Below are positions 1 through 29,593 of a stretch of DNA of 29,593 nucleotides, piece by piece. Source of the DNA: a virus; IMG/VR virus record IMGVR_UViG_3300025889_000662, positions 1 to 29,593 of that record; one strand, written 5' to 3'. Under the pieces are notes generated by a model. That model did no database searches. It saw only the letters and a list, made by a program, of their open reading frames with translations, and was not told where the DNA came from. How positions within the stretch are numbered: the first letter of the stretch is position 1; every line of letters starts with the position of its first letter. A program made the translations under genes and the position numbers.

Positions 1-629
1 GTTGCCCCAAGTGCGTTGTCGTATTCGTCGTAGTAGTTGCCACCCGTGTAACCGCATTCGGCGCTGCGGTATTTCCACTGGCAGATATTGGCAATCACCT
101 GCCGCTTAGGCGCCCGAACACCAGCCAGGTCAAATACGGATGCAAGCTCGAACTCAACGATTTCGCGATTCTCTGCTGATTTGCGGTCGATGTAGTAGAT
201 CTCACGCGGCATCTCCTCATTCGCAGGCGTGCCATAAGGATTCACATTGCCCGCAAAGTTTGCAGGATCCAAGAAACGACTCAACGTGCGGATCCTGATA
301 ACCTTTGCGCCAGTCAGGTCGTTGCCAGGAGTGATCTCATTTACGCCCAGCAATAACGCCGAGACACTGCCCAACAAGTTGGAGACGCGGATTGTTGGAC
401 GTGGAAGTTGTCCAGAACCGTTGTACTCAAAACCTTCTGCTTCAATCGGCAATGCCTGATAGGGCTGCCCTTGCCAATAAATTTCGCCTACGGGGCTGGT
501 CTGATTGGCGCCAGCGTGAAAACGTACAATCTCTGTGCTGCCATGCAGCTCCTGATCCAGGTGCAGCTCAAATAGCTCAATGATCGCGTAAGGATTGGAG
601 CTAAGCAGCTCCTGAAACATTTCGCTCAC
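1..629 (-). CDS. Phage minor tail protein L-like (3' end outside window)
   Basis: Reading leftward from 629 the frame is open to the window edge, so about 209 codons are seen and the C-terminus is missing. It begins MSEMFQELLSSNPYAIIELF. A cysteine-rich segment near the visible end (CQWKYRSAECGYTG, about residues 186-199) matches the cysteine motif of the lambda gpL family, a tail-tip protein reported to bind an iron-sulfur cluster at its C-terminus. I chose the GTG at 629 rather than the ATG at 620 because the GTG overlaps the upstream stop as GTGA and has a GGAGG site 10 nt upstream; the ATG would be too far from it. It follows the gpM-like gene, the lambda order M-L. Family call is good; the exact role is by analogy with lambda. 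Confidence 0.85.
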   Translation of the reverse strand, partial: MSEMFQELLSSNPYAIIELFELHLDQELHGSTEIVRFHAGANQTSPVGEIYWQGQPYQALPIEAEGFEYNGSGQLPRPTIRVSNLLGSVSALLLGVNEITPGNDLTGAKVIRIRTLSRFLDPANFAGNVNPYGTPANEEMPREIYYIDRKSAENREIVEFELASVFDLAGVRAPKRQVIANICQWKYRSAECGYTGGNYYDEYDNALGA

Positions 630-964
630 GGTTCAAATACCTCCACAAATGTGGCTGTGATTGTGGCGCGGTTCAGGTAAGGAATCGTCTTAGTCCATGC
701 TTGGCATATCCACTTAGAGGATGTACCCGAGTCAACAGGTGTCCAGTCGAAGGACTCAGCACCAGCGCGAGCTTCCAGAAAAGCCTCGATTGTATCGGCA
801 TCTGTTTCGGATACGTTCCAGGTCAAGTCCCACTGTTTGGGGTCGGTATTTAGCCCATAGCGTAGACGTTGGCTGTAACCATCACCAAACTGTGCGGTGC
901 GTACGCGTGGTTGGCTGCTTTTCTGTGCGCCGTAGGTTGGCGTTATAGAGGGGAACGTAGCCAT
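626..964 (-). CDS. Phage minor tail protein M-like
   Basis: A 112-residue protein, close in length to lambda gpM (109). It has the family pattern: an N-terminal FPSITPTYG, then RVRTAQFGDGYSQR, a WDLTWNVS strand, and a C-terminal beta segment ending ATITATFVEVFEP. In lambda, gpM joins the tail tip after the tape measure assembles. The ATG at 964 overlaps the tape-measure stop by one base (TAATG), and its own stop overlaps the next start as GTGA, so the three genes look translationally coupled. No catalytic residues are expected. Gene order (tape measure, M, L) supports the assignment independently of sequence. Confidence 0.85.
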   Translation of the reverse strand: MATFPSITPTYGAQKSSQPRVRTAQFGDGYSQRLRYGLNTDPKQWDLTWNVSETDADTIEAFLEARAGAESFDWTPVDSGTSSKWICQAWTKTIPYLNRATITATFVEVFEP

Positions 965-3282
965 TAGGCGAGCAAGCCTCCGGGGCGCTTCTGCTTCACT
1001 AATTCTGCCTGCACTGCGGCGCCAATGGCACGTCCCAGCGCAGCGGCGTCAGGCTGGTTCCCTTGGACACTGGAGCCGGAAGCATCGACATTAACGGTGA
1101 CGTTGGCGCCACCAAAGCTGCCAGCAGGAGCAATGCCGCCACTGCGTCCTGGCATGAACAGCTCAGGACCACGCTCACCGACGAGATAAGGAGAGCCGCC
1201 GGTTACACTGCCGCCTTTTGCGCGTTGTGGAATACCATAGTTCGGTCCAAGCGTGCCGAATTTTCCTATCTTGCCACCTCCAGCACCAAGAGGTGTTGCA
1301 GGATTAAATGGAGTAAGGAAACCGCGAATAGCGTTGATAGCTTGTTCAATAACAAAGATTTGCAGTAGCTGATTGGCAATATCAATCAAGACGCCAGATG
1401 CAATTTCGTTGAGACTTTGCTGCCAGCTTTGCGCGCCTGATATCAAGGCATCAAAAGCTGATGTCATGCCCTGTCCAATAGTGTTGGCAACTCCATCCGC
1501 AAGCGCTTTTTGCTGCCTAATCCCTTCATTTAACTGATACTGCTGTTCGATGTATTTTTTCATATCATCCATTTGACGTTGCATTGTTTCCGCAACAGTT
1601 TTAGCTCGTTCATTTTCTATACTATTTAGATCGTAAGCAAGCTGACGAGATACAGTTTTACTTTGTATTTCTAGGGCTGATATTTGTTTTAGTTTTTCAG
1701 CTGTTGGCACATCTTTGTCAGCTCTAACGGCTGCCATTTGATCTGTAATCTGACGCAATTCAATCTGTGCCTGTCTTGTTGTTTCAAGTGCTTTGTTTTC
1801 GCTCGCACGAGCTTGCAGAACACGACCCTGAATATCAAAAATATCCTGCGCTAGACCTAGCTCTCTGGTTAGTCCACTGAGCCTGCTTTCACGTGTCTTG
1901 TCTTTTTTGGTTTCATCTTTTTTATCAGTCGGCGCAGTTGAAATATCCAGTCCACCTGTCTGATCTTGTGCTGCCAGCGTTGTTTTACCTGCCGTCAGTC
2001 CTTTCTGCAGCTCAGCCTTATCTCGACGCAGTGCTTGCACCTGCCGATCTAAAGTAGCCCGTTCTCTGCCAGTTGCCTTTGACCGAGCTTCTACCGTATC
2101 CGTAATTTTTTGATTAACAACATACAGCTCATCATTGGCTTTCTTGATTGCAGCAGCATCACCAGTTGCCGCACCTTTTGCGGTTTTTTGAGCCTGTGTT
2201 TGATAGCTAGCCAGTGCAACTGCAGCAGCTGTAATTCCAGCTGCCAATGCAACCCAGGGTCCAGCCGCGACCAGAGTGGCAATGCCTAGAGCCTTAATAA
2301 GTCCGATGGCACCTGTGATTACCGGACCAAGTGCCACCAATGCAGCTGTAATTCCGACTACGCCAGCAATAACGGCTTTCGCTGGTCCAGGCAATGCCGC
2401 AAACTTTCTAATCAGCTCAGTTACAGCCGTGATTAGCGGTGTAAAAGCAGGCAGAAGCTGCAAACCTATTGCTTGTGCAAGTTCTGTTTGCGCCTTCTGA
2501 AAAGCACGCAGTCTGCCTGATGCACTGTCAAAAGATTTCTCTAGCTCATTGGCACCCTTGTCTTTGATGTCACGCAATGCTTGGATCAGAACAGGAGCAG
2601 TAACAGCTCCTTCTGCTGCAAGCTGTTTGACTTCACCTCTGGCTACGCCAAGAATTTTGGCAATAGCATCAATAACCTGTGGTGTCGCCTCATTGACAGC
2701 CCTAAACTCCTCTCCCGCTAGTCGCCCAGAACCAAGCGCCTGATTCAACTGCAACTGGGCAGAAGCGGCTTCTTGGGTGCTGACTTTGTTAATTGCAAGA
2801 ACAGTATTGAATCCCTCGTAGATATCCTTGATTTCTGCCAAGCTGGCTCCCTGCGGTCCAAGCCTGTTGCCAAGGTCAATTAAAGCCGCAAGAGTATCTG
2901 ATTGAGCGATGCGAAACTTGTCAGCAGACTGAGCTGCAACTTGCTGAATGCCAGAAAGCTGCCCAAAACGCTGCGTAAGAAGTTGAGCACGCTTCTCTGC
3001 CGTTTCCAGCTCAACGCCAGCACTGATTGCACCTTTTAAGGTGCGGAAGCCTGCATAAGCACCAATCAGACCTTGGACAGTTGCTGTTTGCTGTCTAAGT
3101 TTTTGCGTGCTTTGATCTAAGCTGCGTCCAAAAGCAACTACCGAATTGGCAGCGACTTGGCTTCCTGCCTTGAGCTTGTCAAATTGAGAGGACAGCGCCT
3201 GTGTAGCCTGCTGAACCTGACGCAGCGGGTTTAAGGCACCACGAGCATCAACGAGTAGCTGGACAGAAGAACTCGCCACCAC
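964..3282 (-). CDS. Tail tape measure protein
   Basis: A 772-residue protein with the usual tape-measure features. The N-terminal half is helical and Gln/Ala-rich, and the segment around KGAISAGVELETAEKRAQLL resembles the tape-measure domain. A long hydrophobic stretch lies at about residues 300-365, a charged coiled-coil segment at about 450-560, and a Gly-rich C-terminus carries the common VGERGPELFMPGRSGG motif. By the rule of about 0.15 nm per residue the tail would be roughly 115 nm (inference). The start is GTG at 3282, or the next GTG at 3279; a TGA lies four codons upstream in frame, so no longer start exists. It sits directly after the G/GT chaperone genes, the standard position. Confidence 0.93.
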   Translation of the reverse strand: MVASSSVQLLVDARGALNPLRQVQQATQALSSQFDKLKAGSQVAANSVVAFGRSLDQSTQKLRQQTATVQGLIGAYAGFRTLKGAISAGVELETAEKRAQLLTQRFGQLSGIQQVAAQSADKFRIAQSDTLAALIDLGNRLGPQGASLAEIKDIYEGFNTVLAINKVSTQEAASAQLQLNQALGSGRLAGEEFRAVNEATPQVIDAIAKILGVARGEVKQLAAEGAVTAPVLIQALRDIKDKGANELEKSFDSASGRLRAFQKAQTELAQAIGLQLLPAFTPLITAVTELIRKFAALPGPAKAVIAGVVGITAALVALGPVITGAIGLIKALGIATLVAAGPWVALAAGITAAAVALASYQTQAQKTAKGAATGDAAAIKKANDELYVVNQKITDTVEARSKATGRERATLDRQVQALRRDKAELQKGLTAGKTTLAAQDQTGGLDISTAPTDKKDETKKDKTRESRLSGLTRELGLAQDIFDIQGRVLQARASENKALETTRQAQIELRQITDQMAAVRADKDVPTAEKLKQISALEIQSKTVSRQLAYDLNSIENERAKTVAETMQRQMDDMKKYIEQQYQLNEGIRQQKALADGVANTIGQGMTSAFDALISGAQSWQQSLNEIASGVLIDIANQLLQIFVIEQAINAIRGFLTPFNPATPLGAGGGKIGKFGTLGPNYGIPQRAKGGSVTGGSPYLVGERGPELFMPGRSGGIAPAGSFGGANVTVNVDASGSSVQGNQPDAAALGRAIGAAVQAELVKQKRPGGLLA

Positions 3283-3305
3283 TGTCGCGCATCAATACCT
3301 AAATC

Positions 3306-3838
3306 TTAATGGCGACGCGACTTAATCCGCTCCATCTCCTTTTGCTCTCGCTCGCCTTTCACTTCAAAGTAAGCGGCGTAATAAACAAACTCTGCGTCGG
3401 TCAGCTCAGTACGTAACCGGCTGACCGTCATCCCAAGCTCGCAGGACAGGAAGAACTCAAAAAAGAGCCAGTTGTCCTGCTTCAGCCGTTTTTTGCTTCC
3501 TCAAGACCTGCTGTATCACCCAAACCAAACAAGAACAGCTCAAGTTCGTTCAGGACAGACTCAGGCAGTTGGCGCTGGAGCTTCGGTGCATCACCAGAGC
3601 TGAAAGCCTTGGTGCCATCCTGCAGTTCCGCTGTTTGACACAGCATGTGAGTGCTGATGTCCAATGCTTCCTCGGTGCCAGCAAGAGCCTGTGCCGCCTT
3701 GCGATCAGCACGAGTGATTGGACGAAAATAAAGATCCACCACAGGTTCCCCTGCGGCGTTCTTGAGAACAAACTTGCGGCGCTGGCTGAGGTCAAAAGCC
3801 TCAACCAGCAGATCCACAGTACGTTTGGTGCCAGCCAT
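3306..3838 (-). CDS. Tail assembly chaperone, frameshifted long form (lambda gpGT-like)
   Basis: Codons GCA-AAA-AAC near the end of the short chaperone contain a perfect A-AAA-AAC slippery heptamer (3488-3494). A -1 shift there avoids the TGA at 3482-3484 and continues for 60 codons (RLKQDNWLFFEFFLSCELGM onward) to a TAA at 3306-3308, giving a 177-residue fusion. The extension is rich in aromatic and charged residues and ends in a basic helix, like lambda gpT. It fills what would otherwise be a gap of about 200 bases before the tape measure gene. It has no convincing start of its own, which supports expression only as a fusion. The T part is expected to bind the tape measure protein. Confidence 0.85.
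3441..3494 (-). promoter_or_regulatory. Programmed -1 ribosomal frameshift signal
   Basis: Read on the minus strand: heptamer AAAAAAC (3494-3488), a 7-nt spacer (3487-3481), then an 8-bp perfect inverted repeat, GCAGGACA (3480-3473) and TGTCCTGC (3448-3441), around a 24-nt loop that can hold a small inner CTC/GAG pairing. Heptamer, spacer length and stem match the textbook layout for -1 frameshifting in NNX-XXY-YYZ phase. Confidence 0.85.
3482..3838 (-). CDS. Tail assembly chaperone, short form (lambda gpG-like)
   Basis: A 118-residue protein between the tail tube gene and the tape measure gene, the place of the G/GT chaperone in lambda-like siphoviruses. The sequence reads MAGTKRTVDLLVEAFDLSQR, then a conserved-looking beta/helix core and an acidic helical end (LNELELFLFGLGDTAGLEEA). 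It would coat the tape measure protein and recruit tail tube subunits. Its last codons contain a slippery heptamer, so a fraction of ribosomes should make the longer product described separately. The call rests on position, size and the frameshift signal more than on primary sequence. Confidence 0.82.
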   Translation of the reverse strand: MAGTKRTVDLLVEAFDLSQRRKFVLKNAAGEPVVDLYFRPITRADRKAAQALAGTEEALDISTHMLCQTAELQDGTKAFSSGDAPKLQRQLPESVLNELELFLFGLGDTAGLEEAKNG

Positions 3839-3873
3839 CAGAGCCTATTTAATCGCTCTGACTCTACACCTCA

Positions 3874-4296
3874 TCACTCAAGGTTGCCAGTAATGGTACC
3901 GCTGGTGATGAAGCTGCAGGTGACGATAACAAGCTCACCAACAGTGGAAGTAATCTCCATGTCAGTGATAATGCCATCAAAAGAGACGGAATCACTACCT
4001 GGAGTGCTTCCAGTAGTGAACAGTTCAAAGCTGGCGTCAGCGCCGTCAGCAGCAGTCAAAACGTCTTCAATGAAGCCAGGTTGACCTGTTGCAGCAGGGT
4101 CGTAAACCAGTTCAACAGTGCCGGAGCCAGAAATCATGCTGCCGACAAACTTTCGGAATGTGTCGCCGTGAGCACTTGTGTCCAAGGTTTCCTTGGTAGT
4201 GGTCAGGCTCCAGCTACGGGTGCCAACAACAGTTGCGTTAGTAGAGCCTGCTGCGTCGAATTGGACGGAGCCTTGCTCGCCTCGAATGACAGCCAT
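3874..4296 (-). CDS. Major tail protein (tail tube subunit)
   Basis: A 140-residue beta-rich protein (MAVIRGEQGSVQFDAAGSTN; later strands ending VGELVIVTCSFITSGTITGN). It has the alternating Thr/Ser/Gly strand pattern of siphovirus tail tube proteins and few helices. It lies between the tail terminator-like gene (3 bases apart) and the tail chaperone gene, the canonical place of the tube gene. A GxxGTVELVYDPAATG segment in the middle resembles the loop-strand region of lambda gpV-type tubes. No Ig-like extension is present, so the tube should be smooth. Confidence comes mainly from gene order plus fold-like composition. Confidence 0.8.
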   Translation of the reverse strand: MAVIRGEQGSVQFDAAGSTNATVVGTRSWSLTTTKETLDTSAHGDTFRKFVGSMISGSGTVELVYDPAATGQPGFIEDVLTAADGADASFELFTTGSTPGSDSVSFDGIITDMEITSTVGELVIVTCSFITSGTITGNLE

Positions 4297-4299
4297 GGG

Positions 4300-4725
4300 T
4301 CAGAGTTCCTCGATGGATTCAAAGGTCACACGGACCTGTGTTTGGAAGTAGCCCTCGGGAGCTGGTGAAGCCAGAGCCTCTGGACCGGATGGAGCGTCGA
4401 AGAAAACCCCCGACACGTTGACCCTATTGTAAAGATCCCGGATCCGTTTCCCAATCGTGTAGTTAGCGCCGGGACCGACGCCAAGGGCAGTAAAGATGTT
4501 GATAACCAGTAAGCCAACCAAGCGGTTTTGGGAGTTGGTCGTGCCGCCTTGGCTCAGGTACTCGTTACCGCCAAAAGTTGTTAGGCATTGCACCCACGAT
4601 GAGCCTGGAGTGGGTTCATATGCCATGTTGTGAAAAACGATTGGAATGGCAGGGCTGTTTGCCAGCTCTGTCGCCAAACGTGTCTCAATGGTGGCGCGGA
4701 CAGTGTTGAGGTTGAGTGCTGCCAT
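4300..4725 (-). CDS. Tail terminator-like protein (DUF4128 type)
   Basis: A 141-residue protein starting MAALNLNTVRATIETRLATE, an N-terminal helix followed by strands (IPIVFHNMAYEPTPGSSWVQ) and a C-terminal QTQVRVTFESIEEL strand. This pattern, with the early P-G-S-x-W-V-Q motif, fits the DUF4128 family of phage proteins found just upstream of the tube gene. Position and size match tail terminators such as lambda gpU, which stop tube growth and join tail to head. Its start abuts the end of the previous gene at 4725, suggesting translational coupling. The biochemical role is inferred. Confidence 0.7.
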   Translation of the reverse strand: MAALNLNTVRATIETRLATELANSPAIPIVFHNMAYEPTPGSSWVQCLTTFGGNEYLSQGGTTNSQNRLVGLLVINIFTALGVGPGANYTIGKRIRDLYNRVNVSGVFFDAPSGPEALASPAPEGYFQTQVRVTFESIEEL

Positions 4726-5093
4726 CAGTCTTCAGCGATGATGCTGCGCCATTCCTTGCGGACATAGGCTTCAAGTTCTTTGCCGATCAGGTCTGGAAAA
4801 CCCGGCTGCGTACCCTGACGAGTGCGATATTCTCCGCCCCACGATGGTGGCAGATTGGTGCCGTAGCAAACTGCCTCTGCATACTCCACGTTGTTAAAGA
4901 CCCTCCCGACGTAAGGATTGTCTGTATTTACCTGCCAACCCTGCACCAAACGTCCAGTGTCAATAGGAGTGCCCACAGGAGGCGTTCTTGTCTTTAGTTC
5001 TTTTTGCCACTGCAGTGTGGTCCTATTAACCAGCCTGCGAACTTGATCATCCATGAGGTCACCGATCTGATCCAGCCTGATGTTGCGTGCCAT
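4725..5093 (-). CDS. HK97 gp10-like tail completion protein
   Basis: A 122-residue protein: an N-terminal helix (IRLDQIGDLMDDQVRRLVNR), then TPIDTGRLVQGWQV, a signature close to the D-T-G-x-L motif of HK97 gp10-like and minor-tail Z-like proteins. It continues with VEYAEAVCYGTNLPPSWGGE and ends in an amphipathic helix (FPDLIGKELEAYVRKEWRSI). Proteins of this family sit at the head-tail interface of siphoviruses. Its neighbours are the head-closure candidate upstream (2 bases apart) and the tail terminator-like gene downstream, as expected for a connector cassette. Confidence 0.75.
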   Translation of the reverse strand: MARNIRLDQIGDLMDDQVRRLVNRTTLQWQKELKTRTPPVGTPIDTGRLVQGWQVNTDNPYVGRVFNNVEYAEAVCYGTNLPPSWGGEYRTRQGTQPGFPDLIGKELEAYVRKEWRSIIAED

Positions 5094-5095
5094 GC

Positions 5096-5452
5096 TTAAG
5101 CCCTCAAGATCAGTTCGTAGACAATCGCAGCATTGCCCTGCTCAATCGTATTGACCTGAATGATCTGATGCACAACGCTGCTGATGACGATGCGATCCTT
5201 TGTCTCCGGCGCAGTAGCAACAGCAGCTGCCGCAATAAGCAGACGTTTGTCGCCAGCCTGAATCAGCTCATTGACCTCACGCAGACTCACATCAGACAAA
5301 ACGCCTTTGACAGTAGCGTCTGACTCAGACTCTGTGATCGTGCCGGTCGTCGTGTTGTAACTGCCACCCGTCACAATCCGAACAGTTAAGTCACCGCCAA
5401 ACTTGCTGACGACTTTGTTGGCAACCTTGCGTAGCGAGCTGGAAAGCGCCAT
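5096..5452 (-). CDS. Head closure / head-tail joining protein
   Basis: A 118-residue protein starting MALSSSLRKVANKVVSKFGG. A longer frame begins at 5473, but I chose the ATG at 5452 because it overlaps the upstream stop as TGATG, the coupling used throughout this operon. It is beta-rich: DLTVRIVTGGSYNTTTGTIT, then a helix containing LREVNELIQAGDKRLLIAAA and IVISSVVHQIIQVNTIEQGN. The G-G-x-Y-N-x-x-T-G pattern is typical of head-tail joining / head-closure proteins in the SPP1 gp16 and HK97 gp9 neighbourhood. Position between connector and tail-completion genes supports this; the precise family is uncertain. Confidence 0.65.
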   Translation of the reverse strand: MALSSSLRKVANKVVSKFGGDLTVRIVTGGSYNTTTGTITESESDATVKGVLSDVSLREVNELIQAGDKRLLIAAAAVATAPETKDRIVISSVVHQIIQVNTIEQGNAAIVYELILRA

Positions 5453-5706
5453 CAGATCTTGTACGCAATGCACGCCCCATTCTGAAGCGTGATACTGGTG
5501 AAATATCCAGTCAGATGGGCACCTTGATCAACGCTTGTCCCACTGAAGCTGTTGTCAATCACGTTGGTACTGGTGATCGACGTGATCGTACTGCTCTCGT
5601 AAAAGTCAATGTGCGAAAACTTGCCCGTATGAGTCGCGGTGTCATTAATGACCTCAGCGCCTACCGCGTAGTCAATAGGTGATGCTCCGCCGTGTGATTT
5701 AGCCAT
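5452..5706 (-). CDS. Small beta-rich virion protein, third of three tandem paralogs
   Basis: An 84-residue protein clearly related to the next two upstream genes. The shared core runs GAEVINDTATHTGKFSHI, then a variable stretch with a Ser/Thr-rich strand, and a conserved C-terminus (GYFTSITLQNGACIAYKI). It is the most diverged copy and has an extra N-terminal dozen residues (MAKSHGGASPIDY). It shares one base with the head-closure start (TGATG). I know no function for the family. Lying inside the head-to-tail connector cassette, it is presumably a structural or decoration protein (inference). Confidence 0.75.
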   Translation of the reverse strand: MAKSHGGASPIDYAVGAEVINDTATHTGKFSHIDFYESSTITSITSTNVIDNSFSGTSVDQGAHLTGYFTSITLQNGACIAYKI

Positions 5707-5707
5707 G

Positions 5708-5965
5708 TCAGATCTTGTAGGCGATCACAGCGCCACCATTATTAAGGGTGAAGGCAGTGAAAACGCCTTGGATCTCAAAGCCAGCAGGTAGCGACTCGCC
5801 CACCAAGCTGTTCCCAGTCCAGTTCTGCGCCGTTAATGCGCTAAAGCTGCTGTTATTCTTCAGCACCACAATCCTGTTCCACCTGCCAGTGTGTGCATCG
5901 GTAGTGCTTACAAAGTCTGCACCGATGCTGTAGGAAGGGTCAATGGCGATACTGTTATGCGCCAT
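5708..5965 (-). CDS. Small beta-rich virion protein, second of three tandem paralogs
   Basis: An 85-residue protein of the same family as its two neighbours: IGADFVSTTDAHTGRWNRIV, then ALTAQNWTGNSLVGESLPAG and a C-terminal GVFTAFTLNNGGAVIAYKI. It has an N-terminal extension like copy three that copy one lacks. It is separated from copy three by one base and from copy one by two bases, so the three are surely co-transcribed. Weak residue identity outside the A-H-T-G, T-G-N-S-L and C-terminal motifs suggests old duplications that have specialised. Function unknown; a virion surface role is a guess. Confidence 0.75.
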   Translation of the reverse strand: MAHNSIAIDPSYSIGADFVSTTDAHTGRWNRIVVLKNNSSFSALTAQNWTGNSLVGESLPAGFEIQGVFTAFTLNNGGAVIAYKI

Positions 5966-5967
5966 GA

Positions 5968-6195
5968 TTAGAGCCTGTAAGCGACGACAGTGCCGCTTGT
6001 CAGTGTGATGCTGGTGAAGACACCACAGATCTCACAGCTTGCACTGAAAGGGATTGCCGACAGGGTGTTGCCGGTGTAATCCTCAGCCGTGAGGCTGGCA
6101 ATCACCGAGTCCTCAAGGGCGACAATCTTGCCGAAGCGTCCGGTGTGCGCTGCTGTGTCGTCAATGAACTCAGCACCGGGGTAGGCGTAACCCAT
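5968..6195 (-). CDS. Small beta-rich virion protein, first of three tandem paralogs
   Basis: A 75-residue protein, the shortest copy, consisting of little more than the shared core: PGAEFIDDTAAHTGRFGKIV, SLTAEDYTGNTLSAIPFSAS and GVFTSITLTSGTVVAYRL. It contains a CEIC pair not present in the other copies. It begins 3 bases after the DnaT-like connector gene. The alternation of short hydrophobic strands with Gly/Thr/Ser turns suggests one small beta domain that could oligomerise. Function unknown; its site between two connector genes points to a virion component. Confidence 0.75.
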   Translation of the reverse strand: MGYAYPGAEFIDDTAAHTGRFGKIVALEDSVIASLTAEDYTGNTLSAIPFSASCEICGVFTSITLTSGTVVAYRL

Positions 6196-6198
6196 GAA

Positions 6199-6759
6199 TC
6201 AGCTCCGCTTAACGGCGATGTTACCTGGTCCGCTAATTCTAAGTCCGGTGAAATACCGTTCCACCATCGGCGGAATCCGATCAGCGCCAGTCGCCCCGTA
6301 ATTGTTGGGGGTCACGTCCAAGCTGCCGATCTTGACGTTCTTGTAGTCCTCCAGACCGCTTAGACCCAAACCATCCTTGTTGTTGTTCAGATAGACCGCG
6401 AGTTCCGCTTGCGCCTTCTTGACCTGATCCGGGATCTCCGTGTCGGTGAAATAATCCGTCGTAATGCGGAAAGGAAACCCAACAGCGTAAGTATTGATGT
6501 AGGTATCGGGCTTTCGGACCCCAGTGCGCGGCCACTGGAGAGACTGCGTATCAGTCGCACGGGCACCAAGGAATCGTTCGCGGTCGATGCGTTGCGCCGC
6601 TGTGTACAAAGCTCGGTTTTTCTGGTCATCTGTCGCAGATGCCCAGGCAGTAACGTCGTCGTTCTGAACGAGACCGTCGATCAGATCGTTGGCGTCATTC
6701 AGCGTCAGGTAGCTGTTTGCGCTTGCGCCCCCGACTGTTGCGTCGATTGTGATTGCCAT
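6199..6759 (-). CDS. Putative head-tail connector of the DnaT-like phage family
   Basis: A 186-residue protein beginning MAITIDATVGGASANSYLTL. The V-G-G-x-x-A-N-S-Y-x-T/S start followed by a helical stretch (DANDLIDGLVQN, then WASATDDQKNRALYTAAQRI) is characteristic of phage proteins annotated as DnaT-like ssDNA-binding. Their place after the capsid gene suggests they are really head-tail adaptors. A core W-P-R-T-G motif (SLQWPRTGV) and a helix QVKKAQAELAVYLNNNKDG are also typical. The start lies inside the upstream small basic gene (65-nt overlap). The connector role is inferred from position. Confidence 0.72.
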   Translation of the reverse strand: MAITIDATVGGASANSYLTLNDANDLIDGLVQNDDVTAWASATDDQKNRALYTAAQRIDRERFLGARATDTQSLQWPRTGVRKPDTYINTYAVGFPFRITTDYFTDTEIPDQVKKAQAELAVYLNNNKDGLGLSGLEDYKNVKIGSLDVTPNNYGATGADRIPPMVERYFTGLRISGPGNIAVKRS

Positions 6760-6865
6760 CGGGCGTCTCGGAAGATTGGTCGGTTACAAGCTCAGGAAGG
6801 GTAGAGACTGCTGCCGTAGCAGCAGCCTCCAGTTCCCGTGCTCGCCTAAAAGCGAACAACCCCAT
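6695..6865 (-). CDS. Small basic protein overlapping the connector gene
   Basis: A 56-codon frame starting MGLFAFRRARELEAAATAAV and ending with an Arg/Lys-rich tail (RRNSRGRKRKQLPDAE). The ATG at 6865 lies 2 bases after the stop of the capsid-associated gene, and the frame fills the 108 bases otherwise unused before the connector gene. It then overlaps that gene by 65 bases in another frame. Small proteins with an N-terminal F-R-R helix and a basic tail occur beside capsid genes in other siphoviruses, from memory. I am fairly but not fully sure it is translated. Confidence 0.55.
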   Translation of the reverse strand: MGLFAFRRARELEAAATAAVSTLPELVTDQSSETPDGNHNRRNSRGRKRKQLPDAE

Positions 6866-6867
6866 CG

Positions 6868-7233
6868 TCAGGAAGCCGCAGCTTTGAAGATGGCGTAGGT
6901 CAGCACGATTGCCTCACCCAGCGAACCAGCCGAAGCGTTGCTCACGGTGATCGCAAAGGATCCAGCGGCAATGCTGTTGGCTTGCACCAGGTAAGAACCG
7001 GCAGTACCAGCAGAGCTGTGGTTCACCAGAACGATGTCGCTTGCGGCGACTTCGCTGTTGGTCACCGTGAAGGAGACCTCAGCACCAGCTGCCAGGGCAG
7101 CATCGTGCATGGTGATCTGACCGCAAGCCTTGTTCAGGGTTACGCCAGTGGACTTGCTGGTTCCTTGGGTCACGGCACCGCCAGAGACGTAGCCGATTGC
7201 CTTACCAGCAGAAACTTCAAATTGAGAAGCCAT
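6868..7233 (-). CDS. Capsid-associated protein, likely decoration or head protein
   Basis: A 121-residue protein, almost all beta strands and small residues: VTLNKACGQITMHDAALAAG, AEVSFTVTNSEVAASDIVLV, FAITVSNASAGSLGEAIVLT. The pattern, including I-T-M-H-D and F-T-V-T-N-S, is common in small proteins next to phage capsid genes and suggests a jelly-roll or Ig-like surface domain. It has the best ribosome site in the window: AGGAGG 8-9 nt before the ATG, overlapping the stop of the major capsid gene, which predicts high expression at near capsid levels. Function as decoration protein is inferred from position and translation signal. Confidence 0.68.
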   Translation of the reverse strand: MASQFEVSAGKAIGYVSGGAVTQGTSKSTGVTLNKACGQITMHDAALAAGAEVSFTVTNSEVAASDIVLVNHSSAGTAGSYLVQANSIAAGSFAITVSNASAGSLGEAIVLTYAIFKAAAS

Positions 7234-7247
7234 GGTTAATTACCTCC

Positions 7248-8273
7248 TCAATCGAAGTTAGAGGTGTTCGTGGCGCGAACGATGCCGAGGTTCTTAAGCT
7301 CGTACACCTTCGACCAATTGCTCACCGTCTCCAGTTGGGCACGGGTGGGGTTGGTGGTGGTCACCGCCCACTTCGAGCCAACAGGGTGGTAGCAATAGTG
7401 CAGGTCGATCGACATGGCATCGCTCTTAGCGAGGATGTCACGATCAGTTTCGGTCTGCATCGCCATTTGCTCGCCCGATGCAACTGCTCCTTCAGTGAAG
7501 AAGTAGGTTGCGTATTCGGTCGAGGAACCGCTGCCCTCGGTTTGCACATCATCCGAAACGATGACACGCAGACCCATGTAGGTCGGGACAGTGGGATTGC
7601 CGTAAGCAGCAACGATCGAACCACCGGATTGGGTGGTCGAAGTGCCACGGGCATCGGCGGTGCTGACGTAATCGATAGCACGGCGCTCTACAAGGTCGTA
7701 ATAGACCTTGGAGTGCATGCAAACGGCAGCCAGCTTGTCACCTTGATCGCCCAGCAGGGAGCGAGCTTCGGCAACGTGGCGTGGGCTAAGCACGGTGGGG
7801 GTGTCACCGGACTCGCCATCAATGGTCAGACCAAAGAAGGCAGCAGAGGAGCTGGTGGTGCCCAGGGTGCCGAACACACCTTTGAGGCAGGACAGGAGAT
7901 CCTTCTGACGCTGATTGGCAACGTAGTCAGCAACCTTGGCGCCAATGGCAGCCATCGGATCGCTACCAGCTGCAAGAGCCGCGAGGTCACGAGCCTCAAA
8001 GGCGCGACCACGGTGCAGGATCACGCCAACTTGCTTGTCAGCAGTGATTTTGCCGGGGGTCAGAGAAGAGCTGTCAGACAGCACTTCAAAGTCACCGGAG
8101 AGGTTTGCCTTCCAGAAAGGCACGTTGATGAAGTCACCGCCCTCAGTGGCATTCAGCTCAGCCATCGGACGCACAACACCGCTAGCCAAGAAGGCATCGC
8201 GCTGAGTGGTCTGTTCAATGACGTACGGCGTAAATACCTCAGGAACGATGATGTCCGACCGAAGAGTCGCCAT
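7248..8273 (-). CDS. Major capsid protein
   Basis: A 341-residue protein beginning MATLRSDIIVPEVFTPYVIE, then a glycine- and acid-rich loop (AELNATEGGDFINVPFWKAN), an E-loop-like segment, RGRAFEARDLAALAAGSDPM and a long spine helix (AIGAKVADYVANQRQKDLLS). The C-terminal half holds the A-domain pattern (LAAVCMHSKVYYDLVERRAI) and IDLHYCYHPVGSKWAV. This fits the Gp13-like HK97-fold major capsid family. It lies between the scaffold gene and a highly translated capsid-associated gene. No protease gene or cleavable delta domain is seen; the scaffold is separate. Confidence 0.9.
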   Translation of the reverse strand: MATLRSDIIVPEVFTPYVIEQTTQRDAFLASGVVRPMAELNATEGGDFINVPFWKANLSGDFEVLSDSSSLTPGKITADKQVGVILHRGRAFEARDLAALAAGSDPMAAIGAKVADYVANQRQKDLLSCLKGVFGTLGTTSSSAAFFGLTIDGESGDTPTVLSPRHVAEARSLLGDQGDKLAAVCMHSKVYYDLVERRAIDYVSTADARGTSTTQSGGSIVAAYGNPTVPTYMGLRVIVSDDVQTEGSGSSTEYATYFFTEGAVASGEQMAMQTETDRDILAKSDAMSIDLHYCYHPVGSKWAVTTTNPTRAQLETVSNWSKVYELKNLGIVRATNTSNFD

Positions 8274-8343
8274 CGTTTGAATCCAAAAGTGTTTTACAGG
8301 ACGGGCGCAGCCCTAATACCAGCGCAGCCGGTTTGCTGAAAGT

Positions 8344-9027
8344 TTAACGTGAAGCCTGTGCTTTCAGCTTTTCATACAAGTCACGATCTGTTCTAAACAG
8401 CCGTGATTGTTCGGTCAGGTTGTAACTCTCAGGCAAGAACGGGTTAGCAACACCAGCGGGGATCTCGCCACTGCTGCGTCCGATGGGTGCGCCACTGCCT
8501 TGTGGCTTGGGCTGTTTTTGCATCCAGCTAGGCAGGGTCTTTGCCCATTCCTGAACTGGCGTGCGCTGGTAACCGTCAACCACCACAACGGTGCCATCAG
8601 GCTCACGCTCGATCTGATCAGGCGACAACTTGGTCTTCATCACCAAGTCGGGATCATGCACGATGTCCGCCAAGGCACTGACTGCAGGCGTTAGCAGCTC
8701 AAGTTCCCGCACTCGGGACTCAAGCTCTGAGATGCGCTGGTCCTTTGCCGCCGTCGCCTCACGGTATTGCTGCTCCAAAGCCTGTCGGGCTTCAGAGTAT
8801 TTGCCTTGAGATTCGAGCTGTTGTTGCTCGACTTGTCTTTTGAAATCAAGCAGTTCTTGGACGTTAATTCCGTCAGGCACTGCTTTTGCCTGCTCGACCG
8901 CTTTTTTGTACTCATCTAGAAGCTCTGCATTTTTGCGGTCCATTGCCGCCAGTCTTTTTTGCAGTGCTTCAACTTCTTGTGAAGCATCAAAAGCCGCAGG
9001 CTCTTGTGCTTGTGTTTCGTCAGACAT
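8344..9027 (-). CDS. Capsid scaffolding protein
   Basis: A 227-residue protein, acidic and coiled-coil through residues 15-115 (EVEALQKRLAAMDRKNAELL, QVEQQQLESQGKYSEARQAL, RISELESRVRELELL), then a less structured C-terminus rich in Pro, Gly and Ser with a basic final helix (RLFRTDRDLYEKLKAQASR). This matches phage scaffolding proteins, whose basic C-terminal helix contacts the coat protein. It lies directly upstream of the major capsid gene with a 70-nt gap. The gap holds a short GGGC/GCCC inverted repeat but no clear terminator. Confidence 0.85.
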   Translation of the reverse strand: MSDETQAQEPAAFDASQEVEALQKRLAAMDRKNAELLDEYKKAVEQAKAVPDGINVQELLDFKRQVEQQQLESQGKYSEARQALEQQYREATAAKDQRISELESRVRELELLTPAVSALADIVHDPDLVMKTKLSPDQIEREPDGTVVVVDGYQRTPVQEWAKTLPSWMQKQPKPQGSGAPIGRSSGEIPAGVANPFLPESYNLTEQSRLFRTDRDLYEKLKAQASR

Positions 9028-9078
9028 GAATAACCCGCAGGGTTCTTGCGGTCCTACATTAGTGGTTGGTAACTGGTG

Positions 9079-9273
9079 ATGTCAAAACGGGAATGGGACA
9101 CGCCAGTGCGTGAACCTTGGAATCCCTTGATCTATCAGTGCCTGAAAGCCATTGATCGTCATATGGCGGCATACCTTGCGACTGGTAGCACCTGGCACGC
9201 GATTAAGGCGCAGGAGCTGCGCCGTTATGTCGCAGAGCTTAAAGACTGGATCTGCCTGCAGGAAGACAGGTAA
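9079..9273 (+). CDS. Small protein on the plus strand inside the leftward late operon
   Basis: A 64-residue frame starting MSKREWDTPVREPWNPLIYQ and ending YVAELKDWICLQEDR. It exactly fills the 246-base space between the scaffold gene and the next minus-strand gene, where no minus-strand frame is convincing. It is rich in Trp and helical residues, unlike a random antisense frame. I recall similar W-N-P-L-I-Y-Q small proteins in cyanophages. A GTG one codon earlier (9076) is an alternative start. No Shine-Dalgarno site is seen. Function unknown. Being opposite to the surrounding operon, it would need its own promoter. Confidence 0.55.
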   Translation: MSKREWDTPVREPWNPLIYQCLKAIDRHMAAYLATGSTWHAIKAQELRRYVAELKDWICLQEDR

Positions 9274-9546
9274 TCACCACTTTTCCTTGTCAGCCCAGTA
9301 CGCCGCTGACATCTTGCCTTTGGCGATGTTCTTGGCGTGCCGCGCTTTAAACGATGCCCTTCTGGCTTTGTCTGCTGCTGACTCTCCTTTTTGCGCTGGT
9401 GAGCCTGACACGCCCTGCTGACCGAACCTGATCAGCCGCACCTTGTCTCCTTCCTTGGCAAGCACGGCATGAGACTTGCTTGGGTGCTTAGGAGTTCGCT
9501 TGGGCTTGTTATACCCGTCAAACTGCTCGCCTCGGTAGGTAATCAT
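9274..9546 (-). CDS. Conserved small basic phage protein
   Basis: A 90-residue protein with strong charge: N-terminal strand MITYRGEQFDGYNKPKRTPK, central KVRLIRFGQQGVSGSPAQKG, and a C-terminal basic helix ending AKNIAKGKMSAAYWADKEKW. The segments R-L-I-R-F-G-Q-Q-G and A-R-H-A-K-N-I-A-K-G with the S-A-A-Y-W-A-D-K end recur in small phage proteins I have seen near head genes; no function is established to my knowledge. Its ATG overlaps the upstream stop (ATGA). Lysine and arginine abundance suggests nucleic-acid contact or an internal capsid role (guess). Confidence 0.75.
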   Translation of the reverse strand: MITYRGEQFDGYNKPKRTPKHPSKSHAVLAKEGDKVRLIRFGQQGVSGSPAQKGESAADKARRASFKARHAKNIAKGKMSAAYWADKEKW

Positions 9547-9770
9547 TTCCGCTTCGGCGCAGGGCTTAACTCTGACCGTTGCTTCAGCACCGGGTTGCCC
9601 GTGCTTTCGGACTTGATCGCAACCACCGGATCATCGGTAGTACCACGACGAGTGACCGTGCCACCAGTCGGACCTTTGATCGAATGTGATCCTTCGCCAG
9701 GCGTGCTGGTCACGATGCCATAGGTGCGGACACCTTGGTATAGCCAGCTAACACGATCACCGCGCTTCAC
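9543..9770 (-). CDS. Small TUDOR/HVA1-like domain protein
   Basis: A 75-residue protein beginning MKRGDRVSWLYQGVRTYGIV and containing a K-G-P-T-G-G-T-V-T-R turn. The G-D-R-V-S-W start followed by G-x-V beta strands fits the small hypervirulence-associated (HVA1) TUDOR-like fold. That family occurs widely in bacteria and phages without a proven function. It starts at a GTG (9770) overlapping the upstream stop as GTGA, and its own stop overlaps the next ATG. Role in the virion or in DNA binding is unknown. Confidence 0.65.
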   Translation of the reverse strand: MKRGDRVSWLYQGVRTYGIVTSTPGEGSHSIKGPTGGTVTRRGTTDDPVVAIKSESTGNPVLKQRSELSPAPKRK

Positions 9771-9958
9771 TTCTTCTTGCCTCCTTTTCTGGGCTTAGCA
9801 ACACCAGCTTCGCTAAGGGCGATGGCGATTGCCTGCTTACGGCTTTTTACCTTGGGACCCTTTCCCGGTCCCGGTTTGCCGCTTTTTAGCGTTCCCGCCT
9901 TGTACTCCTTCATCACCTTCTCCACCTTCTTTTGCTGCCTGCTGCTTTGCTTTGCCAT
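9767..9958 (-). CDS. Small lysine-rich protein (DUF6496-like)
   Basis: A 63-residue, very basic protein: MAKQSSRQQKKVEKVMKEYK, then AGTLKSGKPGPGKGPKVKSR and KQAIAIALSEAGVAKPRKGG. The K-V-x-K-V-M-x-E-Y/F-K-x-G-T-L-K-S-G and S-R-K-Q-A-I-A-I-A-L-S-E-A-G motifs are those of the DUF6496 family. Its function is not known to me; the composition suggests DNA or RNA binding. The frame overlaps the preceding small gene by 122 bases, the longest same-strand overlap here, so one of the two may be expressed differently. Confidence 0.72.
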   Translation of the reverse strand: MAKQSSRQQKKVEKVMKEYKAGTLKSGKPGPGKGPKVKSRKQAIAIALSEAGVAKPRKGGKKK

Positions 9959-10091
9959 TGATCGGCTCCACTTGACCCAATGCTAAGCCGAACTTATTGC
10001 GCCATTGCAGGGTGCCATCAGCGAGCTTGACCTGACGTGCCAGCACCTGTTCGCCGTTGAGATTAATCGTTTGGAACTCTTGGTTTGACAT
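9837..10091 (-). CDS. Small protein of unknown function, overlapping both neighbours
   Basis: An 84-residue frame beginning MSNQEFQTINLNGEQVLARQ and continuing VKLADGTLQWRNKFGLALGQ. The first 45 residues look like a real small beta domain and occupy 104 bases (9959-10062) used by no other gene. The last 40 residues are low-complexity Gly/Lys/Glu and overlap the DUF6496-like gene in another frame, so the true product might end differently, for example through a frameshift into that gene. The start overlaps the end of the minor head gene by 29 bases. Function unknown. Confidence 0.55.
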   Translation of the reverse strand: MSNQEFQTINLNGEQVLARQVKLADGTLQWRNKFGLALGQVEPINGKAKQQAAKEGGEGDEGVQGGNAKKRQTGTGKGSQGKKP

Positions 10092-11211
10092 TGGGATAAC
10101 GTCGCTTGAGTTGCTCCAAGGTTAGTTCGGACCCGTCCTGCCGAACAAAGCGGCGCAAGGCGTCATCCGGTCCATACTGTTTTGCAAGGTAGTTGAAGTA
10201 GGGCGTCTTGCTACCGAAGACTTGCTCTTTCTTTGCCGGGTTATCCATTAGCCATTGCCCATAGGTCTGGCGCAGCTCAGCATCACGCGCTGCAAAGCCC
10301 TTGACGATTGGCACCCGCATTGACCGGCAGTTGAAATGCAACGGCGGCTGTGGTCCTTCACCCCACTTGTAAACCTTGCCGTCCAGTGAGCGGCAGATTG
10401 GCGAGGTGCGCGTGTCGAGAATTGCCGTGTAACGGTATTTGGTGGTGGCATCAGGGTTTGCTGCTGCGACCTGCTGCATGGCTGCATCAGACACCTGCGT
10501 AATGCTGCTGCGGACGATGGCTCGGATCTGATTGTTTGGCATCGAGGTCAGCAAGCCACCCTGCTGGATAATTTGCTGCGTGGTGCCAAGCTGTTCACGG
10601 TTTAGCCTGCCACGTAACCGGCGGACGATGCTTTCAGTCGATTCACCAGTCAGCAGTCCATTGCGGACGGCTTGACTGAACATCTCGGCTTGTTTAGTGC
10701 CGATATTTTCAAACGCCTTGCGTACCACTTCGCCATTGGGCAGGGTCAAGGTGGCACCATCTGCAACAGTGATGCGTGCGACAGCAGTTCGGGCTGCACC
10801 TGGCAGTTGGTCACTCAGCGAGACGATCCCAAGCTGCGTGGGGTCAGTGGTGACAACAGCCTGAGCAAATTGTGGGCTGATTTCAACGGTGCGAACAATG
10901 ACCTGCGAACTGGCGGGCAGTAGGTCTTGTAGTTGTTCAGTCATGAAATCTGACTGCAAAAGTGCCAAGCCCTGCAGCTCATCCGCCATCAACACCGTGC
11001 TCTCGCCAGACCATGTAGCCAATGATTCCTTGAGCTGAGCAAGGATTGCGCGAAGCCTGCCTGCTGTCTGCGTCTGTGGATCCAAGACTGCAAGACGATC
11101 TACAGCGTCAAGGATCACGTCGTTGTAAGCCCTGACGATGCGCCTTGTTACGCCATTGCTGTAGCGGTTTAGGTCGATGGCGTTACGGTAAAACTCGGAA
11201 TGCTGCGTCAT
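10063..11211 (-). CDS. Minor head protein, Mu gpF / SPP1 gp7-like
   Basis: A 382-residue protein. The N-terminal two thirds are helical (NRYSNGVTRRIVRAYNDVIL; MFSQAVRNGLLTGESTESIV), followed by the family's signature: YTAILDTRTSPICRSLDGKV, then PPLHFNCRSMRVPIV. The D-x-R-T-S-x-x-C-R-x-L-D-G and P-P-L-H-F-N-C-R motifs define the Mu F-like/SPP1 gp7-like minor head domain, associated with the portal and DNA ejection. The gene lies two genes after the portal, as expected. Its start overlaps the previous stop by 4 bases. Confidence 0.9.
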   Translation of the reverse strand: MTQHSEFYRNAIDLNRYSNGVTRRIVRAYNDVILDAVDRLAVLDPQTQTAGRLRAILAQLKESLATWSGESTVLMADELQGLALLQSDFMTEQLQDLLPASSQVIVRTVEISPQFAQAVVTTDPTQLGIVSLSDQLPGAARTAVARITVADGATLTLPNGEVVRKAFENIGTKQAEMFSQAVRNGLLTGESTESIVRRLRGRLNREQLGTTQQIIQQGGLLTSMPNNQIRAIVRSSITQVSDAAMQQVAAANPDATTKYRYTAILDTRTSPICRSLDGKVYKWGEGPQPPLHFNCRSMRVPIVKGFAARDAELRQTYGQWLMDNPAKKEQVFGSKTPYFNYLAKQYGPDDALRRFVRQDGSELTLEQLKRRYPNVKPRVPND

Positions 11212-11462
11212 GACACCAGTCCAAGCTCTTCTGCAGAGCAGGGTGACATCACCATGACATCAGCTCCGGCACGCAGGCAGCGTTCTACCAAGCCATGCAA
11301 CACGTATTCGACATGCTCTACGTCATGCTCCAGTTGCATTTCTTCAACTTCATACTGCTTGCCATTGCGAAACCATGCGACACGGACCACAGCAAAAATT
11401 GATGCCTCAAGCTGATGCTGAATGATATTCAGCTGCTGCTTGCGTGGCTTTGATGCACCCAT
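11208..11462 (-). CDS. Small protein between portal and minor head genes
   Basis: An 84-residue protein, MGASKPRKQQLNIIQHQLEA through EEMQLEHDVEHVEYVLHGLV. The frame stays open upstream to 11747, but that part is antisense-like low quality sequence within the portal gene. I chose the ATG at 11462 because AGGAGG lies 7 bases before it. It is rich in His, Glu and Val with amphipathic helices. Function unknown; the place suggests a portal- or head-associated role. Confidence 0.68.
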   Translation of the reverse strand: MGASKPRKQQLNIIQHQLEASIFAVVRVAWFRNGKQYEVEEMQLEHDVEHVEYVLHGLVERCLRAGADVMVMSPCSAEELGLVS

Positions 11463-11484
11463 GACCAAGCCTCCTGCCACCCAA

Positions 11485-12930
11485 TCATGTTGGCATCTCT
11501 CCCTCGTCTTCTGGTTCGGCAGACTCCTCTGGGATTGAAGCCATCGCACGAGGTTCAGGAGCTGCCATCTCGATGTAACCGCCAGCTTGAGTTGACTCAA
11601 TCTCCTCTTCAACATTGAACTCATCGCCAAGAACTTCGCCTTCGTAAAGCTGGTCAAGCAGTGTCTTCTGGGTAATGGTGCCAGCGGTGTAAAGCTGAAG
11701 CAGGGATTGGATCTCCTGTGGCTCAAGACGAGTCCCAAGGAAGTCACGATTTACAAAGCTGCTACCAACGTCCTCGATGTTGAGGTAATGGGCATGGTGA
11801 GCAAGGCAGTTGTCGATTAGGTCTTGCATGTTCTGCGCGATCACCATCATCGTGCTGTCGCCTTGGCTGCGGTCGATGCGCTTCGACTCTGCGGTTTCAG
11901 CGGATAACTTTTGACCAAGAACGGCAGACAGACCTAGCTCATTGATCTGCGATGCAAGCTGATCAAGGCGGCGGAACTGTGAGTCGAAGGCATTGCTTGG
12001 TGGAGCGATATATTCTGCCCGCCCGTCACTGGGGAAACTGATCGCTTCGCCTGGACCTGCGCTGACTTCCTCAGCAGAGCTTGGGAAGCCAAAGAATGCC
12101 AGCATCGGAACGGCACTGATGTGCAGCTGGTTGTCCAGATCAGATTGGACTTGATATGCCTTGAGGTTGAGGTTGGCAATATCCTCAAGCGGTGGGCGTG
12201 ACTCCATGAAGTTCACGCGGTTGGCGTAGGCAACGCCAAACGGGATGTGATCTAGCGTCGTGGTGCCGCTGTCGTGTACTTGGAACTGCCCCTTGGCATC
12301 AAGGCGGTGAATCTCGAAAGCACCGGGGGTTAGCACGCGCACCTGCTCGACTTCCTTTTCGCCGTAGTCACCATCAGGCACGATGACTTTTTCAAGCAGG
12401 CGTAGCTGCGTTAGCTGCTGTGCGCCATTGATGAGATCAGTCCGCCAGCCAAGGATCTCCCGTGGCGAATAAGTAACCCAATAGGGGCGACCAAGCTCAC
12501 CAGCGGCAGGCGCGTCAACAAGCACACCGATATGCCCGTAACGGACCATCTTGCGGCAGGCTTCATAGCACCAGACATTCAGGTCGTTGCCTTGCAGGTC
12601 AACGTCGAATAGCTGCTCGCGGACAACGTCTGATACATCGTTAAGCCTGACTGGTTTACGGGTTAACATGCCAGCCAGCATCCGCTCAAGGCGCTGGTAG
12701 TACGGCGGGCATACGGAACGAGCAAGCCTGTTGTCATAGCTCTCATCAAGCTCCCGTGGCTCTTGCGGGAGGTAGCGGCGATGACGGCGACGCAGTTCGT
12801 AGGTGCCACCGACCAGATCTTCAATCAAGATCCAGTGGGGCTCCTGGTTGCGCCATGCGGCGTTGGGATCGTTGACCTTGGCGACGCGAGCGGTCAACTG
12901 GCGATCGTAATGATTAAAGCCGGAGTACAC
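11485..12930 (-). CDS. Portal protein (DUF4055 family)
   Basis: A 481-residue protein with the DUF4055 portal pattern: DNRLARSVCPPYYQRLERML, AGMLTRKPVRLNDV, a membrane-like strand YGHIGVLVDAPA, PYWVTYSPREILGWRTDLIN, and a stem/wing region GFPSSAEEVSAGPGEAISFP. The helical region GLSAVLGQKLSAETAESKRI is the E-T-A-x-x-K-R segment typical of these portals. The C-terminus is acidic (PEESAEPEDEGEMPT). The start is a GTG at 12930; a stop lies nine codons upstream in frame, and no good Shine-Dalgarno site is visible. It forms the DNA channel at the capsid vertex and docks the terminase encoded upstream. Confidence 0.88.
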   Translation of the reverse strand: MYSGFNHYDRQLTARVAKVNDPNAAWRNQEPHWILIEDLVGGTYELRRRHRRYLPQEPRELDESYDNRLARSVCPPYYQRLERMLAGMLTRKPVRLNDVSDVVREQLFDVDLQGNDLNVWCYEACRKMVRYGHIGVLVDAPAAGELGRPYWVTYSPREILGWRTDLINGAQQLTQLRLLEKVIVPDGDYGEKEVEQVRVLTPGAFEIHRLDAKGQFQVHDSGTTTLDHIPFGVAYANRVNFMESRPPLEDIANLNLKAYQVQSDLDNQLHISAVPMLAFFGFPSSAEEVSAGPGEAISFPSDGRAEYIAPPSNAFDSQFRRLDQLASQINELGLSAVLGQKLSAETAESKRIDRSQGDSTMMVIAQNMQDLIDNCLAHHAHYLNIEDVGSSFVNRDFLGTRLEPQEIQSLLQLYTAGTITQKTLLDQLYEGEVLGDEFNVEEEIESTQAGGYIEMAAPEPRAMASIPEESAEPEDEGEMPT

Positions 12931-13183
12931 CAGTTTTATCGCGCAGGCTATGAATCAGTTTAGGCTGCGATAAGAAGTTGATCCTCTGCTAGCAGAAGCG
13001 TGAAAGCAGAAAACCCCCACCGAAGCGGAGGTTTTCCTGCCCGATGCATGTGGATCTGAATCATCCCTCGGATCGTCATGGTGACGGTTGCCCGACTTCA
13101 GTTTCAGTTGACTGCTTCCACCGGGGCGCCCGTAGCCGCTTGTCCGATCTGGCAGTACACGGCAGGGGACTTTGCCGATGGGA
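12931..13183 (-). other. Intergenic region between terminase and portal genes
   Basis: No convincing gene: frames across it are rich in Arg, Ser and Pro and lack family resemblance. It holds the leftward terminator listed separately and a 12-bp perfect palindrome, TCTGCTAGCAGA, at 12985-12996. A 25-codon peptide frame just after the terminase stop could start only at CTG or GTG and is not called. I see no tRNA cloverleaf and no near-consensus promoter for the portal gene. Confidence 0.5.
13010..13035 (-). terminator. Rho-independent terminator between terminase and structural genes
   Basis: On the minus strand: four A, then stem CCTCCGC / GTGGGGG (7 bp including two G-U pairs) closed by a UUCG tetraloop, then TTTT and a pyrimidine-rich stretch. 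The stable tetraloop and flanking A/T tracts make a strong terminator 75 bases before the portal start. The plus strand also has a T tract, so it may work weakly in both directions. Confidence 0.8.
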
Positions 13184-14503
13184 TCAGTATATCCTAATTC
13201 CGGTGCTCTTACCAGCCTGCATGTACATCGGGTTAAAGGCACCAAGGATCAGGTAGCCCAAACCGTCTGTCCAGTGCTCGATGCCTGCTGACTTGTCGAT
13301 CACATAGTCAGAAGCACCTTCTTTGTAACAGACGTTCTTAAGAGCCTTGATGGTGTGTTTGCAGCGTGGGTGAACAAAGAGTCGTAGCTGCCCGTCAGCA
13401 GTGCGGATCATCCAGTTGGTCGCGTTGATCTTGTCCTTGACTGCCCAGGGTGCTTTGGGGCTGATGCATTGGAAGCCGTAACGGCGGATGATGTCGTGAT
13501 CGGTGCGACCCGCCGCAGATGTCTTGCGGGCGCTCCCTGTTGGATCTGGATAAGCAACAATTCGCCGGTCCGGGAATCGTTCCTTAAGGAGCTGGCAGAC
13601 CTCATCGGTGTTGGATTGTTTTACTGCGAGTTCATCCCAGATATGCACAGTATCACCGACACGAGAAGCCAGCACACCAGCCATGACACCAACATTGAAG
13701 TCAGTGCCCCAATAGATTTCTCCTCCGGTGTCTTTGACATCTTCGGAGATGTTGTCATCGCTGAAGTCAGGGTAGACGCGTCCAGCGAGGGTTTCAAAGG
13801 AAGCTAGGTATTCCTGACGAAAGGTGCGCTCGTCAAGGGTGCGACGTGCTGCTTCGATCTCGTCAGCAGGGACGTTGCCACCTTCGACTGTGGTGTAGGA
13901 AAAGGTGCGCCAGTCCTCTTGGTTCTGGGCTTGCTCCCATAGGTCATGGAACCAGTTGAGCCCTGCTGGTGTGGTGATGAACCAAGCTGGACCACCTTGG
14001 TCTGACAGGGCAGGGCGCAGGACCATTTCCCAGGCTTCCTGCTTGACGTATGCCGCCTCGTCAACGATCAGGCTGCTGAGGCTGACACCACGAAGGCTGT
14101 CGGCATTTTCAGCGCCTTTCAAGGCGATGATGCTGCCATTGGCAAGCTCGACGCTCAGTTCAGACTCGTTCTTTTTGACGTAGATATCTGATGGGACCAT
14201 GGCGCGAAGCTGACGCCATGCGATCTGCTTGGCTGATTTGTAGTTCTGGGTGACGTACCAGTTCAGGCTGCCGGGGTTTTGAATTCCCCAGGCGATTAAG
14301 CGAGCGATGCAAAGGTAGGTCTTACCAAAGCGGCGTCCAGAGCAGAGGAGCTTGAAGCGTTCTGGCGATTCCCAGACCTCACGCTGCGGTGTGGTGAGGC
14401 TGCCGTAGAGGTCTTGGGCTAATGGTTCCCAGTCAAGATCAGCTTTGATTGGTACAGGTTCAGAGAGGATTGAACCACCAGGGCAGCGCGTAAGGATGCT
14501 CAC
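13184..14503 (-). CDS. Terminase large subunit
   Basis: About 439 residues. The ATPase has a Walker A CSGRRFGKT (about residues 54-62) and a Walker B LIVDEAAY, followed by the coupling segment WFITTPAGLNWFHDLWEQAQ. The RNase-H-fold nuclease shows YWGTDFNVG and DELAV acids and an AYPDPTGSA motif. The end, GKSTGIRIY, is typical for this terminase branch. I chose the GTG at 14503, which overlaps the small-subunit stop as GTGA; a TTG at 14509 would add two residues. With the small subunit it cuts and packages the DNA through the portal. Confidence 0.95.
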   Translation of the reverse strand: MSILTRCPGGSILSEPVPIKADLDWEPLAQDLYGSLTTPQREVWESPERFKLLCSGRRFGKTYLCIARLIAWGIQNPGSLNWYVTQNYKSAKQIAWRQLRAMVPSDIYVKKNESELSVELANGSIIALKGAENADSLRGVSLSSLIVDEAAYVKQEAWEMVLRPALSDQGGPAWFITTPAGLNWFHDLWEQAQNQEDWRTFSYTTVEGGNVPADEIEAARRTLDERTFRQEYLASFETLAGRVYPDFSDDNISEDVKDTGGEIYWGTDFNVGVMAGVLASRVGDTVHIWDELAVKQSNTDEVCQLLKERFPDRRIVAYPDPTGSARKTSAAGRTDHDIIRRYGFQCISPKAPWAVKDKINATNWMIRTADGQLRLFVHPRCKHTIKALKNVCYKEGASDYVIDKSAGIEHWTDGLGYLILGAFNPMYMQAGKSTGIRIY

Positions 14504-14823
14504 GAGCAAAGCTGCGCGAGTCTGGCAGCAGTGTTAATGGCGCCAAGGGCGATGTGATATTGCCCAGCGCGACGGGCTTCAATTTGGAGTGTGGAGCATT
14601 GGGAGAGGAGGTCAGCGATCATTTGTGGTCGTTCGATGTCCCAGTCAGCTCGTAGCTGATCCCGAGCCATCTGGAGGTATTTATCAACGGTGCGTTCACC
14701 GACCCCCCAGTTTTCGGCTGCAAAGCGAACGCAGTCAGAACGCCTACCACCGTTAGCGATGATGCGAGCAAAGCGTTGAGCGCGCAGTTCGGTTTCTGCT
14801 TTTGTACCGCGATGGTCTGCCAT
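14500..14823 (-). CDS. Terminase small subunit
   Basis: A 107-residue protein directly before the large terminase gene, overlapping it by 4 bases. It contains a helix-turn-helix-like segment: CVRFAAENWGVGERTVDKYL, followed by helices QMARDQLRADWDIERPQMIA and AGQYHIALGAINTAARLAQL. This arrangement of N-terminal DNA-binding helices and a helical oligomerisation region fits small terminase subunits that recognise the packaging site. The upstream 40 bases are A/T-rich with a TATACC element that might be a leftward promoter, without a good -35. Confidence 0.82.
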   Translation of the reverse strand: MADHRGTKAETELRAQRFARIIANGGRRSDCVRFAAENWGVGERTVDKYLQMARDQLRADWDIERPQMIADLLSQCSTLQIEARRAGQYHIALGAINTAARLAQLCS

Positions 14824-14863
14824 TTATGACTCGAATGGCTTAGTGCATTTTAGGTATAGCATA

Positions 14864-15721
14864 TTAGCGACGATACTTTTCGTGGATAATTTTAGGGCAT
14901 ACTTTATTCCAATCGTGTGTGTGATGAAGGCGTGGATTGGAATGTCCCATGAGTTCAATCCATGTTGAGGATGGAGAGATCATGACGGTGTAGAAAGATT
15001 TTACATAAGTGCCGCTTTCTTTGTAGGCTTCAGTAATGCCGCCTTTGTTCTTTTGCGTTTGAGCCTGTTCCAGCTGTATAGGGCAATAGGTAAAGAACAG
15101 TTTGCCTGTGGCGCCGTGTGAGATGTAGGTGTTGACATCGTCGTTGAATTTGCCAATGAAGTTGAAAGGGCGCTGCGAGTCGCAGAAGAATGAGTTCATT
15201 GCTTTGCGGAGAACTCGCCTTGCTTTCAGTGAGTCTGTGTTGTAGTCACCACCTTGTGAGAAGGCAATGCTGGAGACGGATGGTGTTTCTTGCAGAAATT
15301 GGACCATACCATCAAAGATGATGTCTAGGCTTTCTGCTCTGAAGTTGGAGTATTTAGGAGGTTCTGCTGGATTTTTACGACCGATGCGGCGGTAAGCGAA
15401 CCAACTGTAGTCATCGTCTAATTGACAAAAGAAGCGACAGTTGACTTGTTTGGCTAGATCCCAGCAGGCGTTACGAGCCCATAGGGGAGTACGTCTGTCG
15501 GTTGACGTGTCGCACGAGTCTGTTGTCTGAGCAATTTTTGCTTTTGAGAAGACTAGAACCTTGTCACCGTAGGTTGCTTTGTACTGATTGCCGGTTGGAT
15601 CTTCATCGTCAATAACGATGTACCACTTGCCTGTATAGCCAGAACGTTGAAGGGTGTCTAGGGTTTTGATGTTATCCGGTCTGCGGTTTGACAGGATAAA
15701 AACGCAGAAGTCATTACGCAT
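14864..15721 (-). CDS. TAGT-like glycosyltransferase
   Basis: About 285 residues starting MRNDFCVFILSNRRPDNIKT. The pattern F-I-L-S-x-x-R-x-x-N followed by GKWYIVIDDEDPTGNQY (D38-D41) and the acidic CQLDDDYSWF (D102-D104) fits the GT-A fold TET-associated glycosyltransferases (TAGT) that modify DNA bases in phages. Those acids would bind metal and nucleotide sugar. The family call is from memory of motif layout. I chose the ATG at 15721, which has AGGA 8 bases upstream and overlaps the ParB-like stop; a start at 15751 lies deeper in that gene. No TET/JBP hydroxylase or methylase gene is visible here. Confidence 0.7.
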   Translation of the reverse strand: MRNDFCVFILSNRRPDNIKTLDTLQRSGYTGKWYIVIDDEDPTGNQYKATYGDKVLVFSKAKIAQTTDSCDTSTDRRTPLWARNACWDLAKQVNCRFFCQLDDDYSWFAYRRIGRKNPAEPPKYSNFRAESLDIIFDGMVQFLQETPSVSSIAFSQGGDYNTDSLKARRVLRKAMNSFFCDSQRPFNFIGKFNDDVNTYISHGATGKLFFTYCPIQLEQAQTQKNKGGITEAYKESGTYVKSFYTVMISPSSTWIELMGHSNPRLHHTHDWNKVCPKIIHEKYRR

Positions 15722-16481
15722 GTGGATGATCCTGCTTGAATGCTTCTTCAACGCTTTGATCTAGTTTGACAAATCCGTTTTGGATTGCTTGCTCGAAGTC
15801 AATTATGACGAGAGCAGAATCTTCAAAAAGCGTCTGAATTTCCTTTGGTGCTGTGGCGTAGAAGTCGGCAATTTTGCTGTAGTTAAAGGCTGTGTGGCGA
15901 TGAGCGGCTGAGATTAGGAAAGCCCTTACGTCATCAGGGATGTCAGCGTTTTCGATTTCAGCGATTAGCTGGTTTGTCTTGGTTGGATCGTAAAGCTGTT
16001 TTGGCTTATGGATTTCCCCTGTTGGTTCGTAGATCGGGGCGTTTGTCTTGTTGGTGTATGGGCTGTCTTCGTCCAGGGCTTCTTCAGTGCCGAAAAGATC
16101 TTCAAGCTCTTTCTTCTCGAACCAAGCTGAGATGTCGTGTTCTTCGCTGAGCTGATGGAGCATTGCGCCATCCCATTCGCTGAGATCACTGGTGCGGTTA
16201 TCAGCTAGGGCAAGACCAACCTTTTCATCTTCTGTAAGGCCTGAGCGTCTGACAGCAATGACCTCATCACCTTCTGCGTCAATGATGCGTACGTTTGTGA
16301 TGCCAGCTTGCTTAGCACCTTCAATTGTGCCGTTGCCAGCAAGGATGCGATTCTCTTCGTCGATGACGATCGAGCGTGCAGCACCGTAACGCTTGAGGGA
16401 TTCTGCGATAAGCATCGCAGAGCGATCAGTGCGTTTGCGAGCGTTTTTATGGTCGTGCTTAAGGCTGTTGATCGATGTCAT
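15714..16481 (-). CDS. ParB-like nuclease/CTP-binding domain protein
   Basis: A 255-residue protein with an N-terminal ParB/Srx-like domain (about residues 1-95): INSLKHDHKNARKRTDRSAM, LIAESLKRYGAARSIVIDEE, NRILAGNGTIEGAKQAG, then VIAVRRSGLTEDEKVGLALA and DNRTSDLSEWD. The last part is the usual A-D-N-R linker of phage ParB-like proteins that are often fused or adjacent to DNA methylases. The C-terminal 130 residues are acidic and without a domain I recognise; no methylase motifs are present. Its stop overlaps the start of the glycosyltransferase, so the two look functionally paired. Exact activity (nuclease, NTP binding) is unknown. Confidence 0.78.
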   Translation of the reverse strand: MTSINSLKHDHKNARKRTDRSAMLIAESLKRYGAARSIVIDEENRILAGNGTIEGAKQAGITNVRIIDAEGDEVIAVRRSGLTEDEKVGLALADNRTSDLSEWDGAMLHQLSEEHDISAWFEKKELEDLFGTEEALDEDSPYTNKTNAPIYEPTGEIHKPKQLYDPTKTNQLIAEIENADIPDDVRAFLISAAHRHTAFNYSKIADFYATAPKEIQTLFEDSALVIIDFEQAIQNGFVKLDQSVEEAFKQDHPHA

Positions 16482-16490
16482 GCAGGTTGA

Positions 16491-16703
16491 TCAGACTGGA
16501 TGCCAGAACAGCTTGTTTTGTCTGTTATTGACGAGGAGCATAGCCTGTTCCATCGCAGTTTCAAGATCACTGCATGACTTTGTTTGGCAGATGATTGAAC
16601 GAGGTTGACTGTCGATGGCGACGATGGCTATTGTTCCCTGCTTTTGATCGAAGGCAAACTTTACTTGCCCAGCATTGCTGTCAATAGAAAATTCAACTGC
16701 CAT
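16491..16703 (-). CDS. Small protein of unknown function
   Basis: A 70-residue protein: beta-rich N-terminal half (MAVEFSIDSNAGQVKFAFDQ, GTIAIVAIDS) and a helical segment DLETAMEQAMLLVNNRQN with a final KLFWHPV. It has two cysteines (ICQTKSC). It begins right after a TAA in another frame (TAATG) and ends 10 bases before the ParB-like gene, so it is probably co-transcribed with the ParB-like/glycosyltransferase pair. I do not recognise the family. Confidence 0.6.
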   Translation of the reverse strand: MAVEFSIDSNAGQVKFAFDQKQGTIAIVAIDSQPRSIICQTKSCSDLETAMEQAMLLVNNRQNKLFWHPV

Positions 16704-16722
16704 TACAGCATCTCATTATCCG

Positions 16723-16827
16723 TCACTGTATCTGCCTTAACTGATTGATCTTGGGTTCGACAAGGTGATGTGACGAAACAACGCCGCAGTTGTCGCCAAC
16801 GCATACACGCACGCACCCGTCAGGCAA
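16723..16827 (-). CDS. Possible very small cysteine-containing protein
   Basis: A 34-codon frame with a TTG start overlapping the previous stop: LPDGCVRVCVGDNCGVVSSH followed by HLVEPKINQLRQIQ. The composition (three cysteines in C-x3-C-x4-C spacing, alternating Val/Cys strand) looks more like a small metal-binding knuckle than noise. It fills a space of about 115 bases without other genes. The lack of an ATG and of a ribosome site keeps this tentative; a frame continuing the upstream gene past its TGA is the alternative. Confidence 0.3.
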   Translation of the reverse strand: MPDGCVRVCVGDNCGVVSSHHLVEPKINQLRQIQ

Positions 16828-16993
16828 GTTTTCCAAGGTCGGTTGGACGGATGTAGCGGCTGATTCGACCAAGTGGTTCAGGCGTTGACGGGGGCTGTGG
16901 GTCATTGATCTGGTGGTACAGAGCGGTGTGGTAGTCATCCAACAGGTTGAGAAGGGAGCTGATCTGCTGGTTGGTTGGTTTGCGCTTTGTCAT
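16820..16993 (-). CDS. Small protein of unknown function
   Basis: A 57-residue protein: MTKRKPTNQQISSLLNLLDD, then YHTALYHQINDPQPPSTPEP and LGRISRYIRPTDLGKLA. A helix is followed by a proline-rich hinge and a second short helix. It overlaps the end of the RHH-like gene by 59 bases in another frame. I favour this frame over the alternative 71-codon frame at 16723-16938 because it has a proper ATG and balanced composition. Function unknown. Confidence 0.6.
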   Translation of the reverse strand: MTKRKPTNQQISSLLNLLDDYHTALYHQINDPQPPSTPEPLGRISRYIRPTDLGKLA

Positions 16994-17273
16994 GAATGGA
17001 GCAGAGAACGGCAGCGGTAATGGCTTCGACGATTGGACGTGAGCAAGAGCCTGAGGCAGCCCTGAGAGCGGCTGTAACGGCTTTCTGGTATTGCCTAAGG
17101 GTTAGGGGCGGAAGAGCGGGTCTCGCGGCTTCAGAGCCCACAGAGGGGTCTCCTAGCGCACGTAGGCGCATGAGGGTGGAGCGATCCATGCCAAGTGCTT
17201 GAGCCTGACGGGTGATGTGGGCGTTTTCTTCGGCTGTAAGACCGACTTTGACGGGGGTGCGCTTTTCGGGCAT
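16935..17273 (-). CDS. MobC/NikA-like ribbon-helix-helix protein
   Basis: A 112-residue protein. Near its N-terminus: RTPVKVGLTAEENAHITRQA, then QALGMDRSTLMRLRALGDPS. This strand-helix-turn-helix, with L-T-x-E-E and G-M-D-x-S-T-L-x-R, is the ribbon-helix-helix pattern seen in NikA/MobC relaxosome accessory proteins and in small phage regulators. The C-terminal half is helical (LTLRQYQKAVTAALRAA). The ATG at 17273 is one base from the upstream stop; the longer frame to 17318 lies inside that gene and is not used. A DNA-binding role is likely, its target unknown. Confidence 0.6.
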   Translation of the reverse strand: MPEKRTPVKVGLTAEENAHITRQAQALGMDRSTLMRLRALGDPSVGSEAARPALPPLTLRQYQKAVTAALRAASGSCSRPIVEAITAAVLCSIHDKAQTNQPADQLPSQPVG

Positions 17274-17274
17274 G

Positions 17275-17502
17275 TCAGAAGGGAAGCGGTTGTTCGGTTG
17301 GTTCAGCGATGAAGTCACGCGGATCCGTGACTTGAACCTTTGGGTCAGGTGCTACGTCCCGCAGCAGGTTGCGGTACGCCTGTGGGTTGATGTGCCCTGG
17401 TGGTGGGCTATCGAGCTGCTCGATGGTGCAGCGCCCTGCAGCAACCATGCGCTTCAGGATCTCGCGTGCCCCTTCCTCGGAGGAGAGTCGTTTCAGAGCC
17501 AT
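17275..17502 (-). CDS. Small protein of unknown function
   Basis: A 75-residue protein: MALKRLSSEEGAREILKRMV, AAGRCTIEQLDSPPPGHINP, then a loop-rich C-terminus (VTDPRDFIAEPTEQPLPF). The N-terminal helices resemble a short helix-turn-helix but I cannot match a family. It shares one base with the stop of the upstream gene (TGATG) and lies one base before the RHH-like gene, so it belongs to the same leftward operon as the replication initiator. Confidence 0.65.
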   Translation of the reverse strand: MALKRLSSEEGAREILKRMVAAGRCTIEQLDSPPPGHINPQAYRNLLRDVAPDPKVQVTDPRDFIAEPTEQPLPF

Positions 17503-17798
17503 CAGGCGAATGCCTCCTCACGACGACGCTCCTCTTCGGCATGAGGGTGCAGGGCAAAGCGCCCTGGAGTGATCCCATCAATCGGTGGCTTGTAGGTCAT
17601 GTACCTGCCGAACTCGTCGTATCGACCCATCGGGTAGGGATAGGCATTGCGTAACTGAAACTTGTCGAGCTTTCGGCTGGCTTCATCGAAGTCGTAAGCG
17701 TCGATGGTGCGAAACGCTGGTGCTGTTCCTTCCTTCGCAGCTTTAGGCAGCACGGCAAAGACGAATTGATTTTTGCAGTCAGGTGAAAAGAGCTTCAT
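17502..17798 (-). CDS. Small protein of unknown function
   Basis: A 98-residue protein: strand-rich start MKLFSPDCKNQFVFAVLPKA, then FRTIDAYDFDEASRKLDKFQ, a Tyr/Pro-rich middle (LRNAYPYPMGRYDEFGRYMT) and a basic/acidic C-terminal helix (PHAEEERRREEAFA). The start overlaps the replication gene's stop (ATGA), a sign of coupling. I do not recognise it. Its tight link to the initiator, in the place of lambda P after O, makes a helicase-loader partner conceivable, but the protein is much smaller than known loaders and has no ATPase motif. Confidence 0.65.
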   Translation of the reverse strand: MKLFSPDCKNQFVFAVLPKAAKEGTAPAFRTIDAYDFDEASRKLDKFQLRNAYPYPMGRYDEFGRYMTYKPPIDGITPGRFALHPHAEEERRREEAFA

Positions 17799-18613
17799 CG
17801 AATGACATCAGGGATTTGGTGAACGGATGTGATGTTGATCGGGCGGTCGTCAACGGTGGCGAAGCGTTCGTCACGTAGCCAGCGGAAGCAGTCAGGCAAT
17901 GGACAGACGAAAGCGCCGTTGGCAGCTTCCTGATGAGTGATCTCAGTTTCAAGTGCCTTAATGAGCTTGTCTTCTGTCTCGGTCCGGATTGTTTTCTGCC
18001 ACTGAGCAAGAGCCTTTGGCTTGGACTGACTTGCGGCTCTGACAGGAGCTGAGAGGTATAGCTTCCAGAACCGCTCGAACCCTTCACCGCCCTTGGTCTT
18101 GGTCTTCCGTTTTGACGGCTCAGGACTAAGACCGAAAACAGGATCACAAACCGCTGGAAGCTCGTCTTCCAGCTTTAAAAGGGTTTTTGTTATGGGTTCT
18201 TGTTTATGGGTTTTTGTTTGTAGGTCGATTTCGACCTGACCCCCTAGGTCATTTTTGACCTGACCCCTAGGTCGTTTTTGACCTGGGTCGATTTCGACCT
18301 GGGTTGGTTTTGACCTAGGTCGTTTTTGACCTGGGTGGTCGATGGTGACGTGGTAAACGGCGGTAAAACCAGGGCGTTTTTCGACCTGGATCCAGCCGCT
18401 TTCAACCAGAGTGCTTAGGGAGCGTTGCACCATCTTTCTGGTTACACCGGATCGTTGGGAGATCGTCTCCAGTGAGGCATAACAACCCTTTGGTGAGTTC
18501 CAGCCAAAACGGTGCAGCCAAAGGTAGATAACAACCGCTCTTGGGTCTAATCCAGCGTCAAGCAATTCGTATGGTGCTACCGCAAAAGCGGTTGATTTGA
18601 CATGGGCTTTCAT
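17795..18613 (-). CDS. Lambda-O-like replication initiator with iterons in its gene
   Basis: A 272-residue protein. Residues 1-92 form a winged-helix domain: MKAHVKSTAFAVAPYELLDA, VVIYLWLHRFGW, then a recognition region (SLETISQRSGVTRKMVQRSL, VESGWIQVEKR). Residues 93-132 are encoded by the iteron array. Residues 178-250 (FERFWKLYLSAP, AQWQKTI, ALETEITHQ, GAFVCPLPDCFRWL) match the C-terminal domain common in phage replication proteins that contact the host helicase system. The domain order and internal repeat array mirror lambda O. An ATG at 18649 would add 12 residues but lies inside a terminator-like hairpin, so I prefer 18613; no clear ribosome site supports either. Confidence 0.85.
   Translation of the reverse strand: MKAHVKSTAFAVAPYELLDAGLDPRAVVIYLWLHRFGWNSPKGCYASLETISQRSGVTRKMVQRSLSTLVESGWIQVEKRPGFTAVYHVTIDHPGQKRPRSKPTQVEIDPGQKRPRGQVKNDLGGQVEIDLQTKTHKQEPITKTLLKLEDELPAVCDPVFGLSPEPSKRKTKTKGGEGFERFWKLYLSAPVRAASQSKPKALAQWQKTIRTETEDKLIKALETEITHQEAANGAFVCPLPDCFRWLRDERFATVDDRPINITSVHQIPDVIR
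18153..18387. repeat. Iteron array and candidate replication origin inside the initiator gene
   Basis: Six 16-bp palindromic units of form RGGTYRNTTTYGACCT start at 18222, 18246, 18269, 18285, 18301 and 18317. The last four are head-to-tail with an exact 16-bp period; units 1 and 2 are followed by 7-8 bp C-rich spacers. Degenerate copies lie near 18336 and at 18371-18387. Next to unit 1 is a strand-biased A/T-rich block (18174-18221, T-rich on plus, with two TATGGG repeats), then an 8-bp inverted repeat GCTGGAAG / CTTCCAGC (18153-18173). Because 16 is not a multiple of 3 the repeat runs through all codon phases, pointing to selection on DNA. Layout matches lambda ori. Confidence 0.82.
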
Positions 18614-18620
18614 GTATGCT
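18592..18620 (+). promoter_or_regulatory. Candidate rightward promoter at the 5' end of the initiator gene
   Basis: TTGATT (18592-18597), a 17-base spacer and TATGCT (18615-18620), each 4 of 6 matches to the sigma-70 consensus. Transcription would start near 18627 and meet the terminator at 18641-18666, giving an RNA of about 40 nt antisense to the leader of the initiator mRNA. Promoter activity is inferred from sequence only. Confidence 0.4.
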
Positions 18621-18640
18621 GATTGGGCGAATGAAGACGC

Positions 18641-18666
18641 AGCCGCCATGCTCCTGGCGGCTTTTT
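18641..18666 (+). terminator. Rightward terminator hairpin upstream of the initiator gene
   Basis: AGCCGCCA (18641-18648), loop TGCTCC, TGGCGGCT (18655-18662), then TTTTATTG: an 8-bp perfect GC-rich stem followed by a T tract on the plus strand. On the minus strand there is no T tract after the stem. No plus-strand gene ends here, so it should end a short antisense or leader RNA. Confidence 0.75.
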
Positions 18667-18695
18667 ATTGTATTCCGGGAAGCTGGGTTGTAAAC

Positions 18696-18866
18696 CTATT
18701 CGTTCCAGTCAGCCCCGTTGTTGCGCCGCTCGTTTTCGACACGGCTTACAGCCTGATCGAGCAGGCTATTGATGTATGTCCTTTTGTGATGATAGGTCGG
18801 CATGACTTTCTCAATGCGATCCAGAATCGCTTTGTCGATAGCAAATTTCGTTCCGGCGCTGTTCAT
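18696..18866 (-). CDS. Small ribbon-helix-helix DNA-binding protein
   Basis: A 56-residue protein: MNSAGTKFAIDKAILDRIEK, VMPTYHHKRTYINSLLDQAV, then SRVENERRNNGADWNE. The strand TKFAI, helix DKAILDRIEKVM, turn and second helix YINSLLDQAVSRVENE form the Arc/CopG ribbon-helix-helix pattern. It is the first gene of the leftward operon and lies beside the divergent early promoter region that carries several TGGTA half-sites. A repressor or early regulator is the natural reading. Its stop is followed 30-60 bases later by the rightward terminator hairpin. No Shine-Dalgarno site is evident. Confidence 0.72.
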   Translation of the reverse strand: MNSAGTKFAIDKAILDRIEKVMPTYHHKRTYINSLLDQAVSRVENERRNNGADWNE

Positions 18867-18920
18867 GTTTTCGTGTTTCTGTGGTAAGGTTGGTACCCAT
18901 GATGGATCCTATACCATTCT
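18867..18920. promoter_or_regulatory. Divergent promoter/operator region between RHH gene and early operon
   Basis: Contains TGGTA at 18882-18886 and 18891-18895 and the inverted form TACCA at 18912-18916, plus GGATCC at 18904-18909. On the plus strand TATACC (18910-18915) lies 5 bases before the nuclease ATG, which would make a leaderless mRNA. On the minus strand the extended -10 TGGTATAGG points to the RHH gene. No clear -35 is seen either way. Confidence 0.45.
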
Positions 18921-19529
18921 ATGCTTGATCCAATACAGGGTCTGGATTTCTTTGACGATATCCATCGGTATCGTTACAAGGGGCGCTGGTTGCCGTTCAG
19001 CGTCTCTCGAATTGCCAGCCCTGCCAGTCCTGAGGCTGAGGCACGCTTTAGGCAGACGCAGCACATTTGGGAGCCACGGGGCAATGGCGTTCACGCCTTT
19101 TGCGAAGCACTGCTTACAGGTGAAGAGCTACCAGCTACTGACTATGACGAGTGGACTGAGCCGCTGCAGGATTGCTGGCTACTGCGCGACAGCGAGGTGC
19201 TGGCGGTCGAGTACCGCTTATGCGACGCCCGTAAGGGCGTTGGCGGCAGCTTTGATTTCTTGGTCAGAACCAGCAATGGCAAGGTCGCTCTAGGCGACTT
19301 GAAAACCGTAGGCAACTCAACAGCCGTTGATCGTCGCAAGCCTGCGACAGCACAGCTTGGTGGCTACCTGTCGATGCTTATTGACCACCATCGGCTCAAC
19401 GTCGATTGGTGTTACACACTGGTTTCAGGACCGGGGCGCTGCCGTGCAATCCAGAGCGAACCTGACGAATGCCTGATGGCATGGGTTAATGCTTGGGACT
19501 GCTTTAAGAATCTGGAGGGTCTTTTCTGA
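18921..19529 (+). CDS. PD-(D/E)XK nuclease, Cas4/RecB-like
   Basis: A 202-residue protein with the ordered motifs of RecB-family PD-(D/E)XK nucleases: GNGVHAFCEALL (H58, E62), AVEYRLCD (E97), VGGSFDFLV (D112), VALGDLKTV (D126-x-K128), and the QLGGYLSML helix (Q145, Y149). All expected catalytic residues are present. Cas4-type cysteines for an iron-sulfur cluster are not arranged in the usual C-terminal triplet, so I favour a phage RecB-like exonuclease over Cas4. It is the first gene of the rightward early operon and may work with the annealing protein and SSB further along. Confidence 0.85.
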   Translation: MLDPIQGLDFFDDIHRYRYKGRWLPFSVSRIASPASPEAEARFRQTQHIWEPRGNGVHAFCEALLTGEELPATDYDEWTEPLQDCWLLRDSEVLAVEYRLCDARKGVGGSFDFLVRTSNGKVALGDLKTVGNSTAVDRRKPATAQLGGYLSMLIDHHRLNVDWCYTLVSGPGRCRAIQSEPDECLMAWVNAWDCFKNLEGLF

Positions 19530-19756
19530 TGAACACCGACTGGAACGAGGTTTTCAAGCGTCGTCCAGACTTGGCACCACCTGGATACGAGGAGGCTTGC
19601 CTAGCAGGAAAAGCTGCCAGCGCAGAGCGGTACAAGAAGAATGGCTTCAAACGCGCAAAGGGTAGTAACGCAAGAAAGCCACTGCGGGAGAGCCGTCAAG
19701 CAGCAGATGCCAGAAGAACCCGCTTCCCGTCAATCAAGCACAGCCAGCAGAACTGA
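19529..19756 (+). CDS. Small basic protein of unknown function
   Basis: A 75-residue protein starting MNTDWNEVFKRRPDLAPPGY and ending in an Arg/Lys-rich, probably disordered tail (KRAKGSNARKPLRESRQAAD, then ARRTRFPSIKHSQQN). The start overlaps the nuclease stop by one base (TGATG), so it is translated from the same mRNA and may modulate the nuclease or bind nucleic acid. No family recognised. Confidence 0.65.
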   Translation: MNTDWNEVFKRRPDLAPPGYEEACLAGKAASAERYKKNGFKRAKGSNARKPLRESRQAADARRTRFPSIKHSQQN

Positions 19757-19801
19757 ATTGTTACAGTTCAACATGGATCCAGAATGAGCCCGTAGGTGGT
19801 G

Positions 19802-19833
19802 TATAGTTGGACCAAGGGCACAGCCCACCACCT
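19802..19833 (+). promoter_or_regulatory. Early promoter -10 with 5'-terminal hairpin leader
   Basis: TATAGT (19802-19807) then 8 bases, hairpin GGGC-ACA-GCCC (19816-19826), then ACCACC (19827-19832), 10 bases before the ATG at 19843. A start near 19814 puts the hairpin at the very 5' end of the mRNA. An outer 8-bp inverted repeat, AGGTGGTG (19794-19801) and CACCACCT (19826-19833), encloses the -10 element. No good -35 is seen. Spacing and sequence recur at 22838. Confidence 0.6.
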
Positions 19834-19842
19834 TTCTTCCTA

Positions 19843-20022
19843 ATGGAAACCATCGAATCCCAACTCGCTTCTGTTAAGCAGCAACTAGCAGAAGCTCAAA
19901 CCGAATACCAGCACTGCTTCGCCCGTGGCGACTGGGCGGAGTGCAGCAAAGCAAAGCGCAAGGTTGCAAAGCAGATGAAGCAGGTGCAATTCCTCGTCGC
20001 TCAAAAACTCGCCATTCGCTGA
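19843..20022 (+). CDS. Small coiled-coil protein
   Basis: A 59-residue protein: METIESQLASVKQQLAEAQT, then EYQHCFARGDWAECSKAKRK and VAKQMKQVQFLVAQKLAIR. It is one long helical hairpin with heptad spacing and a basic C-terminal half. The frame could be extended to a TTG at 19807, but that lies inside the promoter, so the ATG at 19843 is used. First gene after the hairpin leader promoter. No family known; small dimeric helical phage proteins often bind host proteins or nucleic acid (inference only). Confidence 0.7.
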   Translation: METIESQLASVKQQLAEAQTEYQHCFARGDWAECSKAKRKVAKQMKQVQFLVAQKLAIR

Positions 20023-20025
20023 ACC

Positions 20026-20193
20026 ATGGACATCTATCTCGCAAATGGCTTTCAGGATCGAGACGACTACCTCGATTCCCTCCGTGAAGACTACGGAGAA
20101 GCCGTTGATCTTTTGACCTCTATTCTTCCGGCTTCAGAAGACTTCGACGGACTGGTAACCGCACTGGAGGACATGGCTGATGAAATGCTTTGA
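20026..20193 (+). CDS. Small acidic protein of unknown function
   Basis: A 55-residue, strongly acidic protein: MDIYLANGFQDRDDYLDSLR, EDYGEAVDLLTSILPASEDF, DGLVTALEDMADEML. It follows the coiled-coil gene in the recurring junction TGA-ACC-ATG with no Shine-Dalgarno site, and overlaps the next gene by 14 bases. Net charge is very negative, which would suit a DNA mimic or a protein-binding inhibitor, but this is a guess. The composition (Asp/Glu/Leu pattern, helical) makes translation likely. Confidence 0.65.
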   Translation: MDIYLANGFQDRDDYLDSLREDYGEAVDLLTSILPASEDFDGLVTALEDMADEML

Positions 20194-20428
20194 AGTCGGT
20201 CAGGTCTATTACGGCACACTTTCCTGTGCTCATAGTGATTTTCCAGTCCGTTGCGTTAAACGAACCGAAAAGTCAGTCTGGTTTGAACACGTCACCCATT
20301 CACATGCTTATGCCGTATCACGCTGCAAGATCCATAAGTGGGATGACTGCGAGACCGCTAGCTTCCACCGCTGGTACATCAGCAGCACGAAGCTCACTGG
20401 CGGCGATTTTGACCCCATGACCATCTGA
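20180..20428 (+). CDS. Small protein of unknown function
   Basis: An 82-residue protein, MKCFEVGQVYYGTLSCAHSD then FPVRCVKRTEKSVWFEHVTH. It is beta-rich with an SH3-like alternation of G-x-V-Y-Y and V-W-F-E-H-V strands. The C-terminal part carries Trp/His (KWDDCETASFHRWYISSTKL). Four cysteines are present without classic zinc spacing. It lies in an early gene cluster of tightly packed small genes. Function unknown; similar beta-barrel small proteins occur in cyanophages, from memory. Confidence 0.68.
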   Translation: MKCFEVGQVYYGTLSCAHSDFPVRCVKRTEKSVWFEHVTHSHAYAVSRCKIHKWDDCETASFHRWYISSTKLTGGDFDPMTI

Positions 20429-20431
20429 ACC

Positions 20432-20656
20432 ATGAAAGACATCACCATCGGCGCACCTGCCAACCGCAACGAAGTCATCTACGAAGTCCAGTTCACCGCT
20501 GTTGAACTTGACCTGTTGTACGAGCTGACCCGTGAAACACGGAACAACATCATGGCGATTCAAGAAAATCCTGAACCTGGGTCTTGGGTTGACAGCGTGA
20601 TCCAGCTAGACAAGAAGCTGACATCCATGTTCCACAAAAGGCACTGCTCATGCTGA
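20432..20656 (+). CDS. Small protein of unknown function
   Basis: A 74-residue protein: MKDITIGAPANRNEVIYEVQ, FTAVELDLLYELTRETRNNI, ending in KLTSMFHKRHCSC. A beta N-terminus and a long helix (TAVELDLLYELTRETRNNIM) followed by another helix. The gene starts in a TGA-ACC-ATG junction. The C-terminal H-x3-H-C-x-C could bind a metal, but one zinc site from such a short tail is uncertain. No family recognised. Confidence 0.65.
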   Translation: MKDITIGAPANRNEVIYEVQFTAVELDLLYELTRETRNNIMAIQENPEPGSWVDSVIQLDKKLTSMFHKRHCSC

Positions 20657-20853
20657 AGCCAAAGCTCCGAAACAACCCTGTCAAATCTGTCCCGCTTGAT
20701 CTCCTGATGGTTGGCTACCACTGGGAGAGCGTCCGAGAACGCTATTTCATCAAGCACAACATGGGCAAAGAAGCCCTTGATGCCTTAAAGCTGCGCCAGA
20801 TCTATGCACGAAGGATCTGGGACGAATGCGGCATCCACATTCCCGTCAACTAA
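20650..20853 (+). CDS. Small protein of unknown function
   Basis: A 67-residue basic protein: MLKPKLRNNPVKSVPLDLLM, VGYHWESVRERYFIKHNMGK, then EALDALKLRQIYARRIWDEC. Helical, with Tyr/Trp-rich central part. The start overlaps the end of the previous gene by 7 bases, implying coupled translation. It is not related to its neighbours by sequence as far as I can see. Function unknown. Confidence 0.68.
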   Translation: MLKPKLRNNPVKSVPLDLLMVGYHWESVRERYFIKHNMGKEALDALKLRQIYARRIWDECGIHIPVN

Positions 20854-20863
20854 CCAAAGCACC

Positions 20864-21589
20864 ATGACCACTGAACACCCCAAGTCAATCGAGGCACCAA
20901 TCCTCCGCTTCTTTCATTCCCCAGTTTCCTGGGATAAGGGCGTTAAAAACGGCGGCATGACCGCTGTGCTGAAGCTGCCGGAAGGCGAATGGAATGACGT
21001 GCTTGTCTACCAACCTGATGCTCCCAACGAAAACTGGTGGGATGTACTGCCACGCAATACCGTAATTCGTGCAGCCATACGCGAGCCTGCCAAGAAGAAC
21101 CCTAGGGATCTGATTGCTTTTGCCTTGCCATTGAAGAACCAGCCTTCTGCAACACAGGATCTCATCGCCAAACTCATGAGTAACGACCAAGACAATCAGC
21201 AGCCAGAACTGACTGAAGGCGACAAGCTGGAAGCCCAGATTAAAGAAGGCGTCGAAAAGAAACGCCGAAATCAGCAACTGATTCAGCAATCCAAGCGCCT
21301 GCAGCGTCTGATCCTGATGGGTGAATGGCTCGAAAAGAACGAGTCCGCCTTGAAGTGCATACAGTCAACGATCTGTACTTCTGTCTTCCGCTGGTACGAC
21401 GACAACAGCGAAGAAGCCGACAGCACGGCACTGCACGAAATGCTGGATGCATTGCATCTCAATATGGATCTGATCCGAGATATGCGGCAGAAGTGCTGGT
21501 GCCCTGATACAGATTGCGAAGGAACCCTTTACTACACCGATGGCACTGGCAAACCTGTGAAGGTCATTGACCTAAACGAGGTGGCATGA
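20864..21589 (+). CDS. Early protein of unknown function with C-terminal cysteines
   Basis: A 241-residue protein starting MTTEHPKSIEAPILRFFHSP. Residues 1-105 are a beta-rich domain (GMTAVLKLPEGEWNDVLVYQ; NTVIRAAIREPAK). Residues 110-165 are acidic and then coiled-coil (LEAQIKEGVEKKRRNQQLIQ). The rest is helical and ends with KCWCPDTDCEGTLYYTDGTG, a cysteine-rich hairpin that might bind metal. The ATG at 20864 follows an ACC; the frame is open upstream to 20804 inside the previous gene. It is the largest unknown in the early region. I have no family for it. Confidence 0.72.
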   Translation: MTTEHPKSIEAPILRFFHSPVSWDKGVKNGGMTAVLKLPEGEWNDVLVYQPDAPNENWWDVLPRNTVIRAAIREPAKKNPRDLIAFALPLKNQPSATQDLIAKLMSNDQDNQQPELTEGDKLEAQIKEGVEKKRRNQQLIQQSKRLQRLILMGEWLEKNESALKCIQSTICTSVFRWYDDNSEEADSTALHEMLDALHLNMDLIRDMRQKCWCPDTDCEGTLYYTDGTGKPVKVIDLNEVA

Positions 21590-21786
21590 AAGGCGCTAAA
21601 CAGTTGCTGGTTTATCTGGCGGTGCTACTGACTGGCAAGCGCGATCTGGCTCCAATCTTGGAAATGCCACTTGATGACGAAGCCCGCGAGTACCTGCTGA
21701 CGATGGAACGCGACTGGCAGGTTGCTTTGCTTGAGCACTGCTTGACTTTGGCACCTGGCAAGTATCGGCGGGATCCATCCTCCTGA
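21586..21786 (+). CDS. Small helical protein of unknown function
   Basis: A 66-residue protein: MKGAKQLLVYLAVLLTGKRD, LAPILEMPLDDEAREYLLTM, ERDWQVALLEHCLTLAPGKY. The N-terminal KQLLVYLAVLLTG could be a short membrane-associated helix, but charged residues follow closely, so a soluble helical bundle is equally likely. Start overlaps the previous stop (ATGA) and is preceded by GAGG. The last gene before a 218-base gap. Confidence 0.65.
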   Translation: MKGAKQLLVYLAVLLTGKRDLAPILEMPLDDEAREYLLTMERDWQVALLEHCLTLAPGKYRRDPSS

Positions 21787-22004
21787 TGATGGGGCATTGA
21801 GAAAGGAGTTCTACAGGTCCTTCTGGCTGCTGCCTGCGTAGGGGTTGCCACTGGTCGGGCTAACTGGTGGGAGGACATCCCAAGCGCAAGAAGCTCAAAG
21901 GTTCCCGTCGAGGACACGGTGTAGTTCCAGGCAGAAGTGCCCCCATTGGCACCGTGCAAGCTGCCGCCTCATGTAAGTCCCCAACCCAAAAGTTTTACAA
22001 ACTA
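21787..22004 (+). other. Gap without a confident gene
   Basis: 218 bases. A good AAAGGAG site at 21801-21807 is followed by an open frame reading LQVLLAAACVGVATGRANWW, then EDIPSARSSKVPVEDTV, ending at a TAG. It looks like a short signal or membrane segment plus tail, but no ATG/GTG/TTG start lies at a suitable distance. A second frame from a GTG at 21867 runs into the next gene and would add a basic 46-residue N-terminus (MGGHPKRKKLKGSRRGHGVV). Either could be real. Confidence 0.3.
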
Positions 22005-22430
22005 ATGCTCAAAGACATCACACGCTGTCACGGCACTGGTTGCCCCATAAAGCAACAGTGCCTCAGGCACACCGCGCCAATTCCAGACAATACTCTGCTG
22101 TCATGGGCAGCAAACCTAAATCATGAACGGGCGCACATCTGCGCTTACTACATGCCCGCTACGCCCGAACTTTCACCCACTGCTCGGGCAGTGTTTGAGG
22201 CATTCAATAGCAGATTCGAGTGGATCGAAGACGGCGTGCCAGCCCCCCAGTTCAAGGCGCTCGCCGCCGCCCTGCGTGCCGCTGCGAATCAGGTGGTGCC
22301 GGAAATTGAAATACTGCCACAACAGGATCTAGAAGACAGACGCGAAGCAATGGAGTGGGGCATGAAAAACCAAACTCAGCTCACTCGCCAACAACTTTTC
22401 GCCGTCGCTGCCGAACTTGAAGCCCAGTAG
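22005..22430 (+). CDS. Cysteine-cluster protein of unknown function
   Basis: A 141-residue protein starting MLKDITRCHGTGCPIKQQCL. Cysteines 8, 13, 19 and 46 (ERAHICAYYMPA) form a pattern suited to zinc or an iron-sulfur cluster. The rest is Ala-rich and helical, with an acidic helix near the end (LEDRREAMEWGMKNQTQ). I recall C-H-G-T-G-C-P proteins in cyanophages but no function. The ATG at 22005 is chosen because the metal-binding motif begins there; a GTG at 21867 would lengthen it by 46 basic residues. Confidence 0.68.
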   Translation: MLKDITRCHGTGCPIKQQCLRHTAPIPDNTLLSWAANLNHERAHICAYYMPATPELSPTARAVFEAFNSRFEWIEDGVPAPQFKALAAALRAAANQVVPEIEILPQQDLEDRREAMEWGMKNQTQLTRQQLFAVAAELEAQ

Positions 22431-22442
22431 TCAGATTAACTA

Positions 22443-22772
22443 ATGAAACGACTTATTTTTTCAGCACTGCTGCTGTTCAATTCGCCTGCAATGGCACACC
22501 ACATCGGACGATCAGTACAGGCAACGGTCTATGACCCATGGTTCAACGGCAGAACCGCCTACTGCGGCAGCCGGTACCAGCACTGGGGCATTAGCGCAGC
22601 GCATCCATGGCTTGAGTGCGGCACGAAGGTCCAGGTCAGCCATAAGGGGCGGATGCTGACAGTGCCGATTACAGATCGGTGCGATTGCAACAGTATCGAT
22701 CTATCGGCAGGTGCCGCTCATCGATTAGGCGTTCCGCTTGATGGGACAGCACAGGTGCGGATCAGCTACTAG
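22443..22772 (+). CDS. Secreted RlpA-like double-psi beta-barrel protein
   Basis: A 109-residue protein. Residues 1-18 are a clear signal peptide (MKRLIFSALLLFNSPAMA, cut before HHIG). The mature 90 residues match the RlpA-like/barwin double-psi beta-barrel: VQATVYDPWFNGRTAYCGSR, GISAAHPWLECGTKVQV, LTVPITDRCDCNSIDLSAGA, AHRLGVPLDGTAQVRISY. The aspartate in T-D-R and the A-A-H-P-W-L-x-C-G-T segment correspond to conserved positions of lytic-transglycosylase RlpA and of expansin-like folds. Four to five cysteines may form disulfides outside the cytoplasm. There is no SPOR domain. A wall-remodelling role is plausible but activity is not certain. Confidence 0.8.
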   Translation: MKRLIFSALLLFNSPAMAHHIGRSVQATVYDPWFNGRTAYCGSRYQHWGISAAHPWLECGTKVQVSHKGRMLTVPITDRCDCNSIDLSAGAAHRLGVPLDGTAQVRISY

Positions 22773-22814
22773 GGCTGCCGCATTGAAAAGAATTGTTTCT
22801 GGCTCCAAAACAGC

Positions 22815-22871
22815 TTGCTTTTGGATCCATTCTGGGTTATAGTTGGTTCATGAGGCAAGAGCCTCACCACC
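22815..22871 (+). promoter_or_regulatory. Early promoter with 5'-terminal hairpin leader
   Basis: TTGCTT (22815-22820), an exact 17-base spacer and TATAGT (22838-22843) make a good sigma-70 promoter. After 8 bases comes the hairpin GAGGC-AAGA-GCCTC (22852-22865), then ACCACC (22866-22871). The gap from -10 to hairpin equals that at 19802, and TATAGTTGG is shared. It would drive the operon beginning at 22888. Confidence 0.75.
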
Positions 22872-22887
22872 CATCGCGTCCCAAACC

Positions 22888-23124
22888 ATGCTTTCCCTTC
22901 AACCCCGCGACAACGCAGAGCTTTCCCTTCAAGACGAAACCCTCCTCGCAGAAGATCTTGCAGACCTGTTCAACGATTACGTCTGCGAGCATCTAGTTGA
23001 AACCCTTTACGAGATGGCAAAAGAAGTCATCGAGCGCAACACCGGCATGGATCCAAGTAGCGACGAAGGTCTTGACCTCGCCCTTGATCTGATCCGCCGT
23101 ATCAAAGTCACTGCCACCAAATAA
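22888..23124 (+). CDS. Small acidic helical protein
   Basis: A 78-residue, strongly acidic protein: MLSLQPRDNAELSLQDETLL, AEDLADLFNDYVCEHLVETL, YEMAKEVIERNTGMDPSSDE, GLDLALDLIRRIKVTATK. It has long amphipathic helices. The start ATG at 22888 has the AAACC-ATG context; a frame open back to 22843 lies within the promoter and is not used. First gene behind the second hairpin-leader promoter. Function unknown. Confidence 0.68.
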   Translation: MLSLQPRDNAELSLQDETLLAEDLADLFNDYVCEHLVETLYEMAKEVIERNTGMDPSSDEGLDLALDLIRRIKVTATK

Positions 23125-23146
23125 CTTACCCATCGCGTTTTTAATC

Positions 23147-23332
23147 ATGATCTCAACCACAATCCTCTGGCTATTAGCCCTGCTGATTCTGCCCTTGCTC
23201 ATCATCTGGCATTTCAGCAAATCCAAGTCCCAACGCATCAACGAACAACGACAGCGCGGCTGGACTTGGAAACAGGTCGCCGCTTACTGGAACTGCTCAC
23301 CCTCTACCGCACGCCGCTGGGCTGCTGCTTGA
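23147..23332 (+). CDS. Membrane-anchored helix-turn-helix protein
   Basis: A 61-residue protein. Residues 1-22 form one transmembrane helix (ISTTILWLLALLILPLLIIW). A short basic linker (HFSKSKSQRINEQRQ) is followed by RGWTWKQVAAYWNCSPSTAR and RWAAA, a helix-turn-helix (W-T-W-x-x-V-A-x-Y-x-x-C-S-P-S-T-A-x-R-W) like those of terminase small subunits and AlpA-type proteins. The positive-inside rule puts the HTH in the cytoplasm. A membrane segment joined to a bare HTH is unusual. It may tether DNA to the membrane or act in a regulatory relay; both are guesses. Confidence 0.72.
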   Translation: MISTTILWLLALLILPLLIIWHFSKSKSQRINEQRQRGWTWKQVAAYWNCSPSTARRWAAA

Positions 23333-23336
23333 ACCG

Positions 23337-23489
23337 ATGAACAACAAACTCGCCAACCTCCTGTCCTTCCTCATCGTTGCCACCACCGTTGCTTTCATTG
23401 GCATCGAGGCAACAGCCCACCACGGCAGCACCCACAGCGGCACTCAGCCCTACACCCGCGTCAACAACACAGAGGAGTGCAACAAGTGA
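23337..23489 (+). CDS. Small secreted or membrane-anchored peptide
   Basis: A 50-residue protein: MNNKLANLLSFLIVATTVAF, then IGIEATAHHGSTHSGTQPYT and RVNNTEECNK. The first 27 residues look like a signal peptide with an A-T-A cleavage site; otherwise it is an N-terminal anchor. The mature part would be only about 23 residues, His/Thr/Ser-rich with one cysteine. It starts 4 bases after the previous stop and overlaps the next gene. Together with the membrane-HTH and the RlpA-like gene, it forms a cluster of exported early products. Function unknown. Confidence 0.6.
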   Translation: MNNKLANLLSFLIVATTVAFIGIEATAHHGSTHSGTQPYTRVNNTEECNK

Positions 23490-23809
23490 CAACCAACATC
23501 ACTACCGCTCAAGACCTGATTGACGCTCTTCTGCAGCTCCGCGAAGAACGCGCTGACCTTGACGCTAAAGAAGCCTTCCTCAAGGAGCAGCTTGCTGGTG
23601 CCATCGCCCTAGGCGAACTTGACGACTACCAACAAGAGGACGGCATCTTCCAGTTCAGCAACGCCAAGTACACCCGCTGCGAGCGCAGCACTTACAAACT
23701 CAGCAAGGAAGCTGACCGCGCTATCCGCGCCATCAAGGAACAAGACATTGATGCTGGACTTGCCCAGCGGAACGTGACAACCTACTGGCGGCTGGATACC
23801 GCAATTTGA
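23486..23809 (+). CDS. Coiled-coil early protein of unknown function
   Basis: A 107-residue protein: MTTNITTAQDLIDALLQLRE, ERADLDAKEAFLKEQLAGAI form an N-terminal coiled coil, then DDYQQEDGIFQFSNAKYTRC and a basic helix (LSKEADRAIRAIKEQDIDAG) ending NVTTYWRLDTAI. The start is the GTG at 23486, overlapping the previous stop (GTGA) with GAGGAG 8-9 bases upstream; a GTG at 23477 is too close to that site. It resembles small recombination-region phage proteins in layout, but I cannot name a family. It lies directly before RusA with a TTGA overlap. Confidence 0.7.
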   Translation: MTTNITTAQDLIDALLQLREERADLDAKEAFLKEQLAGAIALGELDDYQQEDGIFQFSNAKYTRCERSTYKLSKEADRAIRAIKEQDIDAGLAQRNVTTYWRLDTAI

Positions 23810-24243
23810 ACGACTCCATTACCTTCACCGTCATCGGGCTACCTGCTCCTCAAGGATCAAAAGTCCGGACCAGGTACTCGATGCGTGAAGCATCAGTCAA
23901 TGTTGCCCCTTGGCGGGTTGACGTAAAAAACTTTGCCCTAAAAAGCAAGCCGGACAACTGGGATATGGAGTCACCTATGTCCTTATCAGTTGTTTTCCGT
24001 TTCCGCCGCCCCAAATCCCATTACACAACAAAGGGTTTAAGCTCAAATGCTCCGCTGCAATGCACGTCTGCAAAGCACGGAGATCTAGACAAGCTCCTTC
24101 GATCAACGAACGACGCTCTTACAGACGTTCTGTTCAATGACGATCGCCAAGTAGTCAGCATTATTGCCTCCAAGCGATACTGCGAACCTGACGAACCACA
24201 GGGTGCAATCATCACGCTCACTGCGCTTTCAATCACCAAATGA
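23806..24243 (+). CDS. rusA: RusA-like Holliday junction resolvase
   Basis: A 145-residue protein with the RusA pattern: FTVIGLPAPQGSKVRTRYS near the N-terminus, a central VVFRFRRPKSHYTTKG strand, then the acidic signature KHGDLDKLLRSTNDALTDVL and FNDDRQVVSIIASKRYC. The aspartates in G-D-x-D, N-D and N-D-D-R-Q-V are the catalytic metal-binding residues and all are present. It would resolve branched recombination and replication intermediates before packaging. Starts at a TTG overlapping the previous stop; ends overlapping the annealing-protein gene by 4 bases. Confidence 0.9.
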   Translation: MNDSITFTVIGLPAPQGSKVRTRYSMREASVNVAPWRVDVKNFALKSKPDNWDMESPMSLSVVFRFRRPKSHYTTKGLSSNAPLQCTSAKHGDLDKLLRSTNDALTDVLFNDDRQVVSIIASKRYCEPDEPQGAIITLTALSITK

Positions 24244-24935
24244 CCATCCCAAATCTTGCGGGTGTCATCAGCAAAGATGACGTCTTCCGTAAGGGCAGCG
24301 GTTCCTACGCCGCCGACTACGTTTCTTGGGCTCGCATTGCGAACCACCTTCACACTTCCGCCCCAGGCTGGGAGTTCCATCTAAAGACCGCTCCTGATGG
24401 TGGGCACGTCTGGCAGGCTCCTGATGGCAGCGCCTACCTGGTGACCTACTTCACCGGACCAGAAGACCAAGCAACGCCTGATTTCGTCTATCCCTGCCAG
24501 GACAACAGAAACCAGCCGATCCGCTTCGATAAGGTCAACTGCCGCACGCTCACCGACTCGCATCGTCGAGCCCTCTGCGCTAACGCCGCTTTTGCCTTTT
24601 CCCTTGGCTATGAGCTGTGGGCACGGGAGGAAGTTGACGAAGCGAAAAGCGAACCTGTAACGACTGTTGAGGTTTCTGCCGAAGACAAGCCAAAGCCGAA
24701 AGCTCCCGCTAAACCGAAAGCTCAGGCTCCCGACCTGACCGCAGAAGAGACGCCGCTGAGCGATTCTGACCTTAAGACGATCCGTGACCTCCTTAAGGAA
24801 GAGCCGGTCGTCAACAGGAACAAGATCATCAAGGCGTTCATGCAGGAGTTCAAGGTGCCGGATGGGGAACTCATCTCCACCCACATCACCCTCCCTAAAC
24901 ACCTGCGGTTCATCCAGGAGCGTTTGTCTTCCTGA
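24240..24935 (+). CDS. Sak3/DUF1071-like single-strand annealing protein
   Basis: A 231-residue protein. The N-terminal 140 residues run SYAADYVSWARIANHLHTSA, PGWEFHLKTAPDGGHVWQAP, DGSAYLVTYFTG, NRNQPIRFDKVNCRTLTDSH and RRALCANAAFAFSLGYELWA. This matches the DUF1071 (Sak3) annealing-protein layout: S-W-A helix, beta strands, D-N-R-N, and the D-x-x-R-R-x-x-x-x-A-x-A helix. A Lys/Pro-Ala linker (about 150-165) precedes a C-terminal helical extension that starts around LSDSDLKTIRDLLKEE. It overlaps RusA by 4 bases and precedes SSB, as in other phage recombination operons. Family call by pattern only. Confidence 0.68.
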   Translation: MTIPNLAGVISKDDVFRKGSGSYAADYVSWARIANHLHTSAPGWEFHLKTAPDGGHVWQAPDGSAYLVTYFTGPEDQATPDFVYPCQDNRNQPIRFDKVNCRTLTDSHRRALCANAAFAFSLGYELWAREEVDEAKSEPVTTVEVSAEDKPKPKAPAKPKAQAPDLTAEETPLSDSDLKTIRDLLKEEPVVNRNKIIKAFMQEFKVPDGELISTHITLPKHLRFIQERLSS

Positions 24936-24939
24936 CGCC

Positions 24940-25203
24940 ATGACCGACGAGATGATGCACGCCCAGATGGCGGCTCTTTACGCTCAACAGCGCCAAGACC
25001 TCAAACCATTGGATCATCTCGAAGATTTACTGCCGCCTCACCTTTGCGAATCCGTACGGCATTACGCCCGGTCACGCGAATACACCGCAAAGCAGGCTCT
25101 GTCACACATCGTTTCCAAATTCTTCGGATCATGCTTCAAGTCACAGCAGTCGGCAATCTCGCAGCCGACCCCGAAATCCGCACCGTTGGCGACAACGAAG
25201 TAG
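24940..25203 (+). CDS. Small protein of unknown function overlapping ssb
   Basis: An 87-residue protein: MTDEMMHAQMAALYAQQRQD, LKPLDHLEDLLPPHLCESVR, HYARSREYTAKQALSHIVSK. Its last 24 residues overlap the 5' end of the SSB gene in another frame (73 bases) and look unstructured (SQQSAISQPTPKSAPLATTK). The first 60 residues look like a real helical protein and otherwise fill the space between annealing protein and SSB. The start follows a gap of 4 bases with GCC-ATG context. Function unknown. Confidence 0.62.
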   Translation: MTDEMMHAQMAALYAQQRQDLKPLDHLEDLLPPHLCESVRHYARSREYTAKQALSHIVSKFFGSCFKSQQSAISQPTPKSAPLATTK

Positions 25204-25463
25204 CGAACTTCCTCATCCTCTGCAACAAAAAAATCAAAGGCGAGGAGCATGTCTCCGCCCTGCGCTGTGCAGTGTGGGGACCACGCGCCAAGGTCGTAGC
25301 CGATTATCTGACCAAAGGCTCTCAAGTCACCGTTACTGGTCAGGCTTATGTCGAGACCTACGAGACAAAGACCGGCGAGACTCGCGCCAATCTGAATGTC
25401 GCTGTCAACGATTTCACCTTGCCTCCTAAGCCTAGGGTTGAAACCGCCGACATGCCGTTCTAA
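25131..25463 (+). CDS. ssb: Single-stranded DNA-binding protein
   Basis: A 110-residue SSB of the bacterial OB-fold family: MLQVTAVGNLAADPEIRTVG, DNEVANFLILCNKKIKGEEH, RCAVWGPRAKVVADYLTKGS, QVTVTGQAYVETYETKTGET. The hydrophobic acidic end, TADMPF, matches the protein-interaction tip (D-M/D-I-P-F) of bacterial SSBs, though the linker is very short. It protects single strands during phage replication and recombination and would recruit host partners through the tail. The ATG at 25131 gives the standard SSB N-terminus; a longer frame upstream lies in the preceding gene. Confidence 0.92.
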   Translation: MLQVTAVGNLAADPEIRTVGDNEVANFLILCNKKIKGEEHVSALRCAVWGPRAKVVADYLTKGSQVTVTGQAYVETYETKTGETRANLNVAVNDFTLPPKPRVETADMPF

Positions 25464-25468
25464 TCTCC

Positions 25469-25490
25469 GGGGGGCTTTGCCCCCTTTTTT
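25469..25490 (+). terminator. Rho-independent terminator between ssb and the sigma gene
   Basis: GGGGGC (25470-25475), TTT, GCCCCC (25479-25484), then six T (25485-25490): a 6-bp all-GC stem and clean U tract. The sigma factor ATG follows only 8 bases later, so the sigma gene needs readthrough, antitermination or its own promoter. A weak candidate promoter, TTGAAA (25438-25443) with TCTAAT (25459-25464), lies just upstream, with only a 15-base spacer. Confidence 0.88.
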
Positions 25491-25498
25491 ATGGGTTC

Positions 25499-26425
25499 AT
25501 GTCAAGCGCGATCAGTGACTACCTAAACCAGATCGGGAAAATTCCGCTGCTGACTGCTGCGGAAGAAATCGAACTCGGCAACGCCATTCAACAGATGATG
25601 CCCTTGGTGGGCAAGGCTGATCTCTCAAAAGAAGAACAGCGCATCATCCGCGTCGGTGAACGAGCCAAACGGCGCATGATCCAAGGCAACCTTCGCTTGG
25701 TCATCAGGGTTGCTGGTAAATACAGCAGGATGACAAATCGGATCACAATGCAAGATCTGATTCAAGAAGGCAACATCGGTTTAATTCGTGCCGTTGAAAT
25801 GTTTGATCCATCCAGAGGTTACAAATTTTCGACTTACGCCTACTGGTGGATTAAGCAAGGGATCATGCGGGCATCACAGATGCAGGATCGAATGATCAAA
25901 TTGCCCAGTGGGGCACATGATGTTCTCCGCAAAATCAAACTGTTCACCATTGAATACCAAAAGGAATGGGGCAAAGTGCCAACGATTGAAGAGTGTGCTG
26001 AACTTGTAGGGATGCAGCCAGACACAGTTCGCGGTTATCTTGCCAGCGCCACTGATGCTTCAAGCCTTGATGCAAAAGCCAAAAACAAGGAAGACGACGG
26101 TAGCAGTATCGTTGATCTGATCGCCTGTGATGACGAGCGTCCAGAAGAAGAGCTGTTGCTTGACACACAAATAGAAGCAATACAGCAGGCACTGCCAAAG
26201 ATCAGCAAGCGTGCTCAACAACTTCTTACCTTGCGTTATGGGTTAAACGGACAAGAACCGCTATCCAATCAAACCATCGCCAAAGAGTTTGGAATGTATC
26301 GAGAATCAATGCGTCGCCAGGTCTTAAACGCTGAACAGGAACTCAAAGCAGCCTTGCAAGGTGAACCGCCGGGAAAGCCGCAAGCACAGAAGACTTGCTC
26401 CAGCTTGATCTGGGGCTGGAGCTGA
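25499..26425 (+). CDS. Phage-encoded sigma-70 family factor (group 2 type)
   Basis: A 308-residue sigma factor. Region 1.2: ISDYLNQIGKIPLLTAAEEI, as in cyanobacterial group-2 sigmas. Region 2 (about 60-135): NLRLVIRVAGKYS, ITMQDLIQEGNIGLIRAVEM, FDPSRGYKFSTYAYWWIKQG, the core binding and -10 recognition parts. Region 3 is in the middle (VPTIEECAELVGMQPDTVRG). Region 4 (about 225-290) ends with QTIAKEFGMYRESMRRQVLN, a recognition helix that departs from the usual T/S-R-E-R-I/V-R-Q-I. The C-terminus has a short extension. It should redirect host RNA polymerase, perhaps to late or leftward genes. It lies immediately behind a terminator. Confidence 0.93.
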   Translation: MSSAISDYLNQIGKIPLLTAAEEIELGNAIQQMMPLVGKADLSKEEQRIIRVGERAKRRMIQGNLRLVIRVAGKYSRMTNRITMQDLIQEGNIGLIRAVEMFDPSRGYKFSTYAYWWIKQGIMRASQMQDRMIKLPSGAHDVLRKIKLFTIEYQKEWGKVPTIEECAELVGMQPDTVRGYLASATDASSLDAKAKNKEDDGSSIVDLIACDDERPEEELLLDTQIEAIQQALPKISKRAQQLLTLRYGLNGQEPLSNQTIAKEFGMYRESMRRQVLNAEQELKAALQGEPPGKPQAQKTCSSLIWGWS

Positions 26426-26428
26426 ACC

Positions 26429-26689
26429 ATGGGAGCGAATCGGATGGGTCCGCCGTGCCCTAGCTGCGGTAGTCAGGTAACAGATGTCGGTTCAACGTAT
26501 CGGTCAAAAGAGGGTGACTTTGTTCGGCGCAGGATTTGTGTCGTCTGCGATCATCGGTTCTACACCGCACAGTGCGCTGAGGTTTTAGTTTCAAGGCGTG
26601 ACCTTCAATGGAAAGGTCGCGTCCCTACCCTGCTTAAAGAAGACATCCGGGACATGTTCCGTGCCCTGCTACAACAGCGTTCCGCATGA
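26429..26689 (+). CDS. NrdR-like zinc-ribbon protein without ATP-cone
   Basis: An 86-residue protein whose first half is an NrdR-type zinc ribbon: CPSCGSQVTDVGSTYRSKEG, DFVRRRICVVCDHRFYT. The C-P-x-C, R-R-x-C-x-x-C and R-F-Y-T motifs agree closely with NrdR. Its second half is a basic helical tail (SRRDLQWKGRVPTLLKEDIR) and the ATP-cone of true NrdR (about 150 residues) is absent. NrdR represses ribonucleotide reductase genes in bacteria. This short form may be a regulator working with the sigma factor, from which it is separated by 3 bases (TGA-ACC-ATG). Confidence 0.75.
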   Translation: MGANRMGPPCPSCGSQVTDVGSTYRSKEGDFVRRRICVVCDHRFYTAQCAEVLVSRRDLQWKGRVPTLLKEDIRDMFRALLQQRSA

Positions 26690-27021
26690 AACGTGAACAG
26701 CTCCACTTGCAAGGTGGAATGTCAGTCGAAACTGGCAAGGACTGGAATGGACGATTTTTTATCGCCCACGCACGCAATGCAAGCGTCTTCCTGCGTGAAC
26801 CTGGACAGGTACGGCAATTCTTGAAGCTGCCTGCTAAAACCCCTAGCCGCGAAAGCCTCGACTCATGGTTTGCTTCCCTATCACTATCAGACCAACAAAA
26901 GCACCCAGCAGCCAAAATGCAGGAGCCAGGATTGCCTCCAGAAGTCTTGCAAACGGGTTTTGGTCCTGAGTGCCACCTGGATGAACAAGATCCCAATTTC
27001 CAGACTCGCACAATAATCTGA
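26686..27021 (+). CDS. Conserved small early protein of unknown function
   Basis: A 111-residue protein: MKREQLHLQGGMSVETGKDW, NGRFFIAHARNASVFLREPG, QVRQFLKLPAKTPSRESLDS. The F-I-A-H-x-R-N-A-S-V-F-L-R-x-P-x-Q-V-R-Q-F-L segment is, from memory, shared with cyanophage proteins of unknown role. Its last 60 residues lie antisense to the minus-strand membrane gene. It starts at an ATGA overlap with the zinc-ribbon gene. Function unknown. Confidence 0.62.
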   Translation: MKREQLHLQGGMSVETGKDWNGRFFIAHARNASVFLREPGQVRQFLKLPAKTPSRESLDSWFASLSLSDQQKHPAAKMQEPGLPPEVLQTGFGPECHLDEQDPNFQTRTII

Positions 27022-27268
27022 CCACTTCGTCGGCTCTGGGATCATTGCGGTTTAGATCCGCCAGCGTCATCGTCATTTCTAGCTCAGCAATGTGCCCTGT
27101 CGCCTGCCTCACAAGCTGACTGAGGTAGGCGTTCTGTTTGACGAGCGAAGAACAGAGCTTGGCTATTTCTGCGTGGTCTTCACAATGAAGTACCGTCCGC
27201 GCTTGGCTCTCAATCCGCAGTTCTTCCTCAACGGAAAACTCAACGACCATCCATTGTCCCCAGGACAT
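26843..27268 (-). CDS. Membrane-anchored coiled-coil protein
   Basis: About 141 residues: MSWGQWMVVEFSVEEELRIE, SQARTVLHCEDHAEIAKLCS, SLVKQNAYLSQLVRQATGHI form a helical, coiled-coil-like N-terminal part. Later a basic/amphipathic region is followed by one transmembrane helix (LAPAFWLLGAFVGLIVIG) and a short basic end. Several ATGs are possible (27310, 27268, 27250); GGGGA precedes the one at 27250. It is a lone leftward gene among rightward ones and overlaps the previous plus-strand gene by 179 bases. I recall E-F-S-V-E-E-E-L-R-I proteins in cyanophages, function unknown. Confidence 0.68.
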   Translation of the reverse strand: MSWGQWMVVEFSVEEELRIESQARTVLHCEDHAEIAKLCSSLVKQNAYLSQLVRQATGHIAELEMTMTLADLNRNDPRADEVVRLLCESGNWDLVHPGGTQDQNPFARLLEAILAPAFWLLGAFVGLIVIGKQTMSRGFRG

Positions 27269-27300
27269 TGGTTTTGAGGCATATCGCGCAGAGTAGCCCG

Positions 27301-27468
27301 ATGAAACCACCCAAGCTAGAAAAGATCATTACAGATGCAGGTGTCCTGTATCGGGTTAGCTATGCCGGGATGGTCAAGGACCATGAGCATGACTGGCAGG
27401 CAACCAATCTGTATTGGCACCTGTGCGAGTGCTACGTCTTAAACCTTGCGGCTAAACGCCGTCAATAA
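27301..27468 (+). CDS. Small protein of unknown function
   Basis: A 55-residue protein starting MKPPKLEKIITDAGVLYRVS, then YAGMVKDHEHDWQATNLYWH and LCECYVLNLAAKRRQ. The alternating strands I-I-T-D-A-G-V-L-Y-R-V and a C-terminal helix look like a compact alpha/beta domain; H-E-H and C-E-C are of note. It lies divergent to the membrane gene, 32 bases apart, and its end overlaps the endolysin end by 7 bases. A frame open from 27268 is not used because it covers the intergenic region. Confidence 0.62.
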   Translation: MKPPKLEKIITDAGVLYRVSYAGMVKDHEHDWQATNLYWHLCECYVLNLAAKRRQ

Positions 27469-28559
27469 TCCCAGCGGATACGCGGCGCCTTGCTTGGGTC
27501 ACTACTGCCGGACCTGACGCCAAGATGCACAAAACCCTTGCCAGCGCCATATCCCAAGCTATGTGCCCAGTACTTGTCACACCAGTCCTGCACTGTTCTG
27601 ATGTTGGCTCCTGAGACGTAGAAATCAACAGCGCCGCAGCCTGGTTTGTAAAGGTGCTCAGAATCAGAGGCACCCCCAACAGCACTATTGATCGCAGGCG
27701 GACGGTAGCCGCTTGTGATGATGATCGGCTGATTGCCAAAGGCAGTGCGAACCTTCTCCAAGAAATTTGCAAGGTACAAAGCGATCCTGATCTGATCTGG
27801 ACGGTCAAAACGCCTGCGCTCTTCTCGTAGTGCAAACTCTCCCAAAGTGATATTTGGGGTCAGGTGAGCACTGAATGGTGCCTCAATGCTCAGATTGACG
27901 GTGCCCTCAGGGGAAGCAGGTAATCCCTTACGCCATAGCTGACCCTCAGCTTTACGGCGTCGCAGTAAGCCAGCTTCAACATTAGTGCCAGGATTGCGAT
28001 AAAGCTCCAGAGCAGCAGGTACTCCTTTCCAATTCTTTTCGCGCAAGCAACGGCTAATCGTTTCAAAACCAGCGGAACCATAAAAGCCACTGCCAAGGTT
28101 GTAGGCGAAACTCACTAAAGCAGATTTCTGCTCGTCTGCCATCTCTCGCCAATGCGGGACGCTAGTGCGGAGCTTGTCGGCAATGCGATCAACTTCAAGT
28201 CCAAGAAGCATGTCGGCTTCGATGACCGTAATTTTGTCACCGCGTTTAACGGCTATCCCACCGCTATACCGCGTGGTGCCATAACCAATTGTCCACGGGT
28301 CACCACCCGACAGTGGATCAGGGTATGCCGAAAGATGGCAACCCTCAAAATCCTTGATAAGAGCAATGCCAGATGTCAGATCAGCTTGCTTGCCAGCTTG
28401 ACTCCACGTCGCAAACCATTGACGGTCACGACGCATCGCAAGCTCATAGCCGTTATTCGCTAGATCTTGCTGTAGTTGCTGGATTGCTGCTGCTTGATGA
28501 GGAAGCCCTTTCCAGTATTTGAAAAGCTGCTCAAGGCTGATCGGCGCCGTGTTGCTCAT
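27462..28559 (-). CDS. Endolysin: N-terminal domain, GH24 lysozyme and M15 peptidase
   Basis: A 365-residue protein with three parts. Residues 1-58 are helical (LEQLFKYWKGLPHQAAAIQQ), of unknown fold, possibly cell-wall binding. Residues 60-210 form a T4-type GH24 muramidase: LIKDFEGCHLSAYPDPLSGG (Glu72, Asp81) and TIGYGTT, then SALVSFAYNLGSG. Residues 230-365 form an M15A peptidase: TSGYRPPAINSAVGGASDSE, HLYKPGCGAVDFYV, and VHLGV, with zinc-binding His, Asp and His all present. It should cut both glycan and peptide parts of murein at lysis. It lies in the leftward late cluster beside membrane proteins. Confidence 0.93.
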   Translation of the reverse strand: MSNTAPISLEQLFKYWKGLPHQAAAIQQLQQDLANNGYELAMRRDRQWFATWSQAGKQADLTSGIALIKDFEGCHLSAYPDPLSGGDPWTIGYGTTRYSGGIAVKRGDKITVIEADMLLGLEVDRIADKLRTSVPHWREMADEQKSALVSFAYNLGSGFYGSAGFETISRCLREKNWKGVPAALELYRNPGTNVEAGLLRRRKAEGQLWRKGLPASPEGTVNLSIEAPFSAHLTPNITLGEFALREERRRFDRPDQIRIALYLANFLEKVRTAFGNQPIIITSGYRPPAINSAVGGASDSEHLYKPGCGAVDFYVSGANIRTVQDWCDKYWAHSLGYGAGKGFVHLGVRSGSSDPSKAPRIRWDY

Positions 28560-28770
28560 CGGTTGCCCAGGGTGCAGTTACACGCAGCTCTTCGCTGCTG
28601 ATGATCGGTGGCGGTATGGCTGGCGGTTGCGTTGCGTGCCAGTCCTCGATGGCGCGATCCAGCCGCGGTTTAAGCGTTGCGTTGAATTTGTAATCCTGCG
28701 CAGCCTTGTGCAGCTTGTGCCGCCAATCCCTATCGCCAAACCGCGCTAGCCATACGGTGTCGGCATTCAA
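28531..28770 (-). CDS. Small protein of unknown function in the lysis cluster
   Basis: A 79-residue protein with a TTG start overlapping the upstream stop (TTGA): NADTVWLARFGDRDWRHKLH, KAAQDYKFNATLKPRLDRAI, EDWHATQPPAIPPPIISSEE. A helical, basic N-terminal half is followed by a Pro-rich hinge and acidic end. It overlaps the endolysin start by 29 bases. It has no transmembrane segment or signal peptide, so it is unlikely to be a holin or spanin itself. Function unknown. Confidence 0.6.
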   Translation of the reverse strand: MNADTVWLARFGDRDWRHKLHKAAQDYKFNATLKPRLDRAIEDWHATQPPAIPPPIISSEELRVTAPWATDEQHGADQP

Positions 28771-28904
28771 CGCTTTGGGAATACAACCTTCAGCGCCTTA
28801 AGGATCAGCTGAACCCAGGAGTTTTCCTTAATCGGCAGCAGGGTGATAATTTCAGAGCCAGCGGCAATGACAATGGCAATGACAGCAGCAGTTGTGGGGT
28901 CCAT
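28767..28904 (-). CDS. Small single-pass membrane protein, holin-like candidate
   Basis: A 45-residue protein: MDPTTAAVIAIVIAAGSEII, TLLPIKENSWVQLILKALKV, VFPKR. One hydrophobic helix (TTAAVIAIVIAAGSEIITLL) and an amphipathic basic second helix. I remember very similar short proteins (M-D-P, then A-A-G-S-E, then a P-K-R end) from cyanophages and cyanobacteria, without a fixed function. The position two genes upstream of the endolysin and the membrane helix make a holin or pinholin possible, but the protein is short for one. Confidence 0.7.
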   Translation of the reverse strand: MDPTTAAVIAIVIAAGSEIITLLPIKENSWVQLILKALKVVFPKR

Positions 28905-28937
28905 GAGGATGTCTTGGCTGGTTTAACTGTAGGAGGG

Positions 28938-29192
28938 TTATCGGTGCCCGCCAATACTCATCTCGATCTGCCTTACGCGACCCTCAAGATCACTTAGCCG
29001 TTCCTTGCTGTCATTTTTTAGTTCTTGGATATCCTGCGCGACGGTGCTGACCGATTGATCAAGCTTTGCTACCTGTATGAACAACCCGCCCAGCCCAACC
29101 ACTGCGGCTACCAACAATGCGGGTATTGCCTGATTCCAAGGGTTCGCAGGTTCCGGTGCTGCATGAATCTGCACCTCTTCGTGGCTCTCCAT
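28938..29192 (-). CDS. Membrane protein with coiled coil, holin- or spanin-like candidate
   Basis: An 84-residue protein: acidic N-terminus (MESHEEVQIHAAPEPANPWN), a transmembrane helix at about residues 22-41 (AIPALLVAAVVGLGGLFIQV) and a C-terminal coiled coil (AKLDQSVSTVAQDIQELKND, then LSDLEGRVRQIEMSIGGHR). A single helix followed by a long coiled coil fits class-III holin or i-spanin types. It belongs to the leftward cluster ending with the endolysin. No lipoprotein partner is recognised in the window. Confidence 0.72.
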   Translation of the reverse strand: MESHEEVQIHAAPEPANPWNQAIPALLVAAVVGLGGLFIQVAKLDQSVSTVAQDIQELKNDSKERLSDLEGRVRQIEMSIGGHR

Positions 29193-29230
29193 TGCAAGGC
29201 GCAGCTGTCACCTATGCAGTGTAAAAGCGT

Positions 29231-29380
29231 CTATTTACCTAGTGGTGGCAGCTCTTCTAGAGGATCTGAACCACCCTTAACGATGGCGACAGCGCGGCGA
29301 TAAAACATGCAATCGGTCTTGCCCGCCACTTCCAGCGCCTCTTTGATCTTGCGCCAGTTATCGCGGGTTTGCTGGTCCAT
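29231..29380 (-). CDS. Small conserved late protein of unknown function
   Basis: A 49-residue protein: MDQQTRDNWRKIKEALEVAG, KTDCMFYRRAVAIVKGGSDP, LEELPPLGK. Helical, with a basic mid-part. I recall R-D-N-W-R-K-I-K-E small proteins from cyanophages near structural genes; role unknown. The start overlaps the previous stop by one base (TGATG) with TAAGGG before it, so it is coupled to the basic protein upstream. Confidence 0.65.
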   Translation of the reverse strand: MDQQTRDNWRKIKEALEVAGKTDCMFYRRAVAIVKGGSDPLEELPPLGK

Positions 29381-29517
29381 CAGCCCTTACCTTGACCGCG
29401 TGTTTTCTTGCGTCCGTGATTTGGCAGGCTGTGTTGCCCCTGACCTTGGCGGGTCTTTTTCGGGGGACCGACCTTATGGGCGACACGTCCCAGTGCGGTC
29501 TTGGATTTGACGGCCAT
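29380..29517 (-). CDS. Small basic late protein
   Basis: A 45-residue, very basic protein: MAVKSKTALGRVAHKVGPPK, KTRQGQGQHSLPNHGRKKTR, GQGKG. About a third of residues are Lys, Arg or His, and few are hydrophobic, so it is probably disordered and nucleic-acid binding. The pattern K-T-R-Q-G-x-G-x-x-S and H-G-R-K-K-T/Y-R-G-Q-G-K resembles cyanophage proteins I have seen near structural genes. The start overlaps the upstream structural gene's stop (TAATG). Role unknown; perhaps DNA packing inside the capsid. Confidence 0.65.
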   Translation of the reverse strand: MAVKSKTALGRVAHKVGPPKKTRQGQGQHSLPNHGRKKTRGQGKG

Positions 29518-29593
29518 TAGCTGATGCCTGCGCTGGTGCTGTTAGCGGCGAAGTCGATTGTGTCTAGTCCCGTGCCGCCATCGACAACAGGCT
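29517..29593 (-). CDS. C-terminal end of a structural protein (5' end outside window)
   Basis: The visible last 24 codons read PVVDGGTGLDTIDFAANSTS then AGIS and a TAA. Gly/Thr/Asp-rich strand-like sequence of this kind is common at the end of phage tail or fibre proteins, but too little is visible to name a family. Its stop is coupled to the next gene (TAATG). The open frame reaches the window's end. Confidence 0.55.
   Translation of the reverse strand, partial: PVVDGGTGLDTIDFAANSTSAGIS

Follow-up and report, generated by a model that had tools for sequence, protein, structure and literature searches.

Conserved pairing in hairpins predicted at the mRNA 5' ends of two operons in a group of cyanosiphoviruses

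Stem-loops at the 5' terminus that stabilise mRNA form a described class. In Escherichia coli, the 5' stem-loops of ompA and papA hinder 5'-end-dependent decay, according to the work cited in PMC3997798 (Emory 1992, Arnold 1998, Bricker 1999). In these leaders the hairpin is located at the 5' end with few unpaired bases, and a short leader follows. Phage mRNAs may also begin with a hairpin, as in the late mRNA leader of phage T7 (gene 10), which has a 5' stem-loop at +1. Lambda nut (boxA + boxB) and HK022 put (two adjacent stem-loops) are sequence-specific, multi-part antitermination RNAs located close to where early phage transcripts begin, and the hairpin of the phage N4 vRNAP promoter lies within the promoter, upstream of +1. 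Base pairing with antisense RNA has been reported to protect cyanophage transcripts from RNase E (Stazic 2011, as cited in PMC9692554). During infection of Prochlorococcus by P-SSP7, RNase E induction and antisense cover of phage transcripts have been proposed to shift decay to host RNA (PMC9692554). Cyanobacteria possess RNase E and the 5'-3' exonuclease RNase J and have no close RppH homologue (PMC10989914).

The DNA analysed here, referred to as the window, is an IMG/VR virus record of 29,593 bases whose best DNA match in INPHARED is the Synechococcus siphovirus S-CBS3. Two leaders, A and B, share one layout: TATAGT, six bases, an A predicted as transcription start (+1), a hairpin at +2/+3, and a short leader ending at an ATG (19843 and 22888) that lacks a Shine-Dalgarno (SD) site (Table 1). 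The hairpin core begins exactly 8 nt past TATAGT in both; in B, an extra T22851-A22866 pair extends the 5-bp core GAGGC-AAGA-GCCTC (22852-22865) to a 6-bp stem. A preliminary description had reported these elements, together with the ACCACC behind each stem, and the sequence confirms them. A -35-like TTG at the correct spacing is found in leader B only, not in A. TATAGTTGG occurs in the window at these two sites only (0.06 expected; 0 of 100 shuffles reach two). A composite pattern, consisting of a -10-like hexamer, 6 nt, A and a hairpin at +2/+3, matched two sites on the + strand and none on the - strand, against one site per control strand.

From about 18.8 kb, the + strand carries an exonuclease-like gene, RusA, a Sak-type annealing protein and a sigma-70 factor, a gene content that suggests early or middle genes. 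ORFs A and B gave no tblastn match in INPHARED, and no ORF A homologue was found among 386 sampled genomes of the cyanobacterial phylum in a search run without a positive control. Upstream of the leftward operon, at 18641-18694 (-), a promoter-like site TTTACA-16-TACAAT precedes the hairpin GCCGCC-AGGAGCAT-GGCGGC, which contains an SD-like AGGAG and the ATG of a 284-aa ORF. Tandem palindromic repeats of the AGGTCGTTTTTGACCT type occupy 18221-18336 within the ORF at 17795-18649 (-), and similar repeats occur near 4218 (-) in contig L298.

Table 1. Features of the two leaders in the window and related sites in other contigs
Feature	Position	Strand	Remark
-10-like hexamer TATAGT, leader A	19802-19807	+	no clear -35
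Predicted start A (+1), leader A	19814	+	6 nt past -10 hexamer
Predicted 5'-terminal hairpin A, GGGC-ACA-GCCC	19816-19826	+	sequence, folding, covariation
Linker A, hairpin to AUG, begins ACCACC, unstructured	19827-19842	+	0 G in 16 nt
ACCACC after hairpin A	19827-19832	+	directly adjoins stem
ORF A, 59 aa, conserved in phage group	19843-20022	+	homologues in related contigs
-35-like TTGCTT, leader B	22815-22820	+	17 nt from -10
-10-like hexamer TATAGT, leader B	22838-22843	+	sequence
Predicted start A (+1), leader B	22850	+	spacing from -10, conserved A
Predicted 5'-terminal hairpin B, TGAGGC-AAGA-GCCTCA	22851-22866	+	sequence, folding, covariation
ACCACC after 5-bp stem GAGGC/GCCTC, leader B	22866-22871	+	directly adjoins stem
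Linker B, hairpin to AUG	22867-22887	+	linker comparison, folding
CCCATCGCG, conserved start-proximal element (CCCAWCGCG)	22870-22878	+	motif scan of related contigs
ORF B, 78 aa, first gene of second operon	22888-23124	+	homologues in related contigs
Second CCCATCGCG, before next ORF (23147-23332)	23129-23137	+	motif scan
CCCAWCGCG recurrences outside the window	L129 8307, 8591; L130 9191, 9474; L131 4067
Starts preceded by GC-rich hairpins, S-CBS1 / S-CBS3	L307 25623-25823, 22801-22974; L308 25871-26068	-	intercistronic

Searches with ORFs A and B led to about 35 loci in related IMG/VR contigs, where the bases before the start codons were read; orthologous gene starts in about 20 such contigs provided a set of 36 leaders, 33 of them distinct. 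The upstream promoter sequence drifts among these relatives while the distance of the hairpin from the -10-like hexamer stays constant, and TTGC is found at a 17-nt spacer in 21/36 leaders. Position 2 of the hexamer is A or T in nearly all leaders and position 6 is T in all; each hexamer is followed by 6 nt, A and, two bases on, G, a regularity to be read in the light of the hexamers having been hand-picked to give the 6-nt spacing. A occupies +1 in 33/33 distinct leaders and C occupies -1 in 28/33. Among the 33 distinct leaders, 28 have a Watson-Crick stem of 4 bp or more that begins at +2/+3 and closes a loop of 3-8 nt (1.33 expected from dinucleotide shuffles), and 21 have one of 5 bp or more (0.30 expected); these counts come from related phages, many of whose leaders share a common ancestry. 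Stem starts peak sharply at the predicted +2/+3, with almost none at offsets outside +2 to +4. Leader length from +1 to ATG ranges from 29 to 44 nt; the hairpin keeps its distance from the -10 and not from the AUG, and so appears tied to the 5' end. The same lengths fall in all three residue classes modulo 3. The frame is thus not kept, and it is hardly credible that ORFs A and B are extended at the N terminus from a TTG, although both frames in the window are open with in-frame TTG at 19807 and 22843.

The stems themselves differ (GGGC/GCCC, GAGGC/GCCTC, AGCC/GGCT, GCGGG/CCCGC, TGAGC/GCTCA), and loops vary from 3 to about 11 nt with pairing retained. In an alignment of 17 distinct arm sets, which was anchored on the pairing of the arms, 87.1% of the cells pair versus 59.9% after shuffling, and 22 cells are altered on both sides versus 7.5. 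The covariation score amounts to 0.676, a value reached by 0/500 shuffles (0.209 when shuffled) and by no sliding of the arms (at most 0.215). The covariation first proposed from the two window copies is therefore borne out by relatives, which keep pairing and geometry and change the sequence; relatives that keep the sequence and lose the pairing, named beforehand as the opposing outcome, are the reverse of what is seen. Selection appears to act on the structure rather than the sequence of the hairpin, because A(+1) and G(+3) are the only invariant positions in the transcribed part. When each leader is folded with 45 nt of the gene, the average is 0.94 for pairing of the 5' arm and 0.94 for +1 being unpaired. 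Folding is less secure for A_L127 and A_L129 (0.54-0.55), A_L303 (0.72) and A_L131 (0.75), and several stems of the set have only 4 bp. A perfect inverted repeat beside a -10-like hexamer might also be a DNA operator over the transcription start, but half-site sequence and spacing are inconstant among relatives while complementarity is kept, which makes an operator very improbable. Intrinsic terminators were rejected, as no T run follows the hairpins and the sites are unlisted by a terminator scan. Rfam covariance models had no match at the leaders and one sub-threshold chance match elsewhere.

Among known kinds, the 5'-terminal stem-loop mRNA stabiliser comes nearest: structure is kept with sequence free, one or two 5' bases are predicted to be unpaired, and about a ribosome footprint before the AUG is mostly unstructured. 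The preliminary description had known of no class with this exact layout. Unlike the ompA and papA leaders, those of the phages recur in two operons across the group, covary, lack an SD site, occur in hosts that have no close homologue of RppH and are putative stabilisers. T7 relies on a promoter for the phage's own RNA polymerase and on a strong SD site, whereas the window leaders have sigma-70-like promoters and none. Antisense RNA pairs in trans over the transcript, whereas this hairpin is short, in cis and at the predicted 5' end.

In the preferred reading, to which we assign a probability of roughly 0.55, the hairpin would be a 5'-terminal stem-loop that blocks 5'-end-dependent decay and stands next to a ribosome-sized unstructured linker. 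The two operon promoters would set the start at A, so that the RNA has the form A-N-hairpin and one or two bases at its 5' end stay unpaired. The stem, if it forms in vivo, would leave no single-stranded 5' tail, which is needed for decay by RNase E 5'-sensing, RNase J or any pyrophosphohydrolase, and the linker, poor in G, mostly without structure and about as long as one ribosome footprint, would allow initiation without an SD site. The hairpin would sit at the very 5' end, with at most a few unpaired bases ahead of it, if transcription does start at the A that the distance from the -10 predicts. Such an end-blocking role fits best with pairing and geometry that are kept while sequence changes. 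The stem had been proposed to block RNase E or RppH; of this, end-blocking stands and the RppH part does not, as cyanobacteria have no close homologue of that enzyme (PMC10989914), which leaves RNase E 5'-sensing, RNase J or another pyrophosphohydrolase as the step that the stem might block. For the same reason the protected step is uncertain, which speaks against end protection. Position +2 is never G in the 33 distinct leaders, and RppH of Bacillus subtilis needs G at +2 (PMC3997798), an observation that serves as no more than a lead.

In 222 kb of related contigs, the composite pattern recovered 26 known leaders and 14 other sites versus 13 in the control, so that leaders A and B appear to be the sole such sites in each phage. 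The B-type leader stands before different first genes in different phages and thus seems to belong to the operon start. Two promoter-proximal sites per phage at operon starts, with structure better conserved than sequence, would also fit a hairpin acting in transcription, through nascent-RNA escape, pausing or antitermination of the lambda nut or HK022 put type. However, the leaders carry a single hairpin of 4-7 bp with an unconserved loop, no nut- or put-like RNA was among the Rfam matches, and the variation of stems as well as loops leaves no obvious site for sequence-specific RNA binding; we regard this reading as rather improbable. Membership of the nut/put class was rejected because the leaders have one short hairpin of variable sequence starting at +2/+3 and no conserved multi-part sequence, and that of the N4 vRNAP promoter class because the stems start at +2/+3, not upstream of +1.

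From the end of the hairpin to the AUG are 14-30 nt of G-poor, mostly unpaired linker; A-type linkers mostly contain 0-1 G in 14-21 nt. The suggestion that ACCACC serves initiation finds no support among relatives, where it is unconserved and is one version of the G-poor A linker, while B keeps CCCAWCGCG. The 222 kb of related contigs contain this element at 26 distinct sites (control, 1), and 25 of the 26 lie 4-13 nt before an ATG or GTG (random rate 0.30). It is absent from A-type leaders and belongs to the second leader, B. In the second operon of the phage group it recurs 8-11 nt before start codons, and in some relatives a GCCCC-TTCG-GGGGC hairpin precedes it. CCCAWCGCG is a possible SD substitute. 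No tie to 16S pairing was found for it, and cyanobacterial genomes have a few matches each, not far above control. Complementarity of the linkers to 16S rRNA was rejected as an SD substitute, as only two related leaders exceed chance. These are the A linkers upstream of L124 6001 and L126 6001, in related phages, with 11-12 nt complementary to 16S rRNA (GTGAGATGTTGG); the match is probably due to chance, because it is absent from other leaders.

The position of the linker also bears on a mainly translational role, in which the hairpin would insulate the start region and keep the linker single-stranded for SD-less ribosome landing, with decay unaffected. The hairpin-to-AUG distance and the unpaired linker agree with this, as do the TTCG hairpins between genes that precede CCCATCGCG and a start codon in L129, L130 and L131. 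On the other hand, intercistronic genes of the same operon often carry CCCATCGCG without a hairpin (window 23129, L127 8575, L298 8483), and hairpin spacing is fixed to the -10, not the AUG, so we consider this role unlikely. The strong conservation of CCCAWCGCG beside hairpin B and the often A-rich loops could instead indicate a binding site for a phage RNA-binding protein acting as translational repressor or activator. Stem sequence and loop length vary freely, the element is missing from A-type leaders and the B-type leader precedes unrelated first genes; a protein-binding site is accordingly quite improbable. Protection of the 5' end likewise leaves the conservation of CCCAWCGCG unexplained, which counts against it.

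The layout of the window was also found in KBS-S-2A and S-H1, phages of Synechococcus WH7803, with hairpins GCGGG-ACACAAG-CCCGC and GCGGG-GCACGAG-CCCGC, CATACT before and ACCACCCCACAA after. The A ahead of these hairpins, predicted as the start, is at KBS-S-2A 13853 and S-H1 3521, - strand. A second candidate in S-H1, GCAGGC-GATTG-GCCTGC (L343 3845, -), has a CATCAT hexamer at the same spacing and sits just inside the annotated start of AZB50533. Scans of S-CBS1, S-CBS3, S-LBS1, MED4-184 and part of S-CBS2 revealed no convincing site. S-CBS1 and S-CBS3 have GC-rich intercistronic hairpins shortly before start codons, without an evident promoter part. Samples of three genomes of the cyanobacterial phylum (about 320 kb) showed no clear excess of the geometry over control. 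A broad pattern scan of viral contigs (TATAGTTGG..CACCACC) gave chance matches without the layout, a CATGGGC..GCCCACCACC scan mostly unrelated matches beside known leaders, and a scan of genome contigs scattered raw matches in unrelated taxa.

A more far-reaching version of end protection is put forward tentatively and is doubtful as a whole: cyanosiphovirus leaders may carry a structure-only 5'-end lock, keeping only pairing, A at +1 and G at +3, that would guard phage mRNA against RNase E and RNase J where the host lacks a close homologue of RppH and that, in one operon, would go together with CCCAWCGCG as a new start element of non-SD type. One published answer to how phage mRNA survives in cyanobacteria, where RNase E is inducible by infection, is antisense RNA in trans. 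If end protection holds true, a second would be a 5' hairpin in cis whose pairing compensatory evolution maintains, and this can be tested in the cultured Synechococcus WH7803 phages KBS-S-2A and S-H1. CCCAWCGCG would in turn bear on how genes without an SD site are started in these phages.
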